Source: Candidatus Methylomirabilota bacterium
Lineage (GTDB): Bacteria > Methylomirabilota > Methylomirabilia > Methylomirabilales > Methylomirabilaceae
DNA: 34,271 nt
Direction: 5' to 3'
NCBI GenBank assembly: GCA_016207095.1
Contig: JACQQF010000099.1
Span: 1 to 34,271, forward strand
This document shows positions 1 to 34,271 of this stretch, one piece after another. Below the pieces are notes generated by a model. That model ran no database searches. It was not told the origin of the DNA and saw only the letters and a program-made list of their open reading frames with translations. A program made the position numbers and the translations under genes. Position 1 is the first letter of the stretch; each line of letters starts with the position of its first letter.

Positions 1-258
1 GCTTCACCTGCTCGACAGAATCGGGGTTCACTCTTAAGGATGAGTGTCGATAACTCATAAGTCAAATAAATAAATTCTACAGAATTAATTGATTTTTCCT
101 ATTTTATGAGAAGTCTTGCCTCGCATCATCACTACCCTCCTCCTCTACAGCGCGCTCGCCGATTTGACGGGCGCCGAGTTCTACGCTATCCTTGACTTTC
201 GACCGCCCCTTCTACTCTTCTACGAGGGCGGCTACGAGGCGAACCCACGGAGCCAACC
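1..258. other. Left-edge intergenic region with a possible small reading frame
   Basis: The first 110 bases are AT-rich and carry no gene I can recognise. From about 116 the composition becomes GC-rich, and an open frame on the plus strand (TTG at 116, stop TAA at 263-265) would encode 49 residues with a hydrophobic start and a proline-rich end; it overlaps the tlpA-like start codon by seven bases in another frame. It has no Shine-Dalgarno sequence and no family I recognise, so it could be a leader peptide, the tail of a decayed gene, or chance. Confidence 0.3.
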
Positions 259-810
259 ATGGTAAAATGTGACACGAATCTGCCTCAATCGGCTTACGTT
301 CTCAGAGCACTGCTTTACGTCGCTCTAACGGCGGGGATCATGGCGCAAGCTACATCACTCTGGGCCAATGATATCCGCCCGGAAGAAGGCCACCTCGCGC
401 CTGACTTTGCGCTCAAGACGCTCGACGGAAAGACGGTCCGCCTTTCTGACCTTCGCGGCAAGAAGGTGGTCCTCATCAACTTCTGGGCTACCTGGTGCCC
501 CCCTTGTCGCTCGGAGATGCCAACGATGCAGCAAATCTATACCGACTACAAGGGGAAGGGATTTGAGATTCTTGCGATCAACATCGAGCGCGACTCCAAG
601 GAAGAAATTCTCGAGTTCATGAAGGAGCTTCGACTGACCTTCCCAGTGCTGCTCGATTCCGACATGAAGGTCACTCGCAGGTACCGGCTCATCGGCCTTC
701 CCGTCTCGATGTTGATCGACCGTCAGGGGATCATCCGCTCCAAGGAGATCGGATACCACGACTGGACCGACAAAGAGTCGAGGAAGCGCGTTGAGAGCCT
801 CCTGAAGTAG
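259..810 (+). CDS. TlpA/ResA-like thioredoxin-fold thiol:disulfide oxidoreductase
   Basis: 183 residues. An N-terminal hydrophobic stretch (about 13-37) looks like a signal peptide or membrane anchor, so the thioredoxin domain should face the periplasm. The AhpC/TSA-redoxin fold follows: APDF near 48, the active-site WCPPC with C80 and C83 after the NFWATW strand, and the cis-proline loop IGLPVS near P148. The family reduces disulfides outside the cytoplasm, typically in cytochrome c maturation or in reduction of secreted proteins; no cytochrome gene lies nearby to say which. The ATG at 259 has no obvious Shine-Dalgarno sequence and a start further in is possible, but this one keeps the export segment. 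It stands alone, followed by 400 bases without a gene. Confidence 0.9.
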   Translation: MVKCDTNLPQSAYVLRALLYVALTAGIMAQATSLWANDIRPEEGHLAPDFALKTLDGKTVRLSDLRGKKVVLINFWATWCPPCRSEMPTMQQIYTDYKGKGFEILAINIERDSKEEILEFMKELRLTFPVLLDSDMKVTRRYRLIGLPVSMLIDRQGIIRSKEIGYHDWTDKESRKRVESLLK

Positions 811-1126
811 CCTTGTGCCGCCTCGCATCTCCCTACTCTTTTTCTCTTTCTTCGAATCTACGCCCCGCACCCCGCACATTTCTTTCACCTGCGCCCCCCT
901 TAAGCATCACCCCCTCTCCCCTGCCTAGAAGATAACCAATCGCGCGGACATCACATCTGACAATTTTGTCGTTTCTACTAGTTTTGGGACCATTTCCATT
1001 AAGTTGCTGAACCATCGCATCTATCGCGGCTCCTCCCCCTAACCTCCCGTCTTTCAAGCATTCGCACGAACTTCCCCCCAAGCATTCGATCGGCCCCACC
1101 ACCCAACATCTGCCGCCCCATTACCC
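811..1126. other. Intergenic region, pyrimidine-rich, no gene seen
   Basis: This stretch is strongly C/T-biased on the plus strand. Open frames here on the minus strand have no ribosome-binding site and no recognisable protein character. No clear terminator for the upstream gene was found. Confidence 0.5.
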
Positions 1127-1141
1127 TGGCTCGCTTCTTGC
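1127..1141 (+). promoter_or_regulatory. Candidate sigma-54 (-24/-12) promoter
   Basis: TGGCTCGCTTCTTGC matches the -24/-12 pattern TGGCAC-N5-TTGC with the invariant GG and GC ten bases apart; one base of the -24 box differs (TGGCTC). It lies about 75 bases before the small winged-helix gene and upstream of the porin and ammonium transporter. The window also encodes an NtrB/NtrC-type pair, the usual partner of such promoters. No convincing NtrC site was found upstream. Confidence 0.45.
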
Positions 1142-1215
1142 GAAGTCAACCGGCCGGGACCGGTCGATCAGTGGTTAACGGTCGCCAGAACTGCGCAATC
1201 TGAGGAGGAAACAGC

Positions 1216-1404
1216 ATGGTTACGGGTTGGGTTGACGAGATCGAATCGGAGGTCATGCAGCATCTTCGTGGCCACGAACCCGTCAGCCTTAAGGCGCTTG
1301 CCTCTGCGATGAAAATCTCTGAGACGCTGGCGCTTTCCTACATCACTATCCTAGCCCGTGAGGGCAAGGTGACCATTGGCGGGCTCGGCGTCCGCGACAA
1401 TTAG
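1216..1404 (+). CDS. Small winged-helix-like protein
   Basis: 62 residues, with a strong Shine-Dalgarno (GAGGAGG) nine bases before the ATG. The sequence reads as three helices followed by a short beta wing: a helix at 5-17, PVSLKALASAM (helix 2), SETLALSYITILAREG (recognition-type helix) and KVTIGGLGV (wing). This is the layout of a minimal winged helix-turn-helix domain with no effector domain. It could bind DNA or act as a small protein-interaction module. It sits between a sigma-54-like promoter and the porin and ammonium transporter genes, so a role in nitrogen control is possible but is only an inference. Confidence 0.65.
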   Translation: MVTGWVDEIESEVMQHLRGHEPVSLKALASAMKISETLALSYITILAREGKVTIGGLGVRDN

Positions 1405-1598
1405 CATCGCGTCCTTATGAGCCCGACACAATCAGTCAAGGCGGTCTTGCACGCTTGAGGCAGACGCCGCGATCTGAACCAGCAACTTGAAAGATTGCTT
1501 GGCTTCGGTCGAGCGGATCAAGCTCTGGGAAGGTCATTTCAGGGGCGCGTTACTCGGTCGGCTCAACTCAGTAACCAGGGCGCAAAGGGGGGGCGACA

Positions 1599-2954
1599 AT
1601 GGATCTGAGATTGCCACATCTAATGATTGGCAGACTGTTAGTCGGTGGAGCGGTGCTCATCGCCGCCGCAATAGGCGTGCCGGCAACATGGGCGCAGGAT
1701 GCGAAGGACAGGGAGATCCAGGAGTTACGGCAGAGGCTTGATCGGTTGGAAAAGGAAATCGGCGTCAAGAAAGAGGCTCCCGCGGTCGCGCCGGCGCCTG
1801 GTGCCCCGGCCGCGCCGCCACAGAACATCGGCGACCGGATCAAGACACTGGAAGAAACGATCAAGAGCACTCCCCTCTTCGGCGTCATCAAGGATTGGAA
1901 CTTCGGAGGCCATGTGGCCACCTCCTACAACTACAACTTCAATGACCCGAATGGCCGGGCAAACCGCCTCCGAGTCTTCGATGATAAGGCGAACCAGTTC
2001 GATATCAACCAGGCCGAGTTGTGGATCGACAAGCCAACCACGACAGAGTCGCCGATCGGCTTTGGCGTTGACTTCGTCATCGGCAGAGACGCTAAGAAGG
2101 TCCACTCACTGGGGCTCGGCATCAGCAGCGGGGACGACCCCACCAAGTCCGATGTCTTCGACCTACTTCAGGCCTACGTGACCTACAAGGCCCCCATCGG
2201 CAATGGCCTCGACCTGAAGGCCGGAAAGTTCGTCACTCTGCATGGGGCCGAGGTCATTCGCCGAACCGGCAACTTCAATGTCTCGCGCTCGCTTGCGTTC
2301 GGCTTTGCCATCCCGTTCACTCACACGGGTATCACAGGGACCTACGCCTTCAACGACTGGCTCACCGTCACCGCGGGGATCGTCAACGGCTGGGATAACA
2401 CAGACGACAACAACAACGGTAAATCGATTCACGGAATGGCGACGATTACCCCAATAAAGGACCTCACACTCACCCTTGGCGGAACGTGGGGTGCCGAACT
2501 CGATAACCGGGACGCACCGAAGCGAGGACTGTTTGACTTCGTCGCAACGTATAAACCGATCCCACCGCTCACGCTCACGCTCAACTACGACTACGGCGAG
2601 CAGGATGAGGCATTCGGACCTGGAAGCCAGACGGCGAGATGGCATGCCTTCGTTGGCTACGCGACGTACGACCTCACCGATAAGTTGTCAGTCGGTATCC
2701 GGGGCGAGTACTTCCGAGATGAGGAGGGCTTCCGGTTGGGCTTCACCGATCCCGTCACGGGCCTCCCTGCTCGGCTGAACGTCTGGGAGATGACCCTGAC
2801 CGGACGATACAAGCTGTTCGACCACCTCTTCGCCAGCGTTGAATTCCGGCACGATCAAGCGACGAACGATCGCCTGGTCTTCGACGACGGCAATGGGATC
2901 CGAAACTCCGATTCCCAGGACACGATCGCGTTTGAATTAGTGTATCAATTCTAG
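1599..2954 (+). CDS. Outer-membrane beta-barrel porin (OmpL-like/BBP2 type)
   Basis: 451 residues. A signal peptide ends near A31-Q-D (hydrophobic core 10-30, then VPATWAQD). It is followed by a short coiled coil (about 36-57, EIQELRQRLDRLEKEI), a proline/alanine-rich linker, and a long region of alternating polar and aromatic residues that ends in phenylalanine (YQF), the outer-membrane sorting signature. The pattern resembles the putative beta-barrel porin-2 family, whose members often lie beside nutrient uptake genes. The start is supported by a G-run (1583-1590) just upstream. Position directly before the ammonium transporter suggests passage of nitrogen compounds across the outer membrane, but the substrate cannot be read from the sequence. 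Confidence 0.85.
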   Translation: MDLRLPHLMIGRLLVGGAVLIAAAIGVPATWAQDAKDREIQELRQRLDRLEKEIGVKKEAPAVAPAPGAPAAPPQNIGDRIKTLEETIKSTPLFGVIKDWNFGGHVATSYNYNFNDPNGRANRLRVFDDKANQFDINQAELWIDKPTTTESPIGFGVDFVIGRDAKKVHSLGLGISSGDDPTKSDVFDLLQAYVTYKAPIGNGLDLKAGKFVTLHGAEVIRRTGNFNVSRSLAFGFAIPFTHTGITGTYAFNDWLTVTAGIVNGWDNTDDNNNGKSIHGMATITPIKDLTLTLGGTWGAELDNRDAPKRGLFDFVATYKPIPPLTLTLNYDYGEQDEAFGPGSQTARWHAFVGYATYDLTDKLSVGIRGEYFRDEEGFRLGFTDPVTGLPARLNVWEMTLTGRYKLFDHLFASVEFRHDQATNDRLVFDDGNGIRNSDSQDTIAFELVYQF

Positions 2955-3038
2955 TGGCAACGAGGCGACGGGCGGCCAATGGTGACCGCAGGCGCGTCCC
3001 GAAAATGCAATGGGACACATGCTGAGGAGGAGAGAGCG

Positions 3039-4580
3039 ATGTTAGGACGGATAGATTTCAAACGGTTCATGGTGGTAAGCCTGACGGCCGTGATGTTGCT
3101 TGGCTTGGCAGGCCCTCTCTTGGCCGAAGAGGCTGCAGCTCCCGGCGCGGCAGCACCTGCCGCCGCCGTGAGCTTCACCAAAGAGATGGCTGATGCCATC
3201 AAAGATTACAAGATCGCGATGGACACCATCTGGGTGCTGGTAACGGCCTTCCTGGTCTTCTTCATGAACCTCGGCTTCGCCATGGTCGAGTCGGGGCTCT
3301 GCCGGGCCAAGAACGCCGTCAACATCCTCTCGAAGAACTTCATCGTCTTCGCCATCTCCTCCCTGGCCTTCTATATCGTCGGCTGGGGGCTGATGTTCGG
3401 AGATGGCACGGGGCTCCTCGGCCTCAAGGGCCTGTGGTTCGTCAATGGGGCCGACAACAGCCCTGCCATGGGTGACGCCTACCAAGGCGTCTATAGCGCC
3501 ATCAACTGGACCGGTGTCCCGATCTGGGCGAAGTTCTTCTTCCAGCTCGTCTTCGCTGGGACGGCGGCCACCATCGTCTCCGGGGCGGTGGCGGAGCGGA
3601 TCAAGTTCGGCTCGTTCATCGTCTTCTCATTCGTGATGGTGGGGATCATCTACCCGGTGGTCGGACACTGGGTGTGGGGCGGCGGGTGGCTGCAGAAGCT
3701 GGGAATGTGGGACTTCGCCGGCTCCACCGTGGTTCATTCGGTCGGTGGTTGGGCGGCGCTGGCCGGCATCATCATGCTCGGCCCGCGGATCGGAAAGTAC
3801 ACAAAGGACGGCAAGGTCAACCCGATCCCTGGCCACAATATGACATCCGCCACGATCGGCTGCTTCGTGCTCTGGTTCGGGTGGTTCGGCTTCAATCCCG
3901 GCAGCACCATGGCCGCCTCCTGGGGCGATATCGCCAGAATCGCCGTCACCACGAACAGCGCGGCGGCTGCGGCGGCCTTTAGCGCCACCCTCGCCGCCTG
4001 GTTCACGCTTGGGAAACCCGATCTCTCGATGACGCTCAACGGTGCTCTCGCTGGGCTCGTGGCAATCACCGCTCCCTGCGCCTTCGTCAGCGTCGGCAGC
4101 TCCGTGATCATCGGCTTGATCGCCGGGGTTGTGGTGGTTTCTGCGGTCCTTATGTTCGACAAGGTCAAGATCGACGATCCCGTTGGAGCCACATCCGTCC
4201 ACTTGGTATGCGGAATCCTCGGCACCCTGTTCATCGGGCTCTTTGCCCAGGACTCCATCATGCCCAAGACGACCGGAAATGGGCTCTTCTTCGGCGGGGG
4301 GTTCACGCTGCTCAAAGCCCAAGCGATCGGCGTGGTCGCCGCGGGCGCTTTCACCTTCGCCATCTCTCTGGCCGCTTGGGCGCTCATCAAGATGGTTATG
4401 GGGATCCGGGTGAGTGCCGAGGAAGAGCTGGAAGGTCTCGACTACGGCGAGCACGGCATGACCGCCTATCCCGACTTCCAGATGACTACAAGCTCGCTCG
4501 GGACAGGTCGCCCGGCGTCAGCCGCCGGATATCAAATGGCCGCGGTGGGAGTACCGAAGAAGGCCCCAGCGCACCAATAG
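3039..4580 (+). CDS. amt: Ammonium transporter (Amt/MEP/Rh family)
   Basis: 513 residues from the ATG at 3039, chosen because of the GAGGAGGAGAG Shine-Dalgarno just before it; an upstream in-frame start at 2979 lacks one. A cleavable signal peptide (about 1-29, ending PLLA) and an Ala/Pro linker precede eleven predicted membrane segments. Family signatures are visible: AMVESGLCRAKN, AGTAATIVSGAVAER, the pore histidine in STVVHSVGGW, WFGWFGFNPGS, and the second pore histidine in SVHLVCGILGTL. Amt proteins conduct ammonium through a twin-His pore. A cytoplasmic tail follows HGMTAYPDF. No glnB/glnK gene is adjacent. It is followed 22 bases later by the ANTAR regulator gene, so the two are probably co-transcribed. 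Confidence 0.96.
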   Translation: MLGRIDFKRFMVVSLTAVMLLGLAGPLLAEEAAAPGAAAPAAAVSFTKEMADAIKDYKIAMDTIWVLVTAFLVFFMNLGFAMVESGLCRAKNAVNILSKNFIVFAISSLAFYIVGWGLMFGDGTGLLGLKGLWFVNGADNSPAMGDAYQGVYSAINWTGVPIWAKFFFQLVFAGTAATIVSGAVAERIKFGSFIVFSFVMVGIIYPVVGHWVWGGGWLQKLGMWDFAGSTVVHSVGGWAALAGIIMLGPRIGKYTKDGKVNPIPGHNMTSATIGCFVLWFGWFGFNPGSTMAASWGDIARIAVTTNSAAAAAAFSATLAAWFTLGKPDLSMTLNGALAGLVAITAPCAFVSVGSSVIIGLIAGVVVVSAVLMFDKVKIDDPVGATSVHLVCGILGTLFIGLFAQDSIMPKTTGNGLFFGGGFTLLKAQAIGVVAAGAFTFAISLAAWALIKMVMGIRVSAEEELEGLDYGEHGMTAYPDFQMTTSSLGTGRPASAAGYQMAAVGVPKKAPAHQ

Positions 4581-4602
4581 CGTCGCCCCCACCGCTCCAT
4601 TC

Positions 4603-5217
4603 ATGCGCAGAAGGGTGGTGATCATCGACGATAGCGCCCGATCCCGAGTCGCACTCGGCGCGGCGATCAAAGGGTTCGGGTGTGAGATAGCGGGAGAGGG
4701 AGTAAACGGCTCTGAGGCGATTCACCTCGCCCAAGATTTGAAGCCCGATGTGCTCTTCCTCGCAGTGGGCCTCCCGGAGATGGACGGCGTAACTGCGGCC
4801 GCCCAAATCCTGGAGGCCCACCCCCTCCCGATCATCATCCTGAGCAGCCACCTCGATCCCGACCTCATCCAACGAGCAAAGGAAGCCGGCGTGATGGCCT
4901 ACCTGGCGAAGCCGCTTCGGGAGGAAGATCTGCTACCAGCCATCGAACTCGCGGTCTCCCGTTTCCAGGAGTTCATGGCGCTACGAAAAGAGAACGAGGA
5001 TCTCAAGCGCACCCTCGAGGGGAGAAAGGTGATCGAGCGCGCAAAGGGTGTCCTCATGGAGCGGGAAAAGATCTCCGAGCAGCAGGCCTTCACGCAGATT
5101 CAACGAGCCAGCATGAATACGAGGCGGCCTATGACCGAGATCGCCCAGGCCATACTGCTTAGTGAGCAGGTTGGCGGAAGATCGCAGGAACGAGACGGCG
5201 GCAGAGGGCCGGGCTGA
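4603..5217 (+). CDS. nasT: NasT-like ANTAR antitermination regulator with a pseudo-receiver
   Basis: 204 residues: receiver domain (about 4-120), coiled-coil linker (FMALRKENEDLKRTL, about 125-142) and a C-terminal ANTAR RNA-binding domain (about 143-195, RKVIERAKGVLMEREKISEQQAFTQIQRASM). ANTAR proteins bind paired hexaloop hairpins in leader RNA and prevent termination. The receiver keeps the acidic pair D9-D10, the LSS switch residues and the AKP lysine, but the site expected to hold the phospho-acceptor aspartate (LFL-A54-VGLPEMDG) is alanine, codon GCA at 4762. It is therefore probably not phosphorylated and is more likely controlled by a partner, as AmiR is by AmiC and NasT by NasS. No nasS-like gene lies beside it. 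The nearest target is the nirA leader 480 bases downstream. Confidence 0.9.
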   Translation: MRRRVVIIDDSARSRVALGAAIKGFGCEIAGEGVNGSEAIHLAQDLKPDVLFLAVGLPEMDGVTAAAQILEAHPLPIIILSSHLDPDLIQRAKEAGVMAYLAKPLREEDLLPAIELAVSRFQEFMALRKENEDLKRTLEGRKVIERAKGVLMEREKISEQQAFTQIQRASMNTRRPMTEIAQAILLSEQVGGRSQERDGGRGPG

Positions 5218-5220
5218 CAG

Positions 5221-5672
5221 AGATTGCCGCGGAACATACCAAGTGATCTCAATGCGCTGATGCCCCTCCCAAGGCAAGAAGCGCGCATGGGCGCCGTTCA
5301 CGCACTGGACGGCGCCCATGGTTGTTTTCGCCCTGCACCCAAGTTAGCTATGAACTGCCACCGCCCTTCAGCACGCCGCCAGCCTTCACTGTAACGACCG
5401 GGCGGCCCACAGGAGCGCATGTGTCGGGCTTCGATGGCATGATCTCTCTGCGACGATTTTGCTCATTCGAACTGGGAACTGCACATCAGCGAAGCAGGCC
5501 TGTTCCGCTGCTGGTTGACAAATTTGTTGGCGGCCGACGGTCCTGTCGGATACCACCAACATCGATTCACTGACGCGCGAGACACGAACCTCCTCAAACT
5601 ATCGAGGATTGCCAGGTACTTATCCCCACAAACCACCTCATGCTCCGCCGGTTGTCTGACACGGCAGGGCGA
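5221..5672. other. Intergenic region between nasT and the nirA leader
   Basis: About 450 bases without a convincing gene. It holds the nasT terminator (5286-5328). A weak NtrC-like dyad, TGCACATCAGCGAAGCA at 5480-5496, has the right 17-base length with matches 5/6 and 4/6 in its halves; it would lie about 210 bases before the inferred nirA transcription start. The rest shows nothing I can support. Confidence 0.4.
5286..5328 (+). terminator. Intrinsic terminator after nasT
   Basis: A perfect 12-bp stem, CATGGGCGCCGT (5286-5297) with ACGGCGCCCATG (5309-5320), encloses an 11-base loop and is followed by GTTGTTTT. It ends the amt-nasT unit and separates it from the nirA leader. Confidence 0.85.
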
Positions 5673-5689
5673 TTGGCCCGAATCTTGAT
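5673..5689 (+). promoter_or_regulatory. Sigma-54-like promoter of the nirA operon
   Basis: TTGGCCCGAATCTTGAT matches the sigma-54 consensus TTGGCACG-N4-TTGCT except for two positions: A to C in the -24 box and C to A in the -12 GC. Spacing from the -24 GG to the -12 G is correct. The predicted start, about 12 bases past the -12 element, falls near 5699, exactly where the first leader hairpin begins. The altered -12 GC is a real weakness of the match. Confidence 0.5.
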
Positions 5690-5698
5690 AGTCTTGTT

Positions 5699-5747
5699 GC
5701 TCTGAGCGAGTCAAGAGCGTATGGCCAGCGGCAGTGACGCCGTCGGC
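5699..5747 (+). promoter_or_regulatory. ANTAR-target dual-hairpin leader RNA
   Basis: Two adjacent hairpins five bases apart. P1 (5699-5718): GCTCTG pairs with C-A-AGAGC with one bulged A, and its loop AGCGAGT has A at position 1 and G at position 4 (seven bases, or five if the A-U pair closes). P2 (5724-5747): nine-position stem GCCAGCGGC/GCCGTCGGC with one A-C mismatch and one G-U, closing the hexaloop AGTGAC, again A1 and G4. Paired hexaloops with A1 and G4 are the known ANTAR recognition signature. A terminator follows ten bases later, and an ANTAR regulator is encoded just upstream. Confidence 0.8.
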
Positions 5748-5756
5748 AAACCGGCA

Positions 5757-5799
5757 AAGGCGCCGTTTCCCAAAGACGGGACGGCGCCTTCGTATTTTT
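5757..5799 (+). terminator. Attenuator terminator in the nirA leader
   Basis: A perfect 10-bp stem, AAGGCGCCGT (5757-5766) with ACGGCGCCTT (5781-5790), is followed by CGTATTTTT. It ends 22 bases before the nirA start codon, so it would stop most transcripts before the operon unless overridden. Its place directly after the dual hairpin marks it as the regulated terminator of an ANTAR antitermination switch. Confidence 0.85.
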
Positions 5800-5821
5800 A
5801 ATCCTCCATACGGGAGGTGAG

Positions 5822-7315
5822 ATGAACAAGATCGAGGAGTACAAGCTAGAGAAGGACGGCCTCGATGCCGGCAAGGAGATCGAGACGTTCGCCGAGCAGG
5901 GCTGGAAGGCCATCTCTGAGAGCGACGTTGAACGGCTCAAGTGGCACGGCCTGTTCCTCCGCAAACATACTCCCGGCTTCTTCATGATGCGGATCCGGAT
6001 GTCGAATGGGATCGCAACCTCGGACCAGGCTCGCTGTCTTGGCCGAATCTCGAACCAGTTCGGTCGAGGGATCATGGATATCACCACCCGCCAGCAACTG
6101 CAGCTCCGCTGGATCCGTATCGACGACGCCCCCGAGATCCTGAGTCGGATGCACGATGCAGGGCTCACCAGTCTCCAGACCGGCATGGACAATATCCGGA
6201 ACGTGGTCGGGTGTCCGGTGGCCGGGATCGGCCGGGACGAACTGCTCGACGCCTCGCCCGTAGTGCATCGGTTCACCTCGATGTTCGTCGGCAACCGGGC
6301 ATTCACCAACCTTCCCAGGAAGTTCAACGTCACGATTACCGGTTGCACGCTGAACTGCACGCACGTGGAGGGCCAGGACATCGGACTCACCGCAGCGACG
6401 AAGGAGATCGACGGCGAGCGGGTCCCGGGATTTAACGTCCAGGTCGGCGGGAAGATGGGATCGGGCGGCTACCGGTTCGCGTCGCCGCTCGACCTGTTCG
6501 TCCGACCCGAGGAGGCGGCCGATCTGTGCGCATCGATCGCGCTCATCTACCGCGACCACGGTCCACGGCAGGCGAGGGCAAGGGCCCGCTTGGCCTTCCT
6601 GATCGATGAGTGGGGGCCGGACCGATTCCGAGACGAATTGGAACGACGGGTCGGACACCCGCTCCACAGGGCCGGAACCGATGCGCGAGCCGACCAGTCC
6701 ACCGATCATATCGGCATCTACCGACAGAAGGAGGACGAGGTCAACTACGTCGGCCTTTCCGTCCCGGTCGGCCGAATCACCGCCGACCAACTGTTAGAGC
6801 TTGCCCGTCTCTCCGACGAATACGGCCGCGGGGAGTTCCGCTTCACCGTCGGACAAAACGTCATCATCCCCCACGTCCCCGACAAGCGACTGGGCGAGTT
6901 CCTCGCCGAACCGCTGCTGCAGACGTTCCGCTACGACCCGGATGAGATAACGCGAGGCTTCGTTACCTGCACCGGCATCGACTACTGCAACCTGGCCCTG
7001 ATCGACACCAAGGCCCGCGCCCTCGAGGTTCTAAACGTGCTGAAGGCGAAGCTCACGAATGTCCAGCCGATCAACGTGTACTGGTCCGGCTGCCCGGCCG
7101 GCTGCGGCAACCATCAGGCGGCCAACATCGGGCTCCAGGGAGCCAAGGTCCGGATCGACGGCAAGGTGGTCGAGGCGGCTCACATCTTCGTAGGCGGGCG
7201 ATCGGGACCGAAGCCGCAAGTCGGCCAGATGATCATGGCCGACGTCCCCTGCGACAAGCTCGCCGGGGTCTTGGAGGGGTTCGTCCAGTTCTACCCGAGG
7301 AAGCCGCGACCATGA
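5822..7315 (+). CDS. nirA: Assimilatory ferredoxin-nitrite reductase
   Basis: 497 residues, close to the usual NirA length. The enzyme reduces nitrite to ammonium with six electrons from ferredoxin, using coupled siroheme and [4Fe-4S] centres in the cytoplasm. It has two ferredoxin-like half domains and the siroheme/cluster cysteines C383-x5-C389 (TCTGIDYC) and C424-x3-C428 (SGCPAGCGNHQ), plus the basic siroheme-binding segment RQQLQLRWI. The related sulfite reductases share this fold; assignment as nitrite reductase rests mainly on the operon, which continues with nitrate transport and nitrate reductase. GGGAGGTGAG precedes the ATG. Its leader contains the antitermination switch, so it is the first gene under that control. 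Confidence 0.95.
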   Translation: MNKIEEYKLEKDGLDAGKEIETFAEQGWKAISESDVERLKWHGLFLRKHTPGFFMMRIRMSNGIATSDQARCLGRISNQFGRGIMDITTRQQLQLRWIRIDDAPEILSRMHDAGLTSLQTGMDNIRNVVGCPVAGIGRDELLDASPVVHRFTSMFVGNRAFTNLPRKFNVTITGCTLNCTHVEGQDIGLTAATKEIDGERVPGFNVQVGGKMGSGGYRFASPLDLFVRPEEAADLCASIALIYRDHGPRQARARARLAFLIDEWGPDRFRDELERRVGHPLHRAGTDARADQSTDHIGIYRQKEDEVNYVGLSVPVGRITADQLLELARLSDEYGRGEFRFTVGQNVIIPHVPDKRLGEFLAEPLLQTFRYDPDEITRGFVTCTGIDYCNLALIDTKARALEVLNVLKAKLTNVQPINVYWSGCPAGCGNHQAANIGLQGAKVRIDGKVVEAAHIFVGGRSGPKPQVGQMIMADVPCDKLAGVLEGFVQFYPRKPRP

Positions 7316-7367
7316 AGCGACAGGACATTCGCGTGATCGACACGCTGACATCCAGGAGGAACGCCCG

Positions 7368-8663
7368 ATGAGTATGACCGGAAGACGACAGACGCGAGAG
7401 CGTCCCCGGATGAACACGATCGCTCGACGTGATTTTCTGAAGATCTCAGGAGGCTCGGCGCTCGGCCTGCTCCTGGCCGGCCTCCCTAGAGGATGGGTTG
7501 GTGGCGCGTACGCAGCGGATGCGCCCGAGACGCCGAAGATCCGGTTCGGCATCATCGCGCTGACCGATTGTTCATCGATCGTGATGGCCCACGAGCTGGG
7601 CCTATTCAGGAAATATGGAATCGACTCGACGATTTCGAAGGAGGCGTCTTGGGCGGTCATCCGCGACCGGCTTTCCCTGGGGGAAAATCAGGCCACGCAT
7701 ATGCTCTACGGTATGCCTTACGCCTCGACGATGGGGCTTTTCGGCTCGCCGAAGAAGCCGATGATCATCCCGTTCGTCATCAACCGGAACGGCCAGGGTA
7801 TCACCCTGAAGAAGGAATTAGTGGCGAAAGGGGTCAGGACTCCTCAGGCTCTTAAGCCGATGGTGGACGAGGCGAAGAAAAAGGGCCAACCGATGACCTT
7901 TGCCATGACCTTCCCTCCAGGCACCCACGCGATGTGGATGCGCTACTGGCTGGGGGCGGGAGGGATCAACCCGGACAAAGATATCTCACTCATCACGATT
8001 CCGCCGCCTCAGATGGTCGCGAACATGAAGGTCGGAAAGATGGATGGCTACTGCGTCGGCGAACCCTGGAACGCCCGAGCCGTGTTCGATAAGATCGGCT
8101 ACACCGTGATCAGTAGCCAGAGGATCTGGAAGGACCACCCGGAAAAAGTCCTGGGCATGGCGGAGGAGTTCGCCGAGAAGAACCCGAAGACCGTCAGGGC
8201 CATTCTCCGTGCGATGATTGAGGCCAGCCGGTATATCGACAAGATGGAGAACCGAGAGAAGGTGGCCAAGATCGTCTCCAGGCCCCAGTATATCAATACG
8301 GCGAAGGAGGTGATTCTCTCCCGCTTACAGGGGAAATACGACTACGGGGACGGAAGGCCGATCGAACAAGATCCCTTATACATGACATTCTACGTCCGTC
8401 GCACGAACTTTCCATGGAAGTCCCACGGCGTCTGGTGGCTCTCCCAGTTCAGGCGGTGGGGAATGGTGAGTGAACCACCAGACTATAAGGGGCTCGTCAA
8501 CCGGGTGCACCGGCCCGACCTCTTCAAACAGGTCGCCAAGGAGATGGGTCTCAGCCTCCCCGACGGTGATTACAAGAAAGAGGTCCTCTTCGATGGTGTG
8601 CCTTTCAATCCTCATAAGCCCGAAGAGTACGCGAAGAGCTTCCCTGTGAATAACGTCGCCTGA
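7368..8663 (+). CDS. nrtA: ABC nitrate transporter, periplasmic substrate-binding protein (NrtA-like)
   Basis: 431 residues. The N terminus carries a Tat-type signal (ARRDFLKISGG, about 21-31, then a hydrophobic stretch ending near AYAAD), so the folded protein is exported; in cyanobacteria NrtA is instead a lipoprotein. The mature part has the NrtA/CmpA features: IALTDCSSIVMAHELGLFRKYGI, SWAVIRDRLSLGE, the THMLYGMPYAST loop and the TFPPGTHAMWMRYWL segment, where this family binds nitrate. AGGAGG lies before the ATG at 7368; a second in-frame ATG at 7410 would still keep the twin arginine. Nitrate rather than nitrite or bicarbonate as ligand is inferred from the operon. Its stop overlaps the first possible nrtB start (TGATG). 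Confidence 0.93.
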   Translation: MSMTGRRQTRERPRMNTIARRDFLKISGGSALGLLLAGLPRGWVGGAYAADAPETPKIRFGIIALTDCSSIVMAHELGLFRKYGIDSTISKEASWAVIRDRLSLGENQATHMLYGMPYASTMGLFGSPKKPMIIPFVINRNGQGITLKKELVAKGVRTPQALKPMVDEAKKKGQPMTFAMTFPPGTHAMWMRYWLGAGGINPDKDISLITIPPPQMVANMKVGKMDGYCVGEPWNARAVFDKIGYTVISSQRIWKDHPEKVLGMAEEFAEKNPKTVRAILRAMIEASRYIDKMENREKVAKIVSRPQYINTAKEVILSRLQGKYDYGDGRPIEQDPLYMTFYVRRTNFPWKSHGVWWLSQFRRWGMVSEPPDYKGLVNRVHRPDLFKQVAKEMGLSLPDGDYKKEVLFDGVPFNPHKPEEYAKSFPVNNVA

Positions 8664-8680
8664 TGGAGGAGATGACGACG

Positions 8681-9454
8681 ATGCGGAAGAGTTTCGACTG
8701 GTCGATGGTGATCGCGCCGGTTCTTGGGGGTTTGGCGATGCTGATCCTCTGGACCGTGGTGAGTCAGTTCATCTCCCCGGACCTCCCTTCGCCCGTAAAA
8801 ACCTGGAAGGAGAGCCAACTGTATGTGCTCCGACCGTTCTTCAAAGAAGGAGAGATGAATCAAGGGATGGGTCGGTTGGCGTTTTACAGTCTCGTACGCG
8901 TGGCCAAGGGATATTCCCTTGCCGTCCTGATCGGGACACCCGTCGGGTTTCTCCTGGGGCTCTCCCGAGTGTTCGCAAGGGCCTTCGACCCCATCATCCA
9001 GGTCCTGCGGCCGATCTCCCCCTTGGCCTGGCTGCCGCTGGGCCTGATCCTCTTCCGCGCATCCGAGCCTGCCGGGATCTTCACCATCGCCGTGTGCGCG
9101 ATGTGGCCCACCGTACTGAACACGGCCATGGGTGTGCGCAGCGTCAATGTGGACTACCTGAACGTCGGGCGCGTTCTCAAGCTGTCGCGCACGAAGATGC
9201 TGACGAAGATCATCGTGCCCGCCACCCTCCCCTATATGTTCACCGGGTATCGGCTGAGTCTGGGCTTAGCCTGGCTGGTGATCGTCGCCGCCGAGATGCT
9301 CACCGGCTCTCCCGGCGTCGGGGGCTTTCTCTGGCAGGAGTACAACAGCCTCGTGTATTCCCACATCATCCTCGCTATCCTGACGATCGGCTTCGTCGGT
9401 TTCCTGCTCGATCGGCTCATGGGGGTGGTGGAGCGGCGGTTCAAAGCCGCCTGA
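8681..9454 (+). CDS. nrtB: ABC nitrate transporter permease (NrtB-like)
   Basis: 257 residues from the ATG at 8681, which has GGAGGAG nine bases upstream; an ATG at 8663 overlapping the nrtA stop is possible and would add six residues. About six membrane segments are visible. The EAA loop, which contacts the ATPases, is at VGRVLKLSRTKMLTKIIVPATLPYMFTGYRLSLG. This is the BPD_transp_1 permease type found in nitrate, taurine and sulfonate importers. Two such subunits would form the channel with the two following ATPases. Nitrate specificity is inferred from context. Confidence 0.94.
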   Translation: MRKSFDWSMVIAPVLGGLAMLILWTVVSQFISPDLPSPVKTWKESQLYVLRPFFKEGEMNQGMGRLAFYSLVRVAKGYSLAVLIGTPVGFLLGLSRVFARAFDPIIQVLRPISPLAWLPLGLILFRASEPAGIFTIAVCAMWPTVLNTAMGVRSVNVDYLNVGRVLKLSRTKMLTKIIVPATLPYMFTGYRLSLGLAWLVIVAAEMLTGSPGVGGFLWQEYNSLVYSHIILAILTIGFVGFLLDRLMGVVERRFKAA

Positions 9455-9477
9455 CCGATGGGAGGCAAGCACAACAT

Positions 9478-10329
9478 ATGAGCATCCTCGAACTGCGTCA
9501 CGTCTCGAAAGGCTTCCCCAGTCCGAACGGGCCCCGGCCGGTCCTGCGGGACATCTCGCTGACACTGGAAGAGGGGGAGTTCGTCTGCCTGCTCGGTTTC
9601 TCGGGTTCCGGCAAGACGACCCTCATCTCGATGGTCGCGGGTCTGCTTGGGCTCGACAAGGGCGAGATCCTGCTTGACGGAAAGCCGATCGAGGGGCCGG
9701 GACTGGACCGGGGCGTGGTCTTTCAGAACTATTCGCTCCTGCCGTGGATGACCGTCTTCGAAAACATCCACCTTGCGATCGACGCAGTGGCGCCCGAACT
9801 CACCCCGGCAGACAAGAAGGCGCGGGCCGAGCAGTTCATCGGGCTCGTCAACCTCGGAGATGCCGCCTGGAAACGGCCGCGAGAGCTTTCCGGCGGGATG
9901 CGACAGCGGGTGGCCGTGGCACGTGGTCTCGCCATGAATCCGAAGATCCTCCTGCTGGATGAGCCGTTCAGCGCCCTCGATGCCCTCACTCGCGCCACGT
10001 TGCAATGGGAACTGGCTCGGATCTGGACCGAGACGAAGAAGACCGTGCTGATGATCACCAACGACCTGGACGAGGCGATCTTTCTTGCGGACCGAGTCTA
10101 TCCGCTCCTGCGGGGTTCCGCATCGAGGGGCGCATCGACGCTCGGCCCCGCGATCCCGATCCCGATCCCCCGGCCGCGCTCCCAGCGTCTCAGCCTCAAC
10201 CCGGAGTATCAACGGGCGCGGAAACAGATCCTGGAGTGTCTCATCAGTGGAGCCAACGGGTCCGTCCATGCGACGCGACCCACAGAGATCCAGGCAGCCC
10301 TCGGCGATCCCTGTCCGGCCAAACCATAA
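9478..10329 (+). CDS. nrtC: ABC nitrate transporter ATPase, first copy (NrtC/NrtD-like)
   Basis: 283 residues from the ATG at 9478 (GGGAGG upstream, MSILELRHVSKGF). Walker A is GFSGSGKT (40-47), the Q-loop FQNYSLLPWMT, the signature LSGGMRQRVAVARGL, and Walker B ILLLDEPFSALD. The switch (H-loop) position reads MITNDLDEA, with N195 where most ABC ATPases have histidine. The paired ATPase downstream keeps THDVDEA, so the dimer may be asymmetric. Unlike cyanobacterial NrtC there is no C-terminal NrtA-like domain; the tail after 215 is a short proline/basic extension. A longer open frame reaching back to 9094 is only a shadow of nrtB. Confidence 0.92.
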   Translation: MSILELRHVSKGFPSPNGPRPVLRDISLTLEEGEFVCLLGFSGSGKTTLISMVAGLLGLDKGEILLDGKPIEGPGLDRGVVFQNYSLLPWMTVFENIHLAIDAVAPELTPADKKARAEQFIGLVNLGDAAWKRPRELSGGMRQRVAVARGLAMNPKILLLDEPFSALDALTRATLQWELARIWTETKKTVLMITNDLDEAIFLADRVYPLLRGSASRGASTLGPAIPIPIPRPRSQRLSLNPEYQRARKQILECLISGANGSVHATRPTEIQAALGDPCPAKP

Positions 10330-10344
10330 GGAGGGGCAGACAGA

Positions 10345-11295
10345 TTGGGTGCGCTCCTAGAGTTGACTCAACTTGGCAAGACCTATCAGACCCCGGCCGG
10401 TCCTGCGGTCATCGTCCGTGATTTCAACCTCCGGGTGGGCCACGGCGAGTTTGTCTGTATCATCGGCCACTCCGGATGCGGCAAATCGACCGTCCTGTCG
10501 ATCCTGATGGGCCTGATCGACCCCACGGAGGGCGGCGTCATCCTCGCGGGCAAGGAGGTGACCGGTCCAGGCACGGACCGGGGCGTTGTCTTTCAATCCT
10601 CCGCCCTCCTTCCCTGGATGACGGCCAGGGAGAACGTCCTCCTTGCGCTCGAAGAGGTGAACGCGCATTTGAACGCGAGCGAGCGGCGGAACCTGGCCGA
10701 CGGCTACCTGAAACAAGTCGGCCTTGACGAGATTACCGAGAGCTATCCCGACGCCCTTTCGGCCGGGATGCGTCAGCGGGTCGGTCTCGCCAGGGCCTTC
10801 GCCCTGGAGCCGAAGCTTCTCCTGCTCGACGAACCATTCAGCCTCCTCGACGCCATGACCCGGATGGAGCTTCAGGAGGAGCTCATGCGGTTGTGGGGGA
10901 AAGACCGAAAGACCGTCGTCATGGTGACCCACGATGTGGATGAGGCGCTCCTGCTCGCCGACCGAATCGTGATGATGACGAGCGGACCAGCCGCCACCGT
11001 CGGCGAGATCATGAAGGTCCCGTTCCCGAGACCCCGCCATCGAGCAACGGTTGCCGATCATCCCGAATACTACCGGCTCCGCGATGCGCTCCTCGCCTTT
11101 CTCGAGCGCCAGACCTGTGAGGCGCCGTCCGTCAACGAGTGTGATGGGCCACCGTTCGATCCCTATCTCGGCGAGCCGGAGGAGGCCAAGGTGGAACGAC
11201 CTCCCCTCGTAGCCGAAGAGGAGCTGGCGGTCGTGGAGAGGTATACCGGTTTGAACCGGTTCCGGGCCCGCTTCCGGAGGGAGGGCGCGTCATGA
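10345..11295 (+). CDS. nrtD: ABC nitrate transporter ATPase, second copy (NrtD-like)
   Basis: 316 residues from a TTG at 10345, supported by AAGGAGGGG eight bases upstream. Walker A is GHSGCGKST (41-49), the Q-loop FQSSALLPWMT, the signature LSAGMRQRVGLARAF (A replaces the first G), Walker B LLLLDEPFSLLD, and the H-loop VTHDVDEA with its histidine present. After the nucleotide-binding domain there is an acidic extension of about 70 residues (CDGPPFDPYLGEPEEAKVE onward) with no recognised domain. It would pair with the first ATPase to drive NrtB. Its stop overlaps the narB start by four bases (ATGA). Confidence 0.93.
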   Translation: MGALLELTQLGKTYQTPAGPAVIVRDFNLRVGHGEFVCIIGHSGCGKSTVLSILMGLIDPTEGGVILAGKEVTGPGTDRGVVFQSSALLPWMTARENVLLALEEVNAHLNASERRNLADGYLKQVGLDEITESYPDALSAGMRQRVGLARAFALEPKLLLLDEPFSLLDAMTRMELQEELMRLWGKDRKTVVMVTHDVDEALLLADRIVMMTSGPAATVGEIMKVPFPRPRHRATVADHPEYYRLRDALLAFLERQTCEAPSVNECDGPPFDPYLGEPEEAKVERPPLVAEEELAVVERYTGLNRFRARFRREGAS

Positions 11296-13514
11296 CCATG
11301 AAGCCGAAGGATCTGGCCCTGCCGATCCATTCATCGGACAACGGGGGGACAATCGACCGTTGGCAGAAATCTTACTGTCCCTATTGCGGCGTCGGCTGCG
11401 GTCTAATCGTCGGCCTGAAGGGCAACACCGTCGTCAAGGTCAATGGCGATCCGGACCACCCGGCCAACTTCGGCGAGATCTGCGCCAAGGCGGTCTTCCT
11501 CTCGCGGACCGTCGCCACGCCCGACCGCCTTCTGTATCCTCAGGTCCGGCCTCGGCGGGACTCACTGCTGGTCAGGGTGTCGTGGAAACAGGCCCTCGCG
11601 CGAGCCGCGACCGCATTTCGGGAGATCATCTCGCGGCACGGGCCGGACGCCGTCGCCTTCTATGGCTCGGGGCAGCTCACCACCGAGGAGTACTACATTT
11701 TCAACAAGCTGGCAAAGGGGTTCCTTGGCACGAACAATTTCGATACGAACTCCCGCCTGTGCATGGCGAGCGCCGTGTCAGGCTACCGCTCCTCTCTCGG
11801 ATCGGACGGCCCACCCGCCTCCTACGCCGATATTGACCTCGCCGAGTGCTTTCTGCTGATCGGAACGAACACCGCGGAGTGCCACCCGATTATCTTCCGG
11901 CGAATCGAGCGGCGCAAGCGAAGCGATCCGAATAAGGTCACCGTGATCGTCGTCGACCCACGGCGAACCGAAACCGCCGACGTGGCCGACCTCCACCTGC
12001 CGATCCGACCCGGAACCGACATCGCCCTGATCAATGCGATGCTCCATGTGATCGTGAGGGAAGGGCTTGCAGACCGAAATTTCATCGATGGTCACACGCA
12101 CGGCTGGGAGGACCTTGCGGCGATCGTCGATCGCTACACCCCCCAGTACGCGCACGAGATCTGCGGCGTTAGCCCCAGCCTGATAGAGCAGGCAGCCCGC
12201 AGTTTCGCGACCTCGAGCGGCTCGCTCATCCTCTGGAGCATGGGGATCAACCAGAGCACGGTGGGAGTCCGAAAGAACAATGCCCTGATCAACCTGGCAC
12301 TGGCCACCGGGCAGATCGGCCGCCCCGGTGCCGGTCCCTTCTCGCTCACCGGGCAGCCGAACGCCATGGGCGGGCGCGAGGTGGGTGGCTTGTCGCACTT
12401 ATTGCCCGGCTACCGCTCGGTCACGAACCCACAGGACCGCGCCGACGTGGCGGCGCTATGGGGCGTGCCCGCGACCCACCTGTCACCGAGGCCGGGATAT
12501 CCCGCAATCGAAATCTTCGAGGCGCTGGCCGACGGGAAGGTCAAGGCGGTCTGGATCCTCTGCACGAATCCGATCGTCTCAATGCCGGAGCCCGACATGG
12601 TGGAAAAGGCGCTTCGACAAGCCGAGCTGGTCGTCGTTCAGGACGCCTACCACCCAACCGACACGACCCAATATGCCGACATCCTCCTGCCGGCCGCCCA
12701 GTGGTCGGAGAAAGAAGGGGTGATGACCAACTCGGAGCGGAGGATCACCTATATGCCGAAGCTCATCGATCCGCCGGGCGAGGCGCTGCCCGATTGGGAG
12801 ATCGGCGCGCGTTTCGCCGGTGAGCTTGGGCTTCACGCGGCATTCCCTTATCGCTCGGCCGGTGAGGTCTTTGAGGAATTCGCCCGCTGCACCAAGGGGC
12901 GATTCAACGACTACTCAGGGGTCAGCTACGCACGCCTGAAGGAGGGGCCACTGCAATGGCCCTGCCCTGACCCGGCCCACCCCGGGACCGAGCGACTCTA
13001 CACCGACGGCAAGTTCCAGACGGACGATGGCCGCGCCCGGTTCATATCGGTCGATCACCAGGAGCCCCATGAGAGGCCGGACGACGACTATCCCATCACG
13101 CTGATGACCGGGCGGCTGAAGAACCAGTGGCACACGATGACGAAAACCGGGAAGGTGGAGAGCCTGCTCAAAAGCGGCCGGGAGCCGTTCGTCGAGATCC
13201 ATCCGCAGGACGCCGCAAAGATCGGTGTCCAGGACGGCGACTTCGTCGAGGTGACCTCGCGACGGGGAAAGGCCATCGCGCAGGCGCGGGTCACGGAAGA
13301 GATCGTGCGCGGGACCTGTTTCATGCCGTTCCACTGGGGACGGGCCGCAGGGTACTACAAGGCGGCCAACAATCTCACGCTGCGAGCGCGGGATCCCGTC
13401 TCGCGCCAGCCCGAGCTGAAGGCGTGCGCGGTCCGAATCACCCGGATCGAGGAGATCGGCCTGGAACCCGCCTTGCCCGTCTGCGACGCATCGGCGGCAG
13501 GCCCAAGGCCATGA
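11292..13514 (+). CDS. narB: Assimilatory nitrate reductase, molybdopterin catalytic subunit (NarB/NasA)
   Basis: 740 residues. It reduces nitrate to nitrite in the cytoplasm, with a bis-MGD molybdenum centre and one N-terminal [4Fe-4S] cluster. The cluster motif is C29-x2-C32-x3-C36-x27-C64 (YCPYCGVGC... GEICAKA). The molybdenum-ligand cysteine is C157 in SRLCMASAVSGYRSSLGSDGPP. The C-terminal molybdopterin dinucleotide-binding domain begins near ITLMTGRLKNQWHTMTKTGK. Length and the lack of a C-terminal [2Fe-2S] or flavin domain match the cyanobacterial ferredoxin-type NarB rather than the longer Klebsiella NasA. There is no twin-arginine signal, consistent with a cytoplasmic enzyme. It is the last gene of the operon. 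Confidence 0.95.
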   Translation: MTMKPKDLALPIHSSDNGGTIDRWQKSYCPYCGVGCGLIVGLKGNTVVKVNGDPDHPANFGEICAKAVFLSRTVATPDRLLYPQVRPRRDSLLVRVSWKQALARAATAFREIISRHGPDAVAFYGSGQLTTEEYYIFNKLAKGFLGTNNFDTNSRLCMASAVSGYRSSLGSDGPPASYADIDLAECFLLIGTNTAECHPIIFRRIERRKRSDPNKVTVIVVDPRRTETADVADLHLPIRPGTDIALINAMLHVIVREGLADRNFIDGHTHGWEDLAAIVDRYTPQYAHEICGVSPSLIEQAARSFATSSGSLILWSMGINQSTVGVRKNNALINLALATGQIGRPGAGPFSLTGQPNAMGGREVGGLSHLLPGYRSVTNPQDRADVAALWGVPATHLSPRPGYPAIEIFEALADGKVKAVWILCTNPIVSMPEPDMVEKALRQAELVVVQDAYHPTDTTQYADILLPAAQWSEKEGVMTNSERRITYMPKLIDPPGEALPDWEIGARFAGELGLHAAFPYRSAGEVFEEFARCTKGRFNDYSGVSYARLKEGPLQWPCPDPAHPGTERLYTDGKFQTDDGRARFISVDHQEPHERPDDDYPITLMTGRLKNQWHTMTKTGKVESLLKSGREPFVEIHPQDAAKIGVQDGDFVEVTSRRGKAIAQARVTEEIVRGTCFMPFHWGRAAGYYKAANNLTLRARDPVSRQPELKACAVRITRIEEIGLEPALPVCDASAAGPRP

Positions 13515-13590
13515 ACGTGGAGGGGATTACTTATCACCGCCAATGTGAATCGACCCAACAGTGTGAATCACAAATGGCTTAGCAATCAAT

Positions 13591-13651
13591 CGTTCGGGCT
13601 GAGCTTGTCGAAGCCCAGATCACGCACCCTTCGACTGGCTCAGGGCGAGCG
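13591..13651. repeat. REP-like imperfect palindrome
   Basis: Two 23-base arms (13591-13613 and 13629-13651) form an imperfect inverted repeat with five mismatches around a 15-base centre. The arms carry the CTGAGC...GTCGAAG / CTTCGAC...GCTCAGGG cores typical of REP-like intergenic repeats found in many bacterial genomes. It lies between the convergent narB and hydrolase genes and may also act as a two-way terminator. Confidence 0.7.
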
Positions 13652-13681
13652 TGACTGTAGGTGTGCGCCTCGTTAGATCTC

Positions 13682-14572
13682 CTAATGCAGGTACCCGGCC
13701 GCCCGCAGATCCGCGACGACATCTCTGGTTAACCTCCTGATGAGCTGCCGATCGAACAGATCCAGATGGCCCGTTTCGTACCAGATCAGCTTCTTAGGGT
13801 CCCTGGCCCGCCCGTAGAGGGCAAGAGCGGAAGAGGGAGGGAACATCTCATCCTGGCGGCTGCTGACCATCAGGAAATATCTGGGGGCGACCTTCTCCAC
13901 ATGAGCGAGAGGCTCGAACTCCCCCAGGAAGGCTCGGACCGCCGGAGGTATGATCCAGCCGGGGACCCACCATGGCCTCTCTCGAAGGTTGCTCCTGGCC
14001 AATCCTCCCAGATCCCCTCCTCCATAGATGAGGACCACGGCATCAGCCCGAGGGTCCCGAGCGCCGAGAGCGACAATGATCGGGCTGCCAAAGCTCACCC
14101 CGAGCAGGATGATCCGCTTCTGATCGACATCCGTCCGTCTTGACAGGTAGTCGAGGGCGAGCCTTCCCCCCTCCAGGCTGTCGAAGGCCATACGCCGGAG
14201 CACATAGGGGGCCAGGACCAGACCAAGGCCGCTGAGCGCCAGCTCCTCCCGGCGCGGATAGTTCATGCTGACGAGTACCAGATCATCCCGATCGTCGATA
14301 AGGTCGAGGCTTTCACGCCCCGTCTCGACCCCTGCCAGGATGAAGACCGCCGGCAGCGGCCGCTTGACATCGCGTGGTTCACGAATGAAGTATTCGAGGT
14401 GCTCTCCCCGACTATTGATCAGTCGGAGCTCGAACTTCCTGGAGAGGGCTGTTTCCGCGACAGGGGTAGGCTGAACTCGGGTGGTCCCACCTCGTTCCAG
14501 GTTGGTGCTGCATCCTCCCCATGTCATCGCGAGGAGAAGAAGAGCGACCCATTGCAACAGCCGAGCCCGCAT
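13682..14572 (-). CDS. Exported alpha/beta-hydrolase, probable lipoprotein
   Basis: 296 residues. A hydrophobic signal (about 5-18) leads to C21 in TWGGC, which could be a lipidated cysteine although tryptophan at -3 is not the usual leucine. The alpha/beta-hydrolase core follows: the nucleophile elbow GVSFG with S160, an acidic residue in SSRQDEMFPP and a histidine in YETGHLDLFD, giving a complete Ser-Asp-His triad. The spacing resembles dienelactone-hydrolase-like or acyl-peptidase-like exported hydrolases. The substrate cannot be deduced. It is downstream of purC on the same strand but separated by about 210 bases. Confidence 0.8.
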   Translation of the reverse strand: MRARLLQWVALLLLAMTWGGCSTNLERGGTTRVQPTPVAETALSRKFELRLINSRGEHLEYFIREPRDVKRPLPAVFILAGVETGRESLDLIDDRDDLVLVSMNYPRREELALSGLGLVLAPYVLRRMAFDSLEGGRLALDYLSRRTDVDQKRIILLGVSFGSPIIVALGARDPRADAVVLIYGGGDLGGLARSNLRERPWWVPGWIIPPAVRAFLGEFEPLAHVEKVAPRYFLMVSSRQDEMFPPSSALALYGRARDPKKLIWYETGHLDLFDRQLIRRLTRDVVADLRAAGYLH

Positions 14573-14781
14573 CTCGATCTCTCCCGATCACCATCATATC
14601 ACAGACTGATCCCCGGCTTCCTCGAGTAACGTGGGGATGGTAGTTGGCCGCCTCTGATACCAGCGACCACAGAGGGACCGAAAAGCGCACAGAAGGGGGA
14701 ACCATTTTGAAGGTACTTGAACGGGCGGGGAATCCGGCCAGCGACTTCGGTGGACCCTATTCGGCGAGGCTCGGAAGCTCG

Positions 14782-15699
14782 CTAACTCGATTCTGTCAGC
14801 CTGCGGAGGGACTCCCGGTACTTGGCGCGGGTCTGCTCCACGATGTCGGGTGGAAGCGCCGGTCCGGGCTCTTTCATCGCCCATGGGAGCGTCTTGAGGT
14901 AGTCGCGGACGAACTGCTTGTCGAAGCTGGGCTGGGATCGGCCCGGTCGGTAGGTGTCAGCAGGCCAAAACCTGGACGAATCGGGGGTGAGGATCTCGTC
15001 GATAAGAAGAAGCTTTCCGTTGAGGAGACCGAACTCAAACTTGGTGTCCGCGATGATGATGCCGCGTTCGAGGGCATAGGCGCGGGCGCGCTCGTAGATT
15101 TTCAAGCTGATGTCGCGCACCTGCTCGGCCAGCCCTCCGCCCAGCACGGACGCCGCCTGGCCGAAGGTGATGGTCTCATCGTGCTCGCCCTGCTCCGCCT
15201 TCGTCGAGGGCGTGAACATGGGAGGATCGAGGCGACAGGACTCCAGGAGCCCGCCGGGCAGCGTGATGCCTGAGACCGATCCTGCCTTCTGATATTCCGT
15301 CCACCCCGAGCCGCTCAGATACCCTCGAACAACGCACTCGATGGGAAGCGGCTTGGTCTTCCAGACCAGCATGCTCCTTCCGAGCAGGTCTTCCCGGTAC
15401 GTCTGGCATGCGCTCGGGTAGGCATCCACCTCGGTCGTGATCAGGTGGTTGGGCACGATGTCTTGCGTATTGCGAAACCAGAAGGCCGACAGCGTGGTCA
15501 GGATCTTCCCCTTCTCCGGGATCGGCGTCGGGAGGACCACGTCGAATGCCGAGATCCGGTCGGTCGCGACGAGGAGCAGGCGATCACCGAAATCGTAGAT
15601 GTCCCGGACCTTTCCGCGTGCGAAGAGGGCGAGGTTAGCGAAATCAGTTCGCAGAATGACCTTCTCGCTTACAGACGACTTCCCATTCCCTGCCGTCAC
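14782..15699 (-). CDS. purC: Phosphoribosylaminoimidazole-succinocarboxamide synthase (SAICAR synthetase)
   Basis: 305 residues from a GTG start. It ligates aspartate to CAIR with ATP in purine biosynthesis. Family features are clear: [48 protein letters not shown] at the N terminus, [50 protein letters not shown]. Length (about 300) matches the longer PurC subtype. The GTG overlaps the cbbX stop (GTGA) and GGGGAGAG lies upstream, so purC is probably translated from the cbb operon transcript, an unexpected partner for RuBisCO genes. Confidence 0.95.
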
Positions 15700-16631
15700 C
15701 CTGTCTCTCCCCGCTTGGTCGTCTCGATCGGAACATCACGGTCGGGAGGCTCAAGGAAGACCCGACTCTTCAAGATGTCGGCGGCATCGATGCGGGTCAA
15801 TTCCTCTTTGGTCACGGTCCCGCCGCCGCTATAGAGGCGGTTGGCCTGCCGAAGCTTGATGCGATCGATGGCGTTGCGGATACTCCGGGCGTTGGCGAAG
15901 TCCGGCAAGGCCATCCTTCGTTCGACATAGGCACGGAACGCTTCCCGCGCCGGCTCATCGAAGGTGTACTGCTGCTGGTCCAGCATGATCTCTGCGATCT
16001 GCATCAGCTCATCCAGCGTAAAGTCCGGGAAATCGAGATGGTGGGCGACCCGTGAACGCATGCCGGGGTTGGAGCGGAAGAAGTCATCCATCCGCTCCTT
16101 GTAGCCGGCCAGCATGACCACGAGATCCTCACGCTGGTTTTCCATCACCTGTAGCAGGATCTCGATCGTTTCCTGGCCGTAGTCGCGTTCATTCTCGCTG
16201 CGGTAGAGGTAGTAGGCCTCGTCGATGAGCAGCACGCCGCCCATCGCCTTCTTGAGCACCTCTTTGGTCTTCGGGGCGGTATGACCGATGTACTGGCCGA
16301 CGAGATCATCGCGCGTCGCGACAACGACGTGGTCCCTGCGGATGTAGCCCAATCGATGAAGAATCTGCGCCATCCGCATCGCGACGGTGGTCTTCCCCGT
16401 TCCGGGCCGGCCCGTAAAGGACATATGCAACACAGGCCGATCCGCCGTGAGACCCACGTCCCGCCGTAGGCGGTCCACAAGAAGGAATGCGGCGATCTCC
16501 CGGATCCTGGTCTTGACCGACTTGAGACCTACCAGCTCGCGGTCGAGGTCATCCAGGACCCCCTGGATGTTGGAATCCTTGAAGGCCTGCGCGACGTCCA
16601 GCTTCTCGTGGTTGGTGTGCGTTTCGTCCAT
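15696..16631 (-). CDS. cbbX: Red-type RuBisCO activase CbbX (AAA+)
   Basis: 311 residues from the ATG at 16631, chosen because it lies 16 bases after the cbbS stop and gives the usual family length; the frame stays open into cbbS but that extension is not conserved in character. CbbX hexamers pull the C-terminal tail of CbbL through their pore to release inhibitory sugar phosphates. Walker A GRPGTGKT (74-81), pore-loop tyrosine Y114 in [12 protein letters not shown], Walker B LLIDEA (134-139), and the arginine region [14 protein letters not shown] are all present. It follows cbbL-cbbS and overlaps purC. Confidence 0.94.
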
Positions 16632-16647
16632 TCTCTCGAGCTGCGCT

Positions 16648-17097
16648 TTACCGCTTGCCTGCGGAGCCGGTGCCGTCGTGCGAGTAGCGTTCCCCTTCCG
16701 GCTTATCCGTGGCATAGCTATGCACAGTATACCGGATTGTTCGACTCTCTGCCTCCTGGCGTACAAGGCCAAAGCCAGGTTCATGCTTTGGCCGGTTGAC
16801 GATGAAGGACAGCCTGACCGTCTCCCAGCCCCTAGTACTGTCGAACGCGTTGACCTTGATGTAATGATTGGGATGTGCCTTGCTGCAGGCGTTCACCTCA
16901 TACATGACCGCGGCCGGGTCCTTGAGATCGAACATCGGCATCCCCCACATCTCCCAGTAGGTGTTACGCGGGTGCGGGTCATCCGTGAACTCCACATTGA
17001 TGGCCCAGCCCTTGTTCAAACAGTACTCCACCTGCTTCCCGATCTGCTCGTCCGTCAGATCGGGCAGGAATGAAAATGTCCCTTGGGTAATTCTCAT
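16648..17097 (-). CDS. cbbS: Ribulose bisphosphate carboxylase small subunit, red type
   Basis: 149 residues from the ATG at 17097, preceded by a GGGGGGAG Shine-Dalgarno and 20 bases after cbb[32 protein letters not shown] and [27 protein letters not shown] are classic small-subunit features. The C terminus extends beyond the core ([28 protein letters not shown]), which is the additional hairpin that fills the central channel in red-type (form IC/ID) enzymes. The last 15 or so residues are polar and likely disordered. Confidence 0.95.
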
Positions 17098-17117
17098 GAC
17101 TCCCCCCCCTTCAGACC

Positions 17118-18593
<1,476 letters not shown>

Positions 18594-18684
18594 TCACCTG
18601 GGGGCGGATCACCCCGCCCCACTCCCCGGATGGCACCCCTGCCGGCCTCCGGCTCTCGCTCGTAGTCTCCTGCTGTCGATACAT

Positions 18685-18712
18685 AAAGTCAAATACAAAA
18701 TATTTTGACTTT
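18685..18712. promoter_or_regulatory. Perfect inverted repeat in the cbbL-cbbR intergenic region, probable CbbR operator
   Basis: AAAGTCAAA (18685-18693) and TTTGACTTT (18704-18712) form a perfect 9-bp dyad with a 10-base AT-rich centre. LysR-type regulators bind such T-N11-A type dyads in the divergent promoter region. The right arm contains the -35 box of the cbbR promoter, so binding should repress cbbR; cbbL starts about 100 bases away on the other strand. Confidence 0.75.
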
Positions 18713-18732
18713 CATAGAGTATCCTTTATAAT
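18705..18732 (+). promoter_or_regulatory. Promoter of cbbR
   Basis: TTGACT (18705-18710), a 16-base spacer and TATAAT (18727-18732). The -10 box ends seven bases before the ATG at 18739, so transcription would begin at or next to the start codon, which implies a leaderless mRNA. No Shine-Dalgarno lies before that ATG. Confidence 0.7.
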
Positions 18733-18738
18733 CCATTC

Positions 18739-19671
18739 ATGACCATTCATCAGCTCCGCATCTTCCTGGCGGTCGCCCGCCACAACAGCTATACCCGCGC
18801 CGCCGAGGAGCTGCGTTTGACCCAGCCTGCCGTCTCCGCGCAGGTCCGCGAGCTTGAGAGAACACTTGATTCGACCTTCTTTGAACGGGTCGGCCGGACC
18901 ATCGTGCTGACCGAAGCAGGCAAGGAGCTTCTCGCCTATGCCCAGAAAGTCTGCACGCTGATCGATGAAGCCAGGCTGGTGATGGAGGAGCTCGATGAGC
19001 TGAAGCGGGGGCGTGTCGCCATCGCCGCCGTGAGTACCGCAGGGGCATACGTACTACCGTCCCTCCTCGGCGCATTTCGGCAGCGGCACCCGGGGATCAC
19101 CATCAGCCTGGAGGTCGCAAACCGCGCGACGGTCCAGCGCCGTCTGCTTCAGAACGAGGTCGATCTCATCGTGATGGGGCACCCCCCAGAGGGAGTGCCG
19201 CATGTGGCGGAACCGTTTCTGTCCGACGAGCTGGTGATCGTCGCATCCCCCTCTCATCCTTTAAAACAATCTAAGAAGATCCCGGTAGAGCGGCTGGGAA
19301 AAGAGGTTTTTATCGGCCGCGAGGTCGGATCCGGGACGCGTATCAATGCGGATGAGTTCTTCCGTCAGCAGGGGGTGACGCTCTCGGCTGGAATGGAACT
19401 GGGGGATAACAGCGCGGTCAAGGAGGCCGTAGCGGCCGGGCTGGGGATCGCTCTCCTCTCCCGCCACACCATTCGAATGGAACTGGCGCTCCAGCGCCTG
19501 GTCATCCTGGATGTCAAGGGCCTGCCTCTACGCCGTCAGTGGTACGTGGTCCACCGCCAGGATAAACGACTCAGCCGGGCAGCCGTGGCTTTCAAGGCGT
19601 TCCTCCTCACCTCCGCAGAGGCCATTGTTAGATCCGCCGTCCCCCTTGCCGATGGGAAAGGAACCGGATAG
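18739..19671 (+). CDS. cbbR: LysR-family transcriptional regulator CbbR
   Basis: 310 residues. The N-terminal winged helix-turn-helix (1-60) reads MTIHQLRIFLAVARHNSYTRAAEELRLTQPAVSAQVRELERTLDSTFFER, very typical of CbbR/RbcR proteins. The effector-binding domain follows (about 90-300), with EVGSGTRINADEFF and GLGIALLSRHTI. CbbR activates RuBisCO operons in response to metabolites of the Calvin cycle. It is divergent from cbbLSX and separated by 157 bases that contain the inverted repeat. The promoter suggests leaderless translation. Confidence 0.94.
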   Translation: MTIHQLRIFLAVARHNSYTRAAEELRLTQPAVSAQVRELERTLDSTFFERVGRTIVLTEAGKELLAYAQKVCTLIDEARLVMEELDELKRGRVAIAAVSTAGAYVLPSLLGAFRQRHPGITISLEVANRATVQRRLLQNEVDLIVMGHPPEGVPHVAEPFLSDELVIVASPSHPLKQSKKIPVERLGKEVFIGREVGSGTRINADEFFRQQGVTLSAGMELGDNSAVKEAVAAGLGIALLSRHTIRMELALQRLVILDVKGLPLRRQWYVVHRQDKRLSRAAVAFKAFLLTSAEAIVRSAVPLADGKGTG

Positions 19672-19715
19672 CCTTGAACCACTTCCTTGATAAGTTGACT
19701 GATGATGAAGACGAT

Positions 19716-19745
19716 TTGACACGTCTTGATCCCTCGCCTTATAAT
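19716..19745 (+). promoter_or_regulatory. Promoter of the first toxin-antitoxin operon
   Basis: TTGACA (19716-19721), an 18-base spacer and TATAAT (19740-19745), both boxes matching the sigma-70 consensus. Transcription would start near 19752, ahead of the AbrB-type antitoxin gene. Confidence 0.75.
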
Positions 19746-19783
19746 ACAATTATATGAAAACACAATATTATGGAGGACGCGCG

Positions 19784-20068
19784 ATGCCCGCAGTGAAGAT
19801 CGGCGTGAGCCGACAAGTGGTGATCCCGAAGAACGTACATGATCAGCTTGGGCTTGCTCCAGGCGATTACCTAGAGGTTGAGGTCCGCGCAGGAAAGGTT
19901 GTCCTCACGCCGAAAACGCTCGTGGACAAGCGGATCGAAAAGCGGTTGGCAGAAGCACTTGAGGATTTTCGCAAGGGCCGGACCTACGGTCCGTTCGACT
20001 CAGCAAGAGAGGCCATCCGCTTTCTCCGCACCGAGGTCAGGAAGCGAAAAAAGTCTAAGGCGTCCTGA
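19784..20068 (+). CDS. AbrB/SpoVT-type antitoxin
   Basis: 94 residues from the ATG at 19784, preceded by GGAGG at eight bases; an ATG at 19754 would add ten residues but lacks a ribosome site. The swapped-hairpin DNA-binding domain is at the start (MPAVKIGVSRQVVIPKNVHDQLGLAPGDYLEVEVRAGKVVLTPK, about 1-45). A helical, basic C-terminal arm (about 47-94) should wrap the toxin. It probably neutralises the following RelE-like toxin and represses its own promoter. The stop overlaps the toxin start (TGATG). Confidence 0.85.
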   Translation: MPAVKIGVSRQVVIPKNVHDQLGLAPGDYLEVEVRAGKVVLTPKTLVDKRIEKRLAEALEDFRKGRTYGPFDSAREAIRFLRTEVRKRKKSKAS

Positions 20069-20313
20069 TGCGCCCGCACTTCTCGGAGCGCTTCATCCGA
20101 AGCTACGAGACGGCCCCACTCCATATCCAGCGTGCCTTTGATCGCAAGCTCGATCTCCTGGTTGCAAACCTCCGCCACCCCTCGCTCCGGGCCAAGAAGT
20201 ACGACGAGACCAGAGGCATCTGGCAGGCCCGAGTGGACGGTGGATGGCGCTTTTATTTCAGAGTTGAGGGCGACGTGTACCAGATCCTCGATCTCGTGCC
20301 CCACCCGAAATGA
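20068..20313 (+). CDS. RelE/ParE-superfamily toxin
   Basis: 81 residues. It has the compact RelE fold pattern: FIRSYETAPLHIQRAFDRKLDLLVANLRHPSLRAKKYDETRGIWQARVDGGWRFYFRVEGDVYQILDLVPHPK, with the basic/aromatic strand WRFYFRV and a C-terminal ILDLVPH. Such proteins cleave mRNA on the ribosome or act on gyrase. Histidine near the C terminus and the arginines of the central strands are the probable active residues. Pairing with an AbrB-type rather than RelB-type antitoxin is a known but less common combination. Confidence 0.85.
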   Translation: MRPHFSERFIRSYETAPLHIQRAFDRKLDLLVANLRHPSLRAKKYDETRGIWQARVDGGWRFYFRVEGDVYQILDLVPHPK

Positions 20314-20537
20314 GATGTCCAAGAGCTTCCTCGATGCAGACACCTCTTCTCCTTCGCTCATCCCGAAGGAGGCTGCAGCCATCGTGCGCTTATGCTGACC
20401 AATGTTTGTCGCCAATGGCACCCCCCAAACAATCTTGACAAGCCGCTGGAAACCCGGAAGAGTGACTGCAGCCGTCACAGGCTTGAGGGCCGGGATATGC
20501 TGACCAGCATGCTGAACTGTTAGGCGGAAAGAGCACA

Positions 20538-20774
20538 ATGGACCTCTGGCTCTCTCCCGACATACTCGAGTGGCACCCTTCCTCTATTCGGGGACGTCCA
20601 ATGCCGGACGATCTCTGGCGGCGCGCGTACGTCCACTGGGAACACGCGGACAGCCTCGCTGCCAATGCTGAGATTGACATTTTCCGACCACATTCCAATG
20701 GCAAGATTGTCGAACACTGGAACGTGGTACAGCGCGTGCCTTGGAAATCCGTTGACGAGGACACGATGCTCTGA
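20538..20774 (+). pseudogene. Truncated SnoaL-like/NTF2-fold protein fragment
   Basis: 78 codons. The last 40 residues (AEIDIFRPHSNGKIVEHWNVVQRVPWKSVDEDTML) match the C-terminal end of SnoaL-like proteins, which usually run about 130-150 residues; the N-terminal half of that fold is missing. The first part reads with no familiar features. GTTAGGC (20519-20525), which fits the integron core GTTRRRY, lies just upstream but has no convincing partner site. It is most likely a decayed or rearranged gene. Confidence 0.55.
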
Positions 20775-20816
20775 GCCGGTCTCCGGACTAATTTGGCAAT
20801 CCACAGCTTTGGGACA

Positions 20817-21290
20817 ATGGTAATCAAGCGCGGGTTGATGCTCTTTTGGGCATTGTGGCTCTCGATCGTCTTTATGAGTAACATCGCTGATGGGCTGAAG
20901 GCCCTCAAGGTTCTGCCAGATACGTGGCCATTTGCCTCCGGGAACTATCTCTTCATGGTGAAAGTGACCAATATCTACAACACACCGGAATCGATGGTCG
21001 CCATTCTGTTTTCGGGTGTAGTGATCTGGGAAGGATTGGGGGCGTTACTGTTCTGGCGCTCTTTCCGGGAGTTTAACGGCGTCAACGGCTCAGGGCTGAC
21101 CACAGTGTACACCGCCTTTGGTGTAAGCCTGGCATTGTGGGCAGCGTTTGTGATCGCCGATGAGATCTTTGTCGCCTATAAGACTGCAAACGTGGAAGGA
21201 ACACACATGAGCGTCTTTGCCTCACAGTTGATTTCTCTGCTCGTCCTGCGGCTATTGCCCGATGAGTCGGTGAAAAGTGATTCGTTGTGA
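20817..21290 (+). CDS. Predicted four-helix membrane protein, function unknown
   Basis: 157 residues from the ATG at 20817; a TTG at 20793 is also in frame. Four hydrophobic segments are visible (about 2-19, 54-75, 95-115, 130-147). Notable features are MSNIADGLKALKVLPDTWPFASGNYLFM and a conserved-looking VIWEGLGALLFWRSF segment. It resembles small conserved membrane proteins often seen in accessory regions, but I do not recognise a named family with confidence. Neighbouring fragments suggest it came with horizontally acquired DNA. Confidence 0.6.
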   Translation: MVIKRGLMLFWALWLSIVFMSNIADGLKALKVLPDTWPFASGNYLFMVKVTNIYNTPESMVAILFSGVVIWEGLGALLFWRSFREFNGVNGSGLTTVYTAFGVSLALWAAFVIADEIFVAYKTANVEGTHMSVFASQLISLLVLRLLPDESVKSDSL

Positions 21291-21366
21291 TGCATCCAGC
21301 TAAGAACCTGTCAAACGAATGGGACCACACCCCATGACAGAAGATCAGATGTAGAATGGGTTTGAG

Positions 21367-21579
21367 GTGATGATCATTGCGGTGATCTTAGGTCTTCTGA
21401 CCGGTCCATACCTTGTCCTCACGGTAGTTCACCGAGTATGGGGCAGTATCAGGATCGAGCCGCATCTACGCGGACGGGTCAGTTTGGCGATCGTGTTTGT
21501 CTTTACCGGCCTAGGGCACTTCATCAAGACTGAACCAATGCTCCAGATGTTGCCGGCCTGGGTTACGTCTCGTGAGTGA
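21367..21579 (+). pseudogene. N-terminal fragment of a DoxX-like membrane protein
   Basis: 70 codons with GAGGTG before the ATG. The sequence GRVSLAIVFVFTGLGHFIKTEPMLQMLPAWV is the first membrane-spanning unit of DoxX-type proteins, which normally have four helices and about 130 residues. Here the frame stops soon after the point where the second helix should begin, and no continuation is visible before the next gene. It is probably a 3'-truncated remnant. Confidence 0.55.
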
Positions 21580-21609
21580 GAACAGCAGCGAATCAAAGGA
21601 GGGAGTGCG

Positions 21610-22257
21610 ATGGCGTCAACCAAAGAGGAATCAAAACCGACCATAGAGTGTTCCCCGAACGGTCCATACCTCGTCAGGAACCTACAGAACCTTCGAAACT
21701 CGAAGGGTGAGAGTATCCCCACCAAGCCTGTGATTGCTCTCTGTCGATGTGGTGGCTCTGCGAAGAAGCCGTTCTGTGATGGCACACATTCAAAGCTCGG
21801 CTTTTCCAGCCAGAAGGCCTCCGAGGGTACCAGGGACAAGCGGCAGGACTACGTGGGGAAAGGAATAGCGATTCACGACAACCGATCTATCTGTTCTCAC
21901 GCCGGATTCTGTACGGACCGGTTGGCCTCCGTCTTCCGGGTGAAGACGAAGCCCTGGATTGACCCGGATGGCGCTGGGGTTGGTGAGATCATTGAAGCCG
22001 TAAGAAGATGCCCGTCCGGAGCACTGAGCTATTCCATCGACGGGGTGGAGCATCGGGATCAAGATCGGGAACCCATGATCACAGTCTCGAAGGATGGGCC
22101 CTACTCCGTGACTGGCGGCGTCAAGTTGGAAGACGAGTCTCGGGCCGAGGGAGCGTCGGAGGAACATTACACGCTGTGTCGGTGTGGCGCGTCCAAGAAC
22201 AAGCCGTTTTGTGACGGCACACATTGGTACGTCAAGTTCACGGACGACAAGAACTAG
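21610..22257 (+). CDS. CDGSH iron-sulfur protein with a central Fer4_19-like domain
   Basis: 215 residues with GGAGGG before the ATG. Two CDGSH zinc-finger-type [2Fe-2S] motifs flank a middle ferredoxin-like segment. Motif 1: C45-x-C47...PFC56DGTH60. Motif 2: C190-x-C192...PFC201DGTH205. Between them, C95 (ICSHAGFC101) and C134 (RRCPSGALSY) with PWIDPDGA belong to the divergent mono-cluster ferredoxin domain (Fer4_19). CDGSH clusters, held by three Cys and one His, work in redox sensing or electron and cluster transfer. The protein is probably cytoplasmic; no signal is visible. The physiological partner is unknown. Confidence 0.88.
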   Translation: MASTKEESKPTIECSPNGPYLVRNLQNLRNSKGESIPTKPVIALCRCGGSAKKPFCDGTHSKLGFSSQKASEGTRDKRQDYVGKGIAIHDNRSICSHAGFCTDRLASVFRVKTKPWIDPDGAGVGEIIEAVRRCPSGALSYSIDGVEHRDQDREPMITVSKDGPYSVTGGVKLEDESRAEGASEEHYTLCRCGASKNKPFCDGTHWYVKFTDDKN

Positions 22258-22304
22258 GCTGAGGCGATGTTCAGACCCAACTAGAGAGAAGAAAAGGCGG
22301 CCAC

Positions 22305-22333
22305 TTGACGCCATAACGTCATAGAGGTATACT
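22305..22333 (+). promoter_or_regulatory. Promoter and operator of the second toxin-antitoxin operon
   Basis: TTGACG (22305-22310), a 17-base spacer and TATACT (22328-22333). TGACG-N6-CGTCA (22306-22321) is a dyad that overlaps the -35 box and is a likely operator for the ribbon-helix-helix antitoxin. The -10 box ends seven bases before the ATG, so the transcript may be leaderless. Confidence 0.65.
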
Positions 22334-22339
22334 CTCGAT

Positions 22340-22573
22340 ATGAAATCAGCCCCGAAAAGAGCGACGGTGTATTTCGATTCTCAGATCCACAGAGCATTGC
22401 GACTCAAGGCGGCCGAGACAGATCGGTCTGTCTCGAACCTCGTCAACGACGCGGTGAGGATGAGCTTGGCCGAAGACGCGGAAGATCTTGCTGCGTTTGA
22501 GGAAAGGGCAAGAGAGCCCAATCTCGCCTTTGAGGACATGCTCAAGGATCTGAGGAAACGTGGCAAGTTATAG
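22340..22573 (+). CDS. Ribbon-helix-helix (CopG-like) antitoxin
   Basis: 77 residues. The N-terminal beta strand and two helices KRATVYFDSQIHRALRLKAAETDRSVSNLVNDAVRMSL (about 6-43) form the ribbon-helix-helix DNA-binding unit. The acidic C-terminal tail (AEDAEDLAAFEERAREPNLAFEDMLKDLRKRGKL) should bind the toxin. The gene overlaps the toxin by 14 bases. No Shine-Dalgarno is present and the promoter lies directly in front of the ATG, which suits leaderless translation. Autorepression at the dyad is inferred. Confidence 0.85.
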   Translation: MKSAPKRATVYFDSQIHRALRLKAAETDRSVSNLVNDAVRMSLAEDAEDLAAFEERAREPNLAFEDMLKDLRKRGKL

Positions 22574-22826
22574 GATTCTGATTAAAGCCTCTGCTGCCAA
22601 AGAGATCGAAGCTGCCCCCAAGAACGATCGGCTCCGGATCGTTAGGCGCATCCAGGCCCTTTCCTCCGAGCCCAGGCCACCTGGCTGCGAAAAGCTTACC
22701 GGCCAGGACAAGTACAGAGTCCGACAAGGACAATATCGAATCGTGTATTCGATCTCTGAGGTCGAATTAACTGTGCTTGTGGTGAAGGTGGGTCACAGGC
22801 GAGACGTCTACCGGCAAGATATCTAG
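22560..22826 (+). CDS. RelE/ParE-family toxin
   Basis: 88 residues from a GTG within the antitoxin gene. The sequence YRILIKASAAKEIEAAPKNDRLRIVRRIQALSSEPRPPGCEKLTGQDKYRVRQGQYRIVYSISEVELTVLVVKVGHRRDVYR is a textbook RelE fold: KLTG.D.YRVR.G.YRIVY strand pair and the VGHRRDVYR end, where the catalytic arginine and tyrosine residues of ribosome-dependent mRNases lie. Its stop codon is followed immediately, in the same frame, by the integrase remnant, which suggests that the module inserted into or replaced part of that gene. Confidence 0.9.
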   Translation: MASYRILIKASAAKEIEAAPKNDRLRIVRRIQALSSEPRPPGCEKLTGQDKYRVRQGQYRIVYSISEVELTVLVVKVGHRRDVYRQDI

Positions 22827-22850
22827 CAGGCCGTTCCAACTCACGATCGC

Positions 22851-23039
22851 CATAATCGCCACTCCTTTCCAACGTCTCTTCTCAAAGGCGGCTGCGACAT
22901 CCGGACGATCCAAGAACCCTTCGGCCACAAAGATGTGAGCACCACCATGATCTACACTCATGTGCTCAACCGTGGAGGCCGCGGCGTACGCAGTCCGGCC
23001 GATGGCCTCTGGCCCTCCCGCCTGATGGCCGCGCCCTGA
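22851..23039 (+). pseudogene. intI: Integron integrase (IntI) C-terminal remnant
   Basis: An open frame directly after the toxin stop translates as [19 protein letters not shown], then [21 protein letters not shown] and [11 protein letters not shown] before TGA at 23037-23039. This is the conserved end of integron-type tyrosine recombinases: the box II RHSF arginine region, the GHKDVSTT histidine and the MIYTH nucleophile tyrosine, followed by the [11 protein letters not shown] tail characteristic of IntI. About 80% of the protein is missing on the 5' side, and no start codon or ribosome site belongs to it. It is therefore a pseudogene. Confidence 0.85.
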
Positions 23040-23043
23040 GGTA

Positions 23044-23169
23044 CTATACTGACAATAGCTGCTGTGTTCGACGGGTCTCGAGCTTTAGGATATTCTTGCT
23101 AAGGTATAAGAATCGCAGCAAAATAACCTTCGGCATTAAGGCATCAGCATCCTGCTATACTGTCAATAG
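23044..23169 (+). repeat. 15-bp direct repeat bracketing the attI-like interval
   Basis: CTATACTGACAATAG at 23044-23058 and CTATACTGTCAATAG at 23155-23169 differ in one base and lie 111 bases apart start to start. Each has inverted CTAT/ATAG ends. One copy abuts the integrase remnant and the other ends at the attI-like core. The second copy contains TATACT with an upstream TG, so it may be an extended -10 promoter for the first cassette. Confidence 0.6.
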
Positions 23170-23175
23170 TTGGGG
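23169..23175 (+). other. attI-like core site at the first cassette boundary
   Basis: GTTGGGG resembles the integron core GTTRRRY, and TTGGGGC on the cassette side matches, with one extra G, the complement of the 5' core (GCCCAAC) of the cassette's own attC at 24221. That is the relationship expected for a cassette inserted at attI. Confidence 0.5.
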
Positions 23176-23181
23176 CTCTTG

Positions 23182-24216
23182 ATGGCCACCAAGCGGCAGC
23201 ACTTTATCCCGCGATTCTTGCAGGAAGGCTTCGCTAGCCATACGAGGGGCGGTGCAGCACTCACATGGGTCCACCGGAAAGGAGGGCCGCCCTTCAATTC
23301 GAACATCATTAACGTCGGAGTCGAGGGGTTCTTCTACACGGAGGGCGATGACACGCAGGCGGATGACCTCATCACCGATGCGGAGGATCTGTTCAGTACC
23401 TTAGTGCGGAACCTTAGGACGAGCACGCCCGCTGCAGTATCAGATTCTCAGCTCCCACGTTTGATTAGTCATCTCGAAGTACGCACGAGGCATGTGAGGC
23501 AGAGTTTCCTGCGGGCGGGTGACTTCCTAGTCTCGAGGCTTCTTGATTTCATGGCCGACGAGCACGCATTCACCGCCTACTTGGAAAGAAAGCTCTGGAA
23601 CGATCCATCCATATTTCGGGAGTCCCTGTCCAAGGAACTGGCCAAACAGGGCCTTCCACAGGCGTTACTTCAGCCGCTCATCAACCTAAGCGCTCCGCTC
23701 CTGCCTGCGTTCATCGCGCAGCTCAGACCGAACCTGCCCAAGCTCGCCGAGGCACTACGCTCAACCCTGCCGAAGGCACTGAAGGACGGCGCCAAGTCCG
23801 GTCACATAAGGGTACTGAAAGAGGCGATCTCACCTGAAACCAGAATCCAGCGATACGAGAGTCTTACCTATTCTGTCGTCGAAGCTTCCGACGGCCCTCT
23901 CATCCTAGGAGATTCGGTGGTCCTATTTCGTATCGAAGGGCCAAGACCCTACAAGGCGTTTCTAGATAAGGACGACGCTCTGACCGCGGTTTTTCTGCCG
24001 CTTAGCTCCACGAGGGCCCTTATTGGCACACACGAAGGCGCCAGCGTGCTTCCGCCCGACCTTCGCCAAGCATTGGCCCGCTGCGCGCTGGAGTACTTCA
24101 TAGCCGCAGAGAGGTCTGATGCAAACGACCTCCTCAAAGAGGAGATTGGCGAAGATGCGGCTCTTCTCTCGAGAGCAGAGCTGGAAGAGATAATCACCGA
24201 ACTGATGAGGGAGTAG
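23182..24216 (+). CDS. DUF4238 family protein, integron cassette gene
   Basis: 344 residues from the ATG at 23182 (a TTG at 23170 lies inside the core site and is unlikely). The N terminus MATKRQHFIPRFLQEGFA is the diagnostic start of DUF4238 proteins. The rest is mixed alpha/beta with a helical middle (about 100-210) and a later segment GPLILGDSVVLF...TAVFLPLSSTRALIGTH that recurs in the family. The biochemical function is unknown; members occur often in accessory and defence-associated regions. No export signal is present. It is followed five bases after its stop by attC, which is typical of a gene cassette. Confidence 0.8.
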   Translation: MATKRQHFIPRFLQEGFASHTRGGAALTWVHRKGGPPFNSNIINVGVEGFFYTEGDDTQADDLITDAEDLFSTLVRNLRTSTPAAVSDSQLPRLISHLEVRTRHVRQSFLRAGDFLVSRLLDFMADEHAFTAYLERKLWNDPSIFRESLSKELAKQGLPQALLQPLINLSAPLLPAFIAQLRPNLPKLAEALRSTLPKALKDGAKSGHIRVLKEAISPETRIQRYESLTYSVVEASDGPLILGDSVVLFRIEGPRPYKAFLDKDDALTAVFLPLSSTRALIGTHEGASVLPPDLRQALARCALEYFIAAERSDANDLLKEEIGEDAALLSRAELEEIITELMRE

Positions 24217-24220
24217 AGAG

Positions 24221-24283
24221 GCCCAACCACGCCTCCCAGCGGACGCGCCGCGGGCGGCGCGCCGCTGAAGGGAAGCGTTGCAC
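24221..24283 (+). other. Integron attC recombination site
   Basis: 63 bases. R'' is GCCCAAC (24221-24227), fitting RYYYAAC, and R' is GTTGCAC (24277-24283), one base from GTTRRRY. In between, CAGCGGACGCGCCG and CGGCGCGCCGCTG form a nearly perfect hairpin with a short GG/CG loop and one unpaired A in the left arm, the extrahelical base that guides strand choice by IntI. Length and structure are canonical. It closes the DUF4238 cassette. Confidence 0.85.
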
Positions 24284-24301
24284 GGGGCCCGAGTAGAACT
24301 G

Positions 24302-24718
24302 ATGAGCCTTGCCATCCTCGAGCAAATCACCCGGGAACTGCCAGCTAAGCTTAGCGGCGACGTCGTCAGCTACGCGAAAAGCGTAGAGGCAGCACTCCCC
24401 GAGATCTTTCGGACCGCTGATGTGCGCCGGACCGATGAGCTCGCGCGACAGCTCGTCTTCATCGCGGGCGTGAAGAAGCTCTACTCAATCTGCTCTTCCA
24501 GCTTCTGGATCCTAGAGAACTCCTTGCACGCGCTCCGTCATCAAGCGCAAGAGGTGCGACTCGGCTCCCTGATCGTTTCGCGAGGATCACCGTACTTCCG
24601 CCGACTTCAGCAGCTCCAGACGGATTTGGTCGAGATCTTAAGTGAGCAGGGCCTCTTCGAGTTCATGGAGCTTGGGTCGTACTCCGAGATCGTGAGGCGG
24701 CTATCTCGTGAACGTTGA
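24302..24718 (+). CDS. Unknown helical protein, first gene of the second cassette
   Basis: 138 residues from the ATG at 24302, 18 bases after attC; a TTG at 24278 lies in the core site and is unlikely. The protein appears all-helical, for example LAILEQITRELPAKLSGDVVSYAKSVEAALPEIF and RRLQQLQTDLVEILSEQGLFEFMEL. There are no membrane segments, signal or known motif. The downstream gene overlaps its end by 11 bases, so the two are translationally coupled and probably work together. I do not recognise a family. Confidence 0.7.
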   Translation: MSLAILEQITRELPAKLSGDVVSYAKSVEAALPEIFRTADVRRTDELARQLVFIAGVKKLYSICSSSFWILENSLHALRHQAQEVRLGSLIVSRGSPYFRRLQQLQTDLVEILSEQGLFEFMELGSYSEIVRRLSRER

Positions 24719-25478
24719 AGCAATCGCAGTGTTGCTCATTCGCTTCGCTCGTCGACACCGAACGACCTTTACTGAGATTTCCCAGCGCCAGAGCATGCAA
24801 CTCGAACTTGGGGCCGTTGTCGGAGTTCAAGAACACTATCGTGCCAGCGGCTTCGGAATCGAGGTCATCAATCCTCCTGGTTCATCGCAGTTTGTCGTAA
24901 AGACAAGTACCCGTGGCGCGCCGTGGAACTACTCTCGCATCCGCGCTGTTCTTCACGACGACGCAGTCGACATTCACATGAACCTGATGGTCCGGGGGGC
25001 GCATGACGACGGTATCTATTGCGTTGACGTCGGCGTTACAAGCCCAGACGCCATTCCGGCGAAGAATCCAACCAAAGGCAAATGGCTCTGTCTAGACAAT
25101 AAGGACCTCCGCTCGTTCGCCGAGGTGAAGCGCTTGGTGGTCTACCCAATGCTACTTGCTCAGTTCGTGGGAATTGTTCACGAGATCAAGCCGCGGTTTC
25201 TTAGACCGCCAGCGCGCCGGAAGTACGGGAGGCACGGCCACATCCCACCCACCCTCATCGTGCTCGGTCACTTCTCTGGCAACTCGGCGGAGATCGTTCG
25301 GGCGTACCCGGAGCGGGGCTTTCAGATTAACATCGCTGAGAACTTCGATGTGCGGGTAGCTTGGTCACGCAATGAAGAGACACGTTCTCCTCTCTACTGG
25401 GGGGACGAGAGCAAGGCACCTCAAATGGACCCCAAGAAGGTCGCGGAGGCTCTTACTGCCGAACTCACGGAGGCGTAG
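24708..25478 (+). CDS. Unknown protein with a possible PD-(D/E)XK-like core, second gene of the cassette
   Basis: 256 residues from a GTG inside the preceding gene. The centre reads GIYCVDVGVTSPDAI (D107) then LCLDNKDLRSFAEVKRLVVYPMLLAQFVGIVHEI, where E139-x-K141 follows a strand and leads into a long helix. An acidic residue on a strand, then ExK and a helix, is the layout of restriction-endonuclease-like nucleases, although the fit is by eye and distant. After a basic linker (RPPARRKYGRHGH) comes a second alpha/beta region, PTLIVLGHFSGNSAEIVRAYPERGFQINIAENF. The family is not recognised. A cassette pair with a nuclease-like protein suggests a defence function, by inference only. Confidence 0.65.
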   Translation: MNVEAIAVLLIRFARRHRTTFTEISQRQSMQLELGAVVGVQEHYRASGFGIEVINPPGSSQFVVKTSTRGAPWNYSRIRAVLHDDAVDIHMNLMVRGAHDDGIYCVDVGVTSPDAIPAKNPTKGKWLCLDNKDLRSFAEVKRLVVYPMLLAQFVGIVHEIKPRFLRPPARRKYGRHGHIPPTLIVLGHFSGNSAEIVRAYPERGFQINIAENFDVRVAWSRNEETRSPLYWGDESKAPQMDPKKVAEALTAELTEA

Positions 25479-25484
25479 CGCCAC

Positions 25485-25617
25485 GTCCAACACGGCTCTT
25501 AACCTGTTGGCCTTCGCTCTTGAACCGCCAGGAGCACTGGTGGCGCCATGAATCCTGTCAAAGGGCGTAGGAGTTGCCAGTGAGGTCGGAGCGCAGCTCA
25601 GCGCTCAGCCGTTAGGT
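25485..25617 (+). other. Probable long attC closing the second cassette
   Basis: R'' GTCCAAC (25485-25491) lies seven bases after the gene stop, and R' GTTAGGT (25611-25617) is a full GTTRRRY match. The 133-base span is within the range of long VCR-like sites. The complement of R'' (GTTGGAC) matches the core at the start of this cassette (GTTGCAC) in all but one base, as expected. Internal fold-back is imperfect: segments near 25511 and 25565 are partly complementary. This is less certain than the attC at 24221. Confidence 0.5.
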
Positions 25618-26016
25618 TGCCGGAAAATTGATTCATGAGACATCGAGGAAAGAGTTAATGACTGAAAGGCGTGTCCAATTTGTAGAAAGGGCGGGTTACA
25701 CGATGGCGCGAGCACGGAGCGCGGTGAGGTGGCTGGGGCCCCAGCCGAGATACGTCTGATAGATGTAGGTGTTGTGGTAGCCATCGTGGCTGCAGGCTTA
25801 GTGGATCCGTGGCAGGGTCCCCGTCATTCGCCACACGGGCATCTGAAGGGTGAGAGTTCCATACACAGGATCTGAAAACTTCTGGAAACACGCTCTCTCC
25901 CATCAGTCCTCCCGAGAGAGAACCTCCAGCGGCGACTCCAGTCACCCAAAAACCACCACGCCGGGGCCGGGATCGGCCATGACCTTCTCCAGGATCTCAT
26001 CAGACATTCGGCTACA
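25618..26016. other. Decayed intergenic DNA with an unidentified coding remnant
   Basis: No intact gene. On the minus strand, 25696-25797 reads as 33 residues (SHDGYHNTYIYQTYLGWGPS then a basic end) bounded by stops, with protein-like composition but no start codon or family I recognise. Another minus-strand piece near 25930-26008 (SDEILEKVMADPGPGVVVFG, then stop) looks similar. Both may be debris of lost genes. Confidence 0.4.
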
Positions 26017-26445
26017 TTATGTGTTAGCTGCTCTAGCCTTTTCGCGTACCTTTGCGTTGAACTTCTCTGCGTTTATTACGAATCGCTCGTGCGTACCTTT
26101 GCTGATAACATCCACCCCATCGTGCGCCTCCACCTCAAAAACCAGCCTTCTTCCGTCCACTTCGACGAGCTTCACTCTTGCTACGACTTCAAATCCAGGT
26201 GGTGTTGCAGCAGAATGGCTTACATTTATGCGAGTACCGACCGTCTGTTCTGCCGGCCAGTCGAGGTGTGGAACTACCGATTGTATGCAAGCCCATTCTA
26301 GGAAACCTACCATAAATCCTGTAGCGAACACCTCTGGCATCACCTGGAATTCTGGAGATTCAGGATACAGCGCCGGCACCGTTTTTGTAGCGGGTACGCG
26401 GAATCGCAGTTCATGTTCGATACCAAGTCTCAGCGTTTCCTTCAT
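26017..26445 (-). CDS. Hot-dog thioesterase, FlK (fluoroacetyl-CoA thioesterase)-like
   Basis: 142 residues with AAGGAG before the ATG. The sequence fits the FlK-type hot-dog family: GTRINVSHSAATPPG and ARVKLVEVDGRRLVFEVEAHDGVDVISKGTHERFVI. The residues that form the FlK catalytic site, threonine, glutamate and histidine (T42, E50, H76 in the Streptomyces enzyme), have counterparts at T42, E50 and H77. The family hydrolyses small acyl-CoAs; specificity for fluoroacetyl-CoA is not implied outside fluoroacetate producers. It is the last gene of a minus-strand run after the crotonase and Nudix genes. Confidence 0.88.
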   Translation of the reverse strand: MKETLRLGIEHELRFRVPATKTVPALYPESPEFQVMPEVFATGFMVGFLEWACIQSVVPHLDWPAEQTVGTRINVSHSAATPPGFEVVARVKLVEVDGRRLVFEVEAHDGVDVISKGTHERFVINAEKFNAKVREKARAANT

Positions 26446-26483
26446 CTCAACTCCTTTCTTGGACGTGCTTTCGGAACAACAGC

Positions 26484-27041
26484 TTACAGGCCGCGAAGGC
26501 GGGCGATGTGCAGGACGGCAATGATCGTCATGCCGTCCAGGATCTCACCATCCATGACCATGCAGAGGACCGTGGTGAAGGGGAAGACCTGCGGCTTAAT
26601 AAACTCGGTGTCATCGGGTGGCCGGCCATGGACGGGCTGGAGTTCCTCGGCGAGATAGAGATGAGCGGTCTCATCCAGAACGCTCTTGCTGGTATGGTAG
26701 GCTACGATCTTGGTGAGGCGACCTGCCCTGTATCCCGCCTCCTCCTCCAGCTCCCGCTGAACCGCTTCCTCGAATGATTCCCCCGGCCGCACGCCGCCGG
26801 TCGGCATCTCCCACGTGGCTCGCCCTGCCACATATCGATACTGCTGGATCAGCAAGACATGGTCGCGGTCCACGAACGGAAGGATGCCGACGCAATCGCC
26901 GCAGGTCACGACGCCGTAGATCGTGGTCTTGCCATCGGGGAGCTCGACCAGGTCCTCCCGAAGCGAGAGCCACCGGTTCTGATAGATCGTTTCGCTCGAT
27001 ACTCTCTTCCAGGGTTCAATGGCCAGGTGGCGTTTGCTCAT
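26484..27041 (-). CDS. Nudix hydrolase, ADP-ribose pyrophosphatase-like
   Basis: 185 residues with AGAGGGG before the ATG. The Nudix box GGVRPGESFEEAVQRELEEEAGY (G-x5-E-x7-REx2EExGY, about 102-124) is intact, so metal binding and pyrophosphate cleavage are expected. The preceding strand ILPFVDRDHVLLIQQYRYVAGRATWEMPTGG and the dimer-type N terminus are like the ADP-ribose/NDP-sugar pyrophosphatases (NudF). It probably removes toxic ADP-ribose or related nucleoside diphosphates. Exact substrate is unknown. Confidence 0.92.
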   Translation of the reverse strand: MSKRHLAIEPWKRVSSETIYQNRWLSLREDLVELPDGKTTIYGVVTCGDCVGILPFVDRDHVLLIQQYRYVAGRATWEMPTGGVRPGESFEEAVQRELEEEAGYRAGRLTKIVAYHTSKSVLDETAHLYLAEELQPVHGRPPDDTEFIKPQVFPFTTVLCMVMDGEILDGMTIIAVLHIARLRGL

Positions 27042-27082
27042 CGTTCCCCTCTTCTCGTGGCGGCCCGGCAGACCTTGGCTTC

Positions 27083-27868
27083 CTACCGGCCAGTGAACCG
27101 CGGGCGCCGCTTTTCAAGGAAGGCGGCCACCGCCTCATCATGATCTTTCGACTTCCAGAGACTCCGAAAGAGCTTCCCCTCCAGGCCGAGACCCCTCTGA
27201 AACGACATGTTCCGCCACTCGACAAGGGCTCGCTTCATCGCCCGGATGGCCAGAGGCGGCTTAGCCGCGAGCCGCCGGGCCACGGCCCGCGCTTCACTCA
27301 TCAGCTTCGATCGAGAGACAACGCGATCGACGAGTCCCAACTCGAGAGCCTCTTGGGCTGTAACTGTCTCCCCCAGCAAGAGCAGGCGCGAAGCCCTCGC
27401 CGGGCCGACGAGGCGCTGCAACCGTTGCCCACCTCCCCAGGCAGTCATTAATCCCATGTCTACCTGCCGAAACATAAAGGAGGCCTCCGTCGCCGCGACG
27501 CGGAGATCGCAGGCCAGGGCCACCTCGGTTCCACCTCCGATGGCGTAGCCATTGATAGCGGCGATCGTAGGGACAGGAAGGCGCTCGATGCGCATCAGGA
27601 CGCGGCCCATCATTGAGAGCATCTCCTGGACCTGGCGATCAGTCAACAGGCTTTGGAAGTACCGAAGGTCGCCGCCGGAGATGAAGGCCTCTCGTCCGGA
27701 ACCGGTGAGGATAAGCGCCCGCAGCTCCCGGTCTCGCCCCGCCAGCTCGGCAGCCACCCCCATCTCCTCCATCGTCCTGCGATCGATGGCGTTCTTGACC
27801 TGTGGTCGATGAATCGCGAGCGTGGCGATCTTGTCCCGGACCGCGTAGCGGAGACTGGTGAAGGTCAT
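27083..27868 (-). CDS. Crotonase-fold (enoyl-CoA hydratase/isomerase family) protein
   Basis: 261 residues. The oxyanion-hole segments of the crotonase fold are present: AFISGGDLRYFQ (about 62-72) and GYAIGGGTEVALACDLRVA (about 107-125). However, both catalytic glutamates of enoyl-CoA hydratase seem absent: alignment on GGGQRL puts Q135 at the first and R161 at the second (positions 144 and 164 of the rat enzyme). It may therefore catalyse another reaction such as decarboxylation, isomerisation or thioester hydrolysis. The C-terminal helices are complete. It lies upstream of the Nudix gene on the same strand. Confidence 0.85.
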   Translation of the reverse strand: MTFTSLRYAVRDKIATLAIHRPQVKNAIDRRTMEEMGVAAELAGRDRELRALILTGSGREAFISGGDLRYFQSLLTDRQVQEMLSMMGRVLMRIERLPVPTIAAINGYAIGGGTEVALACDLRVAATEASFMFRQVDMGLMTAWGGGQRLQRLVGPARASRLLLLGETVTAQEALELGLVDRVVSRSKLMSEARAVARRLAAKPPLAIRAMKRALVEWRNMSFQRGLGLEGKLFRSLWKSKDHDEAVAAFLEKRRPRFTGR

Positions 27869-28047
27869 ATCTTCAGATTCCGGGTGTCAAGAATCTAGAT
27901 TGCCAGGTCTCTGCTCCGAACTCTTGATTCTGCGTCGAACACAGAGGAAGACCAAGTATGAAGGAGAAGGGGCCCATGAGATCTCCAAGACAGCCAACAA
28001 CGAGCTAAAGTAACTTCTTAGCAGTGATGATATATCTTATTAATTTA

Positions 28048-29517
28048 TCAGATATCAGATTGAGTATGAGTGTTCTCTTTATCGCGTTGAACGGGTCTGA
28101 TTCCAAGTTCCCGTAGTTTCTTTCGTAGGGTGTTCCGATTGATCCCGAGTAGCTCGGCCGCTCGGAGTTGATTCCCGCGAGTCCGCTCCAGAACATGCAA
28201 CAGCAGGGGCCGCTCAAGGGCCACGAGGAAGTGAGGGTAGATCTGCCCATCCCTTTCCGCCTTGAGTCTCTGCAACTCTGCCCCGATCGCCTGATGGACC
28301 ATCCGCTCAAAGGCCGAGCTGCTGCCTGCCCCGCTTTCCTCCGATCGCGCGAGGGCCGCCGGCAAGTGCTCAGGAAGGATCAAAGAGGTTGCGGCGAGCA
28401 CGCACGCGCGCTTGACCGCATTCTCCAGCTCCCGCACGTTTCCGGGCCAATCGTATGCGAGCATCAGCTCCAGCGCCTCGGGCGACACCGTTTTTGGCTC
28501 CCCCCCCTGCTCCTCGGCAAACAGTCGGAGGAAGTGGCTCACGAGAAGTGGGATGTCCTCCCGTCGCCCCCTGAGCGGGGGGAGGTTGATACCCACCACA
28601 TTCAGTCTGTAATAGAGATCCTCTCGAAAGGTCTTCTGTGCGACCGCCCTCTCGAGGTCCTGGTTTGTGGCGGCGATGACCCTGACATCGGCGGAGAGTG
28701 GCCGCTCGCCACCCACGCGCTCGAACTGGCGCTCCTGGAGGACACGCAAGATTTTGGCTTGAAGCCCAAGGTCCATGTCCCCGATCTCGTCGAGGAAGAG
28801 GGTCCCGCCCTCTGCCAGCTCGAATTTCCCTCGCCGCAACGCGCTGGCTCCGGTGAATGCGCCCTTCTCGTGGCCAAACAGCTCACTCTCCAAAAGGTCC
28901 CGGGGAATGGCGGCGCAGTTGACGGCCACGAACGGGCGCGCGAGGCGGCGGCTATTGTAATGAATCGCCCTTGCCAGCAGCTCTTTGCCGGTCCCGCTCT
29001 CCCCCCTGATCAGCACAGTGAGGTCGCTCGATGCCATCTTCCCGACCAGCTTGAAGATCTGCTGCATGGCCGGGCAGAGACCCACCACACCTTCGAAGTC
29101 AAACGCCTGGCCTCGGCCCCCCTCCATCCGGGCCACCTGTTCGGTGAGATCGTGGACCTCGAAGGCACGCCGCACAAGAATCGACAGCTCATCGAAGTCG
29201 AACGGTTTCGTGATATGGTCGTACGCCCCGCGCTTCATCGCCTGAACCGCCGCCTGCAGTGTGCCAAAGGCTGTCATGATGATGACCGGAAGGTTGGGAC
29301 GGATCTCTTTGATCCGGGTGAGTGTCTCAAATCCATCCGAACCCGGCATCTTGATATCCATGAGCACGAGATCGATGCCTGATTCGGTCGCCCGCGCGAG
29401 GGCCTCGGCCCCATCAGAGGCCAGCACGACGCGGTAGCCCTCACGCTCCAACGCCTTACGGAGAGCCCACCGGATGCTCTCCTCATCGTCCACCACGAGG
29501 ATCTTTTTGGGCCCCAT
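28048..29517 (-). CDS. ntrC: Sigma-54-dependent response regulator, NtrC-type
   Basis: 489 residues from the ATG at 29517, overlapping the ntrB stop (TGATG); a GTG one codon earlier is possible. Domains: receiver (1-120) with D10, D11 and phospho-acceptor D54 in [12 protein letters not shown]+ ATPase (about 142-380) with Walker [15 protein letters not shown] loop for sigma-54 contact, and the [18 protein letters not shown] region; C-terminal Fis-type helix-turn-helix (about 430-475, [27 protein letters not shown]). It activates sigma-54 promoters when phosphorylated. Two sigma-54-like promoters occur in this window, next to the nitrogen genes. Whether this is the nitrogen NtrC or a paralogue cannot be proved here. 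Confidence 0.92.
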
Positions 29518-30710
29518 CACGGTCTAAGCCATTCTTGCGGAGCTGGCCCCGGTTGTTTCGCCAGGGGAAGCATCACGCGAAAACTGCTGCCCTTCCCCGG
29601 TTGGCTCGCGGCCTCCATGGCACCCCCATGGTCTTCAACGATCCGGAGACAGATGGCCAGCCCGAGTCCGGTCCCACCCTCCTTCGTCGTAAAGAAGGGC
29701 GTGAACAGGTGGCGCTCGATCTCGGGATCGAATCCGGCTCCCCGATCGATGATCTCCGCCACTGCGACCGAAAGGCCTCCGCACCGCTGAGAGGAGCGCT
29801 CGTACCTGGTCCGAAGGGTCAGCTCCCCCCCACCCGGCATCGCCTCGACGCCGTTTCGTATCAGGTTAAGGAAGACCTGATGGATTTCAGCCGGATCGGC
29901 GAGGATCTCCGGAAGCTGGGGATCGTACACCCGCTGGACGCTCACGCCGCGGTCGCGCAGCGGAGCCTGCTCCAAGAACAGAAGGTTGTCAAGAATCTGG
30001 TGGAGGTTACACGAACGGAGGACGGGGGCTCTGGGGCTTGCAAACGAGAGGAGTATCTCAACGATGCCGGCAAGTCGATCAACCTCCTTGATGATGACGG
30101 AGGTGTACTCTTTGAAGGCGGGGGGGAAGTCACTTTCGCCCTCCAGCAACTGGGCCGCGCCCCTGAGCCCCGCCAGGGGATTTCGAATCTCGTGGGCTAC
30201 CCCTGCGGCCACCGTTCCCAAAGCTGCCAGGCGGTCGGAGCGCGAGAGGCGCTCCTCCAGATCCCTGATCCGTGTCTGGTCCCGCAGGGCCAGGACAACG
30301 CCCCTCGCCTCCCCCCTGGCATCACGAATCAGGGAGCCGACAGCGCTCACGACGACCTGGGAACCGTCTAATCTGGTGAGCCGAGCATCGAAATCGGTGC
30401 GGGTCCGACCGCTTTCCAGGGTCTTTCGCACAAGCTCTTGCAGCGGTCGATCGTGTGGAAACGCCTGCTCGAAGGGTCGGTCATTCAGCGGCTGAGCCGA
30501 GAGACCGATCAGTTCCTCGGCCGCTTGATTGACCGAACGGATTCGCCCGCCCGAATCGACGACGACAATGGCATCCTGCAGGCTTCCCAGAAGGTCCTCA
30601 TAGTAGATCCGCATCGACTCGAGAGAGGAGCGCAGATCGCCGCATGTCTGCCTGAGCCGTTCCAGCTCGGAAGCATTGTCCTTTGGTCGCTCTTCCGACT
30701 TCGCCGACAT
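29517..30710 (-). CDS. ntrB: PAS-containing sensor histidine kinase, NtrB-type
   Basis: 397 residues with AAGGAG before the ATG. Layout: N-terminal coiled coil (10-40), PAS domain (about 40-150), HisKA with phospho-accepting H173 in AAGVAHEIRNPLAGLRGAAQLL, and HATPase with N-box LIRNGVEAM, G1 IIDRGAGFDPE and G2 GTGLGLAIC. No membrane segment or signal peptide, so it is cytoplasmic as NtrB is. It would phosphorylate the regulator encoded directly downstream. Nitrogen signalling is suggested by architecture; no PII gene is nearby. Confidence 0.92.
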   Translation of the reverse strand: MSAKSEERPKDNASELERLRQTCGDLRSSLESMRIYYEDLLGSLQDAIVVVDSGGRIRSVNQAAEELIGLSAQPLNDRPFEQAFPHDRPLQELVRKTLESGRTRTDFDARLTRLDGSQVVVSAVGSLIRDARGEARGVVLALRDQTRIRDLEERLSRSDRLAALGTVAAGVAHEIRNPLAGLRGAAQLLEGESDFPPAFKEYTSVIIKEVDRLAGIVEILLSFASPRAPVLRSCNLHQILDNLLFLEQAPLRDRGVSVQRVYDPQLPEILADPAEIHQVFLNLIRNGVEAMPGGGELTLRTRYERSSQRCGGLSVAVAEIIDRGAGFDPEIERHLFTPFFTTKEGGTGLGLAICLRIVEDHGGAMEAASQPGKGSSFRVMLPLAKQPGPAPQEWLRP

Positions 30711-31041
30711 CGCGCTCCTTCTTTAGCCGAGCCATCTTAGCCGATTTCGGCTGTAGTGACAAGCCGGAGGCCGCGCCTCACATGCTAAAGGCCCGTGCAG
30801 TGAGGAGATGGTGCCATCTCGGGACGCGGGGCTTCATGCTGGACTCCGGGTGCAGACGAGGGGTTTAACGGTACTAGGAGATCAGGATCGAGGTGGCCCA
30901 TCTGGCGGGGAAACGCGAGTGCCGCGGCGGAGATGGCGAGGTGGAGAAGCGCACACCAGCGCAAGAGGGGGGGAAGCAGCGCGATCGCGCGGTTTAGAGG
31001 CGATCGGCGTTAAAATAATCTAAGATGGCATGAAGACGGCG
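30711..31041. other. Intergenic region upstream of ntrB
   Basis: About 330 bases with no convincing gene. It contains a small AGCCGA/TCGGCT hairpin (about 30748-30764) near the ntrB start and purine-rich sequence, and ends with GCGATCGCG-type palindromes around 30978-31008. No clear terminator for the small minus-strand gene at 31042 was found. Confidence 0.4.
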
Positions 31042-31275
31042 CTATTTGACGACAACATTCGTAGTGGTCCGAAGGACCCCGGACACACCTTGGATCTTTG
31101 AAACGATCGTGGAGCCCAATGCGTTGATGTCACCGGCCTCAACGAAGGTGATGACATCGTGCGGACCGGTCACGGCATGAGACAACTTTACCCCTGAGAT
31201 CTTGGACACCTGCTTGGCGACATCCTTGGCCCGTCCAGCAGAACACTCGAGAAAGATGAAGGCAGAAACAGCCAC
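31042..31275 (-). CDS. Stand-alone Lrp/AsnC effector-binding (RAM) domain protein
   Basis: 77 residues from a GTG with a perfect AAGGAGGT five bases upstream. The sequence AFIFLECSAGRAKDVAKQVSKISGVKLSHAVTGPHDVITFVEAGDINALGSTIVSKIQGVSGVLRTTTNVVV is the alpha/beta RAM domain that binds amino acids in Lrp/AsnC regulators, without the DNA-binding part. Such lone domains form rings and may sense metabolites or modulate partner regulators. Its Shine-Dalgarno overlaps the stop of the cysteine-rich mini-protein, so the two are coupled. Confidence 0.9.
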   Translation of the reverse strand: MAVSAFIFLECSAGRAKDVAKQVSKISGVKLSHAVTGPHDVITFVEAGDINALGSTIVSKIQGVSGVLRTTTNVVVK

Positions 31276-31285
31276 TGTGACCTCC

Positions 31286-31483
31286 TTAGAATGGGACGAT
31301 GGGCATCACGCCCTCGCCGAAACAGACAGTGCAGGTGCAGAGCCCAAGGCCGCCGCAATGACTACAGGCCCGGGCGGAACGCGGTTCGGTCTCGGTCCTC
31401 ATCAGTCCGCACCCGCCGCAGGTCGGGCAGCCGATCTTCTTCAGCCCCTTGCACAGCGGGCATTCCACCATGCCGCCCTGCAC
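31286..31483 (-). CDS. Mini-protein with four CxxC motifs (DnaJ-type zinc-ribbon)
   Basis: 65 residues from the GTG at 31483, which has GGGAGG eight bases upstream; a longer frame reaching to 31735 lacks that support. Cysteine pairs at C8-C11, C19-C22, C40-C43 and C51-C54, in contexts such as CPLCKG, CPTCGG and CSHCGG, are those of the DnaJ cysteine-rich region, which folds around two zinc ions. No J domain is present. Possible roles include thiol/redox chaperoning or metal binding. It is probably translated with the RAM-domain protein ten bases downstream. Confidence 0.75.
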   Translation of the reverse strand: MQGGMVECPLCKGLKKIGCPTCGGCGLMRTETEPRSARACSHCGGLGLCTCTVCFGEGVMPIVPF

Positions 31484-31724
31484 GAAGCTCACCTCCCATA
31501 GCCCGTTCCCATAAATGGCAGTGTGATTGTCTATCACCTCCTGCACGAAAGTGCAAGGAAAAAATATGGCTCTAACGGCCACGCGTGAGCCTCTTTCGCT
31601 CTTTTCACTTGCGGGACGGCCCGGAGGTAGAGCTCGATCTCTTCCTCGAGACAGCGCACCAACAGCCGCTTGAGCAGGTGGCGGGTCCGGGGGATGAGAT
31701 CCTCGGGGTCCCGAGCGGCTCCCG

Positions 31725-32570
31725 CTAGCAATCATCCGATCGTCCCAGATCTAATTTTTCGTGACTATTCCCCACCTTCCGGTAATACCCGGGCCCGTTG
31801 GGGCCAGTCTCGTTCCACTGCGTGGAGGGATCCAGCAAGAAGTTCTCGCCCGTCGTGGGAGAATGGGCATACTGCGTCCCCAGTTCTTTATTATATCCCC
31901 TCAGGTTCCCCCCGTATCCGCACCCGGGTCGTGTCGGTTTTCCTTTCCCGGACCCGGGCGAGTCGTATCGAACCGGAATGAGCTGCGTCACGCAGCGAAT
32001 GGACACGGCGACCCCGGCTGCGGTGCGAAGCCCTTGCTTGCCCTGAGATCGATTGGCGAGAGCCCAATAGACGGATTCAATGTACCCCTGAGGATTTGGA
32101 CTCGGGTAGATCTTGTAGAAGACGAGCCCTGTATGCTTCGCCGACTCAAGGGATCGAAGCGTAAAGTAGTTCAGGAATGGTCGAGGGGATGACGAGGTGC
32201 GCATCCCGCTCGGATCGCTCAACAGGGCGCCCAGGATCTGATTGGTGAGAAACCGGATGGAGGTCTCTGGATCTCCATACAGGTCTCCATAGAACGGTTG
32301 CATGGCTCGATTGATATGGGTCACGCCCCAGCCCGCATACATGGTTTTATCCGCGCTCAGAGCTTCGGCGGTCGAGGCCTGCGGATTGGTCCAGAAGCTC
32401 CAGTCGCGTGGTGCGAAGGCGCTGCAGTGGCCTGTCTGCTTGACTTGTAGCGGGGTGCCTCCCGTCCTGAGGCCTGCGCTCCCGGCAGGCGTGCTGGTCA
32501 TCCCTACGTAAGAGAGCGGGAGCACACTCACCAGAACAGTGAATGCAGCGGGTACCCGTCGAGCCTTCAT
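31725..32570 (-). CDS. Secreted protein of unknown function
   Basis: 281 residues with GGGGAGGTGG before the ATG. A signal peptide with a hydrophobic core (about 7-22) is followed by a small-residue linker and a mature domain with no family I recognise. It is rich in aromatic and Gly/Asn/Ser residues, for example DWSFWTNPQASTAEALSADKTMYAGWGVTHINRAMQPFYGD and HTGLVFYKIYPSPNPQGYIESVYWALANR. Cysteines are few (about C49, C192, C217 and C281) and might form disulfides. Its location is probably periplasmic or extracellular. Neighbours give no clue to its role. Confidence 0.7.
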   Translation of the reverse strand: MKARRVPAAFTVLVSVLPLSYVGMTSTPAGSAGLRTGGTPLQVKQTGHCSAFAPRDWSFWTNPQASTAEALSADKTMYAGWGVTHINRAMQPFYGDLYGDPETSIRFLTNQILGALLSDPSGMRTSSSPRPFLNYFTLRSLESAKHTGLVFYKIYPSPNPQGYIESVYWALANRSQGKQGLRTAAGVAVSIRCVTQLIPVRYDSPGSGKGKPTRPGCGYGGNLRGYNKELGTQYAHSPTTGENFLLDPSTQWNETGPNGPGYYRKVGNSHEKLDLGRSDDC

Positions 32571-32754
32571 AGATCCACCTCCCCCCGGTTAGTGCGTACT
32601 ATTACCGTCCCGGTCTTCCTTGCCTCCGCCTTTATGGCGTCCCCTCCCCGAGATAAGAATGACTGATTTGGGCAACATCCGTGTCACCCCAATCAAGCGC
32701 TTTCCTGATTCTAGCAACACATCGGAAACTCTTGGAAATCCTTGAGATGTTTGG

Positions 32755-32830
32755 TGGTGGCCCCAACGGGACTCGAACCCGTGTTTCGGCCTTGAGAGGG
32801 CCGCGTCCTAGGCCACTAGACGATGGGGCC
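32755..32830 (-). tRNA. tRNA-Glu (anticodon CUC), CCA encoded
   Basis: Reading on the minus strand from 32830: acceptor GGCCCCA, D-arm ATCGTCTAGTGGCCTAGGAC, anticodon stem CGGCC with loop CTCTCAA (anticodon CTC) and GGCCG, T-arm CGGGTTCGAGTCCCG, acceptor TGGGGCC, A, and genomic CCA (32755-32757). It decodes GAG. All stems pair. Confidence 0.95.
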
Positions 32831-32857
32831 ATGTGGTGAGGCAGGAAAAGCGCGCCT

Positions 32858-32887
32858 ACTATACCGGAGTGCGCGGTCCAGGCGCAA
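32858..32887 (-). promoter_or_regulatory. Candidate promoter of tRNA-Glu
   Basis: On the minus strand, TTGCGC (32887-32882), an 18-base spacer and TATAGT (32863-32858) lie about 28 bases before the mature tRNA end. Both boxes have one or two mismatches to the sigma-70 consensus. Confidence 0.5.
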
Positions 32888-32927
32888 TCGAAATCCGACG
32901 GATTGGCATATGCCCTCGCGCCACTTC

Positions 32928-33890
32928 TCATGGAATGAGGACTATCTTGCCGTAGGCGCCTGGTTCCATCACGGCCCGGTGAGCGCGCGGTGCATCGACA
33001 AGCCGCATCTCTTGGCCAATGATCGGGTGCAACGTCCCGTTCTCCAGACCGACACCGAGCGCCGCGTGAACCCTGGCTGAATCGTGCCCGGAAATATTGA
33101 ACAGGGACATACCCAAAATGGCGGCGTCTCGGCTCATCGCATCGCGGGGATCGATCTCGACGGTACCACGGCTGCCGATGACAACGATGCGCCCACCCTG
33201 GGCCAGAACCTTCAAGTCCCTGCCCAGGTTGACATTGGCGAGCATCTCGAGAACCACGTCAACGCCGCGACCGCCGGTGAGCGTCAGAACCTGCTCCAGG
33301 TAACCCGCCGCGTGATGATCGAGCACATGGTGCGCGCCCTGCTCCGCCACGAGGCCCCGGCCCCTCTCCGTCCCGGCTGTTCCAATGACGGTCAGTCCAG
33401 CGGCGCGCGCAAGCTGCACCGCGGCGACACCGACCCCGCCACTTGCGCCATGCACGAGCACGCTCTCTCCGGAGGCCGCACGAGCGAGCTGGAAGAGGGC
33501 CCGATAGGCAGTCGCATAGGGAACCTGGATCGCGGCGCCCTGCGCGAACGATACCCGCTGCGGCAAGGGGTGCACCTGGGACTCGTTGCAGAGCGCCTGC
33601 TCGGCATACGCGCCGCTGATCGTCCCCGCAACATACACCCTGTCGCCGACCGCCACACGCGTGACATCTTTGCCGATCGACTCCACGACGCCGGCTGCAT
33701 CATTGCCGGGGGTGTAGGGCAAGGTGGGCTTCCTGGGATACAGTCCTGATCGGATGTACGTATCAACCGGATTGACGCCCGCTGCCTTCACCCGCACGAC
33801 CACCTGTCCGGCGCCCGGCTGAAGGTCCGGCACCTCCTCCAGCCGCATCACCTCAGGATCACCCAACTCGTGAACGCGAATCGCCTTCAT
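32928..33890 (-). CDS. NADPH:quinone oxidoreductase / zeta-crystallin-type MDR protein
   Basis: 320 residues with AGGAG before the ATG. It is a medium-chain dehydrogenase/reductase without the catalytic or structural zinc cysteines, as in quinone reductases. The N-terminal GroES-like domain MKAIRVHELGDPEVMRLEEVPDLQPG...VKAAGVNPVDTYIRSGLYP is typical of QOR. The Rossmann motif HGASGGVGVAAVQLARAAGLTVIGTA (about 146-171) binds NADPH. It reduces quinones by one or two electrons or acts on enones; the natural substrate is unknown. No operon partner is visible. Confidence 0.93.
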   Translation of the reverse strand: MKAIRVHELGDPEVMRLEEVPDLQPGAGQVVVRVKAAGVNPVDTYIRSGLYPRKPTLPYTPGNDAAGVVESIGKDVTRVAVGDRVYVAGTISGAYAEQALCNESQVHPLPQRVSFAQGAAIQVPYATAYRALFQLARAASGESVLVHGASGGVGVAAVQLARAAGLTVIGTAGTERGRGLVAEQGAHHVLDHHAAGYLEQVLTLTGGRGVDVVLEMLANVNLGRDLKVLAQGGRIVVIGSRGTVEIDPRDAMSRDAAILGMSLFNISGHDSARVHAALGVGLENGTLHPIIGQEMRLVDAPRAHRAVMEPGAYGKIVLIP

Positions 33891-34271
33891 GGTTTTCTCC
33901 TGTCCATGCGGAAAAATCGTCGAGTGCTTCCTTGCGAAAAAGAGCGCTCTGTTAAGCGTTCAGACGATCCCCGTGATAATTCCATGGTTTGATACGCTTG
34001 CACTGGATAGTTCAAGCACAACCGCGTAAACTGCACCGAAAAACGCAGGCCCCGCGCAACCAGATTCGAGATCTGTTTTCTGACTACTTGAACCTCATTA
34101 TTGGGCCTTGCGGTGAGTGTAGGCTTCGGGGGTGTAATGTCCATGGGCTGCCGCCCACCAACGTCAGATGGAAAGCGATGTGCTACCATGGGGCAGAGTC
34201 GGGCGAAGGTCGGCAAGTTCGATTGGTGCTCCGAGCTCGCGTGTAATGTGACCAGGGCGTCGTGAGGCACC
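33891..34271. other. Right-edge intergenic region
   Basis: About 380 bases to the end of the window. A long open frame on the minus strand spans much of it (33887-34270), but it overlaps the quinone oxidoreductase start and has neither a ribosome-binding site nor recognisable character. I see no other feature. Confidence 0.4.

Follow-up and report, generated by a model that had tools for sequence, protein, structure and literature searches.

The nirA locus

The window, the whole stretch of DNA analysed here (34,271 nucleotides), is one complete contig of a 2.9-Mb draft genome (103 contigs; genome label G000), and its host is probably a relative of the nitrite-dependent methane-oxidising bacteria. 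A BBP2 porin, amt, a receiver-ANTAR regulator, a leader, nirA, nrtA, nrtB, nrtC, nrtD and a narB-like reductase follow one another in this order:

1599-2954, + strand: BBP2 porin (Pfam PF07642)
2979-4580, + strand: amt ammonium transporter (Pfam PF00909), directly upstream of the regulator
4603-5217, + strand: receiver-ANTAR regulator, acceptor Asp replaced by Ala54 (PF00072 and PF03861; alignment with Rv1626 and EutV)
5674-5688, + strand: sigma-54-like box TGGCCCG-N4-TTGA (consensus match; recurrence in relatives; rpoN in the genome)
5724-5747, + strand: P1, first ANTAR hexaloop hairpin (loop 5733-5738, AGUGAC, closed by C5732:G5739)
5752-5765, + strand: P2, second ANTAR hexaloop hairpin, CGGC[AAAGGC]GCCG (loop 5756-5761, AAAGGC, closed by C5755:G5762)
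5757-5799, + strand: intrinsic terminator and T-run (5757-5765 with 5782-5790; 5768-5771 with 5778-5781; T-run 5795-5799)
5803-5817, + strand: small hairpin CCTCC-ATACG-GGAGG, putative cover of the nirA Shine-Dalgarno sequence
5822-7315, + strand: nirA, ferredoxin-nitrite reductase, first gene of the operon (PRK09566, 566.6 bits against a cut-off of 594)
7368-13514, + strand: nrtA, nrtB, nrtC (start uncertain), nrtD and narB-like nitrate reductase (domain and profile matches)

A preliminary description of this DNA had placed an ANTAR protein just upstream of the leader, and the two domains of the protein at 4603-5217 bear this out. Eleven genomes of the same genus have the regulator (the window counted), and in 10 of them amt lies immediately 5′ of it; 2 of these 10 adjacent amt genes are a 42%-identical paralogue. 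Upstream of the porin-amt-ANTAR genes there is a 62-aa winged-helix-like ORF (1216-1404), about 75 nucleotides ahead of which lies another sigma-54-like box (1127-1141, 10/11); a small protein with weak similarity to the product of this ORF (30% over 54 aa) follows a leader in G066 (L149). The hairpin at 5803-5817 has identical arms and a different loop in G011.

Anatomy of the leader

Both loops of the window leader, AGUGAC in P1 and AAAGGC in P2, have A at position 1 and G at position 4 and are closed by a C:G pair. P1 is more stable than its shuffles (z = −2.61), P2 by itself is ordinary (z = −0.82), and the terminator (−23.2 kcal/mol, z = −4.65) is by far the most stable element of the leader. 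The stem of the terminator (5757-5790) is formed by 9 bp, a UU bulge and 4 bp, not by the perfect 10 bp described before, whereas the terminator itself, the T-run and the gap of 22 bases between T-run and nirA stand as described. Termination may be leaky, because the T-run starts four bases off the stem. P2 spans the 5′ arm of the terminator, and since the shared arm 5757-5765 pairs in both structures, P2 and the terminator are mutually exclusive. The fold energies are −20.7 kcal/mol for P1 with P2, −6.2 kcal/mol for P2 alone and −23.2 kcal/mol for the terminator alone; by these values the terminator is predicted to prevail unless something keeps P2 closed. An RNA ending at 5767, in which the 3′ arm of the terminator is not yet made, folds to P1, P2 and a weak 5′ hairpin.

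We scanned 5640-5800 for C:G-closed hexaloops with a purine at position 1 and G at position 4 and found three hairpins, at 5728, 5752 and 5768. When both strands of the whole window are considered, this locus is the only place where two C:G-closed RNNGNN hexaloop hairpins, each with a stem of 4 bp or more, stand at ANTAR spacing, and in dinucleotide shuffles of 5640-5800 (n = 2000) two such hairpins (stem of at least 3 bp) at that spacing arise in 1.55%. The leader thus shows the sequence features of an ANTAR dual-hexaloop antiterminator: tandem hairpins, both with 3 bp or more, C:G-closed A1/G4 hexaloops, exclusion of a terminator, and an ANTAR protein in the genome.

The terminator tip (5768-5781) is itself an ANTAR-type hexaloop, UCCC[AAAGAC]GGGA. 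Some ANTAR-type hexaloop hairpin is found downstream of P2 in 18 of 60 leaders against 2.06 in plain shuffles. True apical loops of this kind are present in 3 of 60 leaders and in 2 of 208 control terminators, and because this excess reaches only P = 0.076, we do not claim a third hexaloop.

Conservation and covariation

Besides the window, there are 30 nirA loci in the class (L005-L034), of which 13 carry a similar leader directly upstream, 16 have none there and one (L032) lacks the gene start. These 13 leaders and that of the window, chosen by eye, make up a seed alignment of 14. Two-sided changes are found in 8 of the 11 pairs of P1 and P2, with 92.2% of the cells paired, and in 4 of the 8 pairs of the terminator. 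Taking the shuffle figures not as probabilities (the structures were chosen with the sequences in view, and the shuffles ignore relatedness), the covariation score of P1 and P2 is 0.468 against 0.173 in shuffled alignments (0/500 reach it), with all five measures above the 500 shuffles and the slid controls, and that of the terminator pairing of the shared arm is 0.339 against 0.187 (0/500), with three of five measures above all 500 shuffles and two weak ones (65/500 and 31/500 reach the observed value). P1, P2 and the terminator are therefore conserved in relatives, and the presence of an ANTAR-type attenuator ahead of nirA, as first described, is well supported by this comparison.

Both P1 and P2 keep their C:G closing pair in all 14 seeds, 4 of which have a P1 pentaloop or a P1 loop without G4. 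We then considered the loops of 61 leaders, read at fixed columns of a model that leans to these letters and including the near copies G007 and G014. Position 4 of P2 is G in 61/61, a conservation that is not independent, because this G also pairs in the terminator; position 1 is A in 39, G in 20 and C in 2. Of the 61 leaders, 43 have a P1 hexaloop on a stem of 3 bp or more, 38 of them with G4, 21 with A1, 21 with G1 and one with C1. Among the 47 non-seeds, G4 is found in 47/47 P2 loops and in 28 of 32 P1 hexaloops. Unlike G4, which is general in P2 and usual in P1, A1 is not general in the relatives. Either purine at position 1 is compatible with ANTAR binding, because the protein contacts G4 and not A1 in the EutV-RNA structure as described in PMC8934654. 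One leader, L166, belongs to the loop count of 61 and is left out of the promoter and third-hexaloop counts of 60.

Distribution and target genes

A covariance model (R1) built on P1 and the terminator was run over 95 genomes of the class and over 388 relatives taken to include all 95. At E ≤ 0.01, the leader is found in 38 of the 95 class genomes (14 are seed sources, which leaves 24 of 81 others) and in 8 of the 293 genomes outside, about 3 of which are expected from the E-value alone. Antisense matches over the same terminators were left out (four in alignment A2, one in A5); also left out of A2 were G011:C85, which lies after a gene, and the chance-like matches G079:C160 and G023:C83. Ten genomes (G047, G053, G054, G058, G059, G076, G077, G080, G086 and G089) have a leader 5.7-6.0 kb before nirA.

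The same leader type precedes other genes as well. It is found before nrtA in G047 and G062 (by Pfam) and in G066, G067 and G090 (by eye), before P-II in G019 and G026, before a BBP2 porin in G027, and before a formate/nitrite transporter in the Nitrospirae loci L189 and L190; a weak match (E = 0.003) precedes a urea-type ABC transporter in G057 (L090; gene judged by eye). The genes downstream of the leaders in G044, G066:C357 and G033 and of the first match in G062 are without a nitrogen-metabolism assignment.

Among the nirA loci of named genomes, 26 of 80 have a sense match that was taken as a leader (E from 3.5e-14 to 0.08). Thirteen of these are Rokubacteria (6 seeds), the order Rokubacteriales being assigned to Methylomirabilota in PMC8780371, and 13 are MAGs labelled Deltaproteobacteria, Syntrophobacter, Nitrospirae or Nitrospirales, some with weak matches. 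The Rokubacterial leaders might be taken to have one hexaloop, an interpretation that was dropped when an overlapping second hairpin was found. The leader adjoins an ANTAR gene in the window, in G011, G087 and G027, and in Deltaproteobacterial loci such as L159 and L173. In one Deltaproteobacterial MAG (L158), three leaders (833-896, 1147-1215 and 2640-2708) lie downstream of a single ANTAR gene, the last of them before nirA.

The model found no match at E ≤ 1 in Poribacterial nirA loci, though many have an ANTAR gene near nirA, and it did not detect the Sinorhizobium NasT leader. Many of the Poribacterial loci L194-L237 have a divergent ANTAR gene just 5′ of nirA, and the acceptor position of its product is usually Gly. 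An Rfam search gave no match above the gathering score for the window leader and none for its relatives.

Exchange of nirA and nirB in the genus

Ten of the 15 genomes of the genus have a nirB match that exceeds the family cut-off, the nirA carriers G000 and G011 not being among them. The regulator is found (E = 1.1e-80 or better) in 11 of the 15, all with nirA or nirB; of the four genomes without it, only G012 has nirB. Eight of the 10 nirB carriers have the leader before nirB, in G001, G005, G008, G010 and G013 by the whole-genome search and in G004, G007 and G014 by targeted searches only (E from 0.0006 to 0.0045). The exceptions are G012, where the contig begins inside the gene, and G006, whose nirB region (L238, G006:C1:733100-734300) keeps a sigma-54 box and has no leader by the model. 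By eye, part of the P2/terminator region seems to be missing in G006 when compared with G008. A 97-aa C-terminal piece of nirA (L035:14780-15070) is located about 8 kb downstream of the G006 regulator.

The regulator and its signal

The regulator, the only ANTAR protein found in the draft genome, aligns with Rv1626 (1s8n, E = 3.9e-43) and with EutV (6wsh, E = 1e-33). With the RNA-contact residues of EutV taken from the EutV-RNA structure (PMC8934654), R142, K143 and M172 are kept, Y164 is replaced by Phe163 and K147 by Arg146. The acceptor Asp is Ala54 in 16/16 aligned class sequences, a count that covers 16 of the 30 regulator loci, and alanine is also found in 7/7 leader-adjacent regulators of the named-genome set, whereas Sinorhizobium NasT keeps Asp. 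Since the usual aspartate is an alanine here, its phosphorylation cannot be the input signal.

A separate cytoplasmic NasS, NrtA-like and without a signal peptide, was not found in the draft genome, whose single PF13379 protein, NrtA, carries a twin-arginine-like N-terminus. Likewise, no NIT domain was found in G000, and the regulator is of the receiver-ANTAR and not the NIT-ANTAR type. Across the genus, PF13379 is present in 3 of 15 genomes and NIT proteins in 12 of 15. Given the draft state of the assembly, a sensor may have escaped detection. Other regulators of this family are controlled by protein partners: AmiR, likewise a pseudo-receiver, through contact with AmiC (according to PMC8934654), and NasT by NasS (according to PMC3795266). 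As a tentative proposal, to which we attach rather low confidence, these genes could form a distinct nitrogen regulon, in which an ANTAR clade with a fixed Ala acceptor, encoded beside amt and without NasS or NIT-ANTAR, would receive nitrogen status through protein contact (perhaps with Amt or P-II) rather than by nitrate sensing, regulator and leader having been kept through the exchange of nirB for nirA.

A model for antitermination

The two hairpins, the terminator that overlaps the second of them, their conservation and covariation, an ANTAR domain with the main RNA-contact residues of EutV, and recurrence before nitrogen genes are all observed here. We predict from the sequence that the leader (5700-5821) works by ANTAR-dependent antitermination and controls nirA and, judging from gene order, nrtABCD-narB as well, with a probability of about 0.86. 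For regulator binding, read-through, promoter choice and signal, we infer the following course. The RNA would start at the sigma-54 promoter or arrive by read-through from the amt-ANTAR genes. With the regulator inactive, the terminator at 5757-5790 would form and stop transcription before nirA. Once active, the regulator would bind the C:G-closed A1/G4 hexaloops of P1 (5724-5747) and P2 (5752-5765); with P2 held closed, the terminator would lose its 5′ arm and the polymerase would read on. The hairpin at 5803-5817 over the nirA Shine-Dalgarno sequence is possibly an additional, putative layer of control.

The sigma-54-like box at 5674 matches 9 of 11 consensus letters, with a good −24 part and TTGA as its −12 part, which the preliminary description had rightly called imperfect. 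By the usual spacing from such a box, the transcript presumably starts near 5700; this is about 24 nucleotides before P1 and not at the first ANTAR hairpin as had been proposed, while the box itself is upheld. Boxes of 9/11 are no more frequent in the window than expected (10 on both strands, 9.7 expected), with a chance rate of about one per 7 kb of strand. What lends the window box weight is its recurrence: 41 of 60 related leaders carry a box of at least 9/11 within 90 nucleotides upstream, where mononucleotide shuffles predict 0.47. Most of these boxes are 23-35 nucleotides before the motif; that of the window is 48 nucleotides before, like those of G004, G007 and G014 (score 8). A predicted sigma-54 promoter for the nirA leader is plausible, and rpoN is present in the genome.

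The same switch could instead be fed by read-through from amt-ANTAR or by another promoter. The chance rate of a single 9/11 box, its imperfect −12 part and the absence of a good box (score 5-6 of 11) from the leaders that adjoin an ANTAR gene (G011, G087, L159 and L173) all fit such a source, and we regard it as unlikely but not negligible: the ANTAR gene ends more than 450 nucleotides before the box, the box is 148 nucleotides before nirA, near the 119-144 nucleotides of 11/11 Rokubacterial (f7) nirA leaders, and the three nirB leaders of the genus mentioned above share the 48-nucleotide spacing.

It is considerably less probable that the structure is a plain insulating intrinsic terminator, or an attenuator run by a non-ANTAR factor, with incidental hexaloops. 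The terminator does far exceed the other leader elements in stability, and for 19 of the 26 named loci with a leader the examined stretch contains no ANTAR gene (for 7 it does). However, P2 covaries independently of its terminator partner, G4 is kept in most P1 hexaloops of the non-seeds, one leader type precedes different nitrogen genes, and the leader stands next to an ANTAR gene in the window and in the other genomes and loci named above.

The layout first proposed, an ANTAR pair at 5699-5718 and 5724-5747 with a separate terminator overlapping neither, is highly improbable, for although the 5699-5718 hairpin can form and is present in the minimum-energy fold, it has z = −0.60 (53 of 200 shuffles fold as well), a bulge and a loop that is not a C:G-closed hexaloop, no counterpart was seen by eye in the related leaders inspected, P2 at 5752-5765 covaries instead, and an extra hairpin upstream of the motif has no room where the box is 23-35 nucleotides away, as in most boxed leaders. 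Of that pair, 5724-5747 remains an ANTAR hairpin, as P1 and not as the second one; the true P2 had been missed. The worry over a seven-base P1 loop disappears likewise, because what was taken as the second hairpin is in fact P1, the terminator shares sequence with the true P2, and 5699-5718 is not conserved.

Comparison with known systems

The antiterminator is ordinary in kind and well supported, with its anatomy corrected. What is new is the class in which it occurs, the regulon, the exchange of reductases behind one switch, and a regulator without a recognised sensor. A well-defined antitermination switch is thereby extended to a class with Rokubacteria and, by inference, nitrite-dependent methane oxidisers, and the fixed anatomy permits the design of point mutants, the decisive hairpin being 5752-5765. 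We found no open-licence paper containing both whole words ANTAR and Methylomirabilis.

The eut leaders controlled by EutV, as described in PMC3369931 and PMC8934654, are alike in their tandem A1/G4 hexaloop hairpins, in a P2 that overlaps an intrinsic terminator, and in nitrogen-metabolism targets. They differ in that EutV has the acceptor Asp54, phosphorylated by EutW, where the regulator here has alanine, and in that loop position 1 is A in the eut leaders and A or G in those studied here (21 A and 21 G of 43 P1 hexaloops). The Klebsiella NasR-nasF system shares C:G-closed A1/G4 hexaloops and a terminator before nitrate assimilation genes, and selection experiments with NasR gave the C:G closing pair, A1 and G4 (both as reported in PMC7496416). 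The likeness to nasF noted in the preliminary description accordingly stands for the RNA and fails for the sensor: NasR is a one-component NIT-ANTAR protein, whereas this genome yielded no NIT domain, and its sole PF13379 protein carries an export signal.

NasS-NasT leaders, described for Paracoccus nasA (PMC3795266) and in Bradyrhizobium (PMC6759348) and represented here by the Sinorhizobium locus L107, are similar in having a receiver-ANTAR regulator, hairpins with a terminator, and nitrate/nitrite assimilation genes; L107 also has a sigma-54-like box. In L107 a NasS-type gene adjoins nasT, which keeps its Asp, whereas no NasS-type gene was found here, and the present regulator sits with amt and a porin, unlike NasS-NasT. 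The consensus of the Rfam narK RNA (RF03032) consists of GGCACA..UUGC, a 7-bp hairpin with the loop AACGGC closed by C:G, and then ACGACAAAGACGUCGC. The last part can fold as CGAC[AAAGAC]GUCG, which gives the same plan of box, P1 and P2 as in our leader, while the Rfam structure line leaves the P2 part unpaired. Against RF03032, the window leader scores 16.1 bits, under the gathering score of 43.2, and the Sinorhizobium leader 26.5 bits, also below it. No open-licence paper naming both 'narK RNA' and ANTAR was found. The consensus suggests that narK RNA is itself an ANTAR leader, with a second hairpin that Rfam does not draw, and it looks like a proteobacterial NasT leader.
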